Shown: positions 1-64,000 of the stretch, piece by piece
Layout: each line of letters opens with the position of its first letter
How positions within the stretch are numbered: position 1 is the first letter of the stretch
Assembly: GCF_002153745.1 (NCBI RefSeq)
Contig: NZ_JOPL01000050.1
Coordinates: 1 to 64,000 of the forward strand
Length of the DNA: 64,000 bases
Source: Acetobacter sp. DsW_063
Lineage (GTDB): Bacteria > Pseudomonadota > Alphaproteobacteria > Acetobacterales > Acetobacteraceae
Reading direction: 5' to 3'
Notes under the pieces: generated by a model
Told to the model about the DNA's origin: nothing
Databases searched by the model: none
What the model saw: only the letters and a program-made list of their open reading frames with translations
Position numbers and translations under genes: made by a program

Positions 1-1
1 A

Positions 2-1141
2 CGCCTGACGTTTGGCGACGACATCGCCGTCGCTGTGGCGGGGGCTGAAGCGGTGTTCATCGCCGTCGGCACGCCGCCGCGCAACGGCGACGGGGCGGCG
101 GACATGCAGTATGTTCACGCTGCGGCGGAACAGATCGCCAATGCCCTGACGGGCTATGCGGTGGTGGTCACGAAATCCACCGTTCCTGCGGGAACGAGCC
201 GTCGAATTGCCGAAATTATTCGCGCAGCCCGCCCCGATGCGGATTTCGACGTGGCCTCAAACCCGGAGTTCCTGCGCGAGGGCAACGCGATCGGCGATTT
301 TATGCGGCCTGACCGTGTGATCATCGGTCTCGACCGCACACGTCCGGAACGTGTCGCCCGCGCGGAAGCGGTCATGCGCAAGGTTTATCGCCCGTTGTCG
401 CTAATCGAGGCGCCGCTTCTCTTCACGTCGCTTGAGACGTCGGAACTGACCAAATACGCGTCGAACTCGTTCCTCGCGATGAAGATTTCGTTCATTAACG
501 AGATGGCCAGTCTCTGCGAAAAACTTGGTGCGGACGTTCACGATCTGGCCAAGGGCATGGGGCTCGACGGGCGTATCGGTCGCAAGTTCCTGCATCCTGG
601 TCCGGGTTACGGCGGCTCGTGTTTCCCCAAGGACACGCTCGCCCTGTCTCGTATTGGGCAAGAAGCCGGAAGCCCCTGCCGTCTGGTCGAGACGACCGTG
701 CAGGTCAACGACGCTCGCAAGATCGGCATGGCGGGCCGCATCATCGCGGCGTGCGGCGGCTCCGTGGAAGGCAAGAGCATCGCGGTGCTGGGGCTGACCT
801 TCAAGCCGGAGACGGATGATATGCGTGAGGCGCCGTCGCTGCCGATCCTGCATCGTCTGGCCGAGGCGGGCGCAAAGATCCGCGCTTACGATCCGGTCGG
901 AATGGATGCGGCCAAGCCCGGCCTTCCTCCATCCGTCGCATATTGCTCGGATGCGATCGACGCGGCGACAAATGCGGACGCTCTGGTGGTCCTGACCGAA
1001 TGGAACGTGTTCCGCGCGGTTGCGCCCAAGGCGATCAAGGAGGCCATGAAGGGCGACGTCGTGGTCGACCTGCGCAACATCTTCGATCCGGCCGCCATGC
1101 GTGCCGCCGGCCTGCAGTACCAGTCTGTGGGACGACCCTGA
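2..1141 (+). CDS. ugd: UDP-glucose 6-dehydrogenase, 5'-truncated by window edge
   Basis: Oxidises UDP-glucose to UDP-glucuronate with two NAD+, supplying a sugar donor for surface polysaccharides in the cytoplasm. The reading frame is open from base 2, and the first residues (RLTFGDDIAVAVAGAE) already match the family interior, so the N-terminal NAD-binding GxGYVG part lies outside the window and the GTG at 35 is not the true start. Visible family features are FIAVGTPP, the STVPAGTS stretch, the central helix SNSFLAMKISFINE, and the catalytic cysteine in GGSCFPKDT, followed by the C-terminal UDP-binding domain (GLTFKPETDDMREAPS). A strong terminator follows 63 bases after the stop. Family identity is secure; the link to the exopolysaccharide operon 8 kb downstream is inference. 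Confidence 0.95.
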   Translation, partial: RLTFGDDIAVAVAGAEAVFIAVGTPPRNGDGAADMQYVHAAAEQIANALTGYAVVVTKSTVPAGTSRRIAEIIRAARPDADFDVASNPEFLREGNAIGDFMRPDRVIIGLDRTRPERVARAEAVMRKVYRPLSLIEAPLLFTSLETSELTKYASNSFLAMKISFINEMASLCEKLGADVHDLAKGMGLDGRIGRKFLHPGPGYGGSCFPKDTLALSRIGQEAGSPCRLVETTVQVNDARKIGMAGRIIAACGGSVEGKSIAVLGLTFKPETDDMREAPSLPILHRLAEAGAKIRAYDPVGMDAAKPGLPPSVAYCSDAIDAATNADALVVLTEWNVFRAVAPKAIKEAMKGDVVVDLRNIFDPAAMRAAGLQYQSVGRP

Positions 1142-1204
1142 AGTCAGGGAGTCTGTTCGCAAAGTTGGCGGTCAGCGACTTTCGCAGAAAATTGCTCATG
1201 CAAT

Positions 1205-1243
1205 AAAGAGTAACGGCCCTGTCTTCCCGGGCCGTTACTCTTT
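1205..1243 (+). terminator. Rho-independent terminator after ugd
   Basis: Perfect 15-bp inverted repeat (AAAGAGTAACGGCCC at 1205-1219, its complement at 1229-1243) with a 9-base loop and a T4 run at 1241-1244. It ends the ugd transcript. Because the left arm begins with A residues the structure could also work on the opposite strand. Confidence 0.85.
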
Positions 1244-1244
1244 T

Positions 1245-1557
1245 CATCGCTTGGTTGCGGTGGAGCATTTGTACGCGCATCAACGCTACATCTGCGGATT
1301 GGGCGAAGGGCCTCAAATAGCGGTCGTGAAAGCCAGCGTTTGCGAACCGGCACGCCAGACCGGAGTTTCGAAAACAGTCTGGTCACTAAAGCTATCTGAC
1401 TGCCGTCTATTCCGTCTTCGCAAAGAGGGGGCAGGGCGGCGGCGTAGCTGATCGCCATCGTCCCATCTTGCCGATTCGTAATGCAGTCCTATCTTTAAAG
1501 AACTATATTTCGTCGTCGTATGGACAGCCGCCCTCTGAGGCGTCGGAGGGGAAACGT
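1245..1557. other. Intergenic stretch, no gene recognised
   Basis: About 310 bases between the ugd terminator and the small membrane protein gene. Open frames on both strands overlap one another and show no recognisable protein. The last 60 bases are AT-richer and end in a good ribosome-binding site (GGAGGGG near 1545-1551) for the gene at 1558, so a promoter for that gene probably lies here. Confidence 0.4.
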
Positions 1558-1764
1558 ATGGAGTGGCAAGGGTTTGTCGCGCTGATGACGTTTCTGTTCC
1601 TGTCAATTTTTGCGCCATTGCTGATTGCTTTGGTGATTCTCTGGCGTAACGCCTTGGACGAGGGATGGGCGGAACGTGACGCCCGGTTCCGTGAAGTGAT
1701 TCTTCGTCGCGCAGGATCGCCGCCCCGTGCTCCGTCGAAAACTCAGCAACGCAAGGTGCGGTAA
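1558..1764 (+). CDS. Small single-span membrane protein, unknown
   Basis: A 68-residue protein with one strongly hydrophobic segment at about residues 4-27 (FVALMTFLFLSIFAPLLIAL region) followed by a basic, arginine-rich cytoplasmic-type tail. I chose the ATG at 1558 because GGAGGGG sits a few bases upstream; an in-frame TTG at 1468 would add 30 unremarkable residues. No family is recognised. It stands alone between the ugd terminator and a gene on the opposite strand. Confidence 0.6.
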   Translation: MEWQGFVALMTFLFLSIFAPLLIALVILWRNALDEGWAERDARFREVILRRAGSPPRAPSKTQQRKVR

Positions 1765-1996
1765 TCGCCTGCCCGCGGGTGCTGGCCGATCGTTATCTGG
1801 GTGTTAATCATTAAAAATTTCCGGACATCGCTTTAACGAAGACAGTCTCATCAGCTACGTGGGTTCGGTGAGGCAGAGCGCGCCCGATCAGACGAATGCG
1901 AGAAGCAGGCTGGGGGTTCGGGCCACAGTTGGCGGCCCCGTCGATCGATTGTCGACAATGGAGCCGCCGAGCCGTGGGACAATCAGTTCGCGTCCG

Positions 1997-2542
1997 TCAG
2001 TTTGATAAATGGGATGGTTCACGCCCGAGCTGAGGTCGCTGACGCTCGAACATGGTGACGGTGGCGCCGCGATATTCGGAGGCGCCAAAGGGACTGAACC
2101 CCAGTCGGGTGGCGAGCTGAATCGAACTGGCGTTGTCGGGATCTATGATACAGACGGTCCGTAACTCGGAGCGCGTTTCATCGAACCAGCGAAGTACGGC
2201 CGACATTGCTTCAGACGCAAACCCTTTGCCGTGGAACGCCCCCCGGAGCAGCCATCCTGCCTCCGGTGAGCCGTCGAATGACGCGCCGAGCCCGCGGTGA
2301 AAATTCGCCAGCCCCAGTTCTCCCATAACAGTTCCGGTCGCGCGCTCGACGACAGCGAACATTCCGTAACCAAACAGACTCCAGTGCCCCGTGTGTTGAA
2401 GAAGTCTGCGCCACGCCTCTTCACGGGTCGTTGGCATGCCCCGGATGAATTGATTAACGGCGGCGTCAGTCGTTACCGCCAGTATGGCCTCGAGATCTTC
2501 AGGGGTGTGCGGCCGAAGAAGCAGGCGGTCGGAGGTGATCAT
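1997..2542 (-). CDS. GNAT-family N-acetyltransferase (RimJ/RimL type)
   Basis: A 181-residue acetyltransferase with the RimJ/RimL layout: the opening TSDRLLLRPHTPEDLEAI, a central beta-bulge region (MGELGLANF), and the acetyl-CoA loop region around FHGKGFASEAMSAVLRWF, followed by DPDNASSIQLATRLGF, which is the usual motif B. Proteins of this group acetylate N-terminal or small-molecule amines; the substrate cannot be told from sequence. The ATG at 2542 gives a canonical N-terminus; an upstream start at 2647 would add 35 residues of non-family sequence. It is monocistronic and convergent with the gene at 1558. Confidence 0.85.
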   Translation of the reverse strand: MITSDRLLLRPHTPEDLEAILAVTTDAAVNQFIRGMPTTREEAWRRLLQHTGHWSLFGYGMFAVVERATGTVMGELGLANFHRGLGASFDGSPEAGWLLRGAFHGKGFASEAMSAVLRWFDETRSELRTVCIIDPDNASSIQLATRLGFSPFGASEYRGATVTMFERQRPQLGREPSHLSN

Positions 2543-2705
2543 CGTCGGTTCGGCTCCAGTGTGCTTGGCGTGAAATGTGTTAGAGGCGACAGGCTGACAG
2601 GGCTGGGGCGAGAATGGGCAGTCGGGTCTGAATTCGTGATGCAGCAAGAGATGGCGTGGCGCGATTGGCCGCTCGCCCCAGTCACATGCGTAATGATCGG
2701 TTGCG

Positions 2706-3968
2706 TCAATACAGCAGATAAGGACGGCGGACGCGGGCGAACGTCGCCGTTTCAGCGTTCCATTGACGCAGGGTCGCGGCAGGCGGCGTTCCGGCGTTCA
2801 CTGATTGCCGCAGGGTGTCCGTTCCCGCCAGCCTGTCTATCGCGCGTCCTTCCTCGCGCCACGCAAAACCGGGCCAGACGGCCTTCGCCGCGAGCAGCAA
2901 CGCGACGCCGAGGGCTACCGGATTGAAACGCTGGGGATCAGTCACCAGCATCTGCGCCCCTAGCACCTCTCGGCCCATGAAAACGGAAGAGGAGGGCGTA
3001 AAACTTGTCTCCCGAAATCCGACGCCGGGAAGCGAGAAATCGTTAAGCTGTCGGACGAATGCCGATGAATCGAGATCCGGCGCGCCTGCGAGTTCGAATG
3101 GCGTTGTGGTGCCGCGTCCAAGGGACAGAGGCGTCCCTTCCAGCAGGCATACGCCGGGATAGAGAGTCGCTGTCATTGGGGCCGGCATGTTCGGGCTCGG
3201 GGGCACCCACGCCAGCCCGGTTTCGCCAAACGTCATCCAGCGCCGCCAGCCTTGCATGCTGACGACGTCCAGACGCACCGACCGTCCTGGGTAATTTGTG
3301 TGCGGCAGGATCTCTGCGTTGAAGAAACGCGCCAGTTCGCAAACTGTCATGCCGTGCTGCAGCGCGACAGGCGCCCGGCCGAGGAAGGACGCATACTGTG
3401 GCGAAAGGACCGGACCGCGTACGGCCTCTCCACCCAGCGGGTTCGGTCGATCAAGCACGATTACCCGCAGGTCAAGCCGCGCGCACGCCGCCATCGCGTC
3501 GAACAGCGTCCAGATATAGGTGTAAAATCTTGCGCCCACGTCCTGTATGTCGAAGATCACCGCCTCGATGTTCGCTTGGACGAAAACCTGCTCCAACGCG
3601 GGGCCTGACAGTCCGTAAAGCGGCATGACAGGCAAGCCGGTCCGCTTGTCCTGACCTCCTTTTTCTGTCGCGCCGGGAGGGGCTGAGCCATGCAGCCCGT
3701 GCTCGGGGCTGAACAACGCACGCAGATCGACGTCGGATCGTTCGTGGAGAATCTCTGAGATGTGCCGAAAGTCGGGGCCGATACTCGTCTGATTGGCGAT
3801 CATGCCCAGTCGCATGCCGCGTAGCGACGCGAATCCCTGCGCCATCGCGACTTCAAAGCCGGTGCGCACCCGCTCGCGCCCGCTTTCGCATCGGGATGCG
3901 GCATGTCCGGATCGGGGGACAAAAGCCGCCGCTCCGACGCCGAGAAGGGCGCGACGCCGCAGGTTCAT
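2706..3968 (-). CDS. NamZ-like exo-beta-N-acetylmuramidase (DUF1343)
   Basis: A 420-residue exported protein of the DUF1343 family; the characterised member is NamZ (YbbC) of Bacillus subtilis, an exo-beta-N-acetylmuramidase that removes terminal MurNAc from peptidoglycan fragments. Visible family marks are LGMIANQTSIG, FSPEHGLHGSAPPG, IFDIQDVGARFYTYIWT, VLDRPNPLGG, GLAWVPPSPNMP and the GRGTTTPFE segment. The N-terminus (RRRALLGVGAAAF, then HAASR) looks like a twin-arginine or Sec signal peptide, so the enzyme probably acts in the periplasm. The ATG at 3968 places this signal at the N-terminus; a start at 4115 would prepend 49 residues. A role in wall recycling is inference from the family. 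Confidence 0.85.
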   Translation of the reverse strand: MNLRRRALLGVGAAAFVPRSGHAASRCESGRERVRTGFEVAMAQGFASLRGMRLGMIANQTSIGPDFRHISEILHERSDVDLRALFSPEHGLHGSAPPGATEKGGQDKRTGLPVMPLYGLSGPALEQVFVQANIEAVIFDIQDVGARFYTYIWTLFDAMAACARLDLRVIVLDRPNPLGGEAVRGPVLSPQYASFLGRAPVALQHGMTVCELARFFNAEILPHTNYPGRSVRLDVVSMQGWRRWMTFGETGLAWVPPSPNMPAPMTATLYPGVCLLEGTPLSLGRGTTTPFELAGAPDLDSSAFVRQLNDFSLPGVGFRETSFTPSSSVFMGREVLGAQMLVTDPQRFNPVALGVALLLAAKAVWPGFAWREEGRAIDRLAGTDTLRQSVNAGTPPAATLRQWNAETATFARVRRPYLLY

Positions 3969-4105
3969 TCCGCAAGGTTCATAAGCCGGGGTGGAAAACC
4001 CGGTCGCGAACGACCACATAGGGTTCGACCGGGGCTTGGCGCTTTCGCGTCGTAGCTTCTGCTGTTTGTCGGCAGAGCGTCGTCCATCAGAATCCGAGGC
4101 CGTAA

Positions 4106-4252
4106 TTGCGCTCATTGATCCGAAAGCCCCTTCTTTTGCTCCCGCTTCTCATCCTGAGTGCATGTTATGGCGGCCGTTATCACCACCACCATCACCGGCG
4201 CGGGGGTTACTCGTCTCCTCCGCCAGCAGCACCACCGCCGCGAGGGTGGTGA
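4106..4252 (+). CDS. Candidate 48-residue lipoprotein with His5 run
   Basis: A short frame starting at TTG 4106, with CGAGG six bases upstream (4095-4099); TTG 4115 is an alternative. It encodes a compact lipoprotein signal (IRKPLLLLPLLILSAC with an LSAC lipobox) and a mature peptide carrying five consecutive histidines, a GGY segment and a proline-rich end (PPPAAPPPRGW). Its last 46 bases overlap the end of the convergent lipoprotein gene on the minus strand. The signal peptide is the main support; nothing is known of function, though the histidines could bind metal. Confidence 0.45.
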   Translation: MRSLIRKPLLLLPLLILSACYGGRYHHHHHRRGGYSSPPPAAPPPRGW

Positions 4253-4569
4253 GTCCCCGTGTCAGGACGTCCGTACGTGACCTCAGTATCCGGCGTCACG
4301 TTGGACGTGCCGGGTTTGGGTAGAGACGTTCCTGCGTAAGGCGCGGGTTCGTAGCGACCGCCACGGGTGCGGGGCGCCGACGCATCGCTGTAATCTGCTT
4401 CGCGCTCTCGCCGTTCTTCGGCTTCAGCCGCCTCAGGAAAGTTTCGGCCGGGACGCTCCGGCGGCACGTCGATGTCCTCGCCCGCGCCGGGATCCTGAGC
4501 GGTGGGGCGGCAGCCGGTCGCAAGCAGACCCGCCATAGCGAGCAGAAGGGGGCGCCGTCCCGTCAGCAC
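4207..4569 (-). CDS. Small lipoprotein, Gly/Pro-rich, unknown
   Basis: About 120 residues beginning with a typical lipoprotein signal (TGRRPLLLAMAGLLATGC, lipobox LATGC) and continuing as a hydrophilic, low-complexity chain rich in Glu, Arg, Pro and Gly that ends in GGGAAGGGDE. I chose the GTG at 4569 because it puts a short basic n-region before the hydrophobic core. A GTG at 4623 also keeps the frame and would overlap the upstream Trm112-like gene by 17 bases, suggesting translational coupling. No domain is recognised. Probably an envelope protein anchored to the inner or outer membrane. Confidence 0.6.
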   Translation of the reverse strand: MLTGRRPLLLAMAGLLATGCRPTAQDPGAGEDIDVPPERPGRNFPEAAEAEERREREADYSDASAPRTRGGRYEPAPYAGTSLPKPGTSNVTPDTEVTYGRPDTGTHHPRGGGAAGGGDE

Positions 4570-4606
4570 GGGCCGCTCTCTTGGGTCGACGCCATAATGC
4601 GAACTG

Positions 4607-4828
4607 TCAGTCGGCCAGCGCACGCGCCTCTTCAGGCAGCATGATGGGGATACCGTCCCGCACAGGATAGGCGAGACGCGCCTGCGCGCTGATCAGTTCG
4701 CCGGCGGCGCGGTCGTATGTGAGCGGTCCCTTCGTAACCGGACACACCAGGATCGACAGAAGTCTCGGGTCCAGCGGCGCTGCGTCGTGCGGGGTTGCGT
4801 CCGGGGATGAGGGCGTCGGGGCAGACAT
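4607..4828 (-). CDS. Trm112-like (UPF0434/YcaR) protein
   Basis: A 73-residue protein of the Trm112p-like UPF0434 family, recognised from [18 protein letters not shown], the middle [26 protein letters not shown] and its small size. Members are short beta-rich proteins; the eukaryotic homologue activates methyltransferases, while the bacterial role is poorly defined. It lies just downstream of the Lon-substrate-domain gene (49-base gap) and probably shares its transcript, a common alphaproteobacterial arrangement. Confidence 0.85.
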
Positions 4829-4877
4829 TGGGTGACTCCGTGTGGCGATGCTGGACGGCGGCGTCTCTGACGGCCGT

Positions 4878-5594
4878 CTAAGATGGGGAGATATTACGCG
4901 GCGCTCCGTCGCCCGGATACGGTCCGGAAAGATCGAGCAGGGATTGCAGCACCTGAGCGCGCTCGGTCAGCGTCTCCGCTTCAAGCAGCGCCTGTTTCTC
5001 GGCGGAAGGGAATGGGCAGATCATGGGCAGCGTGACCAGGAGGGCGTCGTCGCCCATCTGGTCGATCGCCTCCCAACTCACGCTCAGGCCGCGCGCCTGA
5101 AAATACGTCCGCAGCGAAGAGAGAAGATGCTCCCTGTCGAACGGGGCCGACGGCATGTCGCTCAGGTCGCCGGAGTAGGCCGACGTATCGATACGCGCCC
5201 GCCGGTACCCCCGACGCACTCCGCTTTCGCGAAGGAACCGGAAGCGCGACACACCGGTCAGTGTGACGGCGTAGGTCCCGTCGGCGCGTTCTGAGAAGGA
5301 TGTGATTCGACCGAGGCAGCCAACGTCGAAAAGCAGCGGCGCGCGTCCGTCCTCATCGGCGTCGAAATCATTAAACGGCTGGATGATCCCGATCAGACGA
5401 CGATCCGCCAGCGCGTCCTCGACCAGCGCCACGTAACGAGGCTCGAAGACGTTAAGCGGCAGCTTGCCACGTGGCAGCAGCAGAGCCCCGAACAGCGGAA
5501 ACAGGCCGATCTCCGCAGGGAGATCGGCAAGGGTCATGTCCGGGATGCGAGGTATGAGGCGCGGTATCTCTTCGCTGAACACCGAGTCGTCCAA
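4878..5594 (-). CDS. Lon substrate-binding-domain (LON) protein
   Basis: About 238 residues carrying only the N-terminal substrate-binding domain of Lon protease, without ATPase or protease domains. The family core is visible as [34 protein letters not shown], here given as its parts [11 protein letters not shown] and NVFEPRY, then IGIIQP, and the GCLGRITSF strand. Start choice: a TTG at 5594 is preceded by AAGGGA six bases upstream, immediately after the stop of the thioredoxin gene; GTG 5582 is possible. It probably forms an operon with the YbbN-like gene upstream and the Trm112-like gene downstream. Substrate is unknown. Confidence 0.85.
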
Positions 5595-5605
5595 ACCCGG
5601 TCCCT

Positions 5606-6598
5606 TCAGGAAAACAGCAGGGAGGAGAGACGCCGCCGCGCGAGCAGCGTCGCCGGGTCGTCGTGTCCCCAGGACTCGAAAAATTTGAACAGAAGCTGCT
5701 TTGCGGCCCCGTCGTTCCACTCCCTGTCGGCGCGCAGTATCGCCAGCAGCTCGTCGGCGGCTTCCTGCTTCTGACCCGCGGCGTTCAGCGCATTGGCGAG
5801 CCCGACCCGTGCCTCGAAATCCTTGGGGTCCGCTTCAATGCGGGCGCGGAGCGCCTGCGCCTCTCCAGCTACGCGCCGACCCTCTTTCTTCAGTTCCAGA
5901 GCGGCACGCGCGCCTTCGATATCGGCGTGGGAGGCGATCGCAGCGGGGACGTCGTTCAATGCAGCCTCAGCGGCTTCTTCGTCGCCCAACGCAAGCATGG
6001 AACGGATCAGCCCGCCCCATGCGGTCGGATTTTCAGGCTCCATCTCAAGGACTGCGGAATAGAGCTGGGCCGCCTGTTCGGGCTGTTCGTCGTCAAGGGC
6101 CGTGCGCGCCTCAACCAGCAAATCGGCCGCAGGCAAGGTCGCGCCGCCAGCGGCTTTCAGCACGCCCTCGATGAACTTCTTCACCTGGCTTTCCGGCAGG
6201 GCCCCCTGAAAGAGGTCGAGAATCTGCCCCTTCCAGAACGCAGCCACCATCGGGATCGATTGCAGGGGCAGGCCGAGCTGACTCAGCTGCGCGACAAGCG
6301 AACGGTTGGCTTCGATGTCAATCTTGACCAGCCGCACGCGTCCGCCAGCCGCGTTAACGACTTTTTCGATAACCGGCGTAAGCTGTTTGCAGGGGCCGCA
6401 CCAGTCGGCCCAGAAATCGACCAGCACAGGAACCGAGCGACTGGCGTCGATCACCAGTTCCATGAAGTTGGCTTCAGTGCCGTCCATGACCGCCGGCGCG
6501 GCTGATCCGGAAACGGGAAGCCCGTCCTCCTGAAGCATTCCGGAGCCCTGCGTCGTCCCGGTCGCGTTCGGGCGGTTCTGGCCGATTATGTAGTCCAT
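5606..6598 (-). CDS. Thioredoxin-TPR co-chaperone (YbbN/CnoX-like)
   Basis: A 330-residue protein with a thioredoxin domain at roughly residues 40-150 and helical tetratricopeptide-type repeats at 160-325. The active-site motif is WCGPC at residues 66-70 inside VDFWADWCGPCKQLTP, so unlike E. coli YbbN (SQHC) it keeps a redox-active CxxC, as Caulobacter CnoX does. Members act as redox-regulated holdases that deliver clients to GroEL or DnaK. The ATG at 6598 avoids 19 upstream residues with no family match. The LON-domain gene follows within a dozen bases, indicating an operon concerned with protein quality control. Confidence 0.9.
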   Translation of the reverse strand: MDYIIGQNRPNATGTTQGSGMLQEDGLPVSGSAAPAVMDGTEANFMELVIDASRSVPVLVDFWADWCGPCKQLTPVIEKVVNAAGGRVRLVKIDIEANRSLVAQLSQLGLPLQSIPMVAAFWKGQILDLFQGALPESQVKKFIEGVLKAAGGATLPAADLLVEARTALDDEQPEQAAQLYSAVLEMEPENPTAWGGLIRSMLALGDEEAAEAALNDVPAAIASHADIEGARAALELKKEGRRVAGEAQALRARIEADPKDFEARVGLANALNAAGQKQEAADELLAILRADREWNDGAAKQLLFKFFESWGHDDPATLLARRRLSSLLFS

Positions 6599-6823
6599 CG
6601 TCTCGAATCCTGCCTCAGCTATGCTACGCCGCGTTCGGGCCTTCTGCCCGGACATCCTTGATCGAACTTCCGTCTAGCGCAGCGACAGCGAAATACAAAC
6701 CCGCGCTGATGCAGATCAAGAGAGGCCCAGTGACAGCCGCATGGCGTTCGACTTCGTTGCTCTATAACATTGGCGGCGGCGCTGGTTCGCGCAATATCCG
6801 TACGCAGAATAACGGCGAACGGT

Positions 6824-7573
6824 TCATGCTTTTGCGCGCTTCGGCGCAATCAGTTCCTTGTCGGGATAGAGGCAGTGCGCCGTGGCGACGCATCGCCAGC
6901 ATTCCGGGCGCCGCGCCTTGCAGACATAACGCCCCTGCAGGATCAGCCAGTGGTGGGAATCACGCAGCATGGGGAGTGGAACGCGCCGTTCCAGCGCCCG
7001 CTCGACGTCCAGAACGTTCTTGCCACGCGCCAGTCCCGTGCGGTTTGCGAGGCGAAACGCATGCGTGTCCACTGGCACCGCCGGTTCTCCAAACGCGACG
7101 TTAAGCACAACCGCCGCAGTCTTGCGTCCAACGCCGGGCAGGGTCTCCAGAGCGTCGCGGTCGGTCGGGACTTCGCCGTCGTAACGCTCTACCAGCATCT
7201 GCGAGAGGGCGACGACATTGCGGGCCTTGTTCCGCCACAGGCCGATCGTGCGGATAAACTCGCCAACCTCGTCCGGGGTTAACAACGCCATCTCCGCAGG
7301 TCCGGGGGCTTTCGCGAACAACGCGGGCGTGACCCGGTTGACTGAGGCGTCGGTAGCCTGCGCAGCAAGCGCTGTGGCGACAAGAAGCTGAAAAGGCGAT
7401 GAGAATTTGAGTTCGGTTTCAGCGTCCGGCCATGCGCGGGACAGGTCGGTGAGAAAAGCCGTGACTTCCTTCTTTGTCATGTCCCTCGGCGCGAACGCGG
7501 CGCCTTTTGGCTCCGGATCGGCGGGCTTCGACGTGGAGGATCTGGTTGCGGGCTTCGTTCTGGCGGTCGGCAT
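6824..7573 (-). CDS. nth: Endonuclease III (base-excision repair glycosylase/AP lyase)
   Basis: A 249-residue DNA glycosylase that removes oxidised pyrimidines and cleaves the abasic site. The helix-hairpin-helix LPGVGRKTA holds the catalytic lysine (about residue 151), the catalytic aspartate is in VPVDTHAFRL (about 169), and the C-terminus carries the iron-sulfur cluster loop with cysteines near 218, 225, 228 and 234 in the C-x6-C-x2-C-x5-C spacing. The first 30 residues are a basic, disordered leader longer than in E. coli Nth. It is separated from the thioredoxin gene by 225 bases containing no gene. Confidence 0.95.
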   Translation of the reverse strand: MPTARTKPATRSSTSKPADPEPKGAAFAPRDMTKKEVTAFLTDLSRAWPDAETELKFSSPFQLLVATALAAQATDASVNRVTPALFAKAPGPAEMALLTPDEVGEFIRTIGLWRNKARNVVALSQMLVERYDGEVPTDRDALETLPGVGRKTAAVVLNVAFGEPAVPVDTHAFRLANRTGLARGKNVLDVERALERRVPLPMLRDSHHWLILQGRYVCKARRPECWRCVATAHCLYPDKELIAPKRAKA

Positions 7574-7807
7574 GGGACGAATGTTTCACCGTTCCGGCTC
7601 CGTCGTCAAAAGACGTCTTATCTGGTGAGCTGTACGATCGGACGCCTCTGTCGGTCCTTGCGGTGGAGAGGTGCGTCGGCGTGTGAACGACGTGAGGGTT
7701 TCCGCCCGGCAGTTTGATTCGACGTCGAAAGGTATCGTGTGCGTTGCCCTCATCATGTAACAATGGGGCCGGGATTCAGCGATGCGGCGAAAAGGGGCGG
7801 GTGAGGC

Positions 7808-8524
7808 ATGGGCGCGGAAGTGCGGGATAAACGTTCGGACAGCCGACTCGTGGCGCGATTTCGGGGCCGTGGCTTTCATGTGGTCGCCGATCTGGCTGTA
7901 AACTTTGCGCTGCCCCTCCTGATTTATAACCGGGTAGCCCCGGTTTACGGCGATGTGACGGCGCTGCTCGCGTCCGCCGCTCCGCCCATCCTCTGGTCAC
8001 TGGGTGAATTCGCAATCCGGCGCACTGTAGACGCGATTTCGATGCTCGTTCTTGCGGGCATAGCGTTGTCTTTGCTCGCAATGATGGGCGGCGGGGGGCC
8101 GCGTTTCCTTCAATTGCGGGAAAATCTGGTTTCGGCGCTGATTGGGTTGCTCTTTCTGGGGTCGGTCGCTGTAGGAAGGCCTCTGATCTATTATCTGGCT
8201 CGCGCCACGATGGTGCGGCAGGCGGACGATTCTCTGGAGAGGTTCGAGGCGCTGCGTCACAATGCAGGCTTCCGTCGCGTGATGACCATCATGACGCTGG
8301 TGTGGGGATGTGGGCTGCTGCTCTCCGCGAGCGTGGCCTGTGTCCTTACGTTTGTATTGAGTATTCAGGCGTACCTCATTGTGCACCATTTTCTGGGTTA
8401 CGGCACGATGGGGGCGCTGGGAGCGTGGACGTTCTGGTATCGGCGCCGCGTTGAACGTAGCGCCCGGCTGAGGGACGAAGGCGTCGTTTCTGCAGCCATG
8501 CGTGACGCCGCAACTGGATTGTAG
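7808..8524 (+). CDS. Multi-pass membrane protein, VC0807-like
   Basis: A 238-residue inner-membrane protein with about six hydrophobic segments. The sequence GPRFLQLRENLVSALIGLLFLGSV followed by RPLIYYLAR resembles the VC0807 family, related to intracellular-septation-A-like proteins; I quote these as short pieces RFLQLREN and RPLIYYLAR. No enzymatic motif is visible and the function is unknown. The ATG at 7808 has AAAGGGG about ten bases upstream. It is followed by an 800-base AT-rich region and is not obviously linked to its neighbours. Confidence 0.7.
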   Translation: MGAEVRDKRSDSRLVARFRGRGFHVVADLAVNFALPLLIYNRVAPVYGDVTALLASAAPPILWSLGEFAIRRTVDAISMLVLAGIALSLLAMMGGGGPRFLQLRENLVSALIGLLFLGSVAVGRPLIYYLARATMVRQADDSLERFEALRHNAGFRRVMTIMTLVWGCGLLLSASVACVLTFVLSIQAYLIVHHFLGYGTMGALGAWTFWYRRRVERSARLRDEGVVSAAMRDAATGL

Positions 8525-9011
8525 GTAATTAGAAACGAAATTTTACTAAATTTCTTCTGTGTTGCTTTGAAAAAAAATCGGCGGCGCCAACTTTCCGTAT
8601 GAATATTTTGTGTCATAGGCTACCAAGTTAGCCGTTGCCTGAAAAAGCGATAGAGCAGCGGTAGGGCTGAGCGTCGTGGATAAGTGGCGTTGGCGCTGAG
8701 TCGCTCGGGTAGGCGAAGTGTGAGCAACTGGCCGCCGAGAAGCTTCTTCGCGATTATTCACGGGCTCATAAGCAAGACACAAAAAGGGCAGGGATACGAC
8801 GTCGCTCATGCTCAGTGGAGCGTTCGTATAACGACGATGTTCCACGCCTTTTTCATCGCTCATGGCTGTGGCGACGTGGTGTGTTTGAAGATGAGATGGT
8901 GATGCCGCGTCTGTGGAGGGGAGGCTTTCGCTGTGATTTTTGTTTTTTTGGCGGCAAAATTTTGATTGTTGGCGATTTATCGATCGTCGCGGTGTTCGCC
9001 AGCCAAAATGA

Positions 9012-9031
9012 TTTTCCAATAAATTGGAAAA
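9012..9031. promoter_or_regulatory. Inverted repeat, candidate operator
   Basis: TTTTCCAAT at 9012-9020, two central bases, then its exact complement ATTGGAAAA at 9023-9031. The 9-bp arms and 2-base centre suit a dimeric repressor better than a terminator hairpin. It lies about 290 bases upstream of the priming transferase. Confidence 0.4.
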
Positions 9032-9061
9032 ATATAAAAATAACTTTCTAGCAACATAAAT

Positions 9062-9077
9062 ATACACCGTAAATATT
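9062..9077 (+). repeat. 16-nt sequence shared with 46993-47008
   Basis: ATACACCGTAAATATT, found again exactly but in opposite orientation at 46993-47008. Both copies sit in AT-rich intergenic DNA. Candidate regulator-binding site; function unknown. Confidence 0.4.
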
Positions 9078-9323
9078 TTTATATTTATTTCTATTAAAAT
9101 ATCGTTAAAATTTGCGCACTTTTCGCTTTGTCTTCGTTGTAAAATGTGATCTCTTTCACGCTCTGTTTGAAAACGGGAAGACGTTGAGCCCGGTTGGAGC
9201 GCAAGTTGCTCCGGTCGAAAGATGGCGCATGTGAAGGCACTTTTTGTGTCATCGGCGAAATGTCCTGTCGGAAGGCGCAATTTTGACGCGATTTCTGTTG
9301 GCGTCATGTAAGGGAGCGTCGCC

Positions 9324-10832
9324 ATGAAAGAGCAGCTTGTTTTTGCGGACGTCGAGATCGATTTTCCAGTGGGCGATACGCGTAGGACGCTTTCGATCGT
9401 ATCGCCGGGGCGACAGCTTCTGCGGGAGCCTTATCCGTATTTGCATACAGTTCTGGCTTCGATCGTATTTTCTGTCGACGCGGCCGCGGTTTTTCTGGCC
9501 TCGTTCTTCGCCTCTCATTTTGTTCTTGATCTCCCGCTTGCGGGCGGTTTGATGCCCGCTACGGCGGCGGATTTCGTGGCGGCGTTGGCGTTCGTGCTGC
9601 TCCCAAAAAAACGCTCGTTGCTCGCTTACCCGAAAATAAAAAAACTCAATACGCAATTTCGATATCTGGCCCCCGGGTTTCTGATGGCCTGTGTCGTAAA
9701 CGCAGGGATGCTGGTTGCGTTGCAGCGCCCGATTCTGGAGGCGCTTCGCGTTGCCGTATTGTGGGGCGCTGCCGCTGCGATAGCACTGCTGATTGGCCGT
9801 GCGGCGATCGCGCTGGCGCTGGCGACGTCACTCGTCAAGGTTAAGCTTCAGAGGAAAATCGCCATTGTCGGCGGCGGTTCGATGGCGTTTGCGCTGGCCG
9901 GTCGTATTTCGGCTGATGGCGCTGGCGCAAATGGCGCCTATGGGCTCATGGGAATTTTCAATAATGTGCCGGGATCGGCCGGGTTGGATGGAGATCTGGA
10001 CGATCTTGTCGAAAAATGCCGTGTGGAGGGGGCGCATGCGATTATTCTCGCTATGCCCGACAACGGTTCCGCGAAGGGTGGCGTGCGTGACGTAAGTTAC
10101 AAACTTCGTAAAGTTCTTTCTGATATATATATCGTGCCGAACCTCGTCAGTGGCGTGGACTCGGCCTTGCCTGTTGAATATCTGGGACCGCATCCGCTGT
10201 TCATCCTGCAACGGCGTCCTTTGTCCGACATGCAGAATTTTCAGAAAACAGCTTTCGATTTCGTATTCGCTCTTGTGGCGACGATACTGCTGTCCCCGCT
10301 GCTGCTCGCCATCGCCGCTATCGTAAAGCTGGACTCTCCTGGGCCGGTATTCTTCCGTCAGCCTCGGCGCGGGTGCAACGAAAAACGTTTCATGGTGTTC
10401 AAGTTTCGCTCGATGCGGACGGAAATGTCTGACTTTGGAGCCGCGCGGCAGACCAGCCGGAACGACCCCCGGGTCACACGCGTCGGCAAGTGGTTGCGTA
10501 AACTCAGTCTGGACGAACTGCCGCAACTGTTCAACGTGCTGGCGGGCGACATGTCTCTTGTCGGCCCCCGTCCGCATGCTCCGCAGACGCGGGCGGGCGG
10601 CCATCTTCTGGATGATGCGCTTGCGGACTATGTGCTTCGCTATCACGTGAAGCCGGGAATAACCGGGTGGGCGCAGGTAAACGGCGCGCGCGGAGAGCTT
10701 GTGACGGTCGGTGACCTTGAGCGGCGCGTAAAATACGACCTCGACTATATCCGGCGCTGGTCCTTGTTTTTCGACGTGAAGATTATCTTCCTTACAATCG
10801 TTCGGGAGATTTTCAGCCGCCATGCGTTCTAA
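9324..10832 (+). CDS. Undecaprenyl-phosphate glycosyl-1-phosphate transferase (priming enzyme)
   Basis: A 502-residue integral membrane enzyme of the WbaP/WcaJ/GumD polyisoprenyl-phosphate hexose-1-phosphate transferase family, which starts repeat-unit assembly by loading the first sugar (usually glucose) onto undecaprenyl phosphate. Layout: four to five membrane spans in the first 170 residues, a Rossmann-like domain near 175-290 ([11 protein letters not shown]), then the catalytic domain from about 305, with [47 protein letters not shown] and [12 protein letters not shown]. The acetan gene aceA of Komagataeibacter encodes such a protein. First gene of the operon; the next start overlaps its end by 11 bases. 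Confidence 0.92.
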
Positions 10833-11658
10833 TCTGGCCACTACCACGGACCCGGCGTTCATGCCCCCTCCGTCCGACCTCACGCCGCCGCCGGTTATTG
10901 AAGTCATGGGGTTGGGGCTTCATATGGTCACGCGTGAGGAGATCGTCGATCGCGTAGTGGAGGCCGTGCGCGCCGGTCGCGCCATGCGAGTGATTAACGC
11001 CAACGCCCATTGTGTCACCCTTGCACAGCGTCGTCCGTGGCTGCGGCGAATGTTCCACGACGCAGAAATCAGATTTTGCGACGGCGCGGGCGTTCAGCTT
11101 GCCTCGCTGTTTCTGTCAGGTCGCAAGCCGCCGCGCACTACGCCGCCTGAGTGGGTGGGGCCGGCCCTCGAACGTCTGGGCGGCGATGCGTCAGTGTATT
11201 GGCTCGGTGGAACGGAGGAGGCGGCAGAGATTGCCGCGCAGATATACAGCGCCCGGTATGGCTGCAAGACGGCGGGCGCGCATGGAGGTTTCTTTGACCC
11301 GACGCCAGGCTCTCCGGACTCGGAAAAAGTGCTGCAGGAGATTCAGCAGGCTCGGCCTTCCGTCCTGTTGTTGAATATGGGCATGCCGCGTCAGGAACGT
11401 TGGCTTTGTGATAACTGGAGCCGATTGCCGCCCACGGTCGCTATTACAGCCGGGGCTCTGGTCGATCACGCGGCTGGCCGGGTCTCCCGTCCCCCACGCT
11501 GGGTTGCTGATATGGGGCTGGAGTGGCTGGTGCGCCTCGTGCGCGAACCGAGACGCTTGTGGCGTCGCTATCTGCTCGGGTTGCCGGTGTTCGGCCTGTA
11601 TGTGTTGCGCTGGAAACTGTTCGGGCGCCGATCGGCCCGGGCTGCGGAGGCCTTGTGA
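10822..11658 (+). CDS. WecG/TagA/CpsF-family glycosyltransferase (GumM-like)
   Basis: A 278-residue glycosyltransferase of family GT26, the WecG/TagA/CpsF group that includes Xanthomonas GumM, which adds the second sugar to the lipid-linked primer. Visible marks are INANAHCVTLAQRR, ADIRFCDG-type segment EIRFCDGAGV, YWLGGTEEAAEIAA, LLLNMGMPRQERWL and the C-terminal RPPRWVADMGLEWLVRLVREPRRLWRRYL region (quoted here in part as GLEWLVRL and EPRRLWRRY). The start overlaps the priming enzyme gene by 11 bases, indicating translational coupling. The likely reaction is a beta-glucosyl transfer making a disaccharide, but the sugar is inferred from gum/acetan parallels. Confidence 0.88.
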   Translation: MRSNLATTTDPAFMPPPSDLTPPPVIEVMGLGLHMVTREEIVDRVVEAVRAGRAMRVINANAHCVTLAQRRPWLRRMFHDAEIRFCDGAGVQLASLFLSGRKPPRTTPPEWVGPALERLGGDASVYWLGGTEEAAEIAAQIYSARYGCKTAGAHGGFFDPTPGSPDSEKVLQEIQQARPSVLLLNMGMPRQERWLCDNWSRLPPTVAITAGALVDHAAGRVSRPPRWVADMGLEWLVRLVREPRRLWRRYLLGLPVFGLYVLRWKLFGRRSARAAEAL

Positions 11659-11709
11659 TCTCTGACGACGAAACTCGAACCGACCTCACGCAGGAAAGGA
11701 ACCGTCGCC

Positions 11710-13875
11710 ATGGGCTTTGAACGAGAACTGGACCACCCCTTCGACAATGGCGCGGCGTATCATCGTCAACCGGTGGACGGATATGCGGTCATGTGGCGCT
11801 ATGTCGGAGTCATGTCGCGTCATCGCGCACTGTTCGCCAGCGTCTTCGCCGTTGCGTTTCTCGGCGGCACAGGCGTCGTGTTTTCCTTGAAGCGATCATT
11901 CGTGTCCACCGCCACGGTGGTCGTGACCGCGCCTGTCGACGACCCGTTCAGCCAGACCGCCCAGGGTGGCAAAACGCTTGAGGATGACGAACTTGCGACG
12001 CAGGCGGAGCTGATCCAGTCGCGCGACGTCGCGGAACTCGTCCTCAAGCAGATTCCGGCGTCAGAAGGCGGGCATAAGGGCGGCCTGCGCGCCGCGCTAT
12101 GTTCACACGGCCTGAAGTTCGCCTGCCCCGCGCCTGCCCCTTCGGAACAGCAGGGGCAACTTGAACACGACGCACGTATCGACGGGCTTCTGGCGACGAT
12201 CACGGTGGAGCCGCAGCCGCATTCCCGCGTCATCGCCCTGAGCGCCAAAGCCGATACGGCGGATGCTGCGGCGTCGATCGCCAACGCGTTTATCAGCAGC
12301 TATCAACAGGTGTCGCTGACGCAACAGCGCGGGGATCTGGCGCGCGACGCGGAGTGGCTGGACGAGCGGACTTCGGCGCTGCGGCGGCGCTGGGTGGAGG
12401 CGGAGAAGGCGGCGAGCGACTTCAACGCTCAGCATGGTCTGACCAATCTCGACGGCGACTCTCCTCTCGTCGGGCATGAAATCGCGACCATGGCGGCCAG
12501 CCTCAATCAGGCGCAGGCTCGATACGCCGCCGCTCAGGCGCGCATGGAAGTGCTGAACGAGGTGAAAGCGAACGGCGACCCGCGTTCCATCATCGCCCTT
12601 GGCGATCAACCGCTGCTCGTGGCTTCGGCTAACGCCCTGATGCAGGCGGAAGCCGCAAGAGCGCAGAAGATCGGATCGTTCGGGCCTAACCACCCGGACG
12701 TAGTCGGATTGACGGGGCAGGTCGCCGCTGCGAAGGCCAGTCTCGCCGCGGAAACACGGCAGGCTCTGGGATCGGTCAACGCGGAACTGGTGGCGTCCCG
12801 TGCGGAGGTCGCGCAGCTTACCCGCTCGCTCGACGCGCTGCGTGGCAGCTACACCGGGCAGGGGGCGGCGCAGGCGGAATATCGCACGCTGCGTCAGGAC
12901 GCTGACAGCGCAAAGAGCGTTTACGAAGCCTTCCTCGATCGCGCCAAGGAATTCGCCGACCGCGCGGCTTTGCTGCGGCCGCCGGTCGCGTTTGTTTCGC
13001 ACGCGGCGGTCCCGGCCGCGCCGACATTCCCCAATCGTAAAAAGCTCGAACTTGGCGTCATCGTTCTGGGCCTTATTTCGGCGAGCACCGCAGTTGCGCT
13101 ACGCGCCATGCTGTCGTCCGGCTTCACGGATATCGAAGAATTACGTCGCTTCGGGGGGCTGCGCCTTCTGGCTGTGTTGCCGAAGACGCGTGGCCTTGCG
13201 AGGGCCAGCGGCAAGCTTTCGGTCGGCCAGAGTTATTCGCCGATCGGCGATGCGGCGCGCGGCCTGTTGACCCAACTGTCCCTCATGCGCGCAAGCGGCG
13301 ACGCCGACGACAGGATCGTCGCTGTGACGTCGCCAACGTCAGGAGACGGCAAAAGTACGCTGGTGTCCTGGCTCGCGGCGACGGTGCAGGCTGGTGGACA
13401 GGATGTGCTGGTGATCGGAGACGCGGCTGGCCGGAGTACCGTTGGTCATGGGCTATGGGACGTCGCTTCCGGGCGCGCGACGGCTGACGAAGCGATAGAG
13501 CGCGACGCCACAACCGGCGTCGACGTGCTGTGGGGCGGGGATCTCAGCGCGTTCGACCCGTCGGGCGTCGACAAGCTTCGCGCCGTGCTGCGGGGGCTGT
13601 CGTCACGCTACCGCATGATCGTGATCGACGCGCCGTCGCTCATGGTGAACCCGGACGGCCTCGTGCTGGCGTCCATCGCTGATCAGGCGTTGTTCGTCTG
13701 CCGCTGGAACGACACATCCCGCCGCGACGCCGCCCTGTGCATCGAGCGACTGCGTCATTACGGTGTGCGCGTAAGCGGGCTGGTTTTGAACGCCGCTGAA
13801 GGGCGCGCCGCCGGAGTGTCTCCTGACGGGCAGGCGCCGCGCGCCTCTGTCGGCCTGCTTCAGCATTTCAGATAG
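11710..13875 (+). CDS. Wzc/GumC-like polysaccharide co-polymerase with degenerate kinase domain
   Basis: A 721-residue inner-membrane protein controlling chain length and export. An N-terminal Wzz domain (first span near residues 40-58, second near 440-460) encloses a long periplasmic coiled-coil region with QAQARYAAAQARMEVL and the AEYRTLRQDADSAKSVYEAF-type PCP motif (short pieces AEYRTLRQD and YEAFLDRAKEF). The cytoplasmic C-terminus has a Walker A (GDGKST near 544-549) and a Walker B (MIVIDAPS). The Walker A' position reads VLVIGDAAGRS rather than the usual DxD form, and no tyrosine cluster follows, so autophosphorylation is doubtful. The gap to the preceding gene is 51 bases. Confidence 0.88.
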   Translation: MGFERELDHPFDNGAAYHRQPVDGYAVMWRYVGVMSRHRALFASVFAVAFLGGTGVVFSLKRSFVSTATVVVTAPVDDPFSQTAQGGKTLEDDELATQAELIQSRDVAELVLKQIPASEGGHKGGLRAALCSHGLKFACPAPAPSEQQGQLEHDARIDGLLATITVEPQPHSRVIALSAKADTADAAASIANAFISSYQQVSLTQQRGDLARDAEWLDERTSALRRRWVEAEKAASDFNAQHGLTNLDGDSPLVGHEIATMAASLNQAQARYAAAQARMEVLNEVKANGDPRSIIALGDQPLLVASANALMQAEAARAQKIGSFGPNHPDVVGLTGQVAAAKASLAAETRQALGSVNAELVASRAEVAQLTRSLDALRGSYTGQGAAQAEYRTLRQDADSAKSVYEAFLDRAKEFADRAALLRPPVAFVSHAAVPAAPTFPNRKKLELGVIVLGLISASTAVALRAMLSSGFTDIEELRRFGGLRLLAVLPKTRGLARASGKLSVGQSYSPIGDAARGLLTQLSLMRASGDADDRIVAVTSPTSGDGKSTLVSWLAATVQAGGQDVLVIGDAAGRSTVGHGLWDVASGRATADEAIERDATTGVDVLWGGDLSAFDPSGVDKLRAVLRGLSSRYRMIVIDAPSLMVNPDGLVLASIADQALFVCRWNDTSRRDAALCIERLRHYGVRVSGLVLNAAEGRAAGVSPDGQAPRASVGLLQHFR

Positions 13876-13890
13876 AATCTAGGGTAATTC

Positions 13891-15048
13891 GTGAAAATTG
13901 TTCATGTCGTCAGACAGTTCAGTCCGTCGGTCGGCGGTCTTGAGGATTCCGTTCGTCAGCTTGCGGCCCTACAACGTCGCGAACTGGGACTCGATACGCG
14001 GGTCGTGACGCTCAACCGTGTTTTTAACAGGCCGGGCGTTCTCGCAGACGAGGATGAAGTGGACGGCGTGCCCGTGCGCCGCGTTCCGTGGCGCGGTTCT
14101 ACGCGCTATCCGCTTGCGCCGTCGGCTTTGCAGGCGCTTGGCGACGCCGATCTGATTCATGTGCACGCAATTGATTTCTTTTTCGATTATTTCGCAGCGA
14201 CGAGCTGGTTGCATCGCAAGCCAATGGTCGTTTCGACGCATGGCGGCTTCTTTCATACCGGCGCTTTTTCCCGGTTGAAAAAACTCTGGTTTTACACGCT
14301 CACGCGCATGAGCGTGCGTGCTTACGATGCGGTGATCGCGTGCAGCGAAAACGACGCCGACATTTTCCGCCGTATCGCGGGGACGCGATTGATGACGATC
14401 GAGAACGGCGTCAATCAACAGAAGTTTTTCGACGCCTCATCCCCGTCTCCGCGTCGAACCATCGTCTCTTTCGGTCGCTTCGCCAGCCATAAACGACCTG
14501 ATCTTCTATTTCCTCTTCTTGTCGCGTTGAAGAGAAAGAATCCGGATTGGTCTCTGGTCGTCGCCGGACGCCCGGCGGATGTCTCCACGGAAGATTTACG
14601 TCGCATGGCGCAGGATGCGCAGGTCGCCTCGTCCGTGCGATTTGTGATTGATCCCGACGACGTGACGCTGCGGGAGACGATCGGGGAAGCCAGTTATTTT
14701 GCCAGTCTTTCCGAACATGAAGGCTTTGGTCTGGCCGCAGTGGAGGCGATGTCTGCGGGCCTGACGCCGCTTCTCAGCCCGATTCCGCCGTTTCGCCGTC
14801 TCGTCGCCCAGACCGGTGTGGGCGTATTGGTCGATCCGGCCGATCTGGACGAGGCGGCCATACGGATCGAGGCGGCGCATGTGGAAGACGAGGGTGCTGC
14901 TTCGGTTGTGCGACGTTTGGCGATGCAGGGGGCTGAACCATACGACTGGCGAAGCGTCGCACAGCGTTACGCCAACGTATATCAGGACATTCTGAGACCG
15001 TCAGGGCATGCGTCCCTTCGCGGCGCGAGTGCGCAAGGGCGGTCCTAA
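13891..15048 (+). CDS. GT4-family glycosyltransferase (GumH/AceC-like)
   Basis: A 385-residue retaining glycosyltransferase with the GT-B fold. The N-terminal domain shows VVRQFSPSVGGLEDSV and HVHAIDFF, the linker THGGFFHT, and the C-terminal domain has VSFGRFASHKRPDLL, VVAGRP and the donor-site EX7E motif in EHEGFGLAAVEAMSAG. In acetan and xanthan clusters the corresponding enzyme (AceC, GumH) transfers mannose from GDP-mannose to the lipid-linked cellobiose; the sugar here is inferred. The start is GTG at 13891 with TCTAGGG upstream, 15 bases after the previous stop. It is a cytoplasmic, membrane-associated enzyme. Confidence 0.88.
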   Translation: MKIVHVVRQFSPSVGGLEDSVRQLAALQRRELGLDTRVVTLNRVFNRPGVLADEDEVDGVPVRRVPWRGSTRYPLAPSALQALGDADLIHVHAIDFFFDYFAATSWLHRKPMVVSTHGGFFHTGAFSRLKKLWFYTLTRMSVRAYDAVIACSENDADIFRRIAGTRLMTIENGVNQQKFFDASSPSPRRTIVSFGRFASHKRPDLLFPLLVALKRKNPDWSLVVAGRPADVSTEDLRRMAQDAQVASSVRFVIDPDDVTLRETIGEASYFASLSEHEGFGLAAVEAMSAGLTPLLSPIPPFRRLVAQTGVGVLVDPADLDEAAIRIEAAHVEDEGAASVVRRLAMQGAEPYDWRSVAQRYANVYQDILRPSGHASLRGASAQGRS

Positions 15049-15074
15049 AGTTGGGAATGGGAGCGTGGACCAGT

Positions 15075-16385
15075 ATGCGCGTTCTTGCGGCGTTCGGCGG
15101 GATCGTCGTGACTGTCGGGGCGTCGTCCGAAGCGAAAGCGCAGTTAATCGACCGCTACTTTCCGTCCGATCTGCCCGGATACGGCCCAGACACAACAGGA
15201 TCGGTGGTGATGCGACAGATGATCGAGAACTCCCAGCCAGGTATCCCCGTTCACGATTTCATCGTTCGGCCGAAGGTCAGTCAGTCCGTCGGCTACAACG
15301 CGAATGTGCTCGCGACGCCGGGCACAGGCAGTGCGCAACTCGATACTTCCGCGAGTCTTCGGGTGAATTCCGACTGGCGGCGCAACGCGGCGGGCGTATC
15401 GGTCGGCGTCGCCAACAAGGCGTATCCGTCTCTGTCGCAGGCGGGCTACACCAACTGGAACGTCGGCGCTGGCGGGGCGCTGGATATCGGCCGCGACCGG
15501 GTGTCTCTAGGATACTCTCACAGCGCGCAACATCTTTCAGCGACCGATCTGGGCAACTTCGGCGTCGCCTATCCGGTGCCCTACGCCGTGGACGATCTTC
15601 GTATCGGATATTCCAAAACATGGGGGCGATTTTCTCTGATTCCCGGAGCTGCATGGGATGATTATTCGTTTGGGAGCGCCATCGGCCCGGTCGCTTATGA
15701 TTCGCGAGATTTCCACTCCATCAGTCACCAGACGGAATCGCAAATGCTTCAGTCGCGGTTCGCCATATCCCAGGGTGACGCGGTGGTGGCGATCCTGCGG
15801 GCGTCGGAAGCGCAGTTCGTTAAAGGGAGCGGAACGTCGTCGAATTACATAGATGGCGGCGGGTTCGTCGGCGTCGATCTGCGTTCCGACGCAGTTCTGC
15901 AATATCGCGCGCTCGTCGGGGGAGAGACGCGTCACTTCACCAACGCTTCGACAAGAGCGATCGTGACGCCGACCGCCGAGGTTGACGTCATCTGGACGCC
16001 TGGGCGCCGCAACACCATCACCCTGACGGGGTGGCGGGGCATTTTCGATCCGACGTCCCCGTTCTCGCGCAACCAGACGGCATCCAGCATCAGGTTGCAG
16101 TTCGACCGCGAACTTCACCATGATCTTTACCTGCGCGGGTTTGCAAGCGCCGCGAAAACCGTGTCGCGTTCCAGCGACGCCGACGGGCCGGATCGACGCC
16201 AGACCCAATTCACCTTCGGCGTCGGCGTCAACTGGAAGATCAATCGCGACTTCACGGCGTCGCTGAACTACAGCCACATGAACAGCTATTCCCATTACGG
16301 AGTGGCGCAGACGACCAGCTATGGCGTCAGCCGCTCCACATACGCCGCGAACGCGGTCATTCTGTCCCTGAGTTTCGCGCGATGA
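15075..16385 (+). CDS. Outer-membrane beta-barrel protein of the exopolysaccharide operon
   Basis: About 436 residues with a Sec signal (RVLAAFGGIVVTVGASSEAKA, cleavage before QL) and then alternating amphipathic strands with many aromatic strand ends, finishing in the outer-membrane-type terminus ILSLSFAR. It resembles the outer membrane beta-barrel (BBP2-like) proteins that sit in exopolysaccharide clusters of acetic acid bacteria and other proteobacteria. The likely role is a pore or accessory for polymer passage across the outer membrane. I favour ATG 15075, which has GGGAG upstream; ATG 15057 and TTG 15051 are alternatives that lengthen the n-region. Its stop overlaps the next start as ATGA. 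Confidence 0.8.
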   Translation: MRVLAAFGGIVVTVGASSEAKAQLIDRYFPSDLPGYGPDTTGSVVMRQMIENSQPGIPVHDFIVRPKVSQSVGYNANVLATPGTGSAQLDTSASLRVNSDWRRNAAGVSVGVANKAYPSLSQAGYTNWNVGAGGALDIGRDRVSLGYSHSAQHLSATDLGNFGVAYPVPYAVDDLRIGYSKTWGRFSLIPGAAWDDYSFGSAIGPVAYDSRDFHSISHQTESQMLQSRFAISQGDAVVAILRASEAQFVKGSGTSSNYIDGGGFVGVDLRSDAVLQYRALVGGETRHFTNASTRAIVTPTAEVDVIWTPGRRNTITLTGWRGIFDPTSPFSRNQTASSIRLQFDRELHHDLYLRGFASAAKTVSRSSDADGPDRRQTQFTFGVGVNWKINRDFTASLNYSHMNSYSHYGVAQTTSYGVSRSTYAANAVILSLSFAR

Positions 16386-17095
16386 CGGTGCGGAGCGGAG
16401 AGCGGACGGCGCGGCGCGTCACTCGTCACCTGGTTGAGAAGGGCATCGTTCGTCGCATGACCATCACTTTCGCTTTCCCGACGTCGAAGCGTGTAACGCC
16501 GGTCGGCTCCAGCCGCCGCAGATGCGATGGTCGCCTTGCCGCAAGGGCGCTGATTTTGCTCAGCGCGCTGGGCGCCGCCGCCTGCTCGGCGCCGGGCAAT
16601 CTCCAGCCACTGCCGCCGCCGCCCGCGTCGTACCTTCTGGGGGCGGGAGATACGCTACGCATCCTGACATATAACGATCCGCAATTAAGCAATTCGTTCA
16701 CGGTCAGCGACGCCGGGACGATCGGGTTTCCGTTGGTCGGACCGGTGAAAGCGGCAGGAAAGACGCCAGACCAGCTTGCCGCCGATCTGTCCGGCGTGCT
16801 GGGGCAGCGCGGCGTCCTCAATCATCCCAGCGTGTCCGTGGAAATTGCGCAGTACCGACCGATCTTCGTTCTCGGAGAGGTGGCGAAACCGGGGCAGTAT
16901 CCCTACAGCCCTGGCATGACCATGCAGTCGGCTGTCGCACTCGCAGGAGGGTACACTTACCGGGCGGTCACCGATATGGCGGGCGCAGTGCGAACGGAAG
17001 GCATGCAGGGCGGCCGACCGGTCACTGGCAGCGTCAAACCTGCGAGCCTTCTGGCGCCCGGAGATGTGGTGACCGTGTATGAGAGGTACTTCTGA
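16382..17095 (+). CDS. Wza/GumB-type polysaccharide export lipoprotein
   Basis: A 237-residue export protein. After a long basic leader there is a hydrophobic segment and lipobox (LGAAACSAP), then a polysaccharide-export domain at about 85-165 (YLLGAGDTLRILTYND, FPLVGPVKAAGKT, NHPSVSVEIAQYRPI) and an SLBB-type segment (VFVLGEV-like IFVLGEVAKPGQYPY, VALAGGYTYRA). GumB/Wza proteins form the outer-membrane exit channel with the GumC/Wzc partner encoded two genes upstream. The first ATG (16382) overlaps the previous stop; an internal ATG at 16457 would shorten the unusually long leader by 25 residues and may be the real start. Last gene of the operon. Confidence 0.9.
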   Translation: MTVRSGERTARRVTRHLVEKGIVRRMTITFAFPTSKRVTPVGSSRRRCDGRLAARALILLSALGAAACSAPGNLQPLPPPPASYLLGAGDTLRILTYNDPQLSNSFTVSDAGTIGFPLVGPVKAAGKTPDQLAADLSGVLGQRGVLNHPSVSVEIAQYRPIFVLGEVAKPGQYPYSPGMTMQSAVALAGGYTYRAVTDMAGAVRTEGMQGGRPVTGSVKPASLLAPGDVVTVYERYF

Positions 17096-17113
17096 GCGAC
17101 TGGCGAACGCGCG

Positions 17114-17308
17114 TCAGAGAACCAGCCACGCCAGCAAGGCCCAGAACGGGGCACAGATAAGCAGGCCTATCGCCAATCCTCGGAAAAGTGTTCGTTCCTG
17201 CCCACGCTTCCGTCTTGCGTGTTCGACCAGTTGGGTCGGTTGTCGGGCGAGCGCCTCTTCCGCCGCCTTGAAGGCGGACCAACTTGCTTGGTTCTGCTGA
17301 TACGGCAT
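17114..17308 (-). CDS. Small single-span membrane protein, unknown
   Basis: A 64-residue protein: a charged, helical N-terminal half (residues 8-43) followed by a C-terminal membrane span (LAIGLLICAPFWALLAWLVL). The ATG at 17308 has TCTGGA upstream. It is convergent with the exopolysaccharide export gene, ending 19 bases from it. No family is recognised. Confidence 0.55.
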   Translation of the reverse strand: MPYQQNQASWSAFKAAEEALARQPTQLVEHARRKRGQERTLFRGLAIGLLICAPFWALLAWLVL

Positions 17309-17355
17309 TTTGAAGTCCAGAGGGCGTCGCTTTAATTCAATGGTAGAGCAGATTG

Positions 17356-17385
17356 ATGGATGAAAATCATTAATTTTCCGTCCAT
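17356..17385. promoter_or_regulatory. Interrupted inverted repeat upstream of purB
   Basis: ATGGA (17356-17360) and AAAAT (17363-17367) pair with ATTTT (17373-17377) and TCCAT (17381-17385) around a 5-base centre. It lies in the divergent region between the small membrane protein gene and purB and could be an operator for either. The tRNA-like bases just upstream (17336-17350) do not form a tRNA. Confidence 0.25.
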
Positions 17386-17467
17386 GTGGTCTCGGGACGC
17401 TATGGAAACAGCGCGCCTGAACCGCTCTTCAATTCCGTCATGCGAAAAAATGCTTTAGGAGCACGCT

Positions 17468-17487
17468 GCGGCCCCGGCCCGGGCCGC
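17468..17487 (+). other. GC-rich hairpin in the purB leader
   Basis: GCGGCCC at 17468-17474 pairs with GGGCCGC at 17481-17487 around CGGCCC, ending 32 bases before the purB start. No T run follows, so it is not a standard terminator; it may shape the 5' untranslated region. Confidence 0.3.
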
Positions 17488-17519
17488 GATCAGTCTGAGG
17501 TTTAAGGGAGACCCGTTTC

Positions 17520-18869
17520 ATGGTGCCGCGTTATTCGAGACCCGCGATGTCGGCCATATGGGCCCCCGAGAACCGCTATCGGATCTGGTTCGAGATCGAG
17601 GCGCTGGCTTGCGAGGCGATGGCGGAGCTGGGCGAGATTCCGAAGGAATCCGCCCGCACGATCCGCGAGCGTGGAGACGCGGCGATGGCTGCCTTCTCCA
17701 GTGCCGACCTGGACCGGATCGACGCGATCGAGGCGGAGACCCGCCACGACGTCATCGCGTTTTTGACGTGGCTCGCCGAGAAGATCGGGCCGGACAGCCG
17801 CTTCGTGCACCTGGGCATGACATCTTCCGACGTGCTGGACACCTGTCTCGCGGTGCAGTTGACGCAGGCGACGGACATCCTGCTAGAAGGTCTGGACTCG
17901 GTTCTCGTTGCGCTGAAGAAACAGGCGTTCGCGCATAAATACACGCTGACCATCGGCCGCAGCCACGCCATTCACGCCGAGCCCACCTCGTTCGGTCTGA
18001 AGATGGCGGGGCATTATGCGGAGTTCGTCCGGAATCGGGAGCGCCTGCTGACGGCGCGCGCGGAAATCGCGACCTGCGCCATTTCCGGCGCGGTGGGCAC
18101 GTTCGCCCATCTCGACCCGAAGATCGAAGAGTTCGTCGCCGCCAAGCTTGGTCTGAAGATCGAGCCGGTTTCCACGCAGGTCATCCCGCGCGACCGCCAT
18201 GCCGCCTATTTCTGCGCGCTCGCCGTCATCGCCAGCGGCATAGAGCGTCTGGCGACCGAAGTGCGCCACCTCCAGCGTTCGGAAGTGCGGGAGGCCGAGG
18301 AGTTCTTCCATCCGGGTCAGAAGGGCTCGTCGGCGATGCCGCACAAGCGCAACCCGGTGCTGTCGGAAAACCTGACGGGTTTGGCGCGCCTCATCCGCTC
18401 GCATGTCGTTCCTGCACTGGAGAACGTCGCCCTGTGGCATGAGCGCGACATCAGCCACTCCGCCGTCGAGCGCAATATCTGCCCGGACGGCACGATCGGA
18501 CTCGATTTCGCGCTCGCGCGTCTCGCGGGGATGATGGACAAGCTGGTCGTCTACCCGGAGCAGATGGCGGCGAATTTGGAGAGCCTCGGGGGCGTCGTGC
18601 ACTCGGGCGAAGTGCTTCTTGCGCTCGCCCGCGCTGGCGTGCTTCGCGAGGACGCATACAAGATCGTCCAACGCTGCGCGATGGCGACCTGGACAAAGCT
18701 CGGTAAGCCGGAAGGCCGCAGTTTCCGTGAAAATCTGGGCGACGACCCAGACATCGTGGGCAAGGTGGCGCCGGAAGTGCTCGACGCGGCGATGGACAGC
18801 CGCGCGCACCTGAAGGCGGTGGATGCGCGTTTCCGTCTCGTGTTCGGGGAACCCGGCCCGGCGGCCTGA
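17520..18869 (+). CDS. purB: Adenylosuccinate lyase
   Basis: A 449-residue lyase acting twice in purine synthesis: it releases fumarate from SAICAR and from adenylosuccinate. The fumarase/aspartase superfamily signature [11 protein letters not shown] contains the flexible catalytic-loop serine; other family blocks are [42 protein letters not shown] and [18 protein letters not shown]. The ATG at 17520 follows AAGGGAG at the normal distance. purC follows 178 bases downstream, then purS, purQ and purL, so this is the head of a purine run, although the gap to purC could hold a separate promoter. Confidence 0.97.
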
Positions 18870-19047
18870 ACGGCGGTTATGGGGGAGGGCGCGTGGTAAG
18901 CTTTCTCCCGCTGCGCCGTGCATGGGCTGTATCATCCGACGCGGAAGGCTGCTAAGAGGCAGCGCCAACGGGGCCCCCAAGCAGGGGCGACAACAGCACG
19001 GATTCTGCGCCTTGAAGCAGGCCCGTGCGCAGCCAGCAAGGATGACG

Positions 19048-19812
19048 ATGGCCCGCCGCCGCCAGCTTTACGAGGGAAAAGCCAAGATCCTGTTCGAGGG
19101 ACCGGAGCCCGGCACACTCGTGCAGTATTTCAAGGATGACGCGACGGCAGGCAACGGCGCCAAAAAAGGGATCATCACCGGCAAGGGCGTGCTGAACAAC
19201 CGCATCAGCGAGCATGTGATGCTGCGCCTGCAGGAGATCGGCATCCCGACGCACTTCATCCGCCGCATCAACATGCGCGAGCAGTTGATTCGCGAGGTTG
19301 AGATCATTCCGCTTGAGGTCGTGATCCGTAATGTGGCGGCCGGAAGCATCGCCAAGCGCCTCGGAATCCCTGAAGGCACTCGGCTCCCGCGCTCGATCGT
19401 CGAGTATTATTACAAGAACGACTCCCTCAACGACCCGATCGTGGCCGAAGAGCACATCACGGCGTTTGGCTGGGCGTCGACGCACGATATGGACGACATA
19501 GTCGCCATCGCGCTGCGCGTGAACGATTTCCTGTGCGGTCTTTTCGCCGGAGTGGGCATCACGCTGGTGGATTTCAAGCTGGAGTTCGGCCGCTTGTGGG
19601 AAGGCGAGGAGATGCGCATCGTTCTGGCCGATGAGATCTCGCCCGATAACTGCCGCCTGTGGGACGCCAAGACGAGTGAGAAGCTCGACAAGGATCGTTT
19701 CCGGCGCGACATGGGGCGCGTCGAGGAGGCGTATCAGGAGGTCGCACGTCGTCTGGGCATTCTGCCCGAGGCTGGCAATGGCGACCTTAAAGGCCCGGAG
19801 GCCATGCAATAA
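19048..19812 (+). CDS. purC: SAICAR synthase (phosphoribosylaminoimidazole-succinocarboxamide synthase)
   Basis: A 254-residue ATP-dependent ligase joining CAIR and aspartate to form SAICAR. Family blocks: [16 protein letters not shown] at the N-terminus, [41 protein letters not shown] and the signature [15 protein letters not shown] chose ATG 19048, preceded by AAGGA five bases upstream, which gives the usual family length; the frame is open much further upstream into the purB end but that part has no homology. purS starts 61 bases downstream. Confidence 0.97.
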
Positions 19813-19873
19813 GGCCGGGCCAAAAGGTTGGGGCTTGGTCTGACGTCGGGAAAAGTTCGGAAAAGAGGGTGAT

Positions 19874-20116
19874 ATGAAAGTACGGGTGACGGTTTCGCTG
19901 AAGGAAGGCGTGCTGGATCCGCAGGGCAAGGCCATTGGACACGCACTGCATGTTCTCGACTTTCCCGAAGTTCGTGAGGTTCGCGTGGGCAAGGTGATCG
20001 AGCTGGATCTCGACGAGGCCGACGCCGCGCGTGCGCAGGAGCGCGCCATTGAGATGGCGAAGGGGCTTCTGGCCAATCAGGTCATCGAAGATTTCAGAAC
20101 GGAGATCGTGCAATGA
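19874..20116 (+). CDS. purS: FGAM synthase subunit PurS
   Basis: An 80-residue subunit of the three-part formylglycinamidine ribonucleotide synthase (PurL-PurQ-PurS), which bridges glutaminase and synthetase and helps ammonia transfer. Recognised by MKVRVTVSLKEGVLDPQGKAI-type opening (KVRVTVSLKEGVLDPQGKA), ALHVLDFPEVREVRVGK and the ANQVIEDF end. AAGAGGGTG precedes the ATG. Its stop overlaps the next start as ATGA, and small PurL and PurQ are encoded in the same block, as expected for this subunit type. Confidence 0.96.
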   Translation: MKVRVTVSLKEGVLDPQGKAIGHALHVLDFPEVREVRVGKVIELDLDEADAARAQERAIEMAKGLLANQVIEDFRTEIVQ

Positions 20117-20499
20117 ACCGTGTCCGGACTCTTGCAACGGCTTTCTGCGCCGTAGCAGCGACTTCCCTGCTGGCGTCGGCCGCCGACGCGCAACGTGTCT
20201 CCCCCATGACGGCTGGCAATTTCGGACGCATCTGTTCGAAGCCCGCTGGTGGGCAGATCTGCGACGCGTACATCACCGGCATGGCTGACGCGGGCGCGCT
20301 CGCCAAGGTCAATGACCGCAACGAAGGCGACGCCAACGCGCCGGCGGGCTTCTGCATTCCTCAGGCCGAGACTGGCGTCGCCATGCGCGGCAAGGTCGTC
20401 GCCTGGCTGAAGGGGCACCAGGACTCGCTTTCCAAGCCGGTGGGCGAGGGCGTGTTCATGGCGCTGCATGATTCCTATCCCTGTGGCGGCGCGAAATGA
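20113..20499 (+). CDS. Secreted Rap1a/Tai-like domain protein inside the pur operon
   Basis: A 128-residue protein with a clear Sec signal ([21 protein letters not shown], cleaved after ADAQ) and a small cysteine-containing domain resembling Rap1a/Tai immunity proteins: [21 protein letters not shown], then [22 protein letters not shown] and the terminal LHDSYPC (quoted in pieces). Rap1a-type proteins were described as periplasmic immunity proteins against type VI peptidoglycan amidases, but the domain is widespread and most members are uncharacterised. Its start overlaps the purS stop (ATGA) and its stop overlaps the purQ start (ATGA), so its translation is tied to purine enzymes. No toxin-like partner is visible nearby. 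Confidence 0.8.
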
Positions 20500-21197
20500 A
20501 AACAGGGATCGTCGTCTTCCCGGGCACTAACCGGGAGCGCGACATGGCGATCGCGCTCCACGGCGTGACCGGGCGCAAGCCGGAAATGTTGTGGCATCGT
20601 GACACGGCGTTGCCTGACCTCGATCTGATCGTGTTGCCAGGCGGCTTCAGCTATGGCGATTATCTGCGTTGCGGCGCGATGGCCGCGCATTCCCCGATCA
20701 TGCGGGAAGTGAAGGCGTTCGCCGAGCGTGGCGGTCATATCCTTGGCGTCTGCAACGGCTTTCAGATTTTGACGGAAGCCGGTCTTCTGCCTGGCGCTCT
20801 GCTGCGTAACGGCGGCATGCGTTTTCTGTCGCAGGATTGCTATCTGCGCGTGGAAACCAGTGAAACGCCGTTCACTCGTCACTGGAAAAAGGGTGACGTG
20901 TTCCGTGCGCCGCTGGCGCATGGCGACGGCAACTACGCGTGCGACACTGAAACGCTTGCGGAACTGGAAGGCGAGGGGCGCGTGGCGTTCCGTTACGCCT
21001 CGGCGGGTGGCGTCGTTGACGCCAGCGATCGCGCGTCCAATCTGAATGGCAGCGTTAACGCCATCGCGGGCGTGATCAGCGCCAATAACCGCATTTGCGG
21101 CATGATGCCGCACCCCGAAGATCTGGTCGATCCGCTGATGGGCGGTGTCGACGGCAAACCGTTATTCGATGGCTTGGTGGAGGCTCTGGTCCGGTGA
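20496..21197 (+). CDS. purQ: FGAM synthase subunit PurQ (glutaminase)
   Basis: A 233-residue class I glutamine amidotransferase supplying ammonia to PurL. The nucleophile cysteine lies in [10 protein letters not shown], and the catalytic His-Glu pair in MMPHPEDL near the C-terminus. The oxyanion region [14 protein letters not shown] is typical. Start and stop overlap the neighbours (ATGA with the Rap1a-like gene, GTGA with purL), consistent with tight stoichiometric coupling in one operon. Confidence 0.97.
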
Positions 21198-23404
21198 CTG
21201 CCGCACAGAAGACAGTGGACGCGGCTCTTGCGCGCGAATTCGGGCTGTCCGACGAAGAATACGGTCGCGTCCTGACGATCATGGGCCGCACGCCGTCCCT
21301 GACGGAACTCGGCGTGTTCTCGGTGATGTGGTCGGAGCACTGCTCCTACAAATCGTCCCGCAAGTGGCTGCGCACGCTGCCGACGACGGCGCCGTGGGTG
21401 ATCCACGGGCCGGGCGAAAACGCGGGCGTGGTCGATATCGGCGAGGGACTGGCCGCCATCTTCAAGATGGAGAGCCACAATCACCCGTCCTTCATTGAGC
21501 CTTATCAGGGCGCTGCGACGGGCGTTGGCGGCATCCTGCGCGACGTGTTCACCATGGGCGCGCGCCCTGTCGCCAACCTGAACGCCCTGCGCTTCGGTTC
21601 GCCCGAGAACCCGCGCACGCGGCAGATCGTCGATGGCGTCGTACGTGGCATTGGCGGTTACGGCAACTGCGTCGGCGTGCCGACTGTTGGCGGGGAGGTG
21701 AATTTCCATCCCGCTTATGACGGCAATCCGCTGGTCAATGCGATGACCGTCGGCGTTGCTCGTCAGGACCGAATCTTCCTGTCCGCTGCAGCCGGCGTTG
21801 GCAATCCGGTCGTTTATGTCGGGTCGAAGACGGGCCGCGACGGTATCCACGGCGCGACCATGTCCTCCGCCGAATTCGACGAGAACGCGCTTGCGAAGCG
21901 CCCGACCGTGCAGGTCGGCGATCCGTTCGTCGAGAAGCTGCTGATCGAAGCCTGTCTTGAGTTGATGGCCACCGATGCAATCGTGGCGATTCAGGACATG
22001 GGCGCCGCAGGCCTGACGTCGTCCTCGGTCGAGATGGCCGGGAAGGGCGGGGTCGGCATCGATCTCGATCTGGACGCTGTTCCCCAGCGCGAGCCGGGCA
22101 TGACGGCGTACGAAATGATGCTCTCCGAGAGCCAGGAGCGCATGCTCATGGTGCTCAAGCCGGAGCGGACCGAACTGGCCCGCGCCGTGTTCGAGAAGTG
22201 GGAGCTGGATTTCGCCATTGTCGGTCATCTGACCGATACGGGGCGCATCGTCGTCCGGCATCGCGGCGCGGTGGAGGCGGATATTCCGCTGGATCCGCTG
22301 GCTGATCAGGCGCCGATCTACGATCGTCCGGTTGCGCCGCTGGCTGCGCCGGAAGAGCTCGGTCCGATTCATGATCCGATTGGTCTGGAGCAGTCGCTGC
22401 TACGTCTAATCGGCTGTCCCGATCTGTCGTCGCGTGCGTGGATCTGGAACCAGTATGACAGCGCGGTCGGCGGGCAGACCGTTCGCCGTCCCGGCGGAGC
22501 GGACGCCGCAGTCATCAAGATCGAGGACAGCGAGATCGGCCTCGCTCTGACTACCGACTGCACGCCGCGCTACTGCCGCGCCAATCCTCGCTCGGGTGGG
22601 GCTCAGGCGGTCGCCGAGGCATGGCGCAACATCACCGCGACGGGCGCGAAGCCTCTGGCGGTGACGGACAATCTCAACTTCGGCAACCCGGAAAAACCTG
22701 AAATCATGGCGCAGTTCGTCGCCGCGATCGAAGGCATGGGCGAAGCCTGCCGGGTTCTCGATTTCCCGGTCGTTAGCGGCAACGTGTCTCTCTACAATGA
22801 GACCCGCAATCCCGACGGCTCGACGCAGGCGATCCTGCCGACACCCGCCATCGGCGCGCTTGGCGTTCTCTCGGATGTGCGAAAGACGGTCGGGCTGGCG
22901 CTGCCAAAGTCTGGCGTTCTCGTGTTGGTTGGGGAAACAGGCGGTCATCTCGGGCAGTCGCTCTGGCTGCGCGAGGTGCTTGGTCGTGAAACAGGCGATG
23001 CGCCAGTTGTCGATCTTGAGCGTGAGAAGCGTAACGGCGACTTCGTGCGTGAGCGTATCGCTGCGGGCGAGGTTACCGCGTGCCACGATCTTTCGGACGG
23101 CGGACTTCTGGTTGCGGTCGCCGAAATGGTGATGGCGGGTGGGGTCGGATGCGTCCTGCAATCGGCGGAATCGGGCATACGTCCGGAGGCGTTCTGGTTC
23201 GGCGAAGATCAGGCCCGCTATCTGGTCGCCATTGAAGGCGACGCCGACGCACTGATCGCGCAGGCGAAAGCGCAGAGCGTTTCCGCGCGTGTGATCGCGA
23301 CAATCGGCGGAGACGGTTTGACTTTGCCCAATGGCGCTACAATATCCATTGCGCGCCTGCGTTCCGCGAACGAGGCATTTTTCCCCGGTCTGATGGAAGC
23401 GTGA
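21194..23404 (+). CDS. purL: FGAM synthase subunit PurL (small type)
   Basis: A 736-residue ATP-dependent synthetase converting FGAR to FGAM with ammonia from PurQ. It is the short PurL that works with separate PurQ and PurS. Motifs seen: [51 protein letters not shown] (short piece MESHNHPS), [29 protein letters not shown], and [16 protein letters not shown]. The GTG at 21194 overlaps the purQ stop by GTGA and gives the standard N-terminus; earlier in-frame codons belong to purQ. Confidence 0.97.
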
Positions 23405-23463
23405 CGGCTCGGGCCGTCGTCCCCTTCCTGGCGGCCCGCAGAACGTACACGGAGACTACCCCG

Positions 23464-23694
23464 ATGGCCATGCAGGCGTCCGAGATTGAAGCCTATATCC
23501 GCAAGGCGATCCCCGACGCCGTCGTGAGGATCGAAGACCTGGCGGGTGATGGCGACCACTACGCCTGCACCGTTATCAGCGAAGCATTTCGCGGGCTTTC
23601 GCGCGTAAAGCAGCATAAGCTCGTTTACAATTCGCTCGAAGGCCACATGGGCGGCACGCTGCACGCGCTCGCGTTGCAGACCGCCGCTCCCTGA
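23464..23694 (+). CDS. bolA: BolA-family protein
   Basis: A 76-residue BolA/IbaG-type protein: EIEAYIRKAIPDAVVRIEDL, DGDHYACTVISEAFRGLSRVKQHKLVY and a conserved histidine in VKQHKLVYN (quoted in pieces). BolA proteins bind an Fe-S cluster together with a monothiol glutaredoxin, and such a glutaredoxin is encoded 111 bases downstream. The ATG at 23464 has GGAG about nine bases upstream; the longer frame from 23401 overlaps the purL end and is unlikely. Probably a partner in iron-sulfur trafficking or iron sensing. Confidence 0.9.
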   Translation: MAMQASEIEAYIRKAIPDAVVRIEDLAGDGDHYACTVISEAFRGLSRVKQHKLVYNSLEGHMGGTLHALALQTAAP

Positions 23695-23805
23695 GGTTCT
23701 GCCTTGCTTTTCTGCCCTGCACGCCCGTCGGCGGGGTGTCTTGAATCGGACGCCGACTTTTGCGTCCGCAGCCATTGGCCACTGCCAGAAAAAGGAATCT
23801 GAACG

Positions 23806-24141
23806 ATGTCCACCCCCGTAGCCGAGCGTATTCAGGCGCAGATCGACGCCAATCCGGTTATGCTGTTCATGAAGGGAACGGCGGACTTCCCGCAGTGCGG
23901 TTTCTCTGCGCGTGTCGTGCAGATTCTCAATCACCTGGGGGTTCCGTTCAAGGACGAAAATGTCCTCGCCGATCCGGAGCTGCGCGACGGGATCAAGACC
24001 TTCTCTGACTGGCCGACGATCCCGCAGCTTTATGTAAAGGGTGAATTCGTTGGCGGGTGTGACATCGTCACCGAAATGGCGAAGTCTGGTGAGTTGCAGA
24101 CCCTGTTCGTCGAAAACGGAATCGTTTCCGCTCCGGTCTGA
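23806..24141 (+). CDS. grxD: Monothiol glutaredoxin, CGFS type
   Basis: A 111-residue Grx4/GrxD-like protein with the CGFS active site (cysteine about residue 31 in [11 protein letters not shown]), the MLFMKGT opening, [20 protein letters not shown] and the C-terminal glutathione-binding region. Monothiol CGFS glutaredoxins bind a [2Fe-2S] cluster with glutathione and pair with BolA. AAAGGAATCTGAACG supplies the ribosome-binding site. Together with bolA upstream it forms a Fe-S delivery pair placed at the end of the purine run, as in many alphaproteobacteria; PurL-downstream placement is commonly seen there. Confidence 0.96.
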
Positions 24142-24153
24142 TTGCAGAGAGTA

Positions 24154-24184
24154 GGGTCGGCTTGTTCTTCAACGAAGTCGACCC
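24154..24184 (+). other. Hairpin after grxD
   Basis: GGGTCGGCTT (24154-24163) pairs with AAGTCGACCC (24175-24184), one G-U pair included, and an inner GTT/AAC pairing is possible. It begins 12 bases after the grxD stop but has no T run, so it may stabilise the 3' end rather than terminate. Confidence 0.4.
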
Positions 24185-24217
24185 GATAAAAACTGGCTAT
24201 TTCATGGCGGAGTTGGG

Positions 24218-24245
24218 CCAGATTTCCAGATAAATCTGGTTGTTC
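24218..24245 (+). terminator. Weak terminator candidate after grxD
   Basis: CCAGATTT (24218-24225), six-base loop, AAATCTGG (24232-24239), followed by TTGTT. Short stem and poor T run; could end the grxD transcript together with the preceding hairpin. Confidence 0.4.
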
Positions 24246-24295
24246 CGGCTTGCTCGCCAATTCAGGTTCATTGTATCGTCTCTTTGAAATGTAAT

Positions 24296-24622
24296 ATGAG
24301 AGTTGCAATGACTGGGATGCTCCGCAAGCTGTCGATATTCGCTCTTGGCACAGTTGCTGTGGGTGCGTTTTACGGAGCGAAGCCCGCTCACGCCGAACGG
24401 ATCATCTCTGATTACGAGGCGAGCCGCCTCACGCTGGCGTCCTTGACCGCTGCTCCGCCGGTTTATCACGTCGTGCATCATGTGGCTGCGCGCTCTCGTG
24501 CGGCGTCTGCGCACCAGTATGCGTCCTCGCGCAGCTATTCTCATGGTCTCGTGCATCTTGCGGCTTATCACAGCCCCCGGAAAGCCGCTTCTCATGCTCG
24601 TGCGGTACGTCACCGCACCTGA
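24296..24622 (+). CDS. Small secreted His-rich protein, unknown
   Basis: About 108 residues: a Sec signal peptide (LRKLSIFALGTVAVGAF, cleavage near PAHA) and a mature chain rich in His, Ala, Ser, Tyr and Arg, with repeated H-x and HH pairs (YHVVHHVAARSR, SYSHGLVHLAAYH) and a basic end. No domain is recognised; a periplasmic metal-binding or structural role is possible but unproven. ATG 24296 is the first ATG; 24308 and 24317 are also usable and keep the signal peptide. It is convergent with the YraN-like gene. Confidence 0.6.
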   Translation: MRVAMTGMLRKLSIFALGTVAVGAFYGAKPAHAERIISDYEASRLTLASLTAAPPVYHVVHHVAARSRAASAHQYASSRSYSHGLVHLAAYHSPRKAASHARAVRHRT

Positions 24623-24673
24623 TTTGAGAGCTAACGCTCTTCCTGAATAGCCCACGAAGTAGGTTGTATTCCT

Positions 24674-25075
24674 CTACTGCAACCGAAAAGCGTCGTGGAT
24701 GTGGGCTGCGCGCCCGTGTCCATCGATCACGATAACGTCGAACGAAATCTCTTCGTAACACCACTGTGGATGGCTTGCGAGAAGCGCCTCGGCGGCTCCC
24801 ATAATACGAGCCTGCTGGCGTGACGTGACTGACATGGCGGCCACCGTTAACGAGGCGCGGGCTTTCACCTCGACGAACGCCAGCATTCCCTCACGGGAAA
24901 TAACGAGGTCGATTTCTCCTCGCGCGGTTCTGGCTCGCCGCAATAATATTTTCCAGCCTTCCGACGTCAAAAGCGTTTCAGCCTGAGCCTCGGCAGTCAA
25001 GCCGACGCGATAAGATCTTTCGCCACGCCGCGCGAGGCTCTGCTTCAACTGGGTTTTTGTTGGCTTTTGCATCAT
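24674..25075 (-). CDS. YraN/UPF0102 endonuclease-like protein
   Basis: A 133-residue member of UPF0102 (YraN), a PD-(D/E)XK-fold family of unknown function often considered Holliday-junction-resolvase-like. Marks: RGERSYRVGLTAEAQAETLL at the N-terminus, GWKILLRRART, the catalytic-type core GEIDLVISREGMLAFVEVKAR (pieces GEIDLV and FVEVKAR holding Asp, Glu and Lys), and a C-terminal SFDVIVIDG strand. ATG ATG at 25075/25072 is preceded by GGGCGG. The gene is often near methyltransferase RsmI in other bacteria, but not here. Confidence 0.85.
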   Translation of the reverse strand: MMQKPTKTQLKQSLARRGERSYRVGLTAEAQAETLLTSEGWKILLRRARTARGEIDLVISREGMLAFVEVKARASLTVAAMSVTSRQQARIMGAAEALLASHPQWCYEEISFDVIVIDGHGRAAHIHDAFRLQ

Positions 25076-25276
25076 TGCCGCCCAGCATACGCTATGCAAA
25101 TGAAGTAGTGATGAATGAGAGACGCTTCATCTAGAGCCATACCCGGTTGTGTCGTATTTACCTCGTTGTTTTGGCGAGTATTTCCTCCGACGAACTGACT
25201 CAATCCGATCGAATGATGTTCTGGATCAAGCGCGGAGGGGACAGTTCTGGAGTTTTCAGCACTCAACGTTCTGAAT

Positions 25277-26665
25277 ATGACGCTCTCCGCGCTTCGTGTG
25301 CTTCTCGCGATGGCAGTGACCATTCACGTATTGCTTACAAAGCGCGATACAGCAGCGGCGATCGGTTGGATCGGGATGGCCGCGTTGATGCCGGTTCTTG
25401 GTTCAATTCTTTACCTGATGTTTGGCATCAACCGTGTGAAGCGTCTGGCTCGCAAGCTTGTCAGACAACGTGGCGCCCCGGGTTCGGCGCCAGCCACGCG
25501 ATGGCAGAAGAGCGTTGAGGGACGGTTCGCGCCTTTGGCGAGCATGGTCGGGAAACTGACCAGCCGCTCGCTCGTAGGCGGGAACAATATCGAAATGCTG
25601 CATGATGGGGACGAGGCTTACCCGGCAATGCTGGATGCAATCCAGCGCGCGAACACCAGTGTCCTGTTGTGTTCTTATATCTTCCGGGCGGATCGGGTAG
25701 GCGGACTGTTTATTGACGCGTTGATTGACGCCCACAACCGGGGCGTCGCCGTGCGGGTTCTGGTCGATGGCGTCGGCGCCGGCTATTTCTCTTGCCCCAC
25801 CGCTCGGCGTCTCCGTCGGGCGGGCGTTCCCTGCGGGCGTTTTATGCATTCACTGCTCCCGTGGAGCATGCCGTTTATAAATCTGCGTAATCACAGAAAA
25901 AGCCTGATTATTGACGGTGTTCTGGGGTTCATCGGCGGCTTGAACATAGGGGATGAGAATATGGTCGCTGACCGTCCCCGCGATCCTGTGTCGGACACGC
26001 ACTTTCGGGTGCGAGGGCCGATCGTTCGGCAACTGGCGGCTGCCTTCGCATGGGACTGGACCTTCACCGAGGGGGAGGATCTGGCCGGACCGACATATTT
26101 TCCCGATATCGACGCCAGTGGGACGGATCTGATGCGGATCGTGACCGCCGGCCCCGACACTGATCTCGAAAAAATAGAGTTCGTCATGTTACAGGCCATG
26201 ACGCTCGCCAGAAGCAGCATCCGCTTGATGACGCCGTATTTTCTACCCGGCACGCGGCTTTCGACTGAGCTTTGTCTGGCCGCACTGAGAGGGGTCACTG
26301 TCGATATCGTCATCCCGCAGCGGAGTAACCATGTGGTCATGGACTGGGCCTGTCGAGCGGATATCCACCCGGTGCTGGACGCCGGCTGCAGGGTTTGGTC
26401 GGCGTCACCCCCGTTCAATCACTCCAAGCTGCTGGTCGTGGATCGGGAGTGGTCGTTCGTGGGAAGCTCAAATCTTGACATGCGCAGCCTGCGCCTGAAT
26501 TTTGAAATCAACCTTGAAACCTATAATGCGGAATTTTCGCAAAGGGTCGATGACTTCATCGTCGGGCATTGTGACCGGCGGGTTACGCATCATGATCTTG
26601 ATAAACGAAATTATCTAATGAAACTGCGAGACTCCGGGGCAAGACTTCTTTCGCCATATCTCTGA
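25277..26665 (+). CDS. cls: Cardiolipin synthase (phospholipase D family)
   Basis: A 462-residue membrane enzyme condensing two phosphatidylglycerols (or PG and PE) into cardiolipin. The N-terminus has two membrane segments (AMAVTIHVLLTKRD, WIGMAALMPVLGSILYLMFG) followed by NRVKRLARK. Two HKD catalytic motifs are present: NHRKSLIIDG near residue 205 and NHSKLLVVDR near residue 380, each followed by the conserved GG/GS-N region (GGLNIGDEN, GSSNLDMRS). The ATG at 25277 lacks a good ribosome-binding site; GGAGGGG at 25234-25240 instead lies six bases before an in-frame CTG at 25247, which would add ten residues. Confidence 0.93.
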   Translation: MTLSALRVLLAMAVTIHVLLTKRDTAAAIGWIGMAALMPVLGSILYLMFGINRVKRLARKLVRQRGAPGSAPATRWQKSVEGRFAPLASMVGKLTSRSLVGGNNIEMLHDGDEAYPAMLDAIQRANTSVLLCSYIFRADRVGGLFIDALIDAHNRGVAVRVLVDGVGAGYFSCPTARRLRRAGVPCGRFMHSLLPWSMPFINLRNHRKSLIIDGVLGFIGGLNIGDENMVADRPRDPVSDTHFRVRGPIVRQLAAAFAWDWTFTEGEDLAGPTYFPDIDASGTDLMRIVTAGPDTDLEKIEFVMLQAMTLARSSIRLMTPYFLPGTRLSTELCLAALRGVTVDIVIPQRSNHVVMDWACRADIHPVLDAGCRVWSASPPFNHSKLLVVDREWSFVGSSNLDMRSLRLNFEINLETYNAEFSQRVDDFIVGHCDRRVTHHDLDKRNYLMKLRDSGARLLSPYL

Positions 26666-27094
26666 AGAAAACGCTCGGGTGTTGTTTGCGCAAGTTTGGC
26701 TGCTGGTTGGCAATTGTTAAAGTTGTAAAGACGTGATGCGACCTTGAGATGTTGCTGTGTTGAGCCCGGCACAGTCATGGAAAGGGACGAAACCGTTAAT
26801 ATTTCGTTTTGTGAGACTGCTCTGTCGCAAAATACTCCGTTTTTGGTAAAATTTTCTATAATATCTCATTTATGTACACGTGTATTATGTGCTTGTATTC
26901 CGAGACTGAGGCCATCCTGAATCGCGACGTGGGTAGCCTGCGGAGGCGCAGCCAGCGGCGTTGCGCCGTCCGAAATGTGTGCCGCCGACGTTGAGGACGC
27001 TATGGGCCCGTTCAGGAGAAATCTCCGCGCAGTCGCGGTGGTGATGTATGCGGGTTTAGCCAAATCGTTTTCGCGCTCGCGGTATCTGATCCGT
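26666..27094. other. AT-rich intergenic region before the hydrolase gene
   Basis: Between cls and the hydrolase no gene is supported. It contains a consensus-like -10 hexamer TATAAT at 26857-26862 without a convincing -35, a 10-base palindrome TACACGTGTA at 26875-26884, and ACCGTTAATATTT at 26792-26804, which differs at one base from part of the 16-base motif shared by 9062-9077 and 46993-47008. A GAGGA site just before ATG 27002 shows that translation may start inside this stretch. Confidence 0.4.
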
Positions 27095-28129
27095 ATGCCG
27101 CGTTTCGCGGTGTCCTGTATCATGTTCTTCTTTACCGTTTGCAGCGCCTTCGGACAGGAGCCGGTCTACGGTAGCAACCTCGAGGGGTTTTCTTACCCTT
27201 TTCCGGTGTCTTACTTTTCCTTTGAATCCCAACGTTTGTCCCTGCACATGGCGTATATGGACGTTCGGCCAGCAACCCCGAACGGGCGGACGGTTGTGTT
27301 ATTTCACGGGAAAAATTTCTGTGCAGCGACTTGGGAAAAGACGATCAAGGCTTTGGTCGCAGGCGGGTATCGGGTCATCGCGCCGGATCAGATCGGCTTT
27401 TGCAAGTCGGACAAGCCTGAAGGGTATCACTACAGCTTCCAGCAACTTGCCGAAAACACTCTTGGACTTTTGAAATACGTAGGCGTGTCTCAAGCAATAT
27501 TTGTCGCGCATTCCACTGGCGGCATGGTCGCTGTAAGGGCGGCGTTGGCTTCTCCCGCCGATGTCCAGAAACTGGTGCTCGTAGATCCGATCGGGTTGGA
27601 GGACTGGAAGGCCAAAGGCGTTCCGTGGCTAAGCGTCGATGGTTGGTACAGGAAAGAGATCACGAATACTGCAGACAAGATAAGAACATACGAGAAAAAT
27701 ACCTACTACGCTGGGCAGTGGAAGCCCGAATATGAAATCTGGGTTCAGATGTTGGCCGGTATGTATCGCGGACCAGGACGGGAACGCGTCGCGTGGGCCT
27801 CGGCGCTGCTTTATGATATGATCTACACCCAGCCGGTCATGTATGAATTCGGGTCTTTGACTATGCCGACAGTGGTTATGATCGGAGACAAGGATACGAC
27901 GGCCATAGGCAAGGACCTTGCTCCTCCAGAATTACGCGCGGCATTGGGAAATTACCCGGTTATTGCACGACGGGCAGTGCAAGCTATGCCGGATGCGCAA
28001 CTCGTCGAATTTCCTGAACTGGGGCATTCGCCCCAGATTCAGGATGCTGCGCAATTCAATGCAGCTTTACTTCAGGCTTTAGCCCCCCGTTCAGACATCC
28101 AGCCGACTATAAAGATGCACCAAGGGTAG
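27095..28129 (+). CDS. Secreted alpha/beta hydrolase
   Basis: About 344 residues with a signal peptide (RFAVSCIMFFFTVCSAFG, cleaved before QEP) and an alpha/beta-hydrolase fold: oxyanion-loop VVLFHGKNFCAATWE, PDQIGFCKSDKP, nucleophile elbow VAHSTGGMVAV, acid in IGDKDTTAIGKD and the catalytic histidine in PELGHSPQIQ. The elbow reads A-H-S-T-G rather than the usual G-x-S-x-G, which still leaves the serine. Substrate unknown (esterase or haloperoxidase-like families look similar). ATG 27095 places the signal at the N-terminus, but ATG 27002 has the better ribosome-binding site (GAGGA) and would add 31 residues. Confidence 0.82.
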   Translation: MPRFAVSCIMFFFTVCSAFGQEPVYGSNLEGFSYPFPVSYFSFESQRLSLHMAYMDVRPATPNGRTVVLFHGKNFCAATWEKTIKALVAGGYRVIAPDQIGFCKSDKPEGYHYSFQQLAENTLGLLKYVGVSQAIFVAHSTGGMVAVRAALASPADVQKLVLVDPIGLEDWKAKGVPWLSVDGWYRKEITNTADKIRTYEKNTYYAGQWKPEYEIWVQMLAGMYRGPGRERVAWASALLYDMIYTQPVMYEFGSLTMPTVVMIGDKDTTAIGKDLAPPELRAALGNYPVIARRAVQAMPDAQLVEFPELGHSPQIQDAAQFNAALLQALAPRSDIQPTIKMHQG

Positions 28130-28226
28130 TAGCTTCATTCGTTAGATTTTGCGGGTATTTTTTTAACACGATGTAAAACGCTTTTTTACTTAATTGGCTC
28201 GTAGGAGGCCTAGGATCAGCCCACTT

Positions 28227-29249
28227 TCAGTTCGGCGATGAAACCGGCCGTGGGTCGTTGACCAATATTCCCATCTGCCACTCCAGTTCTTGAGCGGTAA
28301 GAGCGTAGGCGCCATTGGCGGCGGGCCGGATGGCGCGGTGCGGCGGAATCATCGCGATATGAATCTGAATGGCGGCGGCAATGCTGGCGGGCAATCCGGA
28401 TTTCCATGCCAGGGCGCAGATCGCTCGTGCGTTGCTTTCGGAAATTGCCCTCTGGACAGTCGCCAGTCTAATCCGGTCCGCAGCGGCGAGGGAATGCGCG
28501 ACTTTTTGGATGTCGCCCGCTTCAAGCGCTTCATTTACTGCGTCGGCGCAACCACTCGCTGTGGATACTCGCGGGGACGGCGGAAGGTCTGCGGCGGTAA
28601 TTTCTGAGGTTGCAGCGAATTCGAACGAGAGTTCTTTTTCGATTGCCAACCTTACTGGTGCAATCAGTGATGCACACCGCTCGCGTACCAGCGATCGGAC
28701 GGTGACGACGCAAGCGTGATCAAGGGAAGTGCGTCGACTATGATGCTTTTCCATCGCATCCAAGGTTGTCTCGATTACACGGCCTGTCTGGTCGGTGCGT
28801 ATGACCTCGGGCGCGGCCGAAACGGTGTTGTGAAAAATGACAGATGAGTCTTCATATCCTGTCAACTCGTCGTCGATCGTATTTTCGTCGAGCCCCGCCA
28901 TGAGGCGATTGAGGGCGGCGGGAGATTCAGAGAGGGGGCCGATGATTGAAATAGCCAGGGTATCGCCTGCGGCGTGGGCGATAATGCGTTGAGCCAGCTT
29001 CCAGTTTGAGGTGAGGGCCGCTGTGAGGGTCTCTTCAAGTCTGGAGACCAGCATCGCGATGCGTTCAGGATCATAGTTTGGGCGTAACGCCTTCACTCTG
29101 CGCTGCAACTCTTCGCATGCTGTCGGTGTGTTCTCTACGATCGTCAGCGGAACGCGACCGCCTCTTCTGGACTTGTTCGATGCAGCTTCTGGCGACAAGG
29201 CTCGCGTCGGGAGAATCTGAAAGAATTTCGGATCGAGAGATGCGGTCAT
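28227..29249 (-). CDS. DUF2336-domain protein
   Basis: A 340-residue mostly helical cytoplasmic protein resembling the DUF2336 family of alphaproteobacteria, recognised from the long helical-repeat-like region (LVSRLEETLTAAL, LAQRIIAHAAGDTLAISIIGPLSES) with IGPLSESPAALN and the C-terminal EWQMGIL. The function of DUF2336 is not established; members often accompany signalling genes. The ATG at 29249 overlaps the stop of the upstream PAS-GGDEF gene as ATGA and has GGAGG about ten bases upstream, so the two proteins are made together and probably act together. Confidence 0.7.
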   Translation of the reverse strand: MTASLDPKFFQILPTRALSPEAASNKSRRGGRVPLTIVENTPTACEELQRRVKALRPNYDPERIAMLVSRLEETLTAALTSNWKLAQRIIAHAAGDTLAISIIGPLSESPAALNRLMAGLDENTIDDELTGYEDSSVIFHNTVSAAPEVIRTDQTGRVIETTLDAMEKHHSRRTSLDHACVVTVRSLVRERCASLIAPVRLAIEKELSFEFAATSEITAADLPPSPRVSTASGCADAVNEALEAGDIQKVAHSLAAADRIRLATVQRAISESNARAICALAWKSGLPASIAAAIQIHIAMIPPHRAIRPAANGAYALTAQELEWQMGILVNDPRPVSSPN

Positions 29250-30688
29250 GGGGGTGATTCCTCCAAAGAGGCGTGCCAACGGGCGCCGCCAGCCAGTTTC
29301 ACGCTACGCATCGCCAAACTGGCGCGATCAATAAGGGATTCGATTGTTTCTCCCGTTTCCCAACTGCGGGTGGCGAGTCCGACGGAGAAAGTCAGGGTCG
29401 TGGGCGTCGCGAGAAATACGACGACGCCGTTCTGGCAGAATGTTTCAGCACGTTCTGCTGCAACGAAATGGTCCGCCCCGTCGAGCCAGAGGCCGAAAAT
29501 ATCGCCTCCGAGACGGCCGGCGAGATCGGTGGGGCGTATGGCGTTTCGGAGGTAGGTGGCGACTTGCTGAAGAGTGCGGTCGCCTGCCTCAAATCCCTGC
29601 GCCGCGTTGATTTCGCCAAAGTGATCGAGGCCGATGATCAACAGCGCGCCACTAAGACGCTCACGATCCAGTCGAGGGAGACGGCGGGATATTTCGGCGA
29701 TGAGGCCGGTCCGGTTGAGCATTCCGGTGAGAGGGTCAAAGCGTGCGTTTTGAGCCAGTGCTTTGTTGAGTGCCTCCATCTCTACGGCGGAAGCGAAAGT
29801 CGCCAGAGCGGCGTCTGCCAGATTGGCGTCGTCTTGCGTCCAGACGCCCAGCCCCTCTCTCCATAACGCCATTGCTGCGGACGTCGTGTAGCGAATGCGG
29901 CTGTAACAGAAAATGACGTCCCGATCTTCGATCTGCGTGACTTTTGGTGCGGTTAATGCGCCTTCTTCATAATCGCGTAAAAGAGATTCGATCTGGGTGT
30001 CGAGCGCTGATCCTTGCGCTGGAAAGCGATGTACGACGTCGTCGCCGACGTAACTCCCTGCTTCGAGAATTTCCTGTTCGGCGCATTCTGCGTCGCAGCC
30101 TGCCTGCCGCGCGAGCAGGATTCCGCCGGTGGCGCCGAGCATGGCTCCAAGTTCTTCAAGGGCTGGTGGGACGCCAAGCCGGAACATCGGGCGAGAACGC
30201 ATGGTCAGCGTGATGCGCCGGATACTCTCGCTATGGAGCCGTGCGATGGACAGGTCAGCATTGTTGTTCGCGTCGTCAGACACGTCGATGCCAAGCCCCC
30301 TTACCCCCGCGTGTCGTCCGGAGGGGGATTGCAGAGGCGTGGCGTAGATCAGCAGGCAGGCGAACGTACCGTCCGCCCGCCGGACCCAGCATCGTCTGCC
30401 ACGTATGGCGGCGCGCGTCTGGAACGGGTTGGGGCCGGGGGCGCTGTCGACGAAAGGGAGAAGCCGCGAGCATGCTTCTCCAATAAGGTCATGGTCCGCC
30501 CAGCCAAGCGTCGTCCCTGCGTCGAAGAATGTGAAACGTCCGTCTTCGTCGGTTTCGAAAATGACGTCGGCGACAAGCTGGGTGAGGCTCTTCCACCTGC
30601 GGCGGCTGGCCAGCAGAACGTCCATCATCTCGCCGTTGTTCGCGGGCGAATTTGATTCTGGAAAGAGAGGCCGAAGGGGGGTGTTCAT
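29246..30688 (-). CDS. PAS-GGDEF protein with degenerate GGDEF motif
   Basis: A 480-residue protein: PAS domain at about 25-145 (LVADVIFETDEDGRFTFFD), a GAF-like sensory region near 155-300, and a GGDEF domain from about 315 to 470 (ARFDPLTGMLNR, ILIGLDHF-type LLIIGLDHFGEINAAQG). The active-site signature reads GGDIF instead of GG[D/E]EF (near residues 391-395), losing the metal-binding glutamate, so diguanylate cyclase activity is doubtful. Five residues before it, RPTD matches the RxxD inhibitory c-di-GMP site, so it may bind c-di-GMP as a sensor. ATG 30688 is preferred over TTG 30703. Coupled to the DUF2336 gene and divergent from dapD. Confidence 0.85.
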   Translation of the reverse strand: MNTPLRPLFPESNSPANNGEMMDVLLASRRRWKSLTQLVADVIFETDEDGRFTFFDAGTTLGWADHDLIGEACSRLLPFVDSAPGPNPFQTRAAIRGRRCWVRRADGTFACLLIYATPLQSPSGRHAGVRGLGIDVSDDANNNADLSIARLHSESIRRITLTMRSRPMFRLGVPPALEELGAMLGATGGILLARQAGCDAECAEQEILEAGSYVGDDVVHRFPAQGSALDTQIESLLRDYEEGALTAPKVTQIEDRDVIFCYSRIRYTTSAAMALWREGLGVWTQDDANLADAALATFASAVEMEALNKALAQNARFDPLTGMLNRTGLIAEISRRLPRLDRERLSGALLIIGLDHFGEINAAQGFEAGDRTLQQVATYLRNAIRPTDLAGRLGGDIFGLWLDGADHFVAAERAETFCQNGVVVFLATPTTLTFSVGLATRSWETGETIESLIDRASLAMRSVKLAGGARWHASLEESPP

Positions 30689-30848
30689 ACCTGAGCACTT
30701 CAACGCGAAAAGGTTGAGGGCGCGTTAACGTCTATGCGTTGACAGGAGGGAGCGCGATCCGCATGGTCCGGCGACGACCGCGCCTGACGCGAACTCCCGG
30801 CCCTGCAGGGAGAGTTGATGCGCAGCCTATCTGCTGGACCCGAGGACG

Positions 30849-31697
30849 ATGACCGAACACGAACTGCAATCCCGTATCGACACGTTGTGGGAGGCGCGCG
30901 CAACGGTCTCTTCAGCCACCTCGGGAGAGGACCGCGCCGCGATCGAAACAGCTCTGGAGAAACTAGACTCCGGCGAACTGCGCGTCGCAAGCCCAGGCGC
31001 ATCTGGCTGGACCGTTCATGAGTGGTTAAAGAAAGCCGTTCTTCTGTCGTTCCGACTCTACGACAACGTGGTGATGGACGGCGGCTGCGCTGGCGCTCCT
31101 GCCTACGATAAAGTGCCGCTCAAGTTCACAGGCTGGGATGCGACAAAATTCGCCGCCGCAGGTTTCCGCGCTGTGCCAGGCGCAGTCGTGCGTCGATCCG
31201 CCTTTATTTCCCCGGGCGCGGTGCTGATGCCCAGTTTCGTCAACGTCGGCGCGCATGTCGGCGCGGGCTCGATGATCGACACATGGGCGACAGTTGGAAG
31301 CTGCGCGCAGATCGGCGCGAACTGCCACATCAGCGGTGGCGCCGGAATCGGCGGCGTGCTGGAGCCGTTGCAGGCGGCGCCCGTGATTATCGAGGACAAC
31401 TGCTTCATCGGCGCCCGGTCCGAGGTGGCGGAGGGCGTCATCGTGGAGCGCGGTTCAGTCCTCTCAATGGGCGTTTTCCTCGGCGCGTCCACCAAGATTG
31501 TCGATCGCGCTACGGGCGAGATCTTTATTGGCCGCGTGCCGGCGTATTCCGTCGTTGTCCCGGGGACGCTCCCCGCTCGGAAGACTGCAGGCGACGACAA
31601 CCAGCCCAATCCGGGCCTCGCCTGCGCGGTCATCGTCAAGCGGGTTGACGAGCGTACGCGTTCCAAGACGTCGATTAACGAACTGCTGCGGGACTGA
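30849..31697 (+). CDS. dapD: Tetrahydrodipicolinate N-succinyltransferase
   Basis: A 282-residue enzyme of the lysine and diaminopimelate pathway that succinylates tetrahydrodipicolinate using succinyl-CoA. The C-terminal left-handed beta-helix is visible as repeated hexapeptides ([76 protein letters not shown] in part), and the N-terminal helical domain contains LWEARATV and [17 protein letters not shown]. Followed 9 bases later by dapE, the enzyme that removes the succinyl group two steps on, so the pair is one operon. Confidence 0.97.
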
Positions 31698-31706
31698 TCG
31701 GCCCTC

Positions 31707-32849
31707 ATGGTCACGCCGCTCGACGTCGCCGGGTTGGCGGCCGCCCTGATTAGGATACCATCCGTCACGCCTGATCCGGGTCACTCGCAGGAGATGCTGG
31801 CGGGAGTTCTGGCGGAGATGGGCTTCGATGTTGTCCATCTTCCGTTCGGCGAAGGCGCAGAGCGAACGCCGAACCTGTTCGCGCGGCTGGGTTCCGGTTC
31901 GCCTCATCTCTGTTTCGCCGGCCACACGGACGTCGTTCCTCCTGGCGCTGCGACGTGGCGGCGTGATCCATGCTCAGGAACGATCGAAGACGGCGTCCTG
32001 TTTGGGCGTGGCGCCTGCGACATGAAGGGCGGCGTCGCCGCTTTCGTGGCGGCGGCCTCATCGTTTCTCGCCAGCAATCCCGTGTGGAGCGGATCGATCA
32101 GCTTCCTGCTGACCGGCGATGAGGAAGGGCCAGCCCGTTTTGGCACCTGCAAGGTGCTGGAGTGGATGCAGGAGAACGGCCACACGCCGGATTTCTGTGT
32201 CGTTGGCGAACCGACCAACCCATCGGTCATGGGCGAGGTCATCAAGATCGGTCGGCGTGGCAGCATGAATGCGCGGATCGTTGTCGAGGGGCGGCAGGGG
32301 CATGTCGCCTATCCGCATCGGGCCGATAATCCTGTGCACAGGCTCGTCCGAATTCTCGACGCGCTGACGGCTGCGCCTCTGGATGCGGGCAGCCAGTGGT
32401 TCGAGCCTTCGAGCCTGCAGATTACAAGCGTCGACGTGGGCAATGTGGCGACCAACGTCATTCCTGCAGCCGCGACGGCTGCTTTGAACATACGATTCAA
32501 CGACCTGCACACCAGCGTCTCGCTTGGGGGGTGGATTGAAACGATCTGTCGCCAGCATGCAGAACGCGTCGCCGTGACGACCGAATGCAGCGGGGAATCG
32601 TTCCTCACGGCTCCCGGCGGCGAAGTAGACGTGCTGCGGGACGCCGTCATGGACGTGACCGGACGCGAACCGCGTCTGGATACGGGCGGCGGCACGTCAG
32701 ACGCCAGATTCATCGCCAGATATTGCCCTGTCGCAGAGTTTGGGCTGGTCGGCGCGAGCATGCATCAGGCGGACGAGTGCGTGGCGGTGGAGGACCTCCA
32801 GACACTGACCCGCGTCTACGTGCGGTTGCTGGAAAGGATGATGACGTGA
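31707..32849 (+). CDS. dapE: Succinyl-diaminopimelate desuccinylase
   Basis: A 380-residue M20-family metallohydrolase that frees LL-diaminopimelate from its succinyl form. Metal-site and catalytic motifs: CFAGHTDVVPPG (His, Asp), RGACDMKGGVAAF (Asp), LTGDEEGPA (Glu pair), and the late HQADECV histidine. The dimerisation domain lies in the middle (residues 175-290). The gene starts just after dapD and its stop overlaps the next gene as GTGA. Confidence 0.97.
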   Translation: MVTPLDVAGLAAALIRIPSVTPDPGHSQEMLAGVLAEMGFDVVHLPFGEGAERTPNLFARLGSGSPHLCFAGHTDVVPPGAATWRRDPCSGTIEDGVLFGRGACDMKGGVAAFVAAASSFLASNPVWSGSISFLLTGDEEGPARFGTCKVLEWMQENGHTPDFCVVGEPTNPSVMGEVIKIGRRGSMNARIVVEGRQGHVAYPHRADNPVHRLVRILDALTAAPLDAGSQWFEPSSLQITSVDVGNVATNVIPAAATAALNIRFNDLHTSVSLGGWIETICRQHAERVAVTTECSGESFLTAPGGEVDVLRDAVMDVTGREPRLDTGGGTSDARFIARYCPVAEFGLVGASMHQADECVAVEDLQTLTRVYVRLLERMMT

Positions 32850-33472
32850 ACGCCGAACGCAGGAGCGACCCGCCGGACCCGAAATCCGTGGTCCAGGGCA
32901 TGGCGTTGCTCGCGTCCGGCCGCGCGGAGGGGCTGAATCGGTTCCGGGGCTCCGCTGATTCGTTTCTCGCCGCTATCGCGCCGGGAGTCGCCATCAATCT
33001 GGTCAGCCTGCTTCTGGTGGCGATGCAGGACCATGTCGCGATCGGACTGACCAAGGTCGAGCTGTCGTTCTGCGCCCTGCTGGCCCCGCCGGTGATCTCG
33101 AACTTCTTCGCGCGTCGCTGGGGGCGTGAAGATTTGTGGCTGCGCTACGCCACGGCGGCCGCCTGGTGCGAGTGGGTGTCGGTGTTCGTGTCTGTTGTGG
33201 CGCTCGCCGTCGCCAGTCTTTTCGCGCCTGCTATGGTTCATACGCCTTCGTTCGTTCAGGCTGTTGTAGCGGCTGCGGAATTGTACGGGGTGTGGCTAGG
33301 GTGGTTCGTTGCGAAAGTCGGACTACGCCTTAGCTGGGGGAAAGCGCTTGTGGTGTACGGCGCTTCCGTAGTCTTCGCGTTGATCTGCTACGGGCTGGCT
33401 TCCGTTTTCCCGCCGCATTATTCATTCATCGCCGATCTTCTGAAACCCATGGTGGTCAGTCAGGCGAACTGA
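32846..33472 (+). CDS. Multi-pass membrane protein downstream of dapE, unknown
   Basis: A 208-residue inner-membrane protein with about four to five hydrophobic segments (INLVSLLLVAMQ, VSVFVSVVALAVASLF, AAELYGVWLGWFVAKV, VVYGASVVFALICYGLASVF). GTG 32846 overlaps the dapE stop (GTGA), showing translational coupling. I recognise no family. Possibilities include an accessory of envelope biogenesis, given its dap neighbours, but that is only context. Confidence 0.65.
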   Translation: MNAERRSDPPDPKSVVQGMALLASGRAEGLNRFRGSADSFLAAIAPGVAINLVSLLLVAMQDHVAIGLTKVELSFCALLAPPVISNFFARRWGREDLWLRYATAAAWCEWVSVFVSVVALAVASLFAPAMVHTPSFVQAVVAAAELYGVWLGWFVAKVGLRLSWGKALVVYGASVVFALICYGLASVFPPHYSFIADLLKPMVVSQAN

Positions 33473-33727
33473 CCTAAAGAACCGCTGCTGAATGAAGGCG
33501 ATGAGGGTCATACATCGGAGCGTGTTCTTCGAAGGGATTTACCTGTTCAGAAAAAGAATTTTTGCGTCTGGGAATGCTTGGGCGTCCCGAAAAACAGCAT
33601 CGGCTGGTAAAAAGTTTTTGGCTTTCGTCACAAAGCAGAAATCGGCCGACTAACTGTACGAAGCCGCGCGCAGACACTGCACCGGCGCCTTATCAGGCGA
33701 AGCCTGTCTCCTCAGCTCAACGACGCC

Positions 33728-34852
33728 TCAAGAGCGCGCTGCCCCCTGCTCCAGCAGGGTCGCTGTGCGTGACACGACGTCGCGTTCGTCAAACAGGCGC
33801 AGTGCGCGGGCGCGGCCAGCCGAACCCATCGCAACGCGCAATGCGGGCTCGTTGACCAGTCGCGCCAGCGCTTCGGCCAGAGGTGTGACGGTCGCGGGCG
33901 GTACGAGGAAGCCGGTTTCATTCGGCGCGACCTGCTCTCGCGAACCACGGATGTCGGTCGCGACCACCGGAAGACCAGTCATCATCGCTTCAATGATCGA
34001 CATTGGCAGCCCCTCGAAATGGCTGGGCAGCGTGAAGGTGTCGGCGGCGGCGAGCACTGCGGCGACGTCTCTGCGGTAGCCAAGCATGCGTAGCCGTCCG
34101 CCTAAAACATGAGCCGCACGTTCGAATTCCTGCTCTAGCGACTCTCCGTGATCGGACGACAGGCGTTCGCCCACCACCCAGAGTTCGGCTCCGGGAACGG
34201 ACTCCATGGCGCGAAGCAATTCGGGGTAGCCCTTGTGGCGCACGAGGCGGGAGACAGCGACGATTACGACGCGATCGTCCGGCGTCCCGAGTTCGGAACG
34301 GATGCGCGCGCGCGTGGCGGCATCCGGATGAAACACATTCGGATCCCGTCCGTTGCCGACCGCCTGCGCCCGGCGATGGATGTGGAGGCGTTTGGCGTCC
34401 TGAGCCTCTTCCTGAGAGACGGTCATATAGACGTCGGTGACGCGTCCGGCCGCCCATTCAAGTATCAGAGCTGCAATTCGTCGCAGCCGCGACCCGGGCT
34501 GGTTGAACAAAAAGCCATGGCATGTGTAGGCGATGCAGGGCACGCCGCAGAGACGGGCGGCGAAGCGGGCGAGCAGTCCGCTGATCGGCATATGGGCATG
34601 AACGACGTCCGGTCGCTCATGACGGATCAGCTTCACCAGCGCGGTGAACGCGCGCAGCTGTGCAATGGGGGAGAAGGAGCGGGCCATCGGCAGGGTTTCC
34701 ACGCGAAAACCTTCCTTCCTGACGTCGACCAGCAGGGGGCCGTCCGCGCAGACGCCGACGACATCATGTCCGCGCGCACGTAGCTCCCGCATGAGCGGGA
34801 GGATGAAGTGGCGCAGAGAGAAGTCGACGTTGGTGACTTCGAGAATTTTCAT
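33728..34852 (-). CDS. GT4-family glycosyltransferase
   Basis: A 374-residue GT-B retaining glycosyltransferase. N-terminal acceptor domain: ILEVTNVDFSLRHFILPLMRELRARGHDV and HAHMPISGLLARFAARLCGVP; C-terminal donor domain: VVSRL-type VAVSRLVRHKGYPELLRAM, WVVGERL, and the EX7E block HFEGLPMSIIEAMMTGLPVVATD (shown in pieces). It resembles WcaA/EpsD-like enzymes making surface glycans. Last gene of a minus-strand run that begins with rpe and the heparinase-like gene, 69 bases downstream of the latter. Sugar and acceptor are unknown. Confidence 0.88.
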   Translation of the reverse strand: MKILEVTNVDFSLRHFILPLMRELRARGHDVVGVCADGPLLVDVRKEGFRVETLPMARSFSPIAQLRAFTALVKLIRHERPDVVHAHMPISGLLARFAARLCGVPCIAYTCHGFLFNQPGSRLRRIAALILEWAAGRVTDVYMTVSQEEAQDAKRLHIHRRAQAVGNGRDPNVFHPDAATRARIRSELGTPDDRVVIVAVSRLVRHKGYPELLRAMESVPGAELWVVGERLSSDHGESLEQEFERAAHVLGGRLRMLGYRRDVAAVLAAADTFTLPSHFEGLPMSIIEAMMTGLPVVATDIRGSREQVAPNETGFLVPPATVTPLAEALARLVNEPALRVAMGSAGRARALRLFDERDVVSRTATLLEQGAARS

Positions 34853-34921
34853 CGTCTTCTCTCGGAGGCTTCTTCGGGGGGCTTTTCCCGGGATCGCTCT
34901 GGCCAGGCCTGGAGCGCGCGC

Positions 34922-36835
34922 TCAACCGTCGAGGCGGGAGAACGCCCACCGGACGCCACGCGCCTGCTCGGCAGGGCGCGTCTCGGGGGGAGGCGGCTCC
35001 TCTGGAGTTGTGGTCAGCTTGTCGACGCCGTCCGGCGACTGGTCCTCCGCCCATTCGCCGGACGCTACGTTCGGGTCATGCAATTCCGCGGGCGGTGTTT
35101 CCAGAGCTTCCACAGTTTCCTGCGGCCAGCCTTCGGCGTCGTAATTATCGGCAACACTGGCCTCCGTGTACTCGCCGTAAGGTTCGTGATCTGTGGTATC
35201 AGGGTTGTCCGTCGTTTCGGCGTGCTCTACCGGCGGCGCGCCCTCTTCATGCGGCTCCGCGGCGACAGGCGTCTCGATATTCGGCGCCGCCTCGATCATG
35301 GCGGGGCGTACGACAATTTGCAGGGTCTTCGCGGGCGTGCGACCGCCCAGATAGACGCTTTCCTCGATCGACGAATACCCATCGCTGCGAAAACGCCAGG
35401 TCTCCGTTTCTGTCAGAAGGAGGATATCGGTTTCCTCAAGCTCCACGCGCACGCCGGGATGCAGGTGAAAGCGAAGTACGAACTCCGACGCAGGGCCTTC
35501 GCCGTCCAGGCGATCCTCGCCTCGTAAATCTCCGCCGTCCTGCGTCAGATACAGGCGGCGGCGATAGACGCCCGCTCCGGCATGAACATAGGCGTCGGAC
35601 GAAAGCTCCAGAAGATGATCCGCATCGAGCACAGCATGGTCACAGGCGACTTTTGGGCGCGATTCGAGGCGCCCGTCGCGGCCCCATCGCAACGCCGGGG
35701 TGGAGGGAAGTGACAGCACCGAATGCGCGGCAGCCTCGCGCAGCGCTTCGCTCCACCCCGGCAACGTGCTCGCGCCGCAGTTGACGATCAGTTGGGACCG
35801 GCCAGAGGACAGCTCGAAAGACAGCGCGCCAGCATGGGCGAGGGCGTCGAAGCCATGCGGTGCGGGAGAACCGCCATCAACGAACAGCAGCGTGTCACCC
35901 GCTGACAGGCGGACCAGTCGGCCTTCCGGAAGGCCGCGTGCGACGACATGGCCGCGCGGCAGTGCTCGCGCGATGATCGAATCGATGCGGGACGCGGGAT
36001 GCGGCCGCGTTCCGTTGAACAGGGCGAGCCGTCCGTCGCCATGCCGGAAGGCGCGCAGCACAGGCGTCATGCGATCCAGCGTGGCGGCCATCGTCGTCGG
36101 AATCGGGATGCGGGCGCTTTGCAGCATCACCCGCATCTCGGCGAGTTCCTGAAGCACGAGAAGCTGCGTTTCGGGACTGCGCGAGGCGTGGCAGCCATCG
36201 GACAGAGCCTGTTGCTCCAGTTCCGTATCGATCAGCTTCATGTAGCGGGCGAGAAACCCCGAGTGCTCCGGCAGCGCGATGGCGGCGGCCAACAGGCCCT
36301 TGAGCGCCTGAAACGCCGACCAGTCACGCCGGTCACCGGGAGCCAGCGCCACGACGGTCCGCGCTTCAAGCACGACTCTGGTCATCAGGTTCTTGCGGAA
36401 ATCCTCGTCCGCCGAGGCAGCGTAGAAATCGTAATGGCTGAGCCACGCTGCGACGCGCGCGCCGGTGACGGCGGGGTTTTGCAGCGGCGTTTCGCCGATC
36501 GGCTGCCCGAGCCATGTGGCGACCATTGCGCGCGCCTTGCTGCGCGCGGAATCGGTCCCAAGTTCTCGCAGATCGCGCAGCCAGGTAAAGCTTTGCAGCC
36601 AGTCACGGAATTCGTCGGGCCAGTCCGGCGCGGTCCAGCGACCGTGGCTCAGCGGACGCGTGACGCCGCGGTGCGAGGCGTGGCCACGCACCATCAACTC
36701 GCCTCCGGCTTCATCGCCCGTCCAAAGGTCGCGTACGGTGAGCGCGGGAGCGGAGGGAACCGAGCGCAGGCCGCCGAGCGGACCGAGCAGCGCGAGGGAA
36801 AGGCGCGCATCACGCGCCCAGCGGCCTAGGCCCAT
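34922..36835 (-). CDS. Heparinase II/III-like protein with acidic tail
   Basis: A 637-residue protein of the heparinase II/III-like group (alginate-lyase-like helical domain followed by a beta-sandwich domain). The helical part contains the WLSHYDFY and LKGLLAAAIALPEHSGFL stretch, and the beta part has LFNGTRPH, LFVDGGSPAPHGFDALAHAGALSFELS and NCGAST. In alphaproteobacteria a heparinase-like gene commonly sits next to rpe and rsmB, as here; its substrate is unknown. The last 110 residues are acidic and rich in Glu, Asp, Pro and Thr (HEEGAPPVEHAETTDN, EYTEASVADNYDAEG), resembling a disordered extension. The ATG at 36835 starts the family-like MGLGRWARDARL. Confidence 0.85.
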   Translation of the reverse strand: MGLGRWARDARLSLALLGPLGGLRSVPSAPALTVRDLWTGDEAGGELMVRGHASHRGVTRPLSHGRWTAPDWPDEFRDWLQSFTWLRDLRELGTDSARSKARAMVATWLGQPIGETPLQNPAVTGARVAAWLSHYDFYAASADEDFRKNLMTRVVLEARTVVALAPGDRRDWSAFQALKGLLAAAIALPEHSGFLARYMKLIDTELEQQALSDGCHASRSPETQLLVLQELAEMRVMLQSARIPIPTTMAATLDRMTPVLRAFRHGDGRLALFNGTRPHPASRIDSIIARALPRGHVVARGLPEGRLVRLSAGDTLLFVDGGSPAPHGFDALAHAGALSFELSSGRSQLIVNCGASTLPGWSEALREAAAHSVLSLPSTPALRWGRDGRLESRPKVACDHAVLDADHLLELSSDAYVHAGAGVYRRRLYLTQDGGDLRGEDRLDGEGPASEFVLRFHLHPGVRVELEETDILLLTETETWRFRSDGYSSIEESVYLGGRTPAKTLQIVVRPAMIEAAPNIETPVAAEPHEEGAPPVEHAETTDNPDTTDHEPYGEYTEASVADNYDAEGWPQETVEALETPPAELHDPNVASGEWAEDQSPDGVDKLTTTPEEPPPPETRPAEQARGVRWAFSRLDG

Positions 36836-37007
36836 GACGGACGCTCCCTTTCGGAACGGCGGACTATGCCCGGATTCCTGTCGATCCGGCTGGCCTTGCT
36901 ACCGAAGGGCGTGGGCCGTCTCCCGAAGGGGGCGGAGGCGATGATGTGCGGCGCAGCGTCGATGTGACGTGTGACGCAGGCGTTCAAGGTAATCAGCAGT
37001 CGGTTCC

Positions 37008-37673
37008 CTAGCTGGCCGATCGCAACGCACTTATGGCCGCTGCGTAGTCGTCTTGGCCGTACACCGCGCTGCCCGCGACCAGAAAATCTGCTCCGGCTTC
37101 GATAGCCATCGGCGCGGTGTCTTGATCGACGCCGCCGTCGACGCCGATCCTGATCGCTCGTCCGGATTTCTCGATCATCGAGCGGATTTCGCGAATTTTT
37201 CCAAGCTGGCTCTGCAGGAACTTCTGGCCGCCAAAGCCGGGGTTGACCGTCATGACAAGCACGATGTCGATGAGGTCGAGAATCTCGGACAGCGCTGAGG
37301 CCGGGGTCGCGGGGCAGATCGCGACCCCGGCTTTCTTGCCGAGCGCCTTGATCGTTTGCAGCGAGCGATGAACGTGTGGCCCACCTTCGATGTGGATGAC
37401 GATGTGGTCGGCGCCAGCCTCGGCGAAAGCCTGCAGATACGGATCGCACGGTTCGATCATCAGATGCACGTCGAACGGCAGATGCGAATGCGGCCGCAAC
37501 GCTTTTATGACGGCAGGGCCGAAGGAAATGTTCGGGACGAAGTGTCCGTCCATGACGTCGAGATGAATCCAGTCCGCTCCGGCGGCGTCAATCGCCGCCA
37601 CTTCTTCGCCAAGGCGAGCGAAATCGGCGGAGAGAATGCTGGGAGCGACGAGAAGCGGCGCGTTCTTTGTCAT
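37008..37673 (-). CDS. rpe: Ribulose-phosphate 3-epimerase
   Basis: A 221-residue TIM-barrel enzyme interconverting ribulose-5-phosphate and xylulose-5-phosphate in the pentose phosphate pathway. Metal and substrate residues lie in [47 protein letters not shown] and the phosphate site [11 protein letters not shown] followed by [10 protein letters not shown]. Acetic acid bacteria rely heavily on the pentose phosphate pathway. It heads a run with the heparinase-like and GT4 genes downstream; the gap to the heparinase gene is 172 bases. Confidence 0.97.
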
Positions 37674-37918
37674 CTTTGCTTTATCGGTAATCCCGAGGCG
37701 GCGCGCAACAGGTCTTCTGCGCGGTGGAGAAGGTCATGTTGGGGCTTTTTCGCCTTACTTCCGCCACATCCTGTTTTATCTGCGAGACTTTCGTTGGTTC
37801 GCACGGGCGTTGGGTAGGATAACGGCAGAACAGTTAACGTTCTTTAAGCGCATGCACATTCACGTCACCGTTCGTTGAGATATTTGTCGTGGAGTTTTCT
37901 GACTGGTTCGAGGGAACG

Positions 37919-39466
37919 TTACTGACGCACGGGAGGCCGCGCATGGACGCGGGCGAGTTCTTCCAGCGTGAAATCGATGGCCGCCGTCACGTCCGCGAAC
38001 TGATAGTTCTCGCTGTGGAGCGAACGTACGTTGTCGTCGACGCTGTCCTGCAGCGCTGGCGCCGTATCGACGATGTCCATGATCAGATCTTCAGGAAAAT
38101 AAACCGGGGCCGTGTCGTGCCCGGCCTGATCCATGACCCAGTGCGCCGGGCGGCGTTGGATCACGCGCCGGTTGGAATGCGTCACCCCCGGCGTCGACGT
38201 TGTCCAGCCAATCTTATGCTGCACCGACCCGTGATGGCAGATGTAGAAATCGGCGCGAGCCGCGAGGGCGATGGAGTTCAGGATCGACAAGTTACTCACG
38301 TCGATGACGCGCCCTGCGTAGGCGGGCGTCTCGGTTTCGACCGCGCGGAGAATCGCGGCGACCTCCTCCGCGTCCCGCGCGGCGGTTTGGAGTGACTTGG
38401 CGCTCTCCTGCGCGATCAGATCTTCGCAATCATTTTCCGCCGGGAGAGCAGAGAGAGTGGCGCTGCGCTTGCGAACGTCTTCTGCGATGGAATGTCCGTC
38501 GAGAAGAGTGACCGCATTCGGCCAGATCGCGAGGAGTCGGCCAATGAGGCCCGTAAGAAATTCGCGCTGGTTGACCGGGGTTCTGTCGCGAGTCCTGACG
38601 CTGACCCAAACGATTGGGTGCCGTCCTTCAAGACGAGCCGCCAGCGCGCTGGCGCCGTCCGTAGCGATCGCGTCCCTCGCCGATCGCAGCAGGGCGGCGC
38701 GCGTCTGCGGGTCTATCTGCGTCGAGCCAAAGCAGAACAGGGCCCGCCCGGGTGCGTTCGGCATCGCATAGTGGGCTGGGCGTTCCACCGGCCAGTGCGC
38801 GATGTCCGGGACCAGCAGTCCGATATCGCCAAGGGGTTCGAAAAACGTGACGGTGGTCGGTGGTGGCGTCCGGCGCGACAATCCTGCGGCTTCACGTAGG
38901 GCCGGAAGCTGGTTCCACAGCATATGTGCGAAATTGGGATCGCCGCAAACGGCGGCGACGTTGGTCGCAGGGCGAACAGGCTGCCACTCCTCCGTCGCGA
39001 ATATCGCGATCGCATCTTCAGCTTCTTCAGGGGAGATCGTCCACGTGCGCGTTCCGAAATTCAGGCCGCATCGCAGGGACGGCATGAGGATCGTGTTCAG
39101 GGGAAAGCCTTCGCCCAGATTGCTTGCGCAAAGCAGCAGATCCGGCGCGTCGGGGAAGCGGAAGACCGTCTTTTGTCCGCAGACCGATTTTCTTGCAGTC
39201 ACTGTGATGGCGTCGCCGGACCTGATCATGCAGGCGGTAACGGGAGACGGGATGCGAAAGAAGCGGCTTTCGAACAACTCTCGCTGATACCAGCGCAAGA
39301 CGCGTTCGGATGGCGCCGCCTGCCGGGCATCGATGTAATTGATCAGGGTTCCGACATGCGGCGCATGCGTGATCATGGCCCGCCACGTGCGCCGCCCTTC
39401 CACCGTATCGATGTGGTGAATGGTGAACGGGGCGAGCGGCTTCGTTGAGAGATCGTCTTCCGTCAT
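37919..39466 (-). CDS. Uncharacterised protein, possibly GT61-like glycosyltransferase
   Basis: A 515-residue protein I cannot name with confidence. Two segments resemble family GT61 (DUF563) glycosyltransferases: NFAHMLWNQLPALREA recalls the N-[YF]-x-H-W...LP block, and ADFYICHHGSVQHKIGW recalls the HG(A/S) motif near the C-terminus. A middle VWVSVRTRDRTPVNQREFL region fits the donor domain. No signal peptide or membrane span is evident, so it would be cytoplasmic. It lies between rsmB and rpe on the same strand; it starts 48 bases after the rsmB stop, so it may share that transcript. Confidence 0.55.
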   Translation of the reverse strand: MTEDDLSTKPLAPFTIHHIDTVEGRRTWRAMITHAPHVGTLINYIDARQAAPSERVLRWYQRELFESRFFRIPSPVTACMIRSGDAITVTARKSVCGQKTVFRFPDAPDLLLCASNLGEGFPLNTILMPSLRCGLNFGTRTWTISPEEAEDAIAIFATEEWQPVRPATNVAAVCGDPNFAHMLWNQLPALREAAGLSRRTPPPTTVTFFEPLGDIGLLVPDIAHWPVERPAHYAMPNAPGRALFCFGSTQIDPQTRAALLRSARDAIATDGASALAARLEGRHPIVWVSVRTRDRTPVNQREFLTGLIGRLLAIWPNAVTLLDGHSIAEDVRKRSATLSALPAENDCEDLIAQESAKSLQTAARDAEEVAAILRAVETETPAYAGRVIDVSNLSILNSIALAARADFYICHHGSVQHKIGWTTSTPGVTHSNRRVIQRRPAHWVMDQAGHDTAPVYFPEDLIMDIVDTAPALQDSVDDNVRSLHSENYQFADVTAAIDFTLEELARVHARPPVRQ

Positions 39467-39514
39467 GTCGGCTCTCGATTCGTCAGCGTAGTGTACGGCG
39501 GCGCCCCGGTCACG

Positions 39515-40870
39515 TTACGCCGGGCGGATGAAGCGCGCGGCGAAGAAGCCGTCCATGCCTCCCAGTTCGGGCCACAGACCGGGATGCGTCCGCAGCCACC
39601 CTTCGGGCGTCAGGGCTTCGGGAATGTCGGCCAGTTCGGACGGCTGGAAAGGATCGGCGGTGAAGCCGATGCGCAGGGCGGCGGCGGCGCGGTCCGGCCC
39701 TTCTTCCTTTTGGAGAGAACACACGGCGTAGACCAGACGGCCTCCCGGCTTCAGCATCTGGAATGCCGCAGCAAGCAGAGCGTCCTGCCCTTCGGTCAGG
39801 GCCTCCAGATCGCGAGGCCGCTTGATCCACAACGCGTCCGGGTGACGACGACCAGTGCCGGTGGCAGAGCACGGGGCGTCGAGCAGGATGGCGTCGAGCG
39901 GGGCATCGGGCGTCCACGCAGTGGCGTCCGCGCAGATCGTGGTCACGTCCAGCTTGAGGCGGACGATATTTTCCTTGAAACGCTCCAGACGCGCCGGATC
40001 ACGTTCGACAGCTGTGACCACTGCGCCAGCGTTGGCAAGCTGCGCGGTCTTGCCCCCGGGCGCGGCGCACAGATCGGCGACCCGCTCCCCCGGCTGAACC
40101 GCGAGCAGACGCGCGGGCAGCGCGGCGGCGGCGTCCTGCACCCAGAACGTACCTTCGTCAAAACCCGGAAGCGTCGTGACGCGCGTTCCGGCGGGCAGGC
40201 GCCAGGAGCCCGTAGGCAGTCGCTCGGCTTCGGGGGGCGCTTCCGCATCCGGGCGGACGGAAATGTCCAGCGGCGCTTCATGCGCCAGTCCGCGCGCGAT
40301 CGCCCTGGCCACGCCCGGTCCAAGATGCTTCCACGACGTCCACAGCCATGGCGGGATGTCCAGACGTTCCTGATCGAGTCCTTCGAGAACCGCCGGCCCC
40401 TGTGTCGCAACGCGCCGCAGCACGGCGTTGGCGAGCCCGGCGAAGGGTGCAAGACCGCGTCGCCGCAGGAGGTCGACCGTGGTGCCTACGGCGGCGTGCG
40501 GCGGTGTCTCAAGATACAGCAACTGCGCAGCGCCGAGCAGCAACGCTGCGCGCACCGGTTCTGGCGGCTCCTTGCGCAGGAAAGGCTCCAGCGCCGTCGT
40601 CAGAGTCCCAAGATGACGCAGCGCGGCCGCCGCCAGACGGTGGGCTGCGGCCCGGTCGCGCGTGTCAGCGGCGCGCGCCTCGGGCGAGCGCGACAGGGTT
40701 GTCTCCAACATGCGCCGGTTCTCGATCACGCCGCGCAGGATATCGAACGCGATGTCGCGTGTCGGGTCCGACGACGCCACAGGACGTTCGGCGGCCGAGG
40801 AGGCGCCGCGTTTTGTGCGGCCACGTGACGCCGATCGGGCGGCCGGTTTGGGGTTTGACGGAATGTTCAT
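39515..40870 (-). CDS. rsmB: 16S rRNA (cytosine-967-C5)-methyltransferase
   Basis: A 451-residue RsmB/Fmu-type methyltransferase: an N-terminal NusB-like RNA-binding domain (residues 40-165, DIAFDILRGVIENRRMLE) and a C-terminal SAM-dependent catalytic domain. Visible are the SAM site CAAPGGKTAQLA, the first catalytic cysteine in DAPCSATGTGRRHP and the second in YAVCSLQKEE. The ATG at 40870 leads into a basic, disordered N-terminus; a start at 40966 would add 32 residues of no family character. The protein starts divergently from the unknown gene at 40987. Confidence 0.95.
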   Translation of the reverse strand: MNIPSNPKPAARSASRGRTKRGASSAAERPVASSDPTRDIAFDILRGVIENRRMLETTLSRSPEARAADTRDRAAAHRLAAAALRHLGTLTTALEPFLRKEPPEPVRAALLLGAAQLLYLETPPHAAVGTTVDLLRRRGLAPFAGLANAVLRRVATQGPAVLEGLDQERLDIPPWLWTSWKHLGPGVARAIARGLAHEAPLDISVRPDAEAPPEAERLPTGSWRLPAGTRVTTLPGFDEGTFWVQDAAAALPARLLAVQPGERVADLCAAPGGKTAQLANAGAVVTAVERDPARLERFKENIVRLKLDVTTICADATAWTPDAPLDAILLDAPCSATGTGRRHPDALWIKRPRDLEALTEGQDALLAAAFQMLKPGGRLVYAVCSLQKEEGPDRAAAALRIGFTADPFQPSELADIPEALTPEGWLRTHPGLWPELGGMDGFFAARFIRPA

Positions 40871-40986
40871 CGTTTCCGGTTTGAATGCTCGCTGGCCGAC
40901 GACATGACACGTCATCCGTCCCGGCGCCAGCCGTTTACGCCGCAACACCGGCATCCGTAGCCGCAAGCAGGATCACAGCCCGGACC

Positions 40987-42030
40987 ATGGAGACCCGCTT
41001 CGAGCAGCACCTAGTCCCTTATCCCGGTGCTTTCGTGGCGTTCGCGGGGCTGGCCGTCACGGCGGCCTCATCTGCAGGAACGTATTTCCTTCCGACGACC
41101 AGCCCGCTGATCGGCGGCGTCGCCGTGCGGGCGCAGTCGGGAGGAGCGCTGGACGCTCTCGCCCTGAATGTTTTCGGGACCGGCGTGCTGGTTGTGCCCG
41201 CTGATTGTATCGATGATTTCGGCTTTCGAGTGAGCGTGTTTGACCGTGCGCTATTGCAGGGAGTGTCGGGATTGCGGCGGGTGACGTCCGGTCTCGTGAT
41301 GCGTGAAACGTTGCGTGCCGCAGCAGCAGGGTTCGCCGGTCGGGAAGCCCAGACGCTCGCCCGCGCTGTGGCGCCGGAAATGACCCGGCGCAGGGTCGAA
41401 CTGCGCCGGCGCCTCGTCTCCCATGCGGCGGGTTGGATGATCGACCCGAGGGTGTTTCGATGGCTCGCAGGGGTGCTGGTGGAAGCGGGAATGGCGAGCC
41501 TGATTGGCGCTGGGGCCGACTTCCTTGCGCCTGAATCCGCGTCGCCGCCCCGTTTGACCCTGTTGCGGGATACCGTCGCGACGCTCCCGGAGGCGCTGCC
41601 TGACGACAGGGGCGAGGCGATTCGTCGCCGTTTGTGCAATGTCGCAAAGGCGGCGCTTGGACGTATCGAGGCGATGTATGACACGCTGCGCGACCTTGTT
41701 GCGTCGCAAGGCATGATCGCGGCCTATCGCGATGCTGCGCCGCAACTCTTTGCTGATTTGTCGACGCTGCGCGGCTGGACAAGATTTTGCCTGTTGGCAA
41801 GGGAGATCTCGCACTCTCCATCGCGGTCCCATGCGTTGGGCGATCTCGTCGCTCTGGCGCAGCTTCTCACACACAAAAAAGATCTGACGGGCGACGAGGC
41901 GTTTCTCGCCAACGCGTTGCGCCCGGGATTGTCAGACTGGCCCCCGGAAACTGACCACACTGTCTATGCGATGTCGCGCAACGAAAGAATCCTGAGGGCG
42001 GAAATTATGCTGGAGGTCGGAAATATCTAG
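40987..42030 (+). CDS. Unknown protein, first gene of an unexplained pair
   Basis: A 347-residue protein that I cannot assign. The first 110 residues contain short hydrophobic stretches (GAFVAFAGLAVTAASSAG, GGALDALALNVFGTGVLVV); the rest is helical, arginine- and leucine-rich (LARAVAPEMTRRRVELRRRL). The ATG at 40987 is the first after non-family leader sequence; an upstream start at 40885 would add 34 residues. It ends one base before the ATG of the next unknown gene (TAG, G, ATG), so the two form a transcription unit. Codon usage is like the neighbours, arguing for a real gene. Confidence 0.6.
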   Translation: METRFEQHLVPYPGAFVAFAGLAVTAASSAGTYFLPTTSPLIGGVAVRAQSGGALDALALNVFGTGVLVVPADCIDDFGFRVSVFDRALLQGVSGLRRVTSGLVMRETLRAAAAGFAGREAQTLARAVAPEMTRRRVELRRRLVSHAAGWMIDPRVFRWLAGVLVEAGMASLIGAGADFLAPESASPPRLTLLRDTVATLPEALPDDRGEAIRRRLCNVAKAALGRIEAMYDTLRDLVASQGMIAAYRDAAPQLFADLSTLRGWTRFCLLAREISHSPSRSHALGDLVALAQLLTHKKDLTGDEAFLANALRPGLSDWPPETDHTVYAMSRNERILRAEIMLEVGNI

Positions 42031-42031
42031 G

Positions 42032-43264
42032 ATGAAACTCGCCTCCGGGCGCGACAGCAAAAGCCACGTCCCCGACATGCCAGACCATGCCGGGGCGAGC
42101 GCGTCCGGTTTGTTGTTCAGACCGCTCTGGCCGCTTCTTACTTCGCTGGAGCGGTGGCGCGCGGAAGCTCCTTGCGCTGTGCCGGATACGCTATTGAATC
42201 CTTTGAAAATCTGGATTTTTGATTGCTATCCGGATGCGGATATTGTCGAGCGTCTTATCAGCCATGGCGCTGGGGAGCGGCTTCCGCCACGCGATCCTCT
42301 GACCGAGCCGGAGCGGGCTGATCCACTTGAATGCGCGACGGCAATGTTGTGGGCGCGCGCGGCGGAGGTCCTCTCTCGCCCGATCCCGCCGATCGTGTTG
42401 ACCGAAATCGCAGCAGCGTCGCATCTCGACGAAGCGCAGGTAACGGAGTTGGTCGCGCCACTCGCAGCCATCTACCGGCACGCGTCGTTGTTGTGCGTGC
42501 AGTGCGCCGATCCAGTGCCTGCCCGTCCATCGTCCGTCGCGTTGCGAGAGGCGCTGACCGAAATCGTTGCAGAGGGTGAACTGGCGTGGCGGTTCGGCCT
42601 TCTGTTGCTGCTGACCGGGCGGATTGACATCGACGTAGCGCTTCCCACCGCGCGCACTGTTGCTTTGGCTACGACGGATCAGGGGCTGCATCTCGACATC
42701 TGCGATCAGGCGCTGGCGGCTGTCTTCGACATCATGGAGACGCGTTGCGAATGTCTTCGGCGGGAGATCGAGAATCTTCGACCGGCACGCCGGACCGATC
42801 GTAGACCGTTGATCTGGATGGACGTTCCAGAGTTCGCGGCAGTTTCGGTGTTGATCCGGTTTTCCAGTCGATGCGGTCTTCACATGGGGGCCGCGGCGCA
42901 GTTGAAGCACGCCGCCGCGCGTCTGGCTTACACACAGTTCGTTTTTTTGGTCGAGGAAGATTTGCTTATTTCGTGGCCTGATGGCGCGTGGCCAGATAGC
43001 CTCATGACCGTGTTTGAGCGGGGCGTGCGGCGGTTGCGCAATCTTGCCTCTCTTGGTGCGTGTTTCACACATCTGACTGATTTCCGGCCTCTCGTGGAGC
43101 GCCTCGCGTCTCACTACCTTGGAGATATGTCGATAGGGCTGAACACGGTTGAGCGCGTGCGCGTGGCGGAAACTCTGCTCGATGTGACGGCGCGCCTGCC
43201 GACCCGGTCCGGTGTGGCGTCAGTGACGTCGGGCGCTCGCGCTCATGGTTCGCGCGGGCGTTGA
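42032..43264 (+). CDS. Unknown protein, second gene of an unexplained pair
   Basis: A 410-residue protein without a recognised family. It is largely helical, cysteine-containing (LLCVQCADP, CECLRREIE), has no signal peptide and no long membrane segment. The C-terminus is low complexity (SGARAHGSRGR). The ATG lies one base after the stop of the preceding unknown gene. The last 45 bases overlap the end of the convergent sensor kinase gene. Together the pair may be a small functional unit, but no known system matches. Confidence 0.6.
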   Translation: MKLASGRDSKSHVPDMPDHAGASASGLLFRPLWPLLTSLERWRAEAPCAVPDTLLNPLKIWIFDCYPDADIVERLISHGAGERLPPRDPLTEPERADPLECATAMLWARAAEVLSRPIPPIVLTEIAAASHLDEAQVTELVAPLAAIYRHASLLCVQCADPVPARPSSVALREALTEIVAEGELAWRFGLLLLLTGRIDIDVALPTARTVALATTDQGLHLDICDQALAAVFDIMETRCECLRREIENLRPARRTDRRPLIWMDVPEFAAVSVLIRFSSRCGLHMGAAAQLKHAAARLAYTQFVFLVEEDLLISWPDGAWPDSLMTVFERGVRRLRNLASLGACFTHLTDFRPLVERLASHYLGDMSIGLNTVERVRVAETLLDVTARLPTRSGVASVTSGARAHGSRGR

Positions 43265-44695
43265 CGGCGCCTGAAGATCGGGGAACGTGATGCGGGCGAG
43301 AAATCCTCGGGTCGTTCCGGGAATTGGCGAGATGAGATCGAGGCGTGCGTTCATTTGGGCTGCTATGGTGGTCGCGATGGCGAGCCCGAGGCCGCTGCCG
43401 GGACTTTCATGGCGACCGCGAACGAACGGCGTTTCGATGCCAGCAAGCAGATCCGGGGTCAACGCTGCGCAATCGTTGATGATTTCGACGACATTGCTTG
43501 CCGCGAGTATGATAGTGACGGTCGGCCCTCCGTCGGCTGGGGGTTGACCATAACTGAGAGCGTTTTCGATCAGGTTGCGAAAAAGCAGACCTGCCGCGTC
43601 CAGATCGCCCTCTACCATCATCCGGCGGGATACGCCGGGTTGAAACCGGATGCGGGCGGGTGTGCGATTGTCGCCGCGCCCGTCGCGCCGCTCCAGTTCC
43701 TCCGATACAAACGCCACCAGATCGACCACGTCGAAACGATCCCGTCGCAAGGCGACACCCGACCATGCGCGAGAAAGCTGCAGCAGTTTATCGGTGATGC
43801 CGCCCAGACGCCGAACCTGTGCAATCAAGGTTTCAATTCCAGGTGTCGCGTCGGTCGGAGCCCGTGGTGCGCCCTCCAACTCCATCCGATTGGCATGAAG
43901 CGTTTGCAGCAACTGGGCCTGTGCGAGGATGGCTCCGATCGGGTTGCGTAATTCGTGCGCAGCGTTGGCGGCGAAAGCGCGTTCCGCCGACAGCGCCTTG
44001 TCCAGCCGGTGGAGCAGCAGGTTCACAGCGTTCTGGATGGCGGTCAGTTCGACAGGAAGATCCGGGGCGGAGACGGGATCGAGATAACCACCGCCGCGCC
44101 GCCGCAATTCGGCGCCAAGCGTGTCGACAGGCCGCAGGCCGCGCCGGACGATCCAGCGTACGAGAAGCCATACGACCGGCGCGAGAAAGAGGATCGGCAG
44201 GGTGGCGATGACGATGGCGCGATGGACGGCCTCAAGGCGGTGGAAGGATGGTTCGGCGACCAGAACGCCGTGCTGCTTGTCGGGGGAAAGGCTGACGAAA
44301 ACGCGGAAATGCGGGCGGTCGTAAAAACCTGGGACAGGCGGCGTGACGAGGGGCTCTTCCGGCGCATTCTGGGAGCGCAGGATAACGCGACCAGCAGCAT
44401 CTGTGACCTGATAGGCGAGGGCGCGTGGACCGATCCCCGGCAAAATCGCGATCTGAGGGCCGTCCGGTCGTGTTGGCGTGAAGGCGACGATAAAGACAAG
44501 CCGCTCCGCCACCTCACGGAGGGAATCGTCCAGACGCTCGGTCACCTCGAAACGGGTGAACGCCGCCAGCGCCAGAGCGAGCACGAGCAGCGACCCCAGC
44601 ACCGCCGCTGTGACCCCTCCCACTATGTGGGCGGACAGACTCCACGAGCCGTGGGCATCCGGACTTTCTGGCGTATGGATTTCAGGGATCGGCAA
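43220..44695 (-). CDS. Sensor histidine kinase
   Basis: A 491-residue membrane-bound kinase: first span near 24-48, periplasmic sensor region (about 50-160), second span near 163-185 (PILFLAPVVWLLVRWIV), HAMP-like linker, dimerisation domain with the phosphorylated histidine near residue 245 in FAANAAHELRNPIGAI, and an ATPase domain with NLIENALSYG (N box) and GSGLGLAIA (G box). It is the QseC/PhoQ-like class. Its start overlaps the stop of the response regulator gene by 14 bases, so they are one operon. The stimulus is unknown. Confidence 0.93.
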   Translation of the reverse strand: MPIPEIHTPESPDAHGSWSLSAHIVGGVTAAVLGSLLVLALALAAFTRFEVTERLDDSLREVAERLVFIVAFTPTRPDGPQIAILPGIGPRALAYQVTDAAGRVILRSQNAPEEPLVTPPVPGFYDRPHFRVFVSLSPDKQHGVLVAEPSFHRLEAVHRAIVIATLPILFLAPVVWLLVRWIVRRGLRPVDTLGAELRRRGGGYLDPVSAPDLPVELTAIQNAVNLLLHRLDKALSAERAFAANAAHELRNPIGAILAQAQLLQTLHANRMELEGAPRAPTDATPGIETLIAQVRRLGGITDKLLQLSRAWSGVALRRDRFDVVDLVAFVSEELERRDGRGDNRTPARIRFQPGVSRRMMVEGDLDAAGLLFRNLIENALSYGQPPADGGPTVTIILAASNVVEIINDCAALTPDLLAGIETPFVRGRHESPGSGLGLAIATTIAAQMNARLDLISPIPGTTRGFLARITFPDLQAPSTPARTMSASARRH

Positions 44696-45341
44696 GGCGA
44701 TATCCGCGGCCGCGGGCTGTCAGGATAATGTCGCGTCCGAGTTTTTTGCGAACGCGGCTGATGAAGACCTCGATGGCGTTGCTCTCGATATCTTCCTGAT
44801 GGTCATACAGTGCATCTTCGATCCGTGATCGCGAGCAGATTGCGCCAGGTCGTCGAGCCAGCAACTCGATCACCGCCCATTCGCGCGCTGTCAGATCTAT
44901 TTCCCCGCCAGCGCGCGAGAGTCTGCGGCGTGTGAGGTCAATCTCAACGTCGCCCAATGTCACAACGGGGCCGCCATAGGCAGGATTTCGGCGCGAAATC
45001 GCTTCGATCCGCGCCATGAGCTCATCGAGGTCGTAAGGTTTGACGATATAATCGTCCGCTCCCTCGGACAGGCCTGCGATCCGGTCGCTGATCTGATCTC
45101 GCGCGGTCGCAACGAGGATACCGAGCTTGGCGCCTTCGGATCGTAGGGTGCGGACAAGGTCGAGGCCGTTTCCATCGGGAAGACCGAGGTCGAGCACAAG
45201 AAGGTCGTAGTCTGTCGCAGCGAGGGCGGAGCGCGCATCCTCCAGCGCGCAGTACCAGTCTGCCGCGTGTCCGTGGGAGCGGAGTTTCGTCAGCACGGCC
45301 GATCCGAGGGCGGGCTCGTCCTCGATAACCAGCAGGCGCAT
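44682..45341 (-). CDS. OmpR-family response regulator
   Basis: A 219-residue two-domain regulator: receiver domain with acidic pair (VIEDEP), phosphorylated aspartate near residue 51 in LLVLDLGLPDG and the conserved lysine in YIVKPYDLDEL; then a winged-helix DNA-binding domain (LTAREWAVIELLARRPG, EVFISRVRKKLG, LTARGRGYRL). ATG 45341 has GGAGG seven bases upstream; the earlier in-frame start at 45401 would add 20 residues. It is transcribed first, then the kinase gene. Confidence 0.95.
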   Translation of the reverse strand: MRLLVIEDEPALGSAVLTKLRSHGHAADWYCALEDARSALAATDYDLLVLDLGLPDGNGLDLVRTLRSEGAKLGILVATARDQISDRIAGLSEGADDYIVKPYDLDELMARIEAISRRNPAYGGPVVTLGDVEIDLTRRRLSRAGGEIDLTAREWAVIELLARRPGAICSRSRIEDALYDHQEDIESNAIEVFISRVRKKLGRDIILTARGRGYRLADP

Positions 45342-45927
45342 GAAAAACCTCCAATCGGCGAACAAGCAGCGCGTGGCGTTGCGGCATAAGCGTCGGCGCA
45401 TGTTATCGCCGTTTCGTAGAGGAGCGCCAGTAACGCAGTGTCCACGGCTATGACGCGTTCAGGCGCTTAGGCAAACTGACTGCGGGGCGAATGGGGCTCA
45501 ACGGAATGAAACGAACTGCACGCATTTTGCTGACAGTGACGCGCCTTAACCTTGGTCGGGCGGAGATGTTGAACGGGCAGGTAGCGTAATTCAGTTCTCC
45601 CACCGGATTAGGAACTGTGTCAGCCGACGTTCGCGGACTGGCGTTCGAAAGCGGAACTTGAACGGGTTCGCGGCAGTAACTCCCGGAAAATCAACGCGTA
45701 TAGAGATATCACGTGGCGCAGAAGCGCCCGCGCGTAATGTCGAGGAGGCGCCGACATGCGCCGTCAACGTGCTGACGGTTTCAGCTGTGTGCCACGCGTG
45801 TTCAGGTGCGGAGTGCGTTAATTGATCACTATTTGTTTGCACGTTGCCCGGACGAACGGGCTGACAAGGTACGTGGTGAGCCGTGAGTGCCGTCGCCTCG
45901 CGTTTACGTCGGGGAAGGTGTCGGCGA
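45342..45927. other. Intergenic region between response regulator and amidase genes
   Basis: About 590 bases upstream of the response regulator gene and downstream of the amidase gene. The regulator's promoter must lie in it. It holds one weak minus-strand ORF (45591-45842, listed separately). I see no tRNA, IS fragment or terminator with a T run. Confidence 0.4.
45591..45842 (-). CDS. Weak ORF or gene remnant, 83 residues
   Basis: A minus-strand frame from GTG 45842 to TGA ends in a plausible protein-like stretch (STLTAHVGASSTLRAGASA, IRVDFPGVTAANPFKFRF), similar in feel to a beta-sandwich domain end, and has no strong ribosome-binding site. Codon third positions are only moderately GC-rich. 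It may be the 3' remnant of a degraded gene. Little support. Confidence 0.22.
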   Translation of the reverse strand: MQTNSDQLTHSAPEHAWHTAETVSTLTAHVGASSTLRAGASAPRDISIRVDFPGVTAANPFKFRFRTPVRERRLTQFLIRWEN

Positions 45928-46716
45928 CTATCGTAGCGCGGGGTCTGCAAAACGGCGGTTCTGCAAGACCGGTAGCGCGACCCTCGTTTTAGCGATTCGT
46001 TCTTTGGAAATTTCGCAAAACAGAAGATCAGGGGCTTGTCCTGTTCGCACAACCGCAACGCCGAGCGGATCGACGACCATGCTGCAGCCGATATTCCGCG
46101 GGCCGCATTCGCCAATGCCTGCCACATAACACGTGTTTTCCAGCGCACGGGCGGTCAGCATGACCTCCCAGTGCCATTCTTTGCCGGGGCCGCGCACCCA
46201 GGCTGCCGGAACGGCTATCAATTCTGCGCCGTTCAGCGCGAGCGCTCGCGCGAGTTCGGGGAAACGCACATCGTAGCAAGTCATCAAGCCGACCTTGAAC
46301 CCGCCGATCTCTATCAGCGGCGCGATTTCGGCGCCCGGCGTCTGCCTGTCGGATTCCTTCATGGCGAAGGCGTCGTAGAGATGCAATTTTCGGTAAGCGC
46401 CGATCAGACCGTGCGCCGAGACGACGATATGGACGTTGTAGACGCGACCGTTTCCGTCAGGAACGAAAATGCATCCCGAAACCATAAGGTCGAGGCCTTG
46501 CAGCCCAGCGATCAGCCCAGCGACATACGGTCCGTCGAGTTGTTGGGCTGCGCGTAGCGTGAGGTCCGGGTCTTTCATGTCGGCTGCCAGGATGTCTTCC
46601 GGTAGCAGCAGCAGGCGTGCCCCTTCGGCCGATGCACGCCGCGCCAGATCAATGGCGATGGCGAGATTTTCTTCCCAACGGGGGGTGGCGGCGAACTGAC
46701 CGAGAGCGATTTTCAT
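45928..46716 (-). CDS. Carbon-nitrogen hydrolase (nitrilase superfamily)
   Basis: A 262-residue member of the nitrilase superfamily, closest in layout to Nit-type omega-amidases and deaminated-glutathione amidases. The catalytic triad is visible: Glu near 40 in LLLLPEDI, Lys near 110 in AYRKLHLYD, and Cys near 147 in GLMTCYDVRFPELAR. A second conserved region is PAAWVRGPGKEWHWEV. The ATG at 46716 gives the usual N-terminus (KIALGQFAATP); the frame is open to 46875 without homology. Likely substrate is an amide by-product of metabolism. Confidence 0.9.
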   Translation of the reverse strand: MKIALGQFAATPRWEENLAIAIDLARRASAEGARLLLLPEDILAADMKDPDLTLRAAQQLDGPYVAGLIAGLQGLDLMVSGCIFVPDGNGRVYNVHIVVSAHGLIGAYRKLHLYDAFAMKESDRQTPGAEIAPLIEIGGFKVGLMTCYDVRFPELARALALNGAELIAVPAAWVRGPGKEWHWEVMLTARALENTCYVAGIGECGPRNIGCSMVVDPLGVAVVRTGQAPDLLFCEISKERIAKTRVALPVLQNRRFADPALR

Positions 46717-47073
46717 GGGCGTCCTGCAGGGATGAAACGTGTGCTGCTTCATAGCACGGTCAGGCAGCTTCGCCGACTTTCCAGCTTGACTGCGTACGGA
46801 GGGATACTCGCAGAGCCGCATATTGTTGACGTGGTGTGAGCGGGGCAGGATGGATTTTGATGACCGTGGATACATGCGGCGGTTGCGTCAAAAATGAATT
46901 TCAGGTTTGACGGCTCCGGCGCGCTGTTCATTGAGTATTGTTTTTAGGTTGGTTTCGAAGTAATTTATTATGAAATTCTTGTTTTATATTATAATATTTA
47001 CGGTGTATTTTTTTTGTTTTCAATAAAAATTTCTCACATGTAGGTATTGATATATTTTTATTTTGTACGAAAT
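46717..47073. other. AT-rich intergenic region
   Basis: About 360 bases between the amidase and receptor genes. From about 46930 it is very AT-rich (for example TATATTATAATATTTA at 46985-47000), and contains the second copy of the 16-base motif at 46993-47008. The receptor gene ends here; neither gene starts at the AT-rich end, so the region is 3' to the receptor and 5' to the amidase. Confidence 0.4.
46993..47008 (-). repeat. 16-nt sequence shared with 9062-9077
   Basis: Complement of ATACACCGTAAATATT, identical to the copy at 9062-9077 but on the other strand. Flanks are AT-rich in both places and only loosely similar. Confidence 0.4.
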
Positions 47074-49137
47074 TTAAAAATCAGCCTTGAGCATGCCGAT
47101 AAGTTGCCTTTGAGTCCTGATGCCTCCGGTTGTGCGAAGGGACGGAGCGTTGAGTTGATTTCCATTTAATGAAATCACAAAGTGTTTACTAAAGTTCCAT
47201 GCGATTCGTGCATTTATCGTGACAAAATTTTTGACCATGGCATTTTCAAGACTGAGGGTTTTGAAATTGGCTTGTACATCTTGATAGTGAGACTGCCATC
47301 TGGCGTGTGTGCTGATTTCGAACTTTTTGCGCGTATAATCGACGCCGCCAATAACGCTGTTTACGGGTGTCTGTCGCTGAAAGTTGATTGGTGACGATTG
47401 ATCCAGATCGCGGACCGACGCCATTGCGTAGGAAATGCTCCAGTGCAGGCCGAAGTCGGTCTTTCCGTCCAGTTTAGCCTCTCCACCGATATCATCCACA
47501 CGCCCGTAGTTGTGGGGGCTGACTAGAATTTGCGCGGGAGGAACAAAAGTGAAATTTGTTGCGAAAGGCGTGCCGAGCATATTGTTCGTTCTTTGGGCGA
47601 ACAGCGCCAGCGTGAAGTTGGCGTTGAGCTTTGGGATTCTGTGTGAGTAATCGGCGCCGACATTGATCGTGGTTGCAGGAACAAGGGATGAATTGCTTTT
47701 AAAATTGACCGGCCCAAACATCGTGCTTGGAGAAAAATCAAACAGCGGGGGTAATTGCACTCCTCGCGCGACAGTAATGCCGAAAATGCCTGCATCGACA
47801 GCGTCATATCGAAGTTTCGTATTGAAAGTTGGTTCTATATATTGAAATGAATCTGAATTTATTCGTGGGTATATGGTTCGTGACGATCGGGTGGGGATTG
47901 TCAGGGCGTCGAGCCGGAAGGCCGTCGTCATGGTAAGGCGCGGCGCGATGCGCCATGTCCAGGTAGCTGATGCTGCGGCAAGATTTTCGATCTGAGACCC
48001 CAGCAATTGGCCTGATGATTTCGCTGCAAGGGAGGTATTGCGGTATTCCACTCCCAAACGAATATCGTTAGCGTTGTTCACAGCAATGATATCGGAAGCC
48101 TGTACGACGGTGGTCGTGGTGGTGTAATCAAAATTTATCGGAAAATTCTCGCCAAGGGCTGAAACAGCAAGGTCGTTTTCTGTGGAGTATCGGTTGCTGT
48201 AGGCTTTTATTTCGAAAAGTCCCCAACTTGTGTCGGCGTCTATCCGAGCTATAAGGCTTCTCATCGTCGGCTCCGTGTGAACGTAGGAGCCAAAATCCAG
48301 CCACAACGCCTGTCGCTCCTTGCTGGCTGAAGCGGAGAAAAGCCAGTCGATGTTGGGTGTTATTTTTCCTCGCAAATCCAGCGCCGTTTTAAACGTCATG
48401 ACAGTGGGCGTCACATTTATGGCGTTCCCAGGCGTAAACTCTTTCGAACGCATTCCATCGACAGTGAGTTTTGCGGCAAAAAAATCAGAGAATTTATGAG
48501 AGAGAACCAGAGAGCCGCCAAAATAATTTTGACTGCCGCCTTTGACGCTTACAAAGCTCCTGTTTTCGTATAACGGGTCGCGCGTGACGATATTGATGAC
48601 GCCGCCGGACGCATTGAATCCGTAAAGTGCCGAGTTTGGACCACGCACGATTTCGATTTGCCGAATATCGCCAATGGCGGCGGGCAACACGCCCCAATCC
48701 ATGAAATTGTAACCATCCTGGTAGACCTGACGTCCGTTGAGAAGCACGAGCGTATGCGATCCGCCCGCGGCGTCATTGCCGCGCACTGAGACATTCTCGT
48801 CGATCATGCCGTAACGCCGCACGTCTAATCCAGCGACCATGCGCAGGACGCCGGGGATGGTGTTCGCGCCCATTCGGGAGATCTGGTCGCTTGTGATGAT
48901 CTGCGTATCTGCCGAAAGTTCGCTTTCGCGCTGCGGCTTGCCGGTCGCGGAAGATGTCACGGGTTCTCCGAACATCGTTTCGAACGTGTCGTAATCGATT
49001 GTCTGGGCCTGAGCGCCGGAGGCCTCTGCGTCGATCACTATAGTGGATGCAATGGCGGACGCCAGCAGCAACATTTTTTTCAGCGTGATCCGGCCGCTAC
49101 GGCGGGTGTCTTTCTGGGCGGTCACGGAGCTTCGCAT
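47074..49137 (-). CDS. TonB-dependent outer-membrane receptor
   Basis: A 687-residue receptor with a signal peptide (LLLASAIASTIVIDAEASG, cleaved near AQAQT), a plug domain at about 55-180 (PGVLRMVAGLDVRRYG, SVRGNDAAGGSHTLVLLNGRQVY, IEIVRGPNSALYGFNASGGVINIVTRDP in pieces) and a 22-strand-type barrel. It lacks the extra N-terminal signalling domain of FecA-like receptors. Substrate (siderophore, sugar or other) cannot be told. Its coding sequence and the flanks are more AT-rich than neighbouring genes, which suggests a horizontally acquired segment. The gene has no adjacent TonB/ExbBD or ABC transporter. Confidence 0.9.
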   Translation of the reverse strand: MRSSVTAQKDTRRSGRITLKKMLLLASAIASTIVIDAEASGAQAQTIDYDTFETMFGEPVTSSATGKPQRESELSADTQIITSDQISRMGANTIPGVLRMVAGLDVRRYGMIDENVSVRGNDAAGGSHTLVLLNGRQVYQDGYNFMDWGVLPAAIGDIRQIEIVRGPNSALYGFNASGGVINIVTRDPLYENRSFVSVKGGSQNYFGGSLVLSHKFSDFFAAKLTVDGMRSKEFTPGNAINVTPTVMTFKTALDLRGKITPNIDWLFSASASKERQALWLDFGSYVHTEPTMRSLIARIDADTSWGLFEIKAYSNRYSTENDLAVSALGENFPINFDYTTTTTVVQASDIIAVNNANDIRLGVEYRNTSLAAKSSGQLLGSQIENLAAASATWTWRIAPRLTMTTAFRLDALTIPTRSSRTIYPRINSDSFQYIEPTFNTKLRYDAVDAGIFGITVARGVQLPPLFDFSPSTMFGPVNFKSNSSLVPATTINVGADYSHRIPKLNANFTLALFAQRTNNMLGTPFATNFTFVPPAQILVSPHNYGRVDDIGGEAKLDGKTDFGLHWSISYAMASVRDLDQSSPINFQRQTPVNSVIGGVDYTRKKFEISTHARWQSHYQDVQANFKTLSLENAMVKNFVTINARIAWNFSKHFVISLNGNQLNAPSLRTTGGIRTQRQLIGMLKADF

Positions 49138-49196
49138 TTTAACGGCGGCCTAGCGGGAATATGAGTTCACCCGACATGCCTAAATGCATTAGCTTA

Positions 49197-49220
49197 CCGC
49201 GACGTTAAGTGACGTCGCGG
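49197..49220. promoter_or_regulatory. Inverted repeat between receptor and membrane-protein genes
   Basis: CCGCGACGT (49197-49205), TAAGTG, ACGTCGCGG (49212-49220): a perfect 9-bp inverted repeat about 60 bases upstream of the receptor start and 66 bases upstream of the divergent gene at 49286. Candidate operator for either gene. Confidence 0.4.
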
Positions 49221-49285
49221 CTCCGCTTTGCGTATGATGTCCGCGACGCGATGTAGCAGACAGACACGGATAGTGAGGAGGGTGG

Positions 49286-49594
49286 ATGGATCAAGCAGCG
49301 GTGACCGGGGATCGGCATCTCGACGAAAGCGTTATAGCAGAGCCGAGCGTTGAAACATCTCAGACAGTGAGCGCACCGCCGCATCCGCACGCCGTCAGTG
49401 ACGTAAGCCACCTTCCCATGCGGCCCGCAGATTCGTCAGAAGAGGTGTCCTCTGCGCGGGTGGTTGCGGACGCCCGTATGGATATGGCCGCGGCCCGCGA
49501 GCTTCTTCAGATGGTCGGGGCAATGGCGTTTGTGACGGCGATGCTGCTGGTTGGCTGGCACGCGGCGCATTATTCGGGCGCCTGGCCTTACTGA
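49286..49594 (+). CDS. Small C-terminally anchored membrane protein
   Basis: A 102-residue protein with a hydrophilic, proline- and serine-containing N-terminal two-thirds and a single C-terminal membrane span (MVGAMAFVTAMLLVGW, residues about 76-91) ending in SGAWPY. The ATG has GGAGGG four bases upstream. No family recognised. It starts divergently from the receptor gene. Confidence 0.6.
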   Translation: MDQAAVTGDRHLDESVIAEPSVETSQTVSAPPHPHAVSDVSHLPMRPADSSEEVSSARVVADARMDMAAARELLQMVGAMAFVTAMLLVGWHAAHYSGAWPY

Positions 49595-49634
49595 CTACGC
49601 GGGGCTGTAGCGTATCGACCTTTCTTGTCTCGCG

Positions 49635-50381
49635 TTACTGATGGCGCAACGTCACGACCAGAACATCTCGAAATGCGAGGCGGGACGGATCGACCGGCGT
49701 GATCGGGGTAACGCCGTGATACACATGGTTATCGTCGACGAACGCTGAGTCCATGGTCGCGGAGAGCGTGAAGCTTCCCAGTTTATGGCGTTGAAGGTCG
49801 TGAATGGTGGTGTCGCCGCTCGCCACGTTTTCGCGTCGAACCATCAAAACGAGCACCCAGTCCACGCCGTCGCGATGCAGTCCTTCCGGGGTCGGCCGCC
49901 CCGTCTGGTTTTCCTGGGTCTCAATGCGAAATTGATGAACCTCGGCATGCCAGATGGGCGGGCGGGCCGCTTCCGGGGTCAGGTCGTCAGCCAGCTGGCG
50001 CGTCAGGCGAAGCGTCGCGTGCATGGCGGGGTGTTCGCCAATCCTGGGCTCGACTGGCGCGAACCAGCGCTCTACGCCGCCGTTCAGGGCGTTGTAATCG
50101 CGGCTCTGGTAATGCGGCTGATGCGCCTTGCGCACGACGGAGTCTCCGCTAAGCGCGAAATTCGCGTGTCGGCGTCGCCGATATCGTCCTCCATCGGCCA
50201 TGTAGCGATCTACCCCGAGCCGGTCCCAGCTTGCGGCGAAGCCTTCCCAGTCCGTCAGTCCATACGCGTGAAGCAGAGACGACATGTCCTTGGCCGGGAC
50301 GATGGCGAAATGCTCGCCGCGCGTCGCGGTTTCGATTTTCTCTAGCGCATCTTGCGCACCTTGCTCTTCAAGCCTCGCCAT
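49635..50381 (-). CDS. 2OG-Fe(II) dioxygenase family protein
   Basis: A 248-residue protein of the 2OG-Fe_Oxy_2 group (the family of amino-acid hydroxylases such as isoleucine 4-hydroxylase). The iron ligands are visible as HRDG (His, Asp in EGLHRDGVDWVLVLMV) and a distal His in NHVYHGVTPI, with the 2-oxoglutarate-binding region beyond (SRLAFRDVLVVTL). The YRRRRHANFAL motif is also typical. Substrate unknown. The ATG at 50381 follows the MscS gene stop by 34 bases, suggesting cotranscription with it. Confidence 0.8.
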   Translation of the reverse strand: MARLEEQGAQDALEKIETATRGEHFAIVPAKDMSSLLHAYGLTDWEGFAASWDRLGVDRYMADGGRYRRRRHANFALSGDSVVRKAHQPHYQSRDYNALNGGVERWFAPVEPRIGEHPAMHATLRLTRQLADDLTPEAARPPIWHAEVHQFRIETQENQTGRPTPEGLHRDGVDWVLVLMVRRENVASGDTTIHDLQRHKLGSFTLSATMDSAFVDDNHVYHGVTPITPVDPSRLAFRDVLVVTLRHQ

Positions 50382-50415
50382 TGTCGTGTTCCGTTCTGTC
50401 TGGCGTGTCGTTCGC

Positions 50416-52929
50416 TTACGTGTTTTTTGTCGGCTGCGGGGTCGTCGCTGCGCCACCGTCCACCGCGACGCGCAGCGCGCCGCCTGGCGGTGTGGCCGTG
50501 TAGGCCATCGGCACGCAGAATTTTATGCCAGCCTCGACCAGACGGTTGCCCAGACGCCGATAGAACTCGCGCTGCACCTTCCATTTCATCATGGGGGCGG
50601 TGCGGATCGATCCCACCGTGACCGTGCCGTCGCCATCGCTGAGGTCGACGCCGAGGTCATTGTAGCCGGAATAGATCATGCTCTTGAAGTCGTCCTCCTC
50701 GCGCATCTCGTCTACGACTTTCGCCATGACGGCGACGACGCGCGCCACGTCTTCGGACAGGTCGATCTTCTGGTGGATGATGACCTGATTGTAGTCGCGG
50801 CCCGTGTTGGCGATGGTCGACACCGAAGAGAACGGGATGATGTGCAGGTCCCCGTTAGTGGCGCGGACTCGCACGGCGCGGATTGAAAGGTGCTCCACCA
50901 CGCCGGAAACGCCGCCGGTGGTGACCCAGTCCCCGACCTGGATCGCGTCTTCGACCAGCATGAAGAAGCCTGTGATGAAGTCCTTCACCAGACTTTGCGA
51001 GCCGAAGGCGATCGCCGCGCCCATGATGCCTGCGCCAGTGAGCAGCGGCGTCACGTTGATTCCGATTTGCGACAGCGACGTCACGACGACGATGATGATG
51101 ATGATCGTCAGCAGCACTGTGCGGATGATCGGCAGCACCGTCCGAAGGCGCGTTGCGCGCGCCGCCTGAGCGTTCTCTTTGTAGCGTTCGAGCTGACGGT
51201 TCAGCAGGTCGTTCACCGTCTCCCAGATGATGGCTGCGACGACGAGGGCTATAAACAACGTGATGACGGCGCCGAGCAGGTGGCGGCCCAGATCCGTCGA
51301 CAGGAAGAAGTGGGCGGTGGAGAGGCCCCAGGATTCCGTCAACGCTACGATGCTCACGAACATGACCGCCGCAGTAAGCGCAGCTCGGACGAACGGGTAG
51401 TAACGGTCCGCTCGCTTCTGTAGCTCCGGGCGTTTGGCCTGCATCTCCGGCGAAAGGCGGAACAGGCGGTCCTGCGCGCCGTAGGCGAGAATGGCGATCA
51501 GGCGAGACGCGACCACGATCGCCACGGTCAGGCCGAGCGTCTGTAGAATCCAGAGATACCCCCCCCGTAGATGGGCCGCCCAGACCAGCCACAGAGCGGC
51601 GTCTAGGAATAGCGCGGGGATCCACCATGCTTTCGCAAGGGTCAGGGCGAACGTCCAGAACGGGCTTTGGGTCTGGGGCGCCTGACGGTTGAGCGCGCGC
51701 GTAATGAGCGGGCGCATGCGCCATATAAAGATTGCGATGATGACGTGTTCGACGAGAACGACAGTGCGGATAACAGCCTCTGTACCCTGATCGCTCAGAT
51801 CGAATTGTTCTCCGAGGTTCGAAAGGCAAAGCACGGCGGCCGGAGCCGCGACCAGGACATTCCACCACCGTGTCAGGATGCGCGCGACGCTGTCGCTTGC
51901 CGGGGCCAGGCGAATGGCGGGGGAGCGCGGAGCGAGAACGGATTCGACGACGACGAACAAGAGGCGCGCGACGGCATAGGCTCCGGCGAGTATGATCGTA
52001 GTCGCCTCGGCCTGCGGCGTGCTTGTCGCCAGCTCGGCACCGCCGTAGCTGACGCCCATGAAAACGGCCACAGGCGTCAGCTTGAGGCAAAAATGTGCGA
52101 GCGTGTATGGCGCGCGTCTCAGGAACCGCAGTGTTTCTCGTTGTCTGCGCTGGTCCTTGGCGCGTGTCTGCAGAGTCTCGATGGTCCCCGCGCTGGCGCC
52201 TGAGGCGAGCGCGTCAGTAAGCGCGGCGTTGTCCGCAGCGGACTCCTCTCTATCAGGAGGTGTTGCCGCATCGTCGTCGGCGCCCGAGCCGTTGAGTCGC
52301 TTCTCGCGCGTCGCGGCGTGCGCGGCTATGGCAGCCAGCCTCGGGGCGATCACAAGCACCAGAGCGCGTTCGATTGCGAGCGCCACGACGACGATTAACC
52401 CGGCGCGGGTGAATGCGTCGATCAACACCTGCCGTGTCGTCGGGTTGGCGATCTGGTGGTCGAACCAGACGCCGACGCTGCGCAGGTCTTTGAACAGACC
52501 AAGGAAGTTGCGGCCATAAGCCCGAGCGCGTTGGCCAAGGGAGGAAAGGCCGCTGTGCAACGCAACCGCTTCGGGGGTCACGATGGAGGAACTTGTCGCG
52601 CCGGCTTTCGCAGGCGCAGTTGTGGCGCCAGTCTGCTGCGCTCCGCGCGCCATCAGCGACAAGGTGTGCGTGAAGGCGTCCCGCTGTTTTGGATCGTTGA
52701 GGACGCCGAGCAGCTCCTGCGCCTCTTTCGGCGAAAGGGCGCCTGACGGCGCGCTCGGAGTCGAAGAGGCAGCCGTCGCGCCGGACGCGTCGGCGCGCGC
52801 CGGCGACAGGGCGCCGAATGTCAGAAGCAGGAAGCTCGCTATCCCGAAAAGCCGTCCCATACGTCGCGTGACAGGCGCTGTAGCGTTCGCGTGACGTAAC
52901 TTCGGCCTGCGGGGCGCTGTGACGATCAT
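50416..52929 (-). CDS. Large mechanosensitive-channel-type protein (MscS family)
   Basis: An 837-residue inner-membrane protein with a signal-like segment (LFGIASFLLLTFGALSPARA), a periplasmic region, about nine to ten membrane spans, and a C-terminal MscS domain: LLTGAGIMGAAIAFGSQSLVKDFITGFFMLVEDAIQVGDWVTT is the pore-helix and beta-domain start (short pieces AGIMGAAIAFGSQ and VEDAIQVGDW). It resembles YbiO/YnaI-type long MscS homologues that release solutes under osmotic downshock. ATG 52929 has AAGGAG upstream; a start at 52986 is possible. Downstream are the dioxygenase gene, upstream the RDD gene. Confidence 0.9.
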   Translation of the reverse strand: MIVTAPRRPKLRHANATAPVTRRMGRLFGIASFLLLTFGALSPARADASGATAASSTPSAPSGALSPKEAQELLGVLNDPKQRDAFTHTLSLMARGAQQTGATTAPAKAGATSSSIVTPEAVALHSGLSSLGQRARAYGRNFLGLFKDLRSVGVWFDHQIANPTTRQVLIDAFTRAGLIVVVALAIERALVLVIAPRLAAIAAHAATREKRLNGSGADDDAATPPDREESAADNAALTDALASGASAGTIETLQTRAKDQRRQRETLRFLRRAPYTLAHFCLKLTPVAVFMGVSYGGAELATSTPQAEATTIILAGAYAVARLLFVVVESVLAPRSPAIRLAPASDSVARILTRWWNVLVAAPAAVLCLSNLGEQFDLSDQGTEAVIRTVVLVEHVIIAIFIWRMRPLITRALNRQAPQTQSPFWTFALTLAKAWWIPALFLDAALWLVWAAHLRGGYLWILQTLGLTVAIVVASRLIAILAYGAQDRLFRLSPEMQAKRPELQKRADRYYPFVRAALTAAVMFVSIVALTESWGLSTAHFFLSTDLGRHLLGAVITLFIALVVAAIIWETVNDLLNRQLERYKENAQAARATRLRTVLPIIRTVLLTIIIIIVVVTSLSQIGINVTPLLTGAGIMGAAIAFGSQSLVKDFITGFFMLVEDAIQVGDWVTTGGVSGVVEHLSIRAVRVRATNGDLHIIPFSSVSTIANTGRDYNQVIIHQKIDLSEDVARVVAVMAKVVDEMREEDDFKSMIYSGYNDLGVDLSDGDGTVTVGSIRTAPMMKWKVQREFYRRLGNRLVEAGIKFCVPMAYTATPPGGALRVAVDGGAATTPQPTKNT

Positions 52930-53009
52930 TCCTGCTCCTTCGGACTGTCCTTTACCGTGGCTACGAGCGTTGCCGCGCCCGATCAACCCCGAGAGCGGTC
53001 AGAGACCGC

Positions 53010-53654
53010 TCAGGCGGGGCCGGTAAACCGTGTCGGACGCTCTTCACGCAGAACAATGGTGTTGGCCACCAGATCATGTAGCCCCTGCTTGTGCCGCGTG
53101 AACGCGACCATGATGACGCCGATGAAGAGGAACGGGTAAGATATGAACGTCTTGACCAGCGTCCGTACGACCGAGCGGGGAAGCCCGATGCGGTCTCCGT
53201 TCGGGTCGCAGACTCTCAGACCCAGCGCGCGCTTGCCGAGTGTTCCGCATAGCGGAGAGGCTTCCAGACCCGCGAAATAGATCAACGGAATCAGCGTGGT
53301 TAGCGCCCAGGCTAGGGGCTCTCCGTGGATGTGCGGGGTCAGCAGGAACGAGGACGCCGCGTCCTGAGCGTCTGGCCGCCAGGCGACGTCGATGGAGTGA
53401 GTGTCTCCGTGTCCCATCCATTCGACCGACAGGGCGGGAGCCGAGAAAAACCTGAGAACGGCGCTGAACAGCCCGAGAATGAAATGATCGATCAGGGCTG
53501 CGCCTACCCGGACCCAGAAGCCGGCGTAAACCCAGATCTGGCTGGGATATGGACGACCCGCTGCAGCGGCCCATGGATCGGGCGCTGCGCCGCCATAGGC
53601 GTTTCCCTGCGAGCCCCCTGTGTGACCCCATCCGGGAGGCAGGCTGTTGGACAT
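53010..53654 (-). CDS. RDD-family membrane protein
   Basis: A 214-residue RDD protein: a Gly/Pro-rich N-terminal tail (WGHTGGSQGNAYGGAAPDPW), then GFWVRVGAALIDHFILGLF with the R-D pair of the RDD domain, further spans (LIPLIYFAGLEAS, FISYPFLFIGVIMVAF) and the GTLGKRALGLRVCDPNG segment. RDD proteins are 3-to-4-span membrane proteins sometimes linked to solute transport, but function is poorly known. ATG 53654 has AAGGA upstream; starting at 53810 would overrun into the argJ region. Confidence 0.82.
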   Translation of the reverse strand: MSNSLPPGWGHTGGSQGNAYGGAAPDPWAAAAGRPYPSQIWVYAGFWVRVGAALIDHFILGLFSAVLRFFSAPALSVEWMGHGDTHSIDVAWRPDAQDAASSFLLTPHIHGEPLAWALTTLIPLIYFAGLEASPLCGTLGKRALGLRVCDPNGDRIGLPRSVVRTLVKTFISYPFLFIGVIMVAFTRHKQGLHDLVANTIVLREERPTRFTGPA

Positions 53655-53772
53655 GCGCGTGTTCCTTGGCTGGCGGAGATCGGGACGAAAATCCTGCGTC
53701 GGATCGGTTCCTGTGATCGTCTGGTTGGGACCGTGGAACCGCCCGGATTTTCGTCGGAAAGCTTTGAAAGCG

Positions 53773-55008
53773 TCAGCTTCTGTAGGAGCCGTTGATATCG
53801 ATGTAGCCATGCGTCAGATCGCACGTCCAGACTGTCGCTACGCCGTCGCCTAGCCCCAGATCGACGTCGATTTCGATGTCCTGCCCTTTCATGTGCGCCA
53901 CGACGGGGGTTTCGTCGTATCCGGCGACGACAGCGCCTTCGCGTGCGATGGTCACGCCGCCCATTGCAACGGAGAGGCGGTTTCGATCGGCGGGTTCGCC
54001 GCATTTGCCGACAGCCATGACCACGCGGCCCCAGTTGGCGTCCTCGCCTGCGATCGCTGTCTTGACCAGCGGTGAATTGGCGATCGCCATGGCGACGACG
54101 CGCGCCGAAGCGTCGGAGACCGCGCCCTTCACGGCGACGCGGATCTGCTTGGTGGCGCCTTCACCGTCGCGGACGACCATCAGGGCGAGATCGAGGAGCA
54201 CGGCGTCGAGCGCTTCGCGGAAGGCGGAAAGCGCCGGATCGGAGGCGCTCGTCACCGGCGCATTACCCGCCTTACCGGTTCCGAACAGCAGCACCATGTC
54301 CGAGGTGGACGTGTCGGAGTCGACCGTGATGGCGTTGAAGCTGCGCCCGACGCCTTCCGAAAGCAGTGTCTGAAGGACGGCAGAGGGCAGCGCCGCGTCT
54401 GTCGCGATGAAGGACAGCATCGTCGCCATGTCCGGAGCGATCATGCCGCTGCCTTTGGCGATGCCCTGTATCGTCACTGCGGCGCCGCCGATCTCAACCC
54501 GTCGAACGGACGCTTTGGGGAAGGTGTCGGTTGTCATGATCCCGCGTGCGGCGGCCTCCCACCCGTCTTCCGACAGGGCGGCGCGCAGGTCGGGAAGCGC
54601 GTTGGTGATTCGGTCGGCAGGGAGAACTTCGCCAATGACGCCGGTCGAGGCGAGGAAGACTTCATGAGCGCTGCAGTTGGCCAGACCGGCTTCCGCCTCC
54701 GCCGTCAGGCGGCAGGTCTCGATCCCGGCTCGGCCGGTGAAAACGTTGGCGTTGCCCGCGTTCACCACCAGCGCGCGCGCCACGCCGTTACGCAGCGACT
54801 CGCGCGACCAGTCGACCGGCGCGCCGGGGCATTTTGATTTGGTGAAGACGCCCGCGACGGAGGCGCCCTCGTCGAATTCCGCCAGAACGAGGTCGGTTCG
54901 GCCCTTGTAGCGAATTCCCGCCGCGATGGCGCCAAGCCGGACACCGCGAACAACGCCGAGAGGCGGCAGGGGCGAGGCGAGGGGAGAAATCGGCAAAGGT
55001 TTGGCCAT
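53773..55008 (-). CDS. argJ: Glutamate N-acetyltransferase / amino-acid acetyltransferase
   Basis: A 411-residue bifunctional ArgJ that transfers acetyl from N-acetylornithine to glutamate in the cyclic arginine pathway. The autocatalytic cleavage site is AT in GMIAPDMATMLSF, with the nucleophile threonine at about residue 196, and the family blocks VNAGNANVFTG, STGVIGEVLP, AITVDSDTSTSD and GEDANWGRV are present. The ATG at 55008 fits the family; the longer frame from 55086 has no homology. Proteins of this type cleave into two chains that form the heterotetramer. Positioned between the parvulin and RDD genes. Confidence 0.96.
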   Translation of the reverse strand: MAKPLPISPLASPLPPLGVVRGVRLGAIAAGIRYKGRTDLVLAEFDEGASVAGVFTKSKCPGAPVDWSRESLRNGVARALVVNAGNANVFTGRAGIETCRLTAEAEAGLANCSAHEVFLASTGVIGEVLPADRITNALPDLRAALSEDGWEAAARGIMTTDTFPKASVRRVEIGGAAVTIQGIAKGSGMIAPDMATMLSFIATDAALPSAVLQTLLSEGVGRSFNAITVDSDTSTSDMVLLFGTGKAGNAPVTSASDPALSAFREALDAVLLDLALMVVRDGEGATKQIRVAVKGAVSDASARVVAMAIANSPLVKTAIAGEDANWGRVVMAVGKCGEPADRNRLSVAMGGVTIAREGAVVAGYDETPVVAHMKGQDIEIDVDLGLGDGVATVWTCDLTHGYIDINGSYRS

Positions 55009-55104
55009 CGAAAGGGACCTCAAGGCAGAATGGAAACAGCGTGCATCCGTGGGGAGATGCATCGCAGGGTGAAACGGTGTGGGCAAATCGGACCGGAACG
55101 CAAG

Positions 55105-55128
55105 AAGGGCGCCGTAAACGGCGCCCTT
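55105..55128 (-). terminator. GC-rich hairpin between parvulin and argJ genes
   Basis: AAGGGCGCCGT (55105-55115) pairs with ACGGCGCCCTT (55118-55128) around a very short centre. It lies between the parvulin gene and argJ; on the minus strand it is followed by TCTTGC, a weak T run. Confidence 0.45.
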
Positions 55129-55177
55129 TGCAACATATGAAGCGCCGTATTCTCGCGGTGCCCATACTCGATCAGAA

Positions 55178-55209
55178 ACTTTCGGCGGCGTGAAGACGTC
55201 GCCGAAAGT
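55178..55209 (-). terminator. Terminator after the parvulin gene
   Basis: 14-bp stem (55178-55191 with 55196-55209, one G-T pair) around a GAAG loop, starting 11 bases after the parvulin stop and followed on the minus strand by TTTCTG. Ends the parvulin transcript before argJ. Confidence 0.6.
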
Positions 55210-55219
55210 CGATCGGAGC

Positions 55220-56170
55220 TTACTTTTTGGGTGTCGCCGGAGCCGCGGCGGGCGCTGTCGCCGGCGCGTCGGGGACGACCTTTCCGTCCGGTCCGTAATG
55301 GACGATTTTCACCTGCGCGGCGGCCTTGCTGACGGCAGCGCGGACGTCTTCCTGGATCAGCTGCTGACGGATCTTGTCCTTGACCTCGTCAAGCTTCGGC
55401 GTGGGGACGGTGCGGGTCTCAAGCACCTGAATCACATGGTAGCCGTACTGGCTTTTCACCGGGGTCTGGCTGTAGGTGCCAGGCTTCATGGAGAACGCGG
55501 CGTCGGAGAACGCCGGGATCATGTCGCCCTTCTTGAACCAGCCGAGATCGCCGCCATTGTTCTTGGCGCTGCCAGTGTCGGTGGACAGCTTGGTCGCCAG
55601 CGTGCCGAAATCGGCGCCGCCCTTGAGCTGCTTGATGACGTCAAGCGCTTCGGGTTCCGTTTTCAGCAGGATGTGACGGGCGTGAACTTCCTGCTCAGGC
55701 GCCTTTTTCGCGTAGTCCTGATCGTATTTCGCCTGGATGGCCGCGTCGGTCAGAAGCGGCGTCACCTGCTTGGACAGCCATGCGTTCTGGAGTGCGTTCG
55801 TCGCCGCCGTCTCCATCGCCGTCTTCACTTCAGGATCGTTCTGCAGGTTTTCCTTATGGGCGATAATCTGGATCGCCTTCTGGTCGACCAGCTGGTTCAC
55901 CAGCATTGGCAGCACCATATTCTGCGGAAGCTGGCGGAGCTGCGCCGGCATGGTGGCGGCGGCCTGACGCAGGTCGCCCAGCGTGATTTTCTCGCCGTTC
56001 ACGGTGGCGACGACCATGTTGGGATCGGATGGAGCAGCGGCTGGAGCGGCGGCGGTCGCCGCAGCGGGAGGGGCAGTCGCCGGGGCGGGAGCTGCGATGG
56101 CGTGACCCAGAAGGGAAGGAGCAAGCAGGGCCGCCGTCGCGAGGAGGGAGGCCGGGCTGGTGAACCGCAT
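55220..56170 (-). CDS. Periplasmic parvulin-type peptidyl-prolyl isomerase
   Basis: A 316-residue secreted foldase: Sec signal (SPASLLATAALLAPSLL, cleaved near IAAPAPA), an N-terminal SurA/PrsA-like region with a Pro/Ala-rich linker, and a parvulin domain at about 165-270 with VHARHILLKTEPEALDVI, DFGTLATKLSTDTGSAKNNGGDLGWF and YGYHVIQVLE. Catalyses prolyl isomerisation and helps fold envelope proteins. It is divergent from secA, so the two secretion-related genes share an intergenic region. Confidence 0.93.
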   Translation of the reverse strand: MRFTSPASLLATAALLAPSLLGHAIAAPAPATAPPAAATAAAPAAAPSDPNMVVATVNGEKITLGDLRQAAATMPAQLRQLPQNMVLPMLVNQLVDQKAIQIIAHKENLQNDPEVKTAMETAATNALQNAWLSKQVTPLLTDAAIQAKYDQDYAKKAPEQEVHARHILLKTEPEALDVIKQLKGGADFGTLATKLSTDTGSAKNNGGDLGWFKKGDMIPAFSDAAFSMKPGTYSQTPVKSQYGYHVIQVLETRTVPTPKLDEVKDKIRQQLIQEDVRAAVSKAAAQVKIVHYGPDGKVVPDAPATAPAAAPATPKK

Positions 56171-56498
56171 AAGAACAAACCCTGAATATTCGAGTGGCGG
56201 GCATCATGACCGACCGTGGATGTGGTCGCAAGAGCGGCCCCGCGGATATCGCGGGCTGTATTTGACTATTCATATGGCCGCGCAGTCGTCCCGCGCGGGC
56301 GGCGTTTCTGTGTGCGGCCATCGGTTGACCCGTGACGGCGCGGGTCTTATCTGATTGCGCGCGTGTGGTTGGCTGTGCGCCGCCAGCATTCTTGAGTTCG
56401 TCTTCCACGGCCCGTCGACGGGACGCTTGAGCGTCTTCGGCAGGAGCGCGGAGAAAATCGGGCGCGGTCAGTCCGCACGCCGTTCCGGAAAGGTTTAC
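56171..56498. other. Divergent promoter region of parvulin and secA
   Basis: About 330 bases separating two divergently transcribed genes. It holds a short GC inverted repeat (CCCGCG 56239-56244, GATAT, CGCGGG 56250-56255). Reads across it in every frame without a recognisable gene; the promoters of both genes should lie here. Confidence 0.4.
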
Positions 56499-59228
56499 AT
56501 GCTCGCCTCGCTCGCTCGCGCCCTGTTCGGCACCGCCAACGATCGCTCGCTGAAGGCCTATCAGCGTCGCGTGCCGGAGATCAATGCGCTCGAATCGCAG
56601 ATCAGGCCGCTCGATGACGCCGCCCTCGCCAACAAGACGGTGGAGTTCCGGGAGCGTCTCGCCAAAGGTGAAACGCTGGACGCGCTGATGCCAGAAGCCT
56701 TTGCGGTCGCCCGCGAAGCTTCGCGTCGCGTGCTCGGCATGCGGCATTTCGACGTACAGCTTGTCGGCGGCATGGTGCTTCATTCGGGCAAGATCGCGGA
56801 AATGCGGACGGGCGAAGGCAAGACCCTTGTCGCGACTCTGGCGGTCTACCTCAGCGCTCTGGCAGGCAAGGGCGTGCATGTCGTCACCGTCAACGACTAC
56901 CTCGCGCGGCGTGACGCCGAGGAAATGGGGCAGTTGTACGGCTTTCTTGGTCTGACGACCGGCGTCATCGTGCCGAACCTGCCTGACGACGCGCGTCGCG
57001 CCGCATATGCTGCGGACATCACCTACGGCACGAACAACGAGTTCGGGTTCGACTACCTGCGCGACAACATGAAGTTCCGGCTGGAGGACATGGTCCAGCG
57101 GCCGTTCTTCCACGCCATCGTGGACGAGGTGGATTCGATCCTGATCGACGAGGCCCGTACGCCTCTTATTATTTCCGGCCCGGCTGAAGACAGCTCCGAC
57201 CTCTACCGCAGCGTTGACGCCGTGGTCGCAGCGCTGGTCAGTGACGCGGCGACGTATGACAAGGACGAGAAATTCCGCACGGTCATCCTGACCGAGGAAG
57301 GTTCGGACCGTGTCGAGACCATGCTGCGGGAAGCAGAGGTGCTTGCCGAGGGTGGCCTGTACGACGTGCATAACATCGCGGTCGTTCATCACGTCCAGCA
57401 ATCCCTGCGCGCGCATACGCTGTTCGCGCGCGATGTCGATTACATCGTGCGCGGCGGCAAGGTCATCATCATCGACGAATATACCGGCCGTATGATGGAT
57501 GGCCGCCGCTATTCCGACGGCCTGCATCAGGCGCTTGAGGCGAAGGAGCATGTCGAGGTTCAGCAGGAGAACCAGACGCTCGCCTCCATCACGTTCCAGA
57601 ACTATTTCCGCCTTTATCCCAAGCTGTCCGGTATGACCGGCACGGCGATGACGGAAGCGGACGAATTCGCGGAAATCTACAAGCTTGACGTCGTCGAGAT
57701 TCCGACGAACCTGCCGGTCGCCCGCAAGGACGAAGACGATGAGATCTATCTGAACGAGGCGGACAAGTTCGCTGCGGTGGTTCGTCTTATTCAGGAAATC
57801 CACAAGGGTGGTCAGCCCATTCTCGTCGGCACGACCTCCGTCGAGAAGAGCGAGGCCCTGTCCGGGGAACTGAAGCGCGCGGGCGTTCCGCACAACGTGC
57901 TCAACGCCCGGTTCCACGAGATGGAGGCGACCATCGTCGCCCAGGCGGGCGCGCCCGGCGCGATCACCATCGCCACCAACATGGCCGGCCGTGGCACCGA
58001 CATCAAACTCGGTGGCAACGTCGAAATGCGCATCCAACAGGAGCTGGCGCATATCGAGGACCCTGCGGAGCGCGACGCCGCGATTGCGGCGCTGCGTGAA
58101 GAGGTGGCGAGCAATCAGAAGATCGTGCGCGAGGCGGGCGGACTCTATGTCATAGGCACGGAGCGTCACGAAAGCCGTCGCATCGACAACCAGTTGCGTG
58201 GCCGCGCCGGACGTCAGGGCGATCCGGGCAATTCCCGCTTCTTCGTCTCTCTGCAGGACGATCTGATGCGCATCTTCGGGTCCGAAAGGATGACCGGGAT
58301 GTTGCAGAAGATGGGCATGCAGGAGGGCGAGGCCATCGTCCATCCGTGGTTGAACAAGGCCCTTGAGCGCGCGCAGAAGAAGGTCGAGGCGCGCAACTTC
58401 GACATGCGCAAGAACACGCTCAAATACGACGACGTCATGAACGACCAGCGCAAGGAAGTGTATGCGCAACGTCGCGAATACATGCTGGAAAGCGACGTCG
58501 CCACGACAGTCAGCGAGATGCGCGAAGAACTGATCCACGCGTTGACGGAACGGCGGATTCCCGAAAAATCCTTTGCTGAGCAGTGGCAGAGCACGGAGCT
58601 TCAGGACGACGTCCAGCGTATCCTCAACCTCGACCTGCCGATTGTCGACTGGTCGCGTGAGGACGGCATGGACCGCGAACAGGTCGCCGTAAGGATCACT
58701 GACGAGGCCGCGAAGGCGCAGGCCGTTCGTACGGTTAACTTTGGCCCCGACATCATGCGCTTCATCGAGAAGCAGATTCTGCTGACGACGTTCGATGGCG
58801 TTTGGAAAGAACATCTGCATGCGCTCGACCAGCTTCGTCAGGGCATCGGGCTTCGCGCCTATGGTCAGAAAGACCCGCTGAACGAGTACAAGCACGAAGC
58901 GTTCCAGCTTTTCACTTTCATGCTCGACGAAATGCGGGAACGGGTCGTGTCGCTTATCGCGCGTGTCGAGGTGGCGCCGCCCCTCGACTTCGAGCCGCCC
59001 GCTAATATCGCTGAGTTTCACCCCGATCCGGGCGTGCCGGGTCTGGCGTCCGAACCGGTCGCGGTGTCGGTCGGTAACGCGGCTCCGACGCTCGTGACGA
59101 TGGAGCCGCCGGGATCCGGCGCGATTCTGCCGGATGATCCTTCGAGTTGGGGAGAGACGCCGCGCAACGGCCTCTGCCCTTGCGGTTCAGGGAAAAAGTA
59201 CAAGCATTGTCATGGCCGCCACGTGTGA
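56499..59228 (+). CDS. secA: Protein translocase ATPase SecA
   Basis: A 909-residue motor that drives post-translational export through SecYEG. Seen in order: Walker [11 protein letters not shown] near residue 105, [16 protein letters not shown], the [20 protein letters not shown] Walker B region, [25 protein letters not shown], and the C-terminal zinc-binding [14 protein letters not shown] that binds SecB and lipids. ATG 56499 has GGAAAGG upstream; the longer frame from 56355 is unsupported. The divergent parvulin and nearby argJ cluster is typical of Rhodospirillales. Confidence 0.98.
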
Positions 59229-59418
59229 CCTGACTGCTGCTAGCCCCGCTCAGGGCTAACTGACTCAGGGTTGGCTGCGCCTCTTTTCAGGCGGGCGAAC
59301 TGCGCTGAACGTGTGGCGCGGTAACGTCATGATATATTGATCGGGGATCCTGACGGCTCCCTGTGGCACTGACGAGCGGACGACGGTCTCCGCTCAAGAC
59401 GAGGACTGTGAGGGCGGC

Positions 59419-60168
59419 ATGGCTGGCCATTCCCAATTTAAAAATATCATGCACCGCAAGGGCGCGCAGGACGCCCGACGCGCCAGACAATTCGCCAAGG
59501 TTATTCGCGAAATCACGGTGGCTGCGCGTTCAGGACTGCCTGACCCGGCTTCCAATCCGCGTCTACGCGCCGCCATTTCCGCAGCGCGCGAAGTGAACAT
59601 GCCCAAGGACACCGTGGAGCGGGCGATCAAGAAAGCCACTGGCGCTGGCGGCGGGGATGATTACGTGGAGGTCCGCTACGAAGGGTACGGCCCGGCTGGC
59701 GTGGCTGTGATCGTCGAGGCTCTGACCGATAACCGCAACCGCACGGCGTCCGACGTGCGCGCGGCATTCTCGAAATATGGCGGCTCTCTGGGCGAGACGA
59801 ATTCTGTGTCGTTCATGTTTGCGCGTCTCGGCGTCGTCACCTATCCGGCGAAAGTTGCTGGCGAGGACGATATGCTTGAGGCTGCGATCGAAGCCGGCGC
59901 AGACGATGTGGTCTCCACGGCGGAGACGCATGAGGTGACCTGCGAGATCGAGGCGTTCTTCGCCGTGCGCGACGCTCTGGAGGCTCGTTTTGGCGAACCG
60001 GAGAGCGCCAAGCTCGACTGGCGTCCAGAGAATTCTGTTCCTCTCGACGAGGAAAAAGCTCGTTCAGTGCTCAAGTTGCTCGACGTGCTCGAAGAGAACG
60101 ATGACGTGCAGAACGTTTACGCGAACTTCGATCTGCCCGAGGATGTTGCAGCGGCGCTTTCCGCCTGA
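59419..60168 (+). CDS. yebC: YebC/PmpR-family transcriptional regulator
   Basis: A 249-residue YebC/TACO1-type protein with the [22 protein letters not shown] opening (quoted in pieces), the [12 protein letters not shown] helix and a [14 protein letters not shown] segment. YebC proteins are described as DNA-binding regulators and more recently as ribosome-associated factors helping translation of proline-rich stretches. AGGACTGTGAGGGCGGC precedes the ATG. In other bacteria yebC is followed by ruvC; here the downstream side holds a divergent-facing short-chain dehydrogenase gene instead. Confidence 0.93.
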
Positions 60169-60182
60169 ATAAAAGCGTCCGT

Positions 60183-60212
60183 CCCTGATGCCGTATAAGT
60201 CTGGCGTCGGGG
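60183..60212 (+). terminator. Weak hairpin after yebC
   Basis: CCCTGATGCC (60183-60192) pairs with GGCGTCGGGG (60203-60212) including two G-T pairs, around a 10-base loop, starting 15 bases after the yebC stop. No T run follows. Confidence 0.35.
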
Positions 60213-60286
60213 GCGAATTTGCCTAATAAAGAAACAATTACACAAGAGACGTTGATCGTCGCGGTATCGCCTTGCCGGGCGGAAAT

Positions 60287-61129
60287 TTATACCGGTACGC
60301 CGGGTGAGATATCGTAGGCTTTCTGAACCAGTTGGTTTCGCTTTCCTACGCCGTCTTCGATTTTTCGATCCCAGACGGCGTCCATCATCTGGCGCTGTTC
60401 GTCGACAATTTTCTTCGGCTCAACGTTTCGATATGTGCGGATCTTCCCGGTCAACACTCCGATTGTCGTTTCAATGACGGGTTCCTGATCATATTGCTCG
60501 TGCGGAAAAGCAATGTTTTCGTAATCAAACAACCTCTTTGACGGATCGTCCCTCCAGCTTTTCCAAGTTTCGAACATTCGGTCGTTGAAACCCGTCAGAA
60601 ACGGACCGGGGTTGATCGTGGCGACTTCGATGCCGAACTCCTGCATTTCCTGCCGCAGCGCCTCTGCGATTGCTTCGACCGCGTGTTTTGACGAAGAATA
60701 TGCGCCGGCAAACGGATCTGTGGTCAAGCCGGCGACAGATGACATGAAGACGACCAGACCGCGACCTCGCTTCACCATATCGCGTACTACGATCTGCGTA
60801 AGCAGCGTTGGACCGATAACGTTGACTTCATATTGGTGGCGAAGATTTTCTTCGGGGATATCGACCACTGAGCCGCCTTCCGATATTCCCGCATTGTTCA
60901 GGAGAACTTCAACGTTCCATGAGGCGGCCTTGCGTCGTTCGCTCTCGCTCGTCACATCAAGGGTTTCGATACGCAGATCGAGGCCACGACGCTTTGCTTC
61001 CTGTTCCAGAGCATAGACTTGGGCAGGAACCTGCACGGCGGCGATAACTTCGTGGCCAAGCGCCGCCAGACGCAGGGCGCTTTCAGCGCCGAAGCCGGTC
61101 GCAGCTCCGGTAATCAGAATTACTGGCAT
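60287..61129 (-). CDS. Short-chain dehydrogenase/reductase
   Basis: A 280-residue NAD(P)-dependent oxidoreductase of the classical SDR family: cofactor motif TGAATGFG (TGxxxGxG), the NNAG block in LLNNAGISEG, catalytic serine in MSSVAGL and YSSSK (Tyr-x3-Lys) in GAYSSSKHAVEAI, with the PG loop NPGPFLTGF. The substrate cannot be told. ATG 61129 has AAGGA eight bases upstream; a start at 61165 would add 12 residues. It is transcribed away from the ppx gene and is downstream of the cupin gene (288-base gap). Confidence 0.93.
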   Translation of the reverse strand: MPVILITGAATGFGAESALRLAALGHEVIAAVQVPAQVYALEQEAKRRGLDLRIETLDVTSESERRKAASWNVEVLLNNAGISEGGSVVDIPEENLRHQYEVNVIGPTLLTQIVVRDMVKRGRGLVVFMSSVAGLTTDPFAGAYSSSKHAVEAIAEALRQEMQEFGIEVATINPGPFLTGFNDRMFETWKSWRDDPSKRLFDYENIAFPHEQYDQEPVIETTIGVLTGKIRTYRNVEPKKIVDEQRQMMDAVWDRKIEDGVGKRNQLVQKAYDISPGVPV

Positions 61130-61363
61130 GATTATGATCCTTGGTTGGGTGACCCTGTTCGGCAAGCGAGGCGAAAGTTTTGATGTTCAGTCCACGATTG
61201 TGGGACATTCGTGTTGACCGAATTTAGGCCCTGCGGTGTCTGCCGCACGCGCTGAAACGACGCGTGGAGCTTTCGTGGCTCATTCGTAAGGAGCCGGGCA
61301 GAAGGGGTGAAGTTCGCCTTTAACCCCTTCGTCATGCCGATTGATAGAGAGAACGATGTTGTC

Positions 61364-61398
61364 GATGAAATATTATTGTATTTTTGGAATATTTCATC
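61364..61398. promoter_or_regulatory. Inverted repeat between cupin and SDR genes
   Basis: GATGAAATATT (61364-61374), 13 bases, AATATTTCATC (61388-61398): a perfect 11-bp inverted repeat. It lies about 19 bases after the cupin stop and about 235 bases before the SDR start. Arm length and spacing suit an operator for a dimeric regulator; no T run supports termination. Confidence 0.4.
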
Positions 61399-61416
61399 TT
61401 CGAAGGTGATGCTGCG

Positions 61417-61875
61417 TCAATATTCAGTCTGTTCGCCTTTCAACGGAACAGATGTTTTTTGCCCTTTAGTGCCTGAGTAAACGAGAATCAGCACCGTCTC
61501 CTGATCGCCCGAGACGCCGCGGTGTGCGTCCTCGACGCTTTCAGTGAATGCCTCACCAGTGTGAAAGGTCTTTTCCTTGCCGCTGGCCTTGTCTTGAATG
61601 GTCAACTGTCCCTGTAGGACGTAGCCGGCGTTGGGGACCGGGTGGACATGCCACGGGAGGGCTGAATTCGGCGGTATCGTCAGCTTGAGAACAGTCAATT
61701 CCGGCGCAGTGGTCGGATAATGCTCGTAAGGTTTTCCATTCCACGATGTGCTGCTCTGGACAAGGATGTCAGCGTGACCGGAAGCTGTTTGCGGCGTGGC
61801 GGCGGAAGCTGGAAGCGTTGCGGCGGACGCCGCGATGGCGATAGTGCCACATGCGATTTTTCTTGCGACAGACAT
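61417..61875 (-). CDS. Secreted cupin-domain protein
   Basis: A 152-residue protein with a Sec signal peptide (ARKIACGTIAIAASAATL, cleaved near ASA) and a single cupin barrel: PWHVHPVPNAGYVLQG gives the HxH metal-site motif (the glutamate position of the first cupin motif is not obvious), then TFHTGEAFTESVEDAHRG for the second motif. Small periplasmic cupins of this kind occur widely and their substrates are mostly unknown. Same strand as the SDR gene and possibly cotranscribed. Confidence 0.85.
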   Translation of the reverse strand: MSVARKIACGTIAIAASAATLPASAATPQTASGHADILVQSSTSWNGKPYEHYPTTAPELTVLKLTIPPNSALPWHVHPVPNAGYVLQGQLTIQDKASGKEKTFHTGEAFTESVEDAHRGVSGDQETVLILVYSGTKGQKTSVPLKGEQTEY

Positions 61876-61978
61876 GGGTTGCTCCCCGAGAGGTTCTTAG
61901 CCGCTTGGCATCCTCGGATGCGTCTTTCAGTCGGAGCTTTGGCTCTCCTGCGGCAGGCGCAATGAGGAAGGGCGGGGT

Positions 61979-62113
61979 ATGACGCCAGTGACGGCGGATT
62001 CCATGCTCGATTTGCCGGGCGGCTTGGGTACTAACGGCTGTGGTCGCGAAGGGTTTGGCGGCTTCATGCAGGGTTGGAAAGAAAATTTCTTGAGTCGGTC
62101 CCACTCGCGCTGA
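61979..62113 (+). CDS. Candidate 44-residue protein
   Basis: A short frame from ATG 61979 to TGA 62113, preceded by GAGGAAGGGCGGGG. It encodes a soluble, glycine-containing chain (LPGGLGTNGCGREGFGGF, then QGWKENFLSR). No homologue is known to me. Its possible reality rests on the ribosome-binding site and on a T-tract hairpin 65 bases downstream (62178-62223) in the same direction, with no other plus-strand gene before it. It overlaps the promoter side of the opposite-strand cupin gene. Confidence 0.32.
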   Translation: MTPVTADSMLDLPGGLGTNGCGREGFGGFMQGWKENFLSRSHSR

Positions 62114-62177
62114 GGACATTGTTGCTGCAGGGCTGTTGGGAGACCAGATTCCGGATCGTCGCGGTTAGCGCGTCGAC

Positions 62178-62223
62178 ACGCAAATCGACTGCCAGTTTCT
62201 GGTTTTCCTGCGTGACTTTTTTA
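62178..62223 (+). terminator. Rho-independent-like terminator without an obvious gene upstream
   Basis: Outer stem CACGCA (62178-62183) with TGCGTG (62210-62215), inner CCAG/CTGG hairpin, then AC and TTTTTT (62218-62223). The plus-strand direction points to a short upstream transcript (61979-62113 ORF or a small RNA) rather than a known gene. Confidence 0.45.
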
Positions 62224-62477
62224 GAGAGACAGTGATGAAGCGCGGACGATCATACGTTTCGTTCGTACCTCGGCGGCGGAGCGGCTTGAAGGATTAATAA
62301 AGATGCAGGGACGGGCGCGCGGCGGATTGTTCCGGGGCGGAGCAAGCATCAGTTATTCACGGCTTTCGCATCCTCGCCGGGATCGGCTATACGGCGGAGA
62401 CCCTGACCGGAGCGACGGGGTCAGACCGCGCGACGCTCCCTGTTCGTGTGGACGGTTTCCTTCCCAGAGGACCATGA

Positions 62478-63971
62478 ATGCAGGCCGAAGCCCCGAAACG
62501 ATCCGCCGTCGTCGATCTTGGCTCCAATTCTGTCAGGATGGTCGTGTTCGACGGGGTCTCGCGAAATCCCGTGTCGATTTTCAACGAGAAGGCGGTTCTG
62601 CGGTTGGGCCGCGGCCTTACGATGACCGGTCGCCTGAATGACGAAGGCGTCGCCATGGCTGTGGAGGTTCTGCGACGCTATCACGCGATCGCACGCAGTA
62701 TGAACGCCGATCCTTTTGAGATACTGGCGACGGCCGCCGTGCGGGACGCGACCAATGGACCAGATTTTGTGGAGGCGCTGCGCAGGGAGATGCCGGGCGT
62801 GCCCATCCGCATACTCTCTGGCGTGGAAGAGGCGGACCATTCGGCTGTTGGAGTGCGCTGCGGCATACCGGAGGCGACGGGACTGGTCGCCGATATTGGC
62901 GGGGGTTCTCTCGAACTGATCCGGCTCGACGGCGACGGGCGGGAGAGCGCGAATACATTGCCGCTGGGCGTGATTCGGCTGAGCGATCGGTCCGGCGGCG
63001 ATCTGACGATCGCCAAGGGCATCGCCGACGCCGATCTGAGTTGGGTTGACTGGTTAGGGGACATGCGGGGGCGCACGCTGTATCTCGTCGGCGGAGCATT
63101 TCGCGCTTTGGCGCGGCTGCAGATCGCCAGAACCAACTATCCGCTCAATATCGTTCACTACTACTCTCTCACGCCTGCAGCTGCGCGGGAGATGACGGGG
63201 TGGCTGATCGAATCCAATCGTCGTGCGCTTGAACGTTTGCCGAATGCGCCGCGTAAGCGGCTGGACGACGTGCCATTCGCCGCCACCGTTCTGCGGCGGC
63301 TGCTGAAACGTGTTGAACCGGATCGCGTCGTGTTCTGTGTCGATGGCCTGCGCGAGGGTTGGTACGCGATGAACGTCGCGCCAGATTTGCAGGCTCTCGA
63401 TCCTTTGGAAACGGTCGCGCAGGATCTCTGCCAACGTCTGGGCCGCAGCGAGGCCCTCCCGGAGGCGCTTTTCGCCTGGACGGCAAAGCTCTTTCCCGGT
63501 GAAACGGATCGGGAGCGTCGGCTTCGCATGACGGCATGCCGCCTGTCGGACGTGGGCAGTCACGACCACCCGGAATACCGGGCTGAGCAGACCTACATGC
63601 GGGTGCTGTGGATACAGGGTGTCGGCTTCGACCATGAGGCGCGGGCGGCTCTGGCGCTGGCTCTGGCCGTTCGGTACGAGGCTGAGCCGACGGCGGCGTT
63701 CGTCGCGCCGTCGCGGGCGCTGCTCGACGATGTGTGGTTTGGTTGGGCGGTGACGCTGGGGCTGGCGCTGCGTCTGGCGTATTCACTTTCCGGCGGGGCG
63801 AGCGCGCTGCTCGACGGCACGCGGCTGGAACATGACGGCGGAGAACTGCGCCTGCATCTGACGTCGGCCAGCGTCGCGGTGCGCGGAGAGGCGGTGAAGC
63901 GGCGGCTCACGCGGCTTGGGCAGGTGATGCAGGTCGAGACGAGAATTACGGAGGCGTTTATCGGCGGGTGA
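62478..63971 (+). CDS. ppx: Exopolyphosphatase / guanosine-pentaphosphate phosphohydrolase
   Basis: A 497-residue Ppx/GppA-family enzyme of the ASKHA fold that removes terminal phosphates from polyphosphate and/or pppGpp. Motifs: VVDLGSNSVRMVVFD (first phosphate loop), ATAAVRDATNG, GVEEADHSAVG, VADIGGGSLEL (second phosphate loop). The C-terminal third is an HD-like helical region typical of longer Ppx proteins. ATG 62478 has GAGG upstream. It ends 29 bases before the window edge; the downstream partner, often an rRNA methyltransferase gene, is not visible. Confidence 0.93.
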   Translation: MQAEAPKRSAVVDLGSNSVRMVVFDGVSRNPVSIFNEKAVLRLGRGLTMTGRLNDEGVAMAVEVLRRYHAIARSMNADPFEILATAAVRDATNGPDFVEALRREMPGVPIRILSGVEEADHSAVGVRCGIPEATGLVADIGGGSLELIRLDGDGRESANTLPLGVIRLSDRSGGDLTIAKGIADADLSWVDWLGDMRGRTLYLVGGAFRALARLQIARTNYPLNIVHYYSLTPAAAREMTGWLIESNRRALERLPNAPRKRLDDVPFAATVLRRLLKRVEPDRVVFCVDGLREGWYAMNVAPDLQALDPLETVAQDLCQRLGRSEALPEALFAWTAKLFPGETDRERRLRMTACRLSDVGSHDHPEYRAEQTYMRVLWIQGVGFDHEARAALALALAVRYEAEPTAAFVAPSRALLDDVWFGWAVTLGLALRLAYSLSGGASALLDGTRLEHDGGELRLHLTSASVAVRGEAVKRRLTRLGQVMQVETRITEAFIGG

Positions 63972-64000
63972 CGGCGGCCCACCGGCGGGCATGTTATATA

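Follow-up and report, generated by a model that had tools for sequence, protein, structure and literature searches.

The locus studied here raises the question of what a GGDEF protein does once its catalytic residues are lost, and why a DUF2336 gene overlaps it. The window, which is the whole 64,000-nucleotide stretch of Acetobacter sp. DsW_063 that was analysed (contig NZ_JOPL01000050.1), carries both genes on the minus strand. A preliminary description had pointed out the GGDIF signature of the first gene (gene A), from which the metal-binding Glu is lost, the RPTD sequence five residues before it, which matches RxxD, and the start of the DUF2336 gene (gene B) in an ATGA overlap. These observations all held, and they are not due to chance, since GGDIF is found in 16/16 Acetobacter orthologs, RxxD in 60/60 sequences of the family Acetobacteraceae, and 43 of 54 family pairs overlap by ATGA or GTGA. 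The features are as follows.

28227..29249, minus strand: gene B, divergent DUF2336-family partner, 340 aa, predicted to be all-helical
28257..28535, minus strand: C-terminal module of gene B, about residues 239-331, best shared with the partners of intact cyclases
29202..29234, minus strand: DPKFFQILPTR, an N-terminal peptide of gene B without variation among 7 aligned Acetobacter sequences
29246..29249, minus strand: ATGA overlap of the gene A stop (TGA) and the gene B start (ATG)
29246..30688, minus strand: gene A, PAS-(GAF-like)-GGDEF protein, 480 aa, with a degenerate active site and an intact I-site
29285..29743, minus strand: GGDEF domain of gene A, residues 316-468 (PF00990, 94.8 bits)
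29495..29509, minus strand: GGDIF signature of gene A, residues 394-398, Ile397 replacing Glu
29525..29536, minus strand: I-site RxxD of gene A, reading RPTD, residues 385-388
29630..29632, minus strand: Gly353 of gene A, replacing the first metal-site Asp (DxD), from alignment columns
29789..30241, minus strand: GAF-like region of gene A, about residues 150-300, a weak label with inferred position
30281..30595, minus strand: PAS domain of gene A, residues 32-136 (Pfam PF00989, 23.3 bits, cut-off 22.6)
30849..31697, plus strand: dapD, divergently oriented neighbour that belongs to the ancestral gene order
31707..32849, plus strand: dapE-like gene, also in the ancestral order (the L271 member matches Pfam M20)

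The spacer between RPTD and GGDIF is LAGRL. The GAF label comes from a single sub-threshold GAF_3 match, in the relative L150 (E 0.0023), and the structure model of gene A, made from 7 sequences, was unusable (pLDDT 35.9). A promoter scan of positions 28000-31000 gave 0 sigma-70-like sites, with 0.7 expected by shuffling.

Catalytic residues of the GGDEF domain

A tree was built from 122 gene A homologs, with L242 left out because of its broken frame. Twenty-two of these sequences were degenerate, and all of them fell in one clade (support 1.0), so that one loss is the simplest reading. The clade comprises the Acetobacter sequences with GGDIF and those of two related genera, g56 with GGDVF or TGDLF and g86 with NGDLF.

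Besides Ile397, a second lesion was found which the preliminary description had missed. Gly353 replaces the first metal-site Asp (IIGLDHF in the window, DxD in the intact enzymes), at the position that we take to be Asp327 of PleD. Gly was present here in 21 of the 22 degenerate sequences, the exception being L181 from genome G117, which has Asp. The first metal-site Asp and the fourth-position Glu were both lost in 21/22. To these lesions can be added a comparison of 38 GGDEF positions that are conserved in at least 94% of the intact family enzymes and at least 85% of the class enzymes, scored in 12 representatives of the 22 degenerate sequences (letters are those of the intact enzymes and numbers those of the window). 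Nine of the 38 positions were kept in fewer than half of the representatives (R327, D353, K358, D362, H366, E397, D457, M460, and Y461), and 24 were kept in at least 90%, including N361, D370, R392, D396, K464, and the I-site residue D388. The other I-site residue, R385, was likewise kept in 12/12.

The position of PleD Arg446 is Gly in gene A of the window, which is a weak point because 4 of the 52 intact family enzymes have Gly there too. K442 and R446 of PleD are named as phosphate contacts in excerpts of PMC3509222, which also state that WspR had earlier been shown to be inactivated by the change seen in SgmT, with Gly third and Val fourth in the signature. Compared with that lesion, gene A alters the fourth signature position alone (to Ile), with Gly353 in addition.

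Gene A has neither the metal-site Asp nor the signature Glu of an active cyclase, and it has the lost catalytic residues and the RxxD five residues before the signature that mark a degenerate receptor. With Gly353, Ile397, and 9/38 conserved positions mostly lost in the clade, the earlier proposal that the domain is no cyclase was supported. Judged from these residues, gene A is almost certainly not a cyclase, and the loss of catalysis is strongly supported. Cyclase activity in spite of GGDIF, whether by the protein itself or as one half of a heterodimer, is highly improbable; the third-position Asp and K464 are retained, but the metal-site Asp and the fourth-position Glu are gone together with several other positions of the active-site signature.

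The cyclase-DUF2336 pair in Alphaproteobacteria

Two profiles of the PAS-GAF part were used, and the window matches both by construction, since it is a row of each. The profile of 7 Acetobacter sequences alone recovered other genera, with E-values from 6e-51 downwards. The other profile had 45 rows (44 of 60 references plus the window), and the PAS-GAF part of the window was 24-37% identical to its other rows.

Among 49 Acetobacter genomes, 15 had both genes, one had gene A only (G117), and 33 had neither. The partner match in G424 was weak and partial. In 397 family genomes, the PAS-GAF profile (without GGDEF) matched 165 at E ≤ 1e-15, and PF10098 (DUF2336) matched 179 at E ≤ 0.001. Both matches were found in 149 genomes, DUF2336 only in 30, PAS-GAF only in 16, and neither in 202 (Fisher p = 2e-58, a value that ignores shared ancestry). 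Some of the genomes with PAS-GAF only, e.g., G295 and G375, do have a partner which PF10098 missed. The locus of one DUF2336-only genome was read (L263), and there DUF2336 stands alone.

Sixty family loci were fetched, about one per genus plus a few extra. DUF2336 was next downstream in 54 of the 60, which is 54 of the 57 informative loci, as L124, L140, and L162 end at a contig edge. There was no DUF2336 in the 3.9-6.1 kb downstream of L141, L175, and L181; the last of these, from G117, has GGDIF and no DUF2336 over 6.1 kb. The family junctions other than the ATGA or GTGA overlap were TGATG or TAATG (4), a start within 30 nt (6), and one of another kind. The idea that the two genes are made together was supported, in that they make up a conserved pair that is probably co-translated.

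At the class level, the 45-row profile matched 99 of 289 genomes at E ≤ 1e-15, the own genome included. Of 79 other class genomes matched at E ≤ 1e-25, 77 also had DUF2336, and 67 further class genomes had DUF2336 without such a gene A match. In 48 of the 49 class loci read, DUF2336 was next downstream on the same strand; the last 20 loci were picked from weaker matches, and DUF2336 was present in 20/20. In L242, it sits behind a broken GGDEF frame, and L234 showed no DUF2336 in the 987 bases seen. Taking family and class together, a DUF2336 neighbour was present in 102 of 106 informative loci, and at the window a DUF2336-family gene lies directly downstream on the same strand. The cyclase-DUF2336 pair is an inherited unit of Alphaproteobacteria.

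The preliminary description had linked DUF2336 to degenerate GGDEF proteins. The pair itself is conserved, but it is not a trait of degenerate proteins, as the cyclase residues were intact in 100 of 108 sequences. The notion that a degenerate GGDEF is what goes with DUF2336 was rejected for this reason, the catalytic residues being intact in 52/60 family and 48/48 aligned class sequences. Counting against a receptor that acts on this partner (see below), neither gene needs the other everywhere: G117, L141, L175, and L234 are without DUF2336, and 30 of the 179 family genomes with DUF2336 are without a PAS-GAF match.

Gene order was compared in 21 larger regions, one being that of the window and the rest coming from 20 other genomes, with cluster names taken from Pfam on the L271 members. 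The dapE cluster recurred in 17 regions, and argB, engB, and yidC in 12 each. In the best-kept regions, the unit lies between divergent dapD/dapE and convergent argB-engB-yidC-rnpA. The window retains only the upstream, divergent dapD/dapE side, and the argB side is gone. Since position and sequence agree, the dead protein is an ortholog of the intact cyclases and not a look-alike. Gene order alone is no proof of contact between the two proteins.

Unpaired copies of DUF2336 were compared with the paired ones. The 50 classical DUF2336 loci were the top-scoring matches (20 family, 30 class) and not a random sample, so chosen that copies of middling score outside gene A loci fell outside it. No GGDEF or PAS-GAF frame was found within up to 1.5 kb in any of the 50 loci, a few of which had flanks shorter than 1.5 kb. 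The preliminary description had held that DUF2336 genes equally common without such partners would count against the pairing. Unpaired copies are indeed common (0/50 with GGDEF), but they belong to a different, SpbR-type subfamily. Copies of the classical kind matched SpbR (NF052659) above the cut-off in 14 of 58 class genomes, e.g., G473 and G481, both represented in the set of 50 loci. The intact-pair partners tested matched the SpbR model in 6/6 cases at E 3e-30 to 3e-40, far below the 400-bit equivalog cut-off. None of the 4 degenerate-clade partners tested matched it, the window protein included (none up to E 0.01). The split between paired and classical copies is not absolute, as G525 and G685 have a PAS frame adjoining another DUF2336 copy.

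SpbR of Caulobacter, which has a link with PleD, was the sole DUF2336 relative with a name in the literature searched. Excerpts of a 2025 paper (PMC12700997) name it in a set of 26 dimorphic-development regulators that some Caulobacterales lack jointly. The majority of this set is associated with c-di-GMP, and SpbR is given there as one of two not so associated so far.

The pairing with intact enzymes could also mean that DUF2336 controls the cyclase, in the way SiaC controls SiaD, instead of serving as its output, and that Acetobacter keeps it for a side role. Cyclase-activating partner proteins are known (SiaC-SiaD), and the cyclase is intact in all 48 aligned class sequences. However, a cyclase that has lost catalysis leaves a regulator nothing to act on, and of the 16 Acetobacter genomes with gene A, 15 still carry the partner. 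We regard this explanation as distinctly unlikely. GcbC-LapD and SiaC-SiaD are similar to the pair in that a cyclase works with a physical partner, but the cyclases of these two systems are active, unlike gene A. Their partners belong to other families than DUF2336.

Divergence of gene B and constraint on the GGDEF domain

The PF10098 match of gene B scored 31.2 bits, below the 34.6-bit cut-off, and covered residues 236-300 only (28350-28544). Because this score is sub-threshold, the DUF2336 label of gene B rests on gene order and intermediate sequences. Its nearest named relatives are those of A. sacchari (95%) and A. nitrogenifigens (87%). The gene B model was all-helical (pLDDT 63.2), and the DPKFFQILPTR peptide falls in a region of the model with pLDDT under 50. 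A Foldseek search of this model against PDB gave nothing at E ≤ 0.001, and the best Z in VIA was 6.9, within the stated background of the tool for helical models. A phmmer search of one class-level partner against PDB gave no match at E ≤ 1, and the family partner L128 had no match in a plasmid collection.

The positions conserved in intact-pair partners were kept unevenly in gene B. Over the first 300 residues (L128 numbering) 12-25% were kept, a low value that partly reflects lost sequence or uncertain alignment because 17-41% gaps are included; over the last 110 residues, 56-61% were kept. A C-terminal model was built from 47 intact-pair partners. It matched 7/7 and 14/14 degenerate-clade partners and 20/20 full-length class partners, the 27 of 47 class partners that were cut by the locus end being left out of this tally. 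It also matched, more weakly (best E 2.6e-9), 28 of 36 classical DUF2336 proteins, these 36 being the proteins of the 50 that were above threshold. The module is therefore not private to the paired type. The end motif E-M-x-W-Q was found in 14/14 Acetobacter, 43/54 family, and 8/20 full-length class partners, and in 0/36 classical copies. Our reading of these sequences is that the repeats of gene B were probably rebuilt or lost in the degenerate clade, with the tail retained.

Identities were then compared in two sets of sequences with a partner, 47 intact and 11 out of the 22 degenerate, the pairs not being independent. At a GGDEF identity of 50-60%, partner identity was 46% where the cyclases are intact (529 pairs) and 22% where they are dead (35 pairs). 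With PAS-GAF identity matched, the dead GGDEF was less conserved than the live one in none of the five bins; in the 40-50% bin, the identity was 0.725 for dead vs. 0.599 for live domains (6 vs. 376 pairs). The dN/dS values came from 10 chosen Acetobacter pairs, one of which had a saturated dS (>2). For the dead GGDEF, dN/dS was 0.006-0.061 in 9/10 pairs and 0.192 in the tenth, a very close pair. Within Acetobacter, the values were 0.028-0.131 for PAS-GAF and 0.069-0.438 for gene B. These results indicated that, after the loss of catalysis, the dead domain has been strongly constrained, while the partner diverged and kept mainly its C-terminal module.

A pseudogene was rejected on the grounds that dN/dS of the GGDEF domain is far below 1 and that the matched frame is free of stops in all 16 carriers. 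The same two findings make it barely credible that gene A is decaying on its way out, even though both genes are missing from 33/49 Acetobacter genomes.

The I-site and a proposed signaling route

All four letters of RPTD were kept in 22/22 degenerate sequences, and the third letter is T in just 50% of the intact family enzymes. RxxD was present in 52/52 intact family enzymes and in 38/48 intact class enzymes, so that intact enzymes can live without an I-site. Part of its retention in the dead clade is ancestry, because none of the 52 intact family enzymes lacks it. Selection has maintained both the I-site and the fold. In the own genome, which is 68.9% complete and has one DUF2336 match, RxxD occurs in 2 of 10 GGDEF domains, and gene A is one of the two. 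At least one further GGDEF match was present in all 16 Acetobacter genomes with gene A, and a source of c-di-GMP is therefore likely in Acetobacter. By analogy with PopA, PelD, and SgmT, the dead GGDEF domain of gene A is probably a c-di-GMP receptor that binds at RPTD.

The domain might instead be a scaffold that merely holds or places the DUF2336 protein, with no nucleotide bound and the I-site as a structural relic. The partner was retained after catalysis was lost, and its C-terminal module is the part best kept, as expected for a scaffold. On the other hand, RPTD is fixed in the degenerate clade although its third letter varies among intact enzymes, which ancestry may partly explain, and 0/16 Acetobacter genomes with gene A are without another GGDEF. 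We consider a mere scaffold unlikely.

A sensor of guanine nucleotides, in which the former active site would bind GTP or GDP, not turn it over, and report it to the partner, has a precedent: excerpts of PMC10333796 describe GGDEF domains whose binding of GTP activates an EAL domain. N361, D370, R392, D396, and K464 are kept in 12/12 degenerate representatives, and N361, D370, D396, and K464 are compatible with GTP binding. However, D353 is Gly in 11/12, and K358, D362, H366, E397, and Y461 are lost in 12/12, so that the metal and phosphate contacts look broken. We consider this sensor quite unlikely.

We lean toward the reading that the GGDEF domain became an I-site c-di-GMP receptor which acts on the DUF2336 protein by contact; the contact we infer from the pairing and the kept tail. 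The pair descends from an old unit of Alphaproteobacteria, in which overlapping genes encode a PAS-(GAF-like)-GGDEF diguanylate cyclase with a dedicated DUF2336 protein (SpbR-like, with HEAT-like repeats). In the version of acetic acid bacteria, the GGDEF domain would no longer make c-di-GMP but would bind it at RPTD, as SgmT does, and the PAS and GAF-like part would modulate this binding. The bound state would be passed by direct contact, probably via the C-terminal module, to the DUF2336 protein, which would then act on a target. A broader proposal, which we put forward tentatively, is that DUF2336 proteins of the paired type are unrecognised cyclase partners throughout Alphaproteobacteria that dock by the C-terminal module, and that the death of the cyclase turned the pair into a pure switch gated by c-di-GMP at the I-site, with the repeats of the partner rebuilt for a new output.

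The pair offers a concrete, testable role for part of the large unknown family DUF2336. As the dead orthologs are found at the same place in the gene order as the intact ones, the single-loss clade separates the needs of catalysis from the needs of signaling through the fold. If the proposed route is true, acetic acid bacteria would be a natural before-and-after experiment on a cyclase-partner pair. Searches of the open-licence PMC literature found no mention of DUF2336 or COG5330, and the cyclase-DUF2336 unit was not found there by domain or by gene order.

The rise of receptors from dead GGDEF domains has already been reviewed (PMC10333796, excerpts), and several known systems resemble gene A in part. 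PopA of Caulobacter is also an alphaproteobacterial dead GGDEF with RxxD, and it is said to derive from a REC-GGDEF protein (PMC10333796). PopA has the architecture REC-REC-GGDEF and gene A that of PAS-(GAF-like)-GGDEF, and gene A also overlaps the gene of a dedicated partner, which was retained from the state seen in its intact relatives. The histidine kinase SgmT of Myxococcus has likewise lost the signature Glu (GGGVF, with Val) and binds c-di-GMP through its intact I-site; according to excerpts of PMC3509222, its I-site mutants were altered in localisation and unaltered in the phenotypes tested. SgmT differs in having an output kinase in the same chain and in having lost the third-position Asp as well, whereas the possible output of gene A is a separate protein. 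ZMO1055 of Zymomonas (PAS-dGGDEF-EAL) is another degenerate GGDEF protein of Alphaproteobacteria, with homologues in one related genus predicted to be intact, but it is fused to an EAL phosphodiesterase domain, and no DUF2336 partner is mentioned in the excerpts of PMC10333796. PelD of Pseudomonas has a GAF beside a dead GGDEF and binds c-di-GMP via RxxD (PMC10333796), but it lies in the membrane and serves Pel synthesis, unlike gene A. Active homologues of PelD are not readily found according to the same excerpts (PMC10333796), whereas those of gene A are plentiful.

Separate losses of the two partners

The GGDEF gene (gene A) and its DUF2336-family partner (gene B) were not always found together. 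The following genes represent the two opposite cases.

L181 (genome G117), 6117-7637, minus strand: gene A ortholog of Acetobacter
L263 (genome G003, genus g4), about 2881-4464, minus strand: DUF2336 gene

The L181 ortholog carries the GGDIF signature, yet the metal-site position is Asp. DUF2336 was not found within 6.1 kb downstream of it, and argB-, engB- and yidC-like frames were present in its place. The DUF2336 gene of L263 is flanked by argB-like and dapD-like frames, which is the ancestral place of the pair, and the GGDEF gene is absent beside it there. L263 is thus a reverse loss, in which the GGDEF gene is gone and DUF2336 was kept. A frame break with TAG interrupts the paired GGDEF gene in L242 (class genome G592), while a DUF2336 frame remained open. 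The gene A query matched no GGDEF domain in 17 of the 49 Acetobacter genomes, suggesting that some members of the genus may have lost the ability to make c-di-GMP.

Conserved peptide at the start of gene B

Window 29202-29234, minus strand: DPKFFQILPTR, same in 7 Acetobacter sequences

This peptide was unchanged in these 7 sequences while the remainder of gene B diverges, and L182 (G424) contained a variant form. The region was modeled with low confidence. DPKFFQILPTR could be a short binding motif.

PAS genes beside DUF2336

L271:5522-7207, plus strand: PAS-EAL gene (Pfam, run on the L271 member only)
G525:C2:212245-213956: PAS frame with another DUF2336 copy
G685:C56:54161-56109: PAS frame with another DUF2336 copy

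In four of the larger regions (L271 and, by cluster membership, L268, L270 and L274), a gene of the PAS-EAL cluster lies immediately upstream of the pair and is encoded on the same strand, indicating that c-di-GMP phosphodiesterase, cyclase and DUF2336 may be kept together in some species. In G525 and G685, a PAS frame matching the profile of gene A's PAS-GAF part (A4; E about 1e-16) directly adjoins the other DUF2336 copy.
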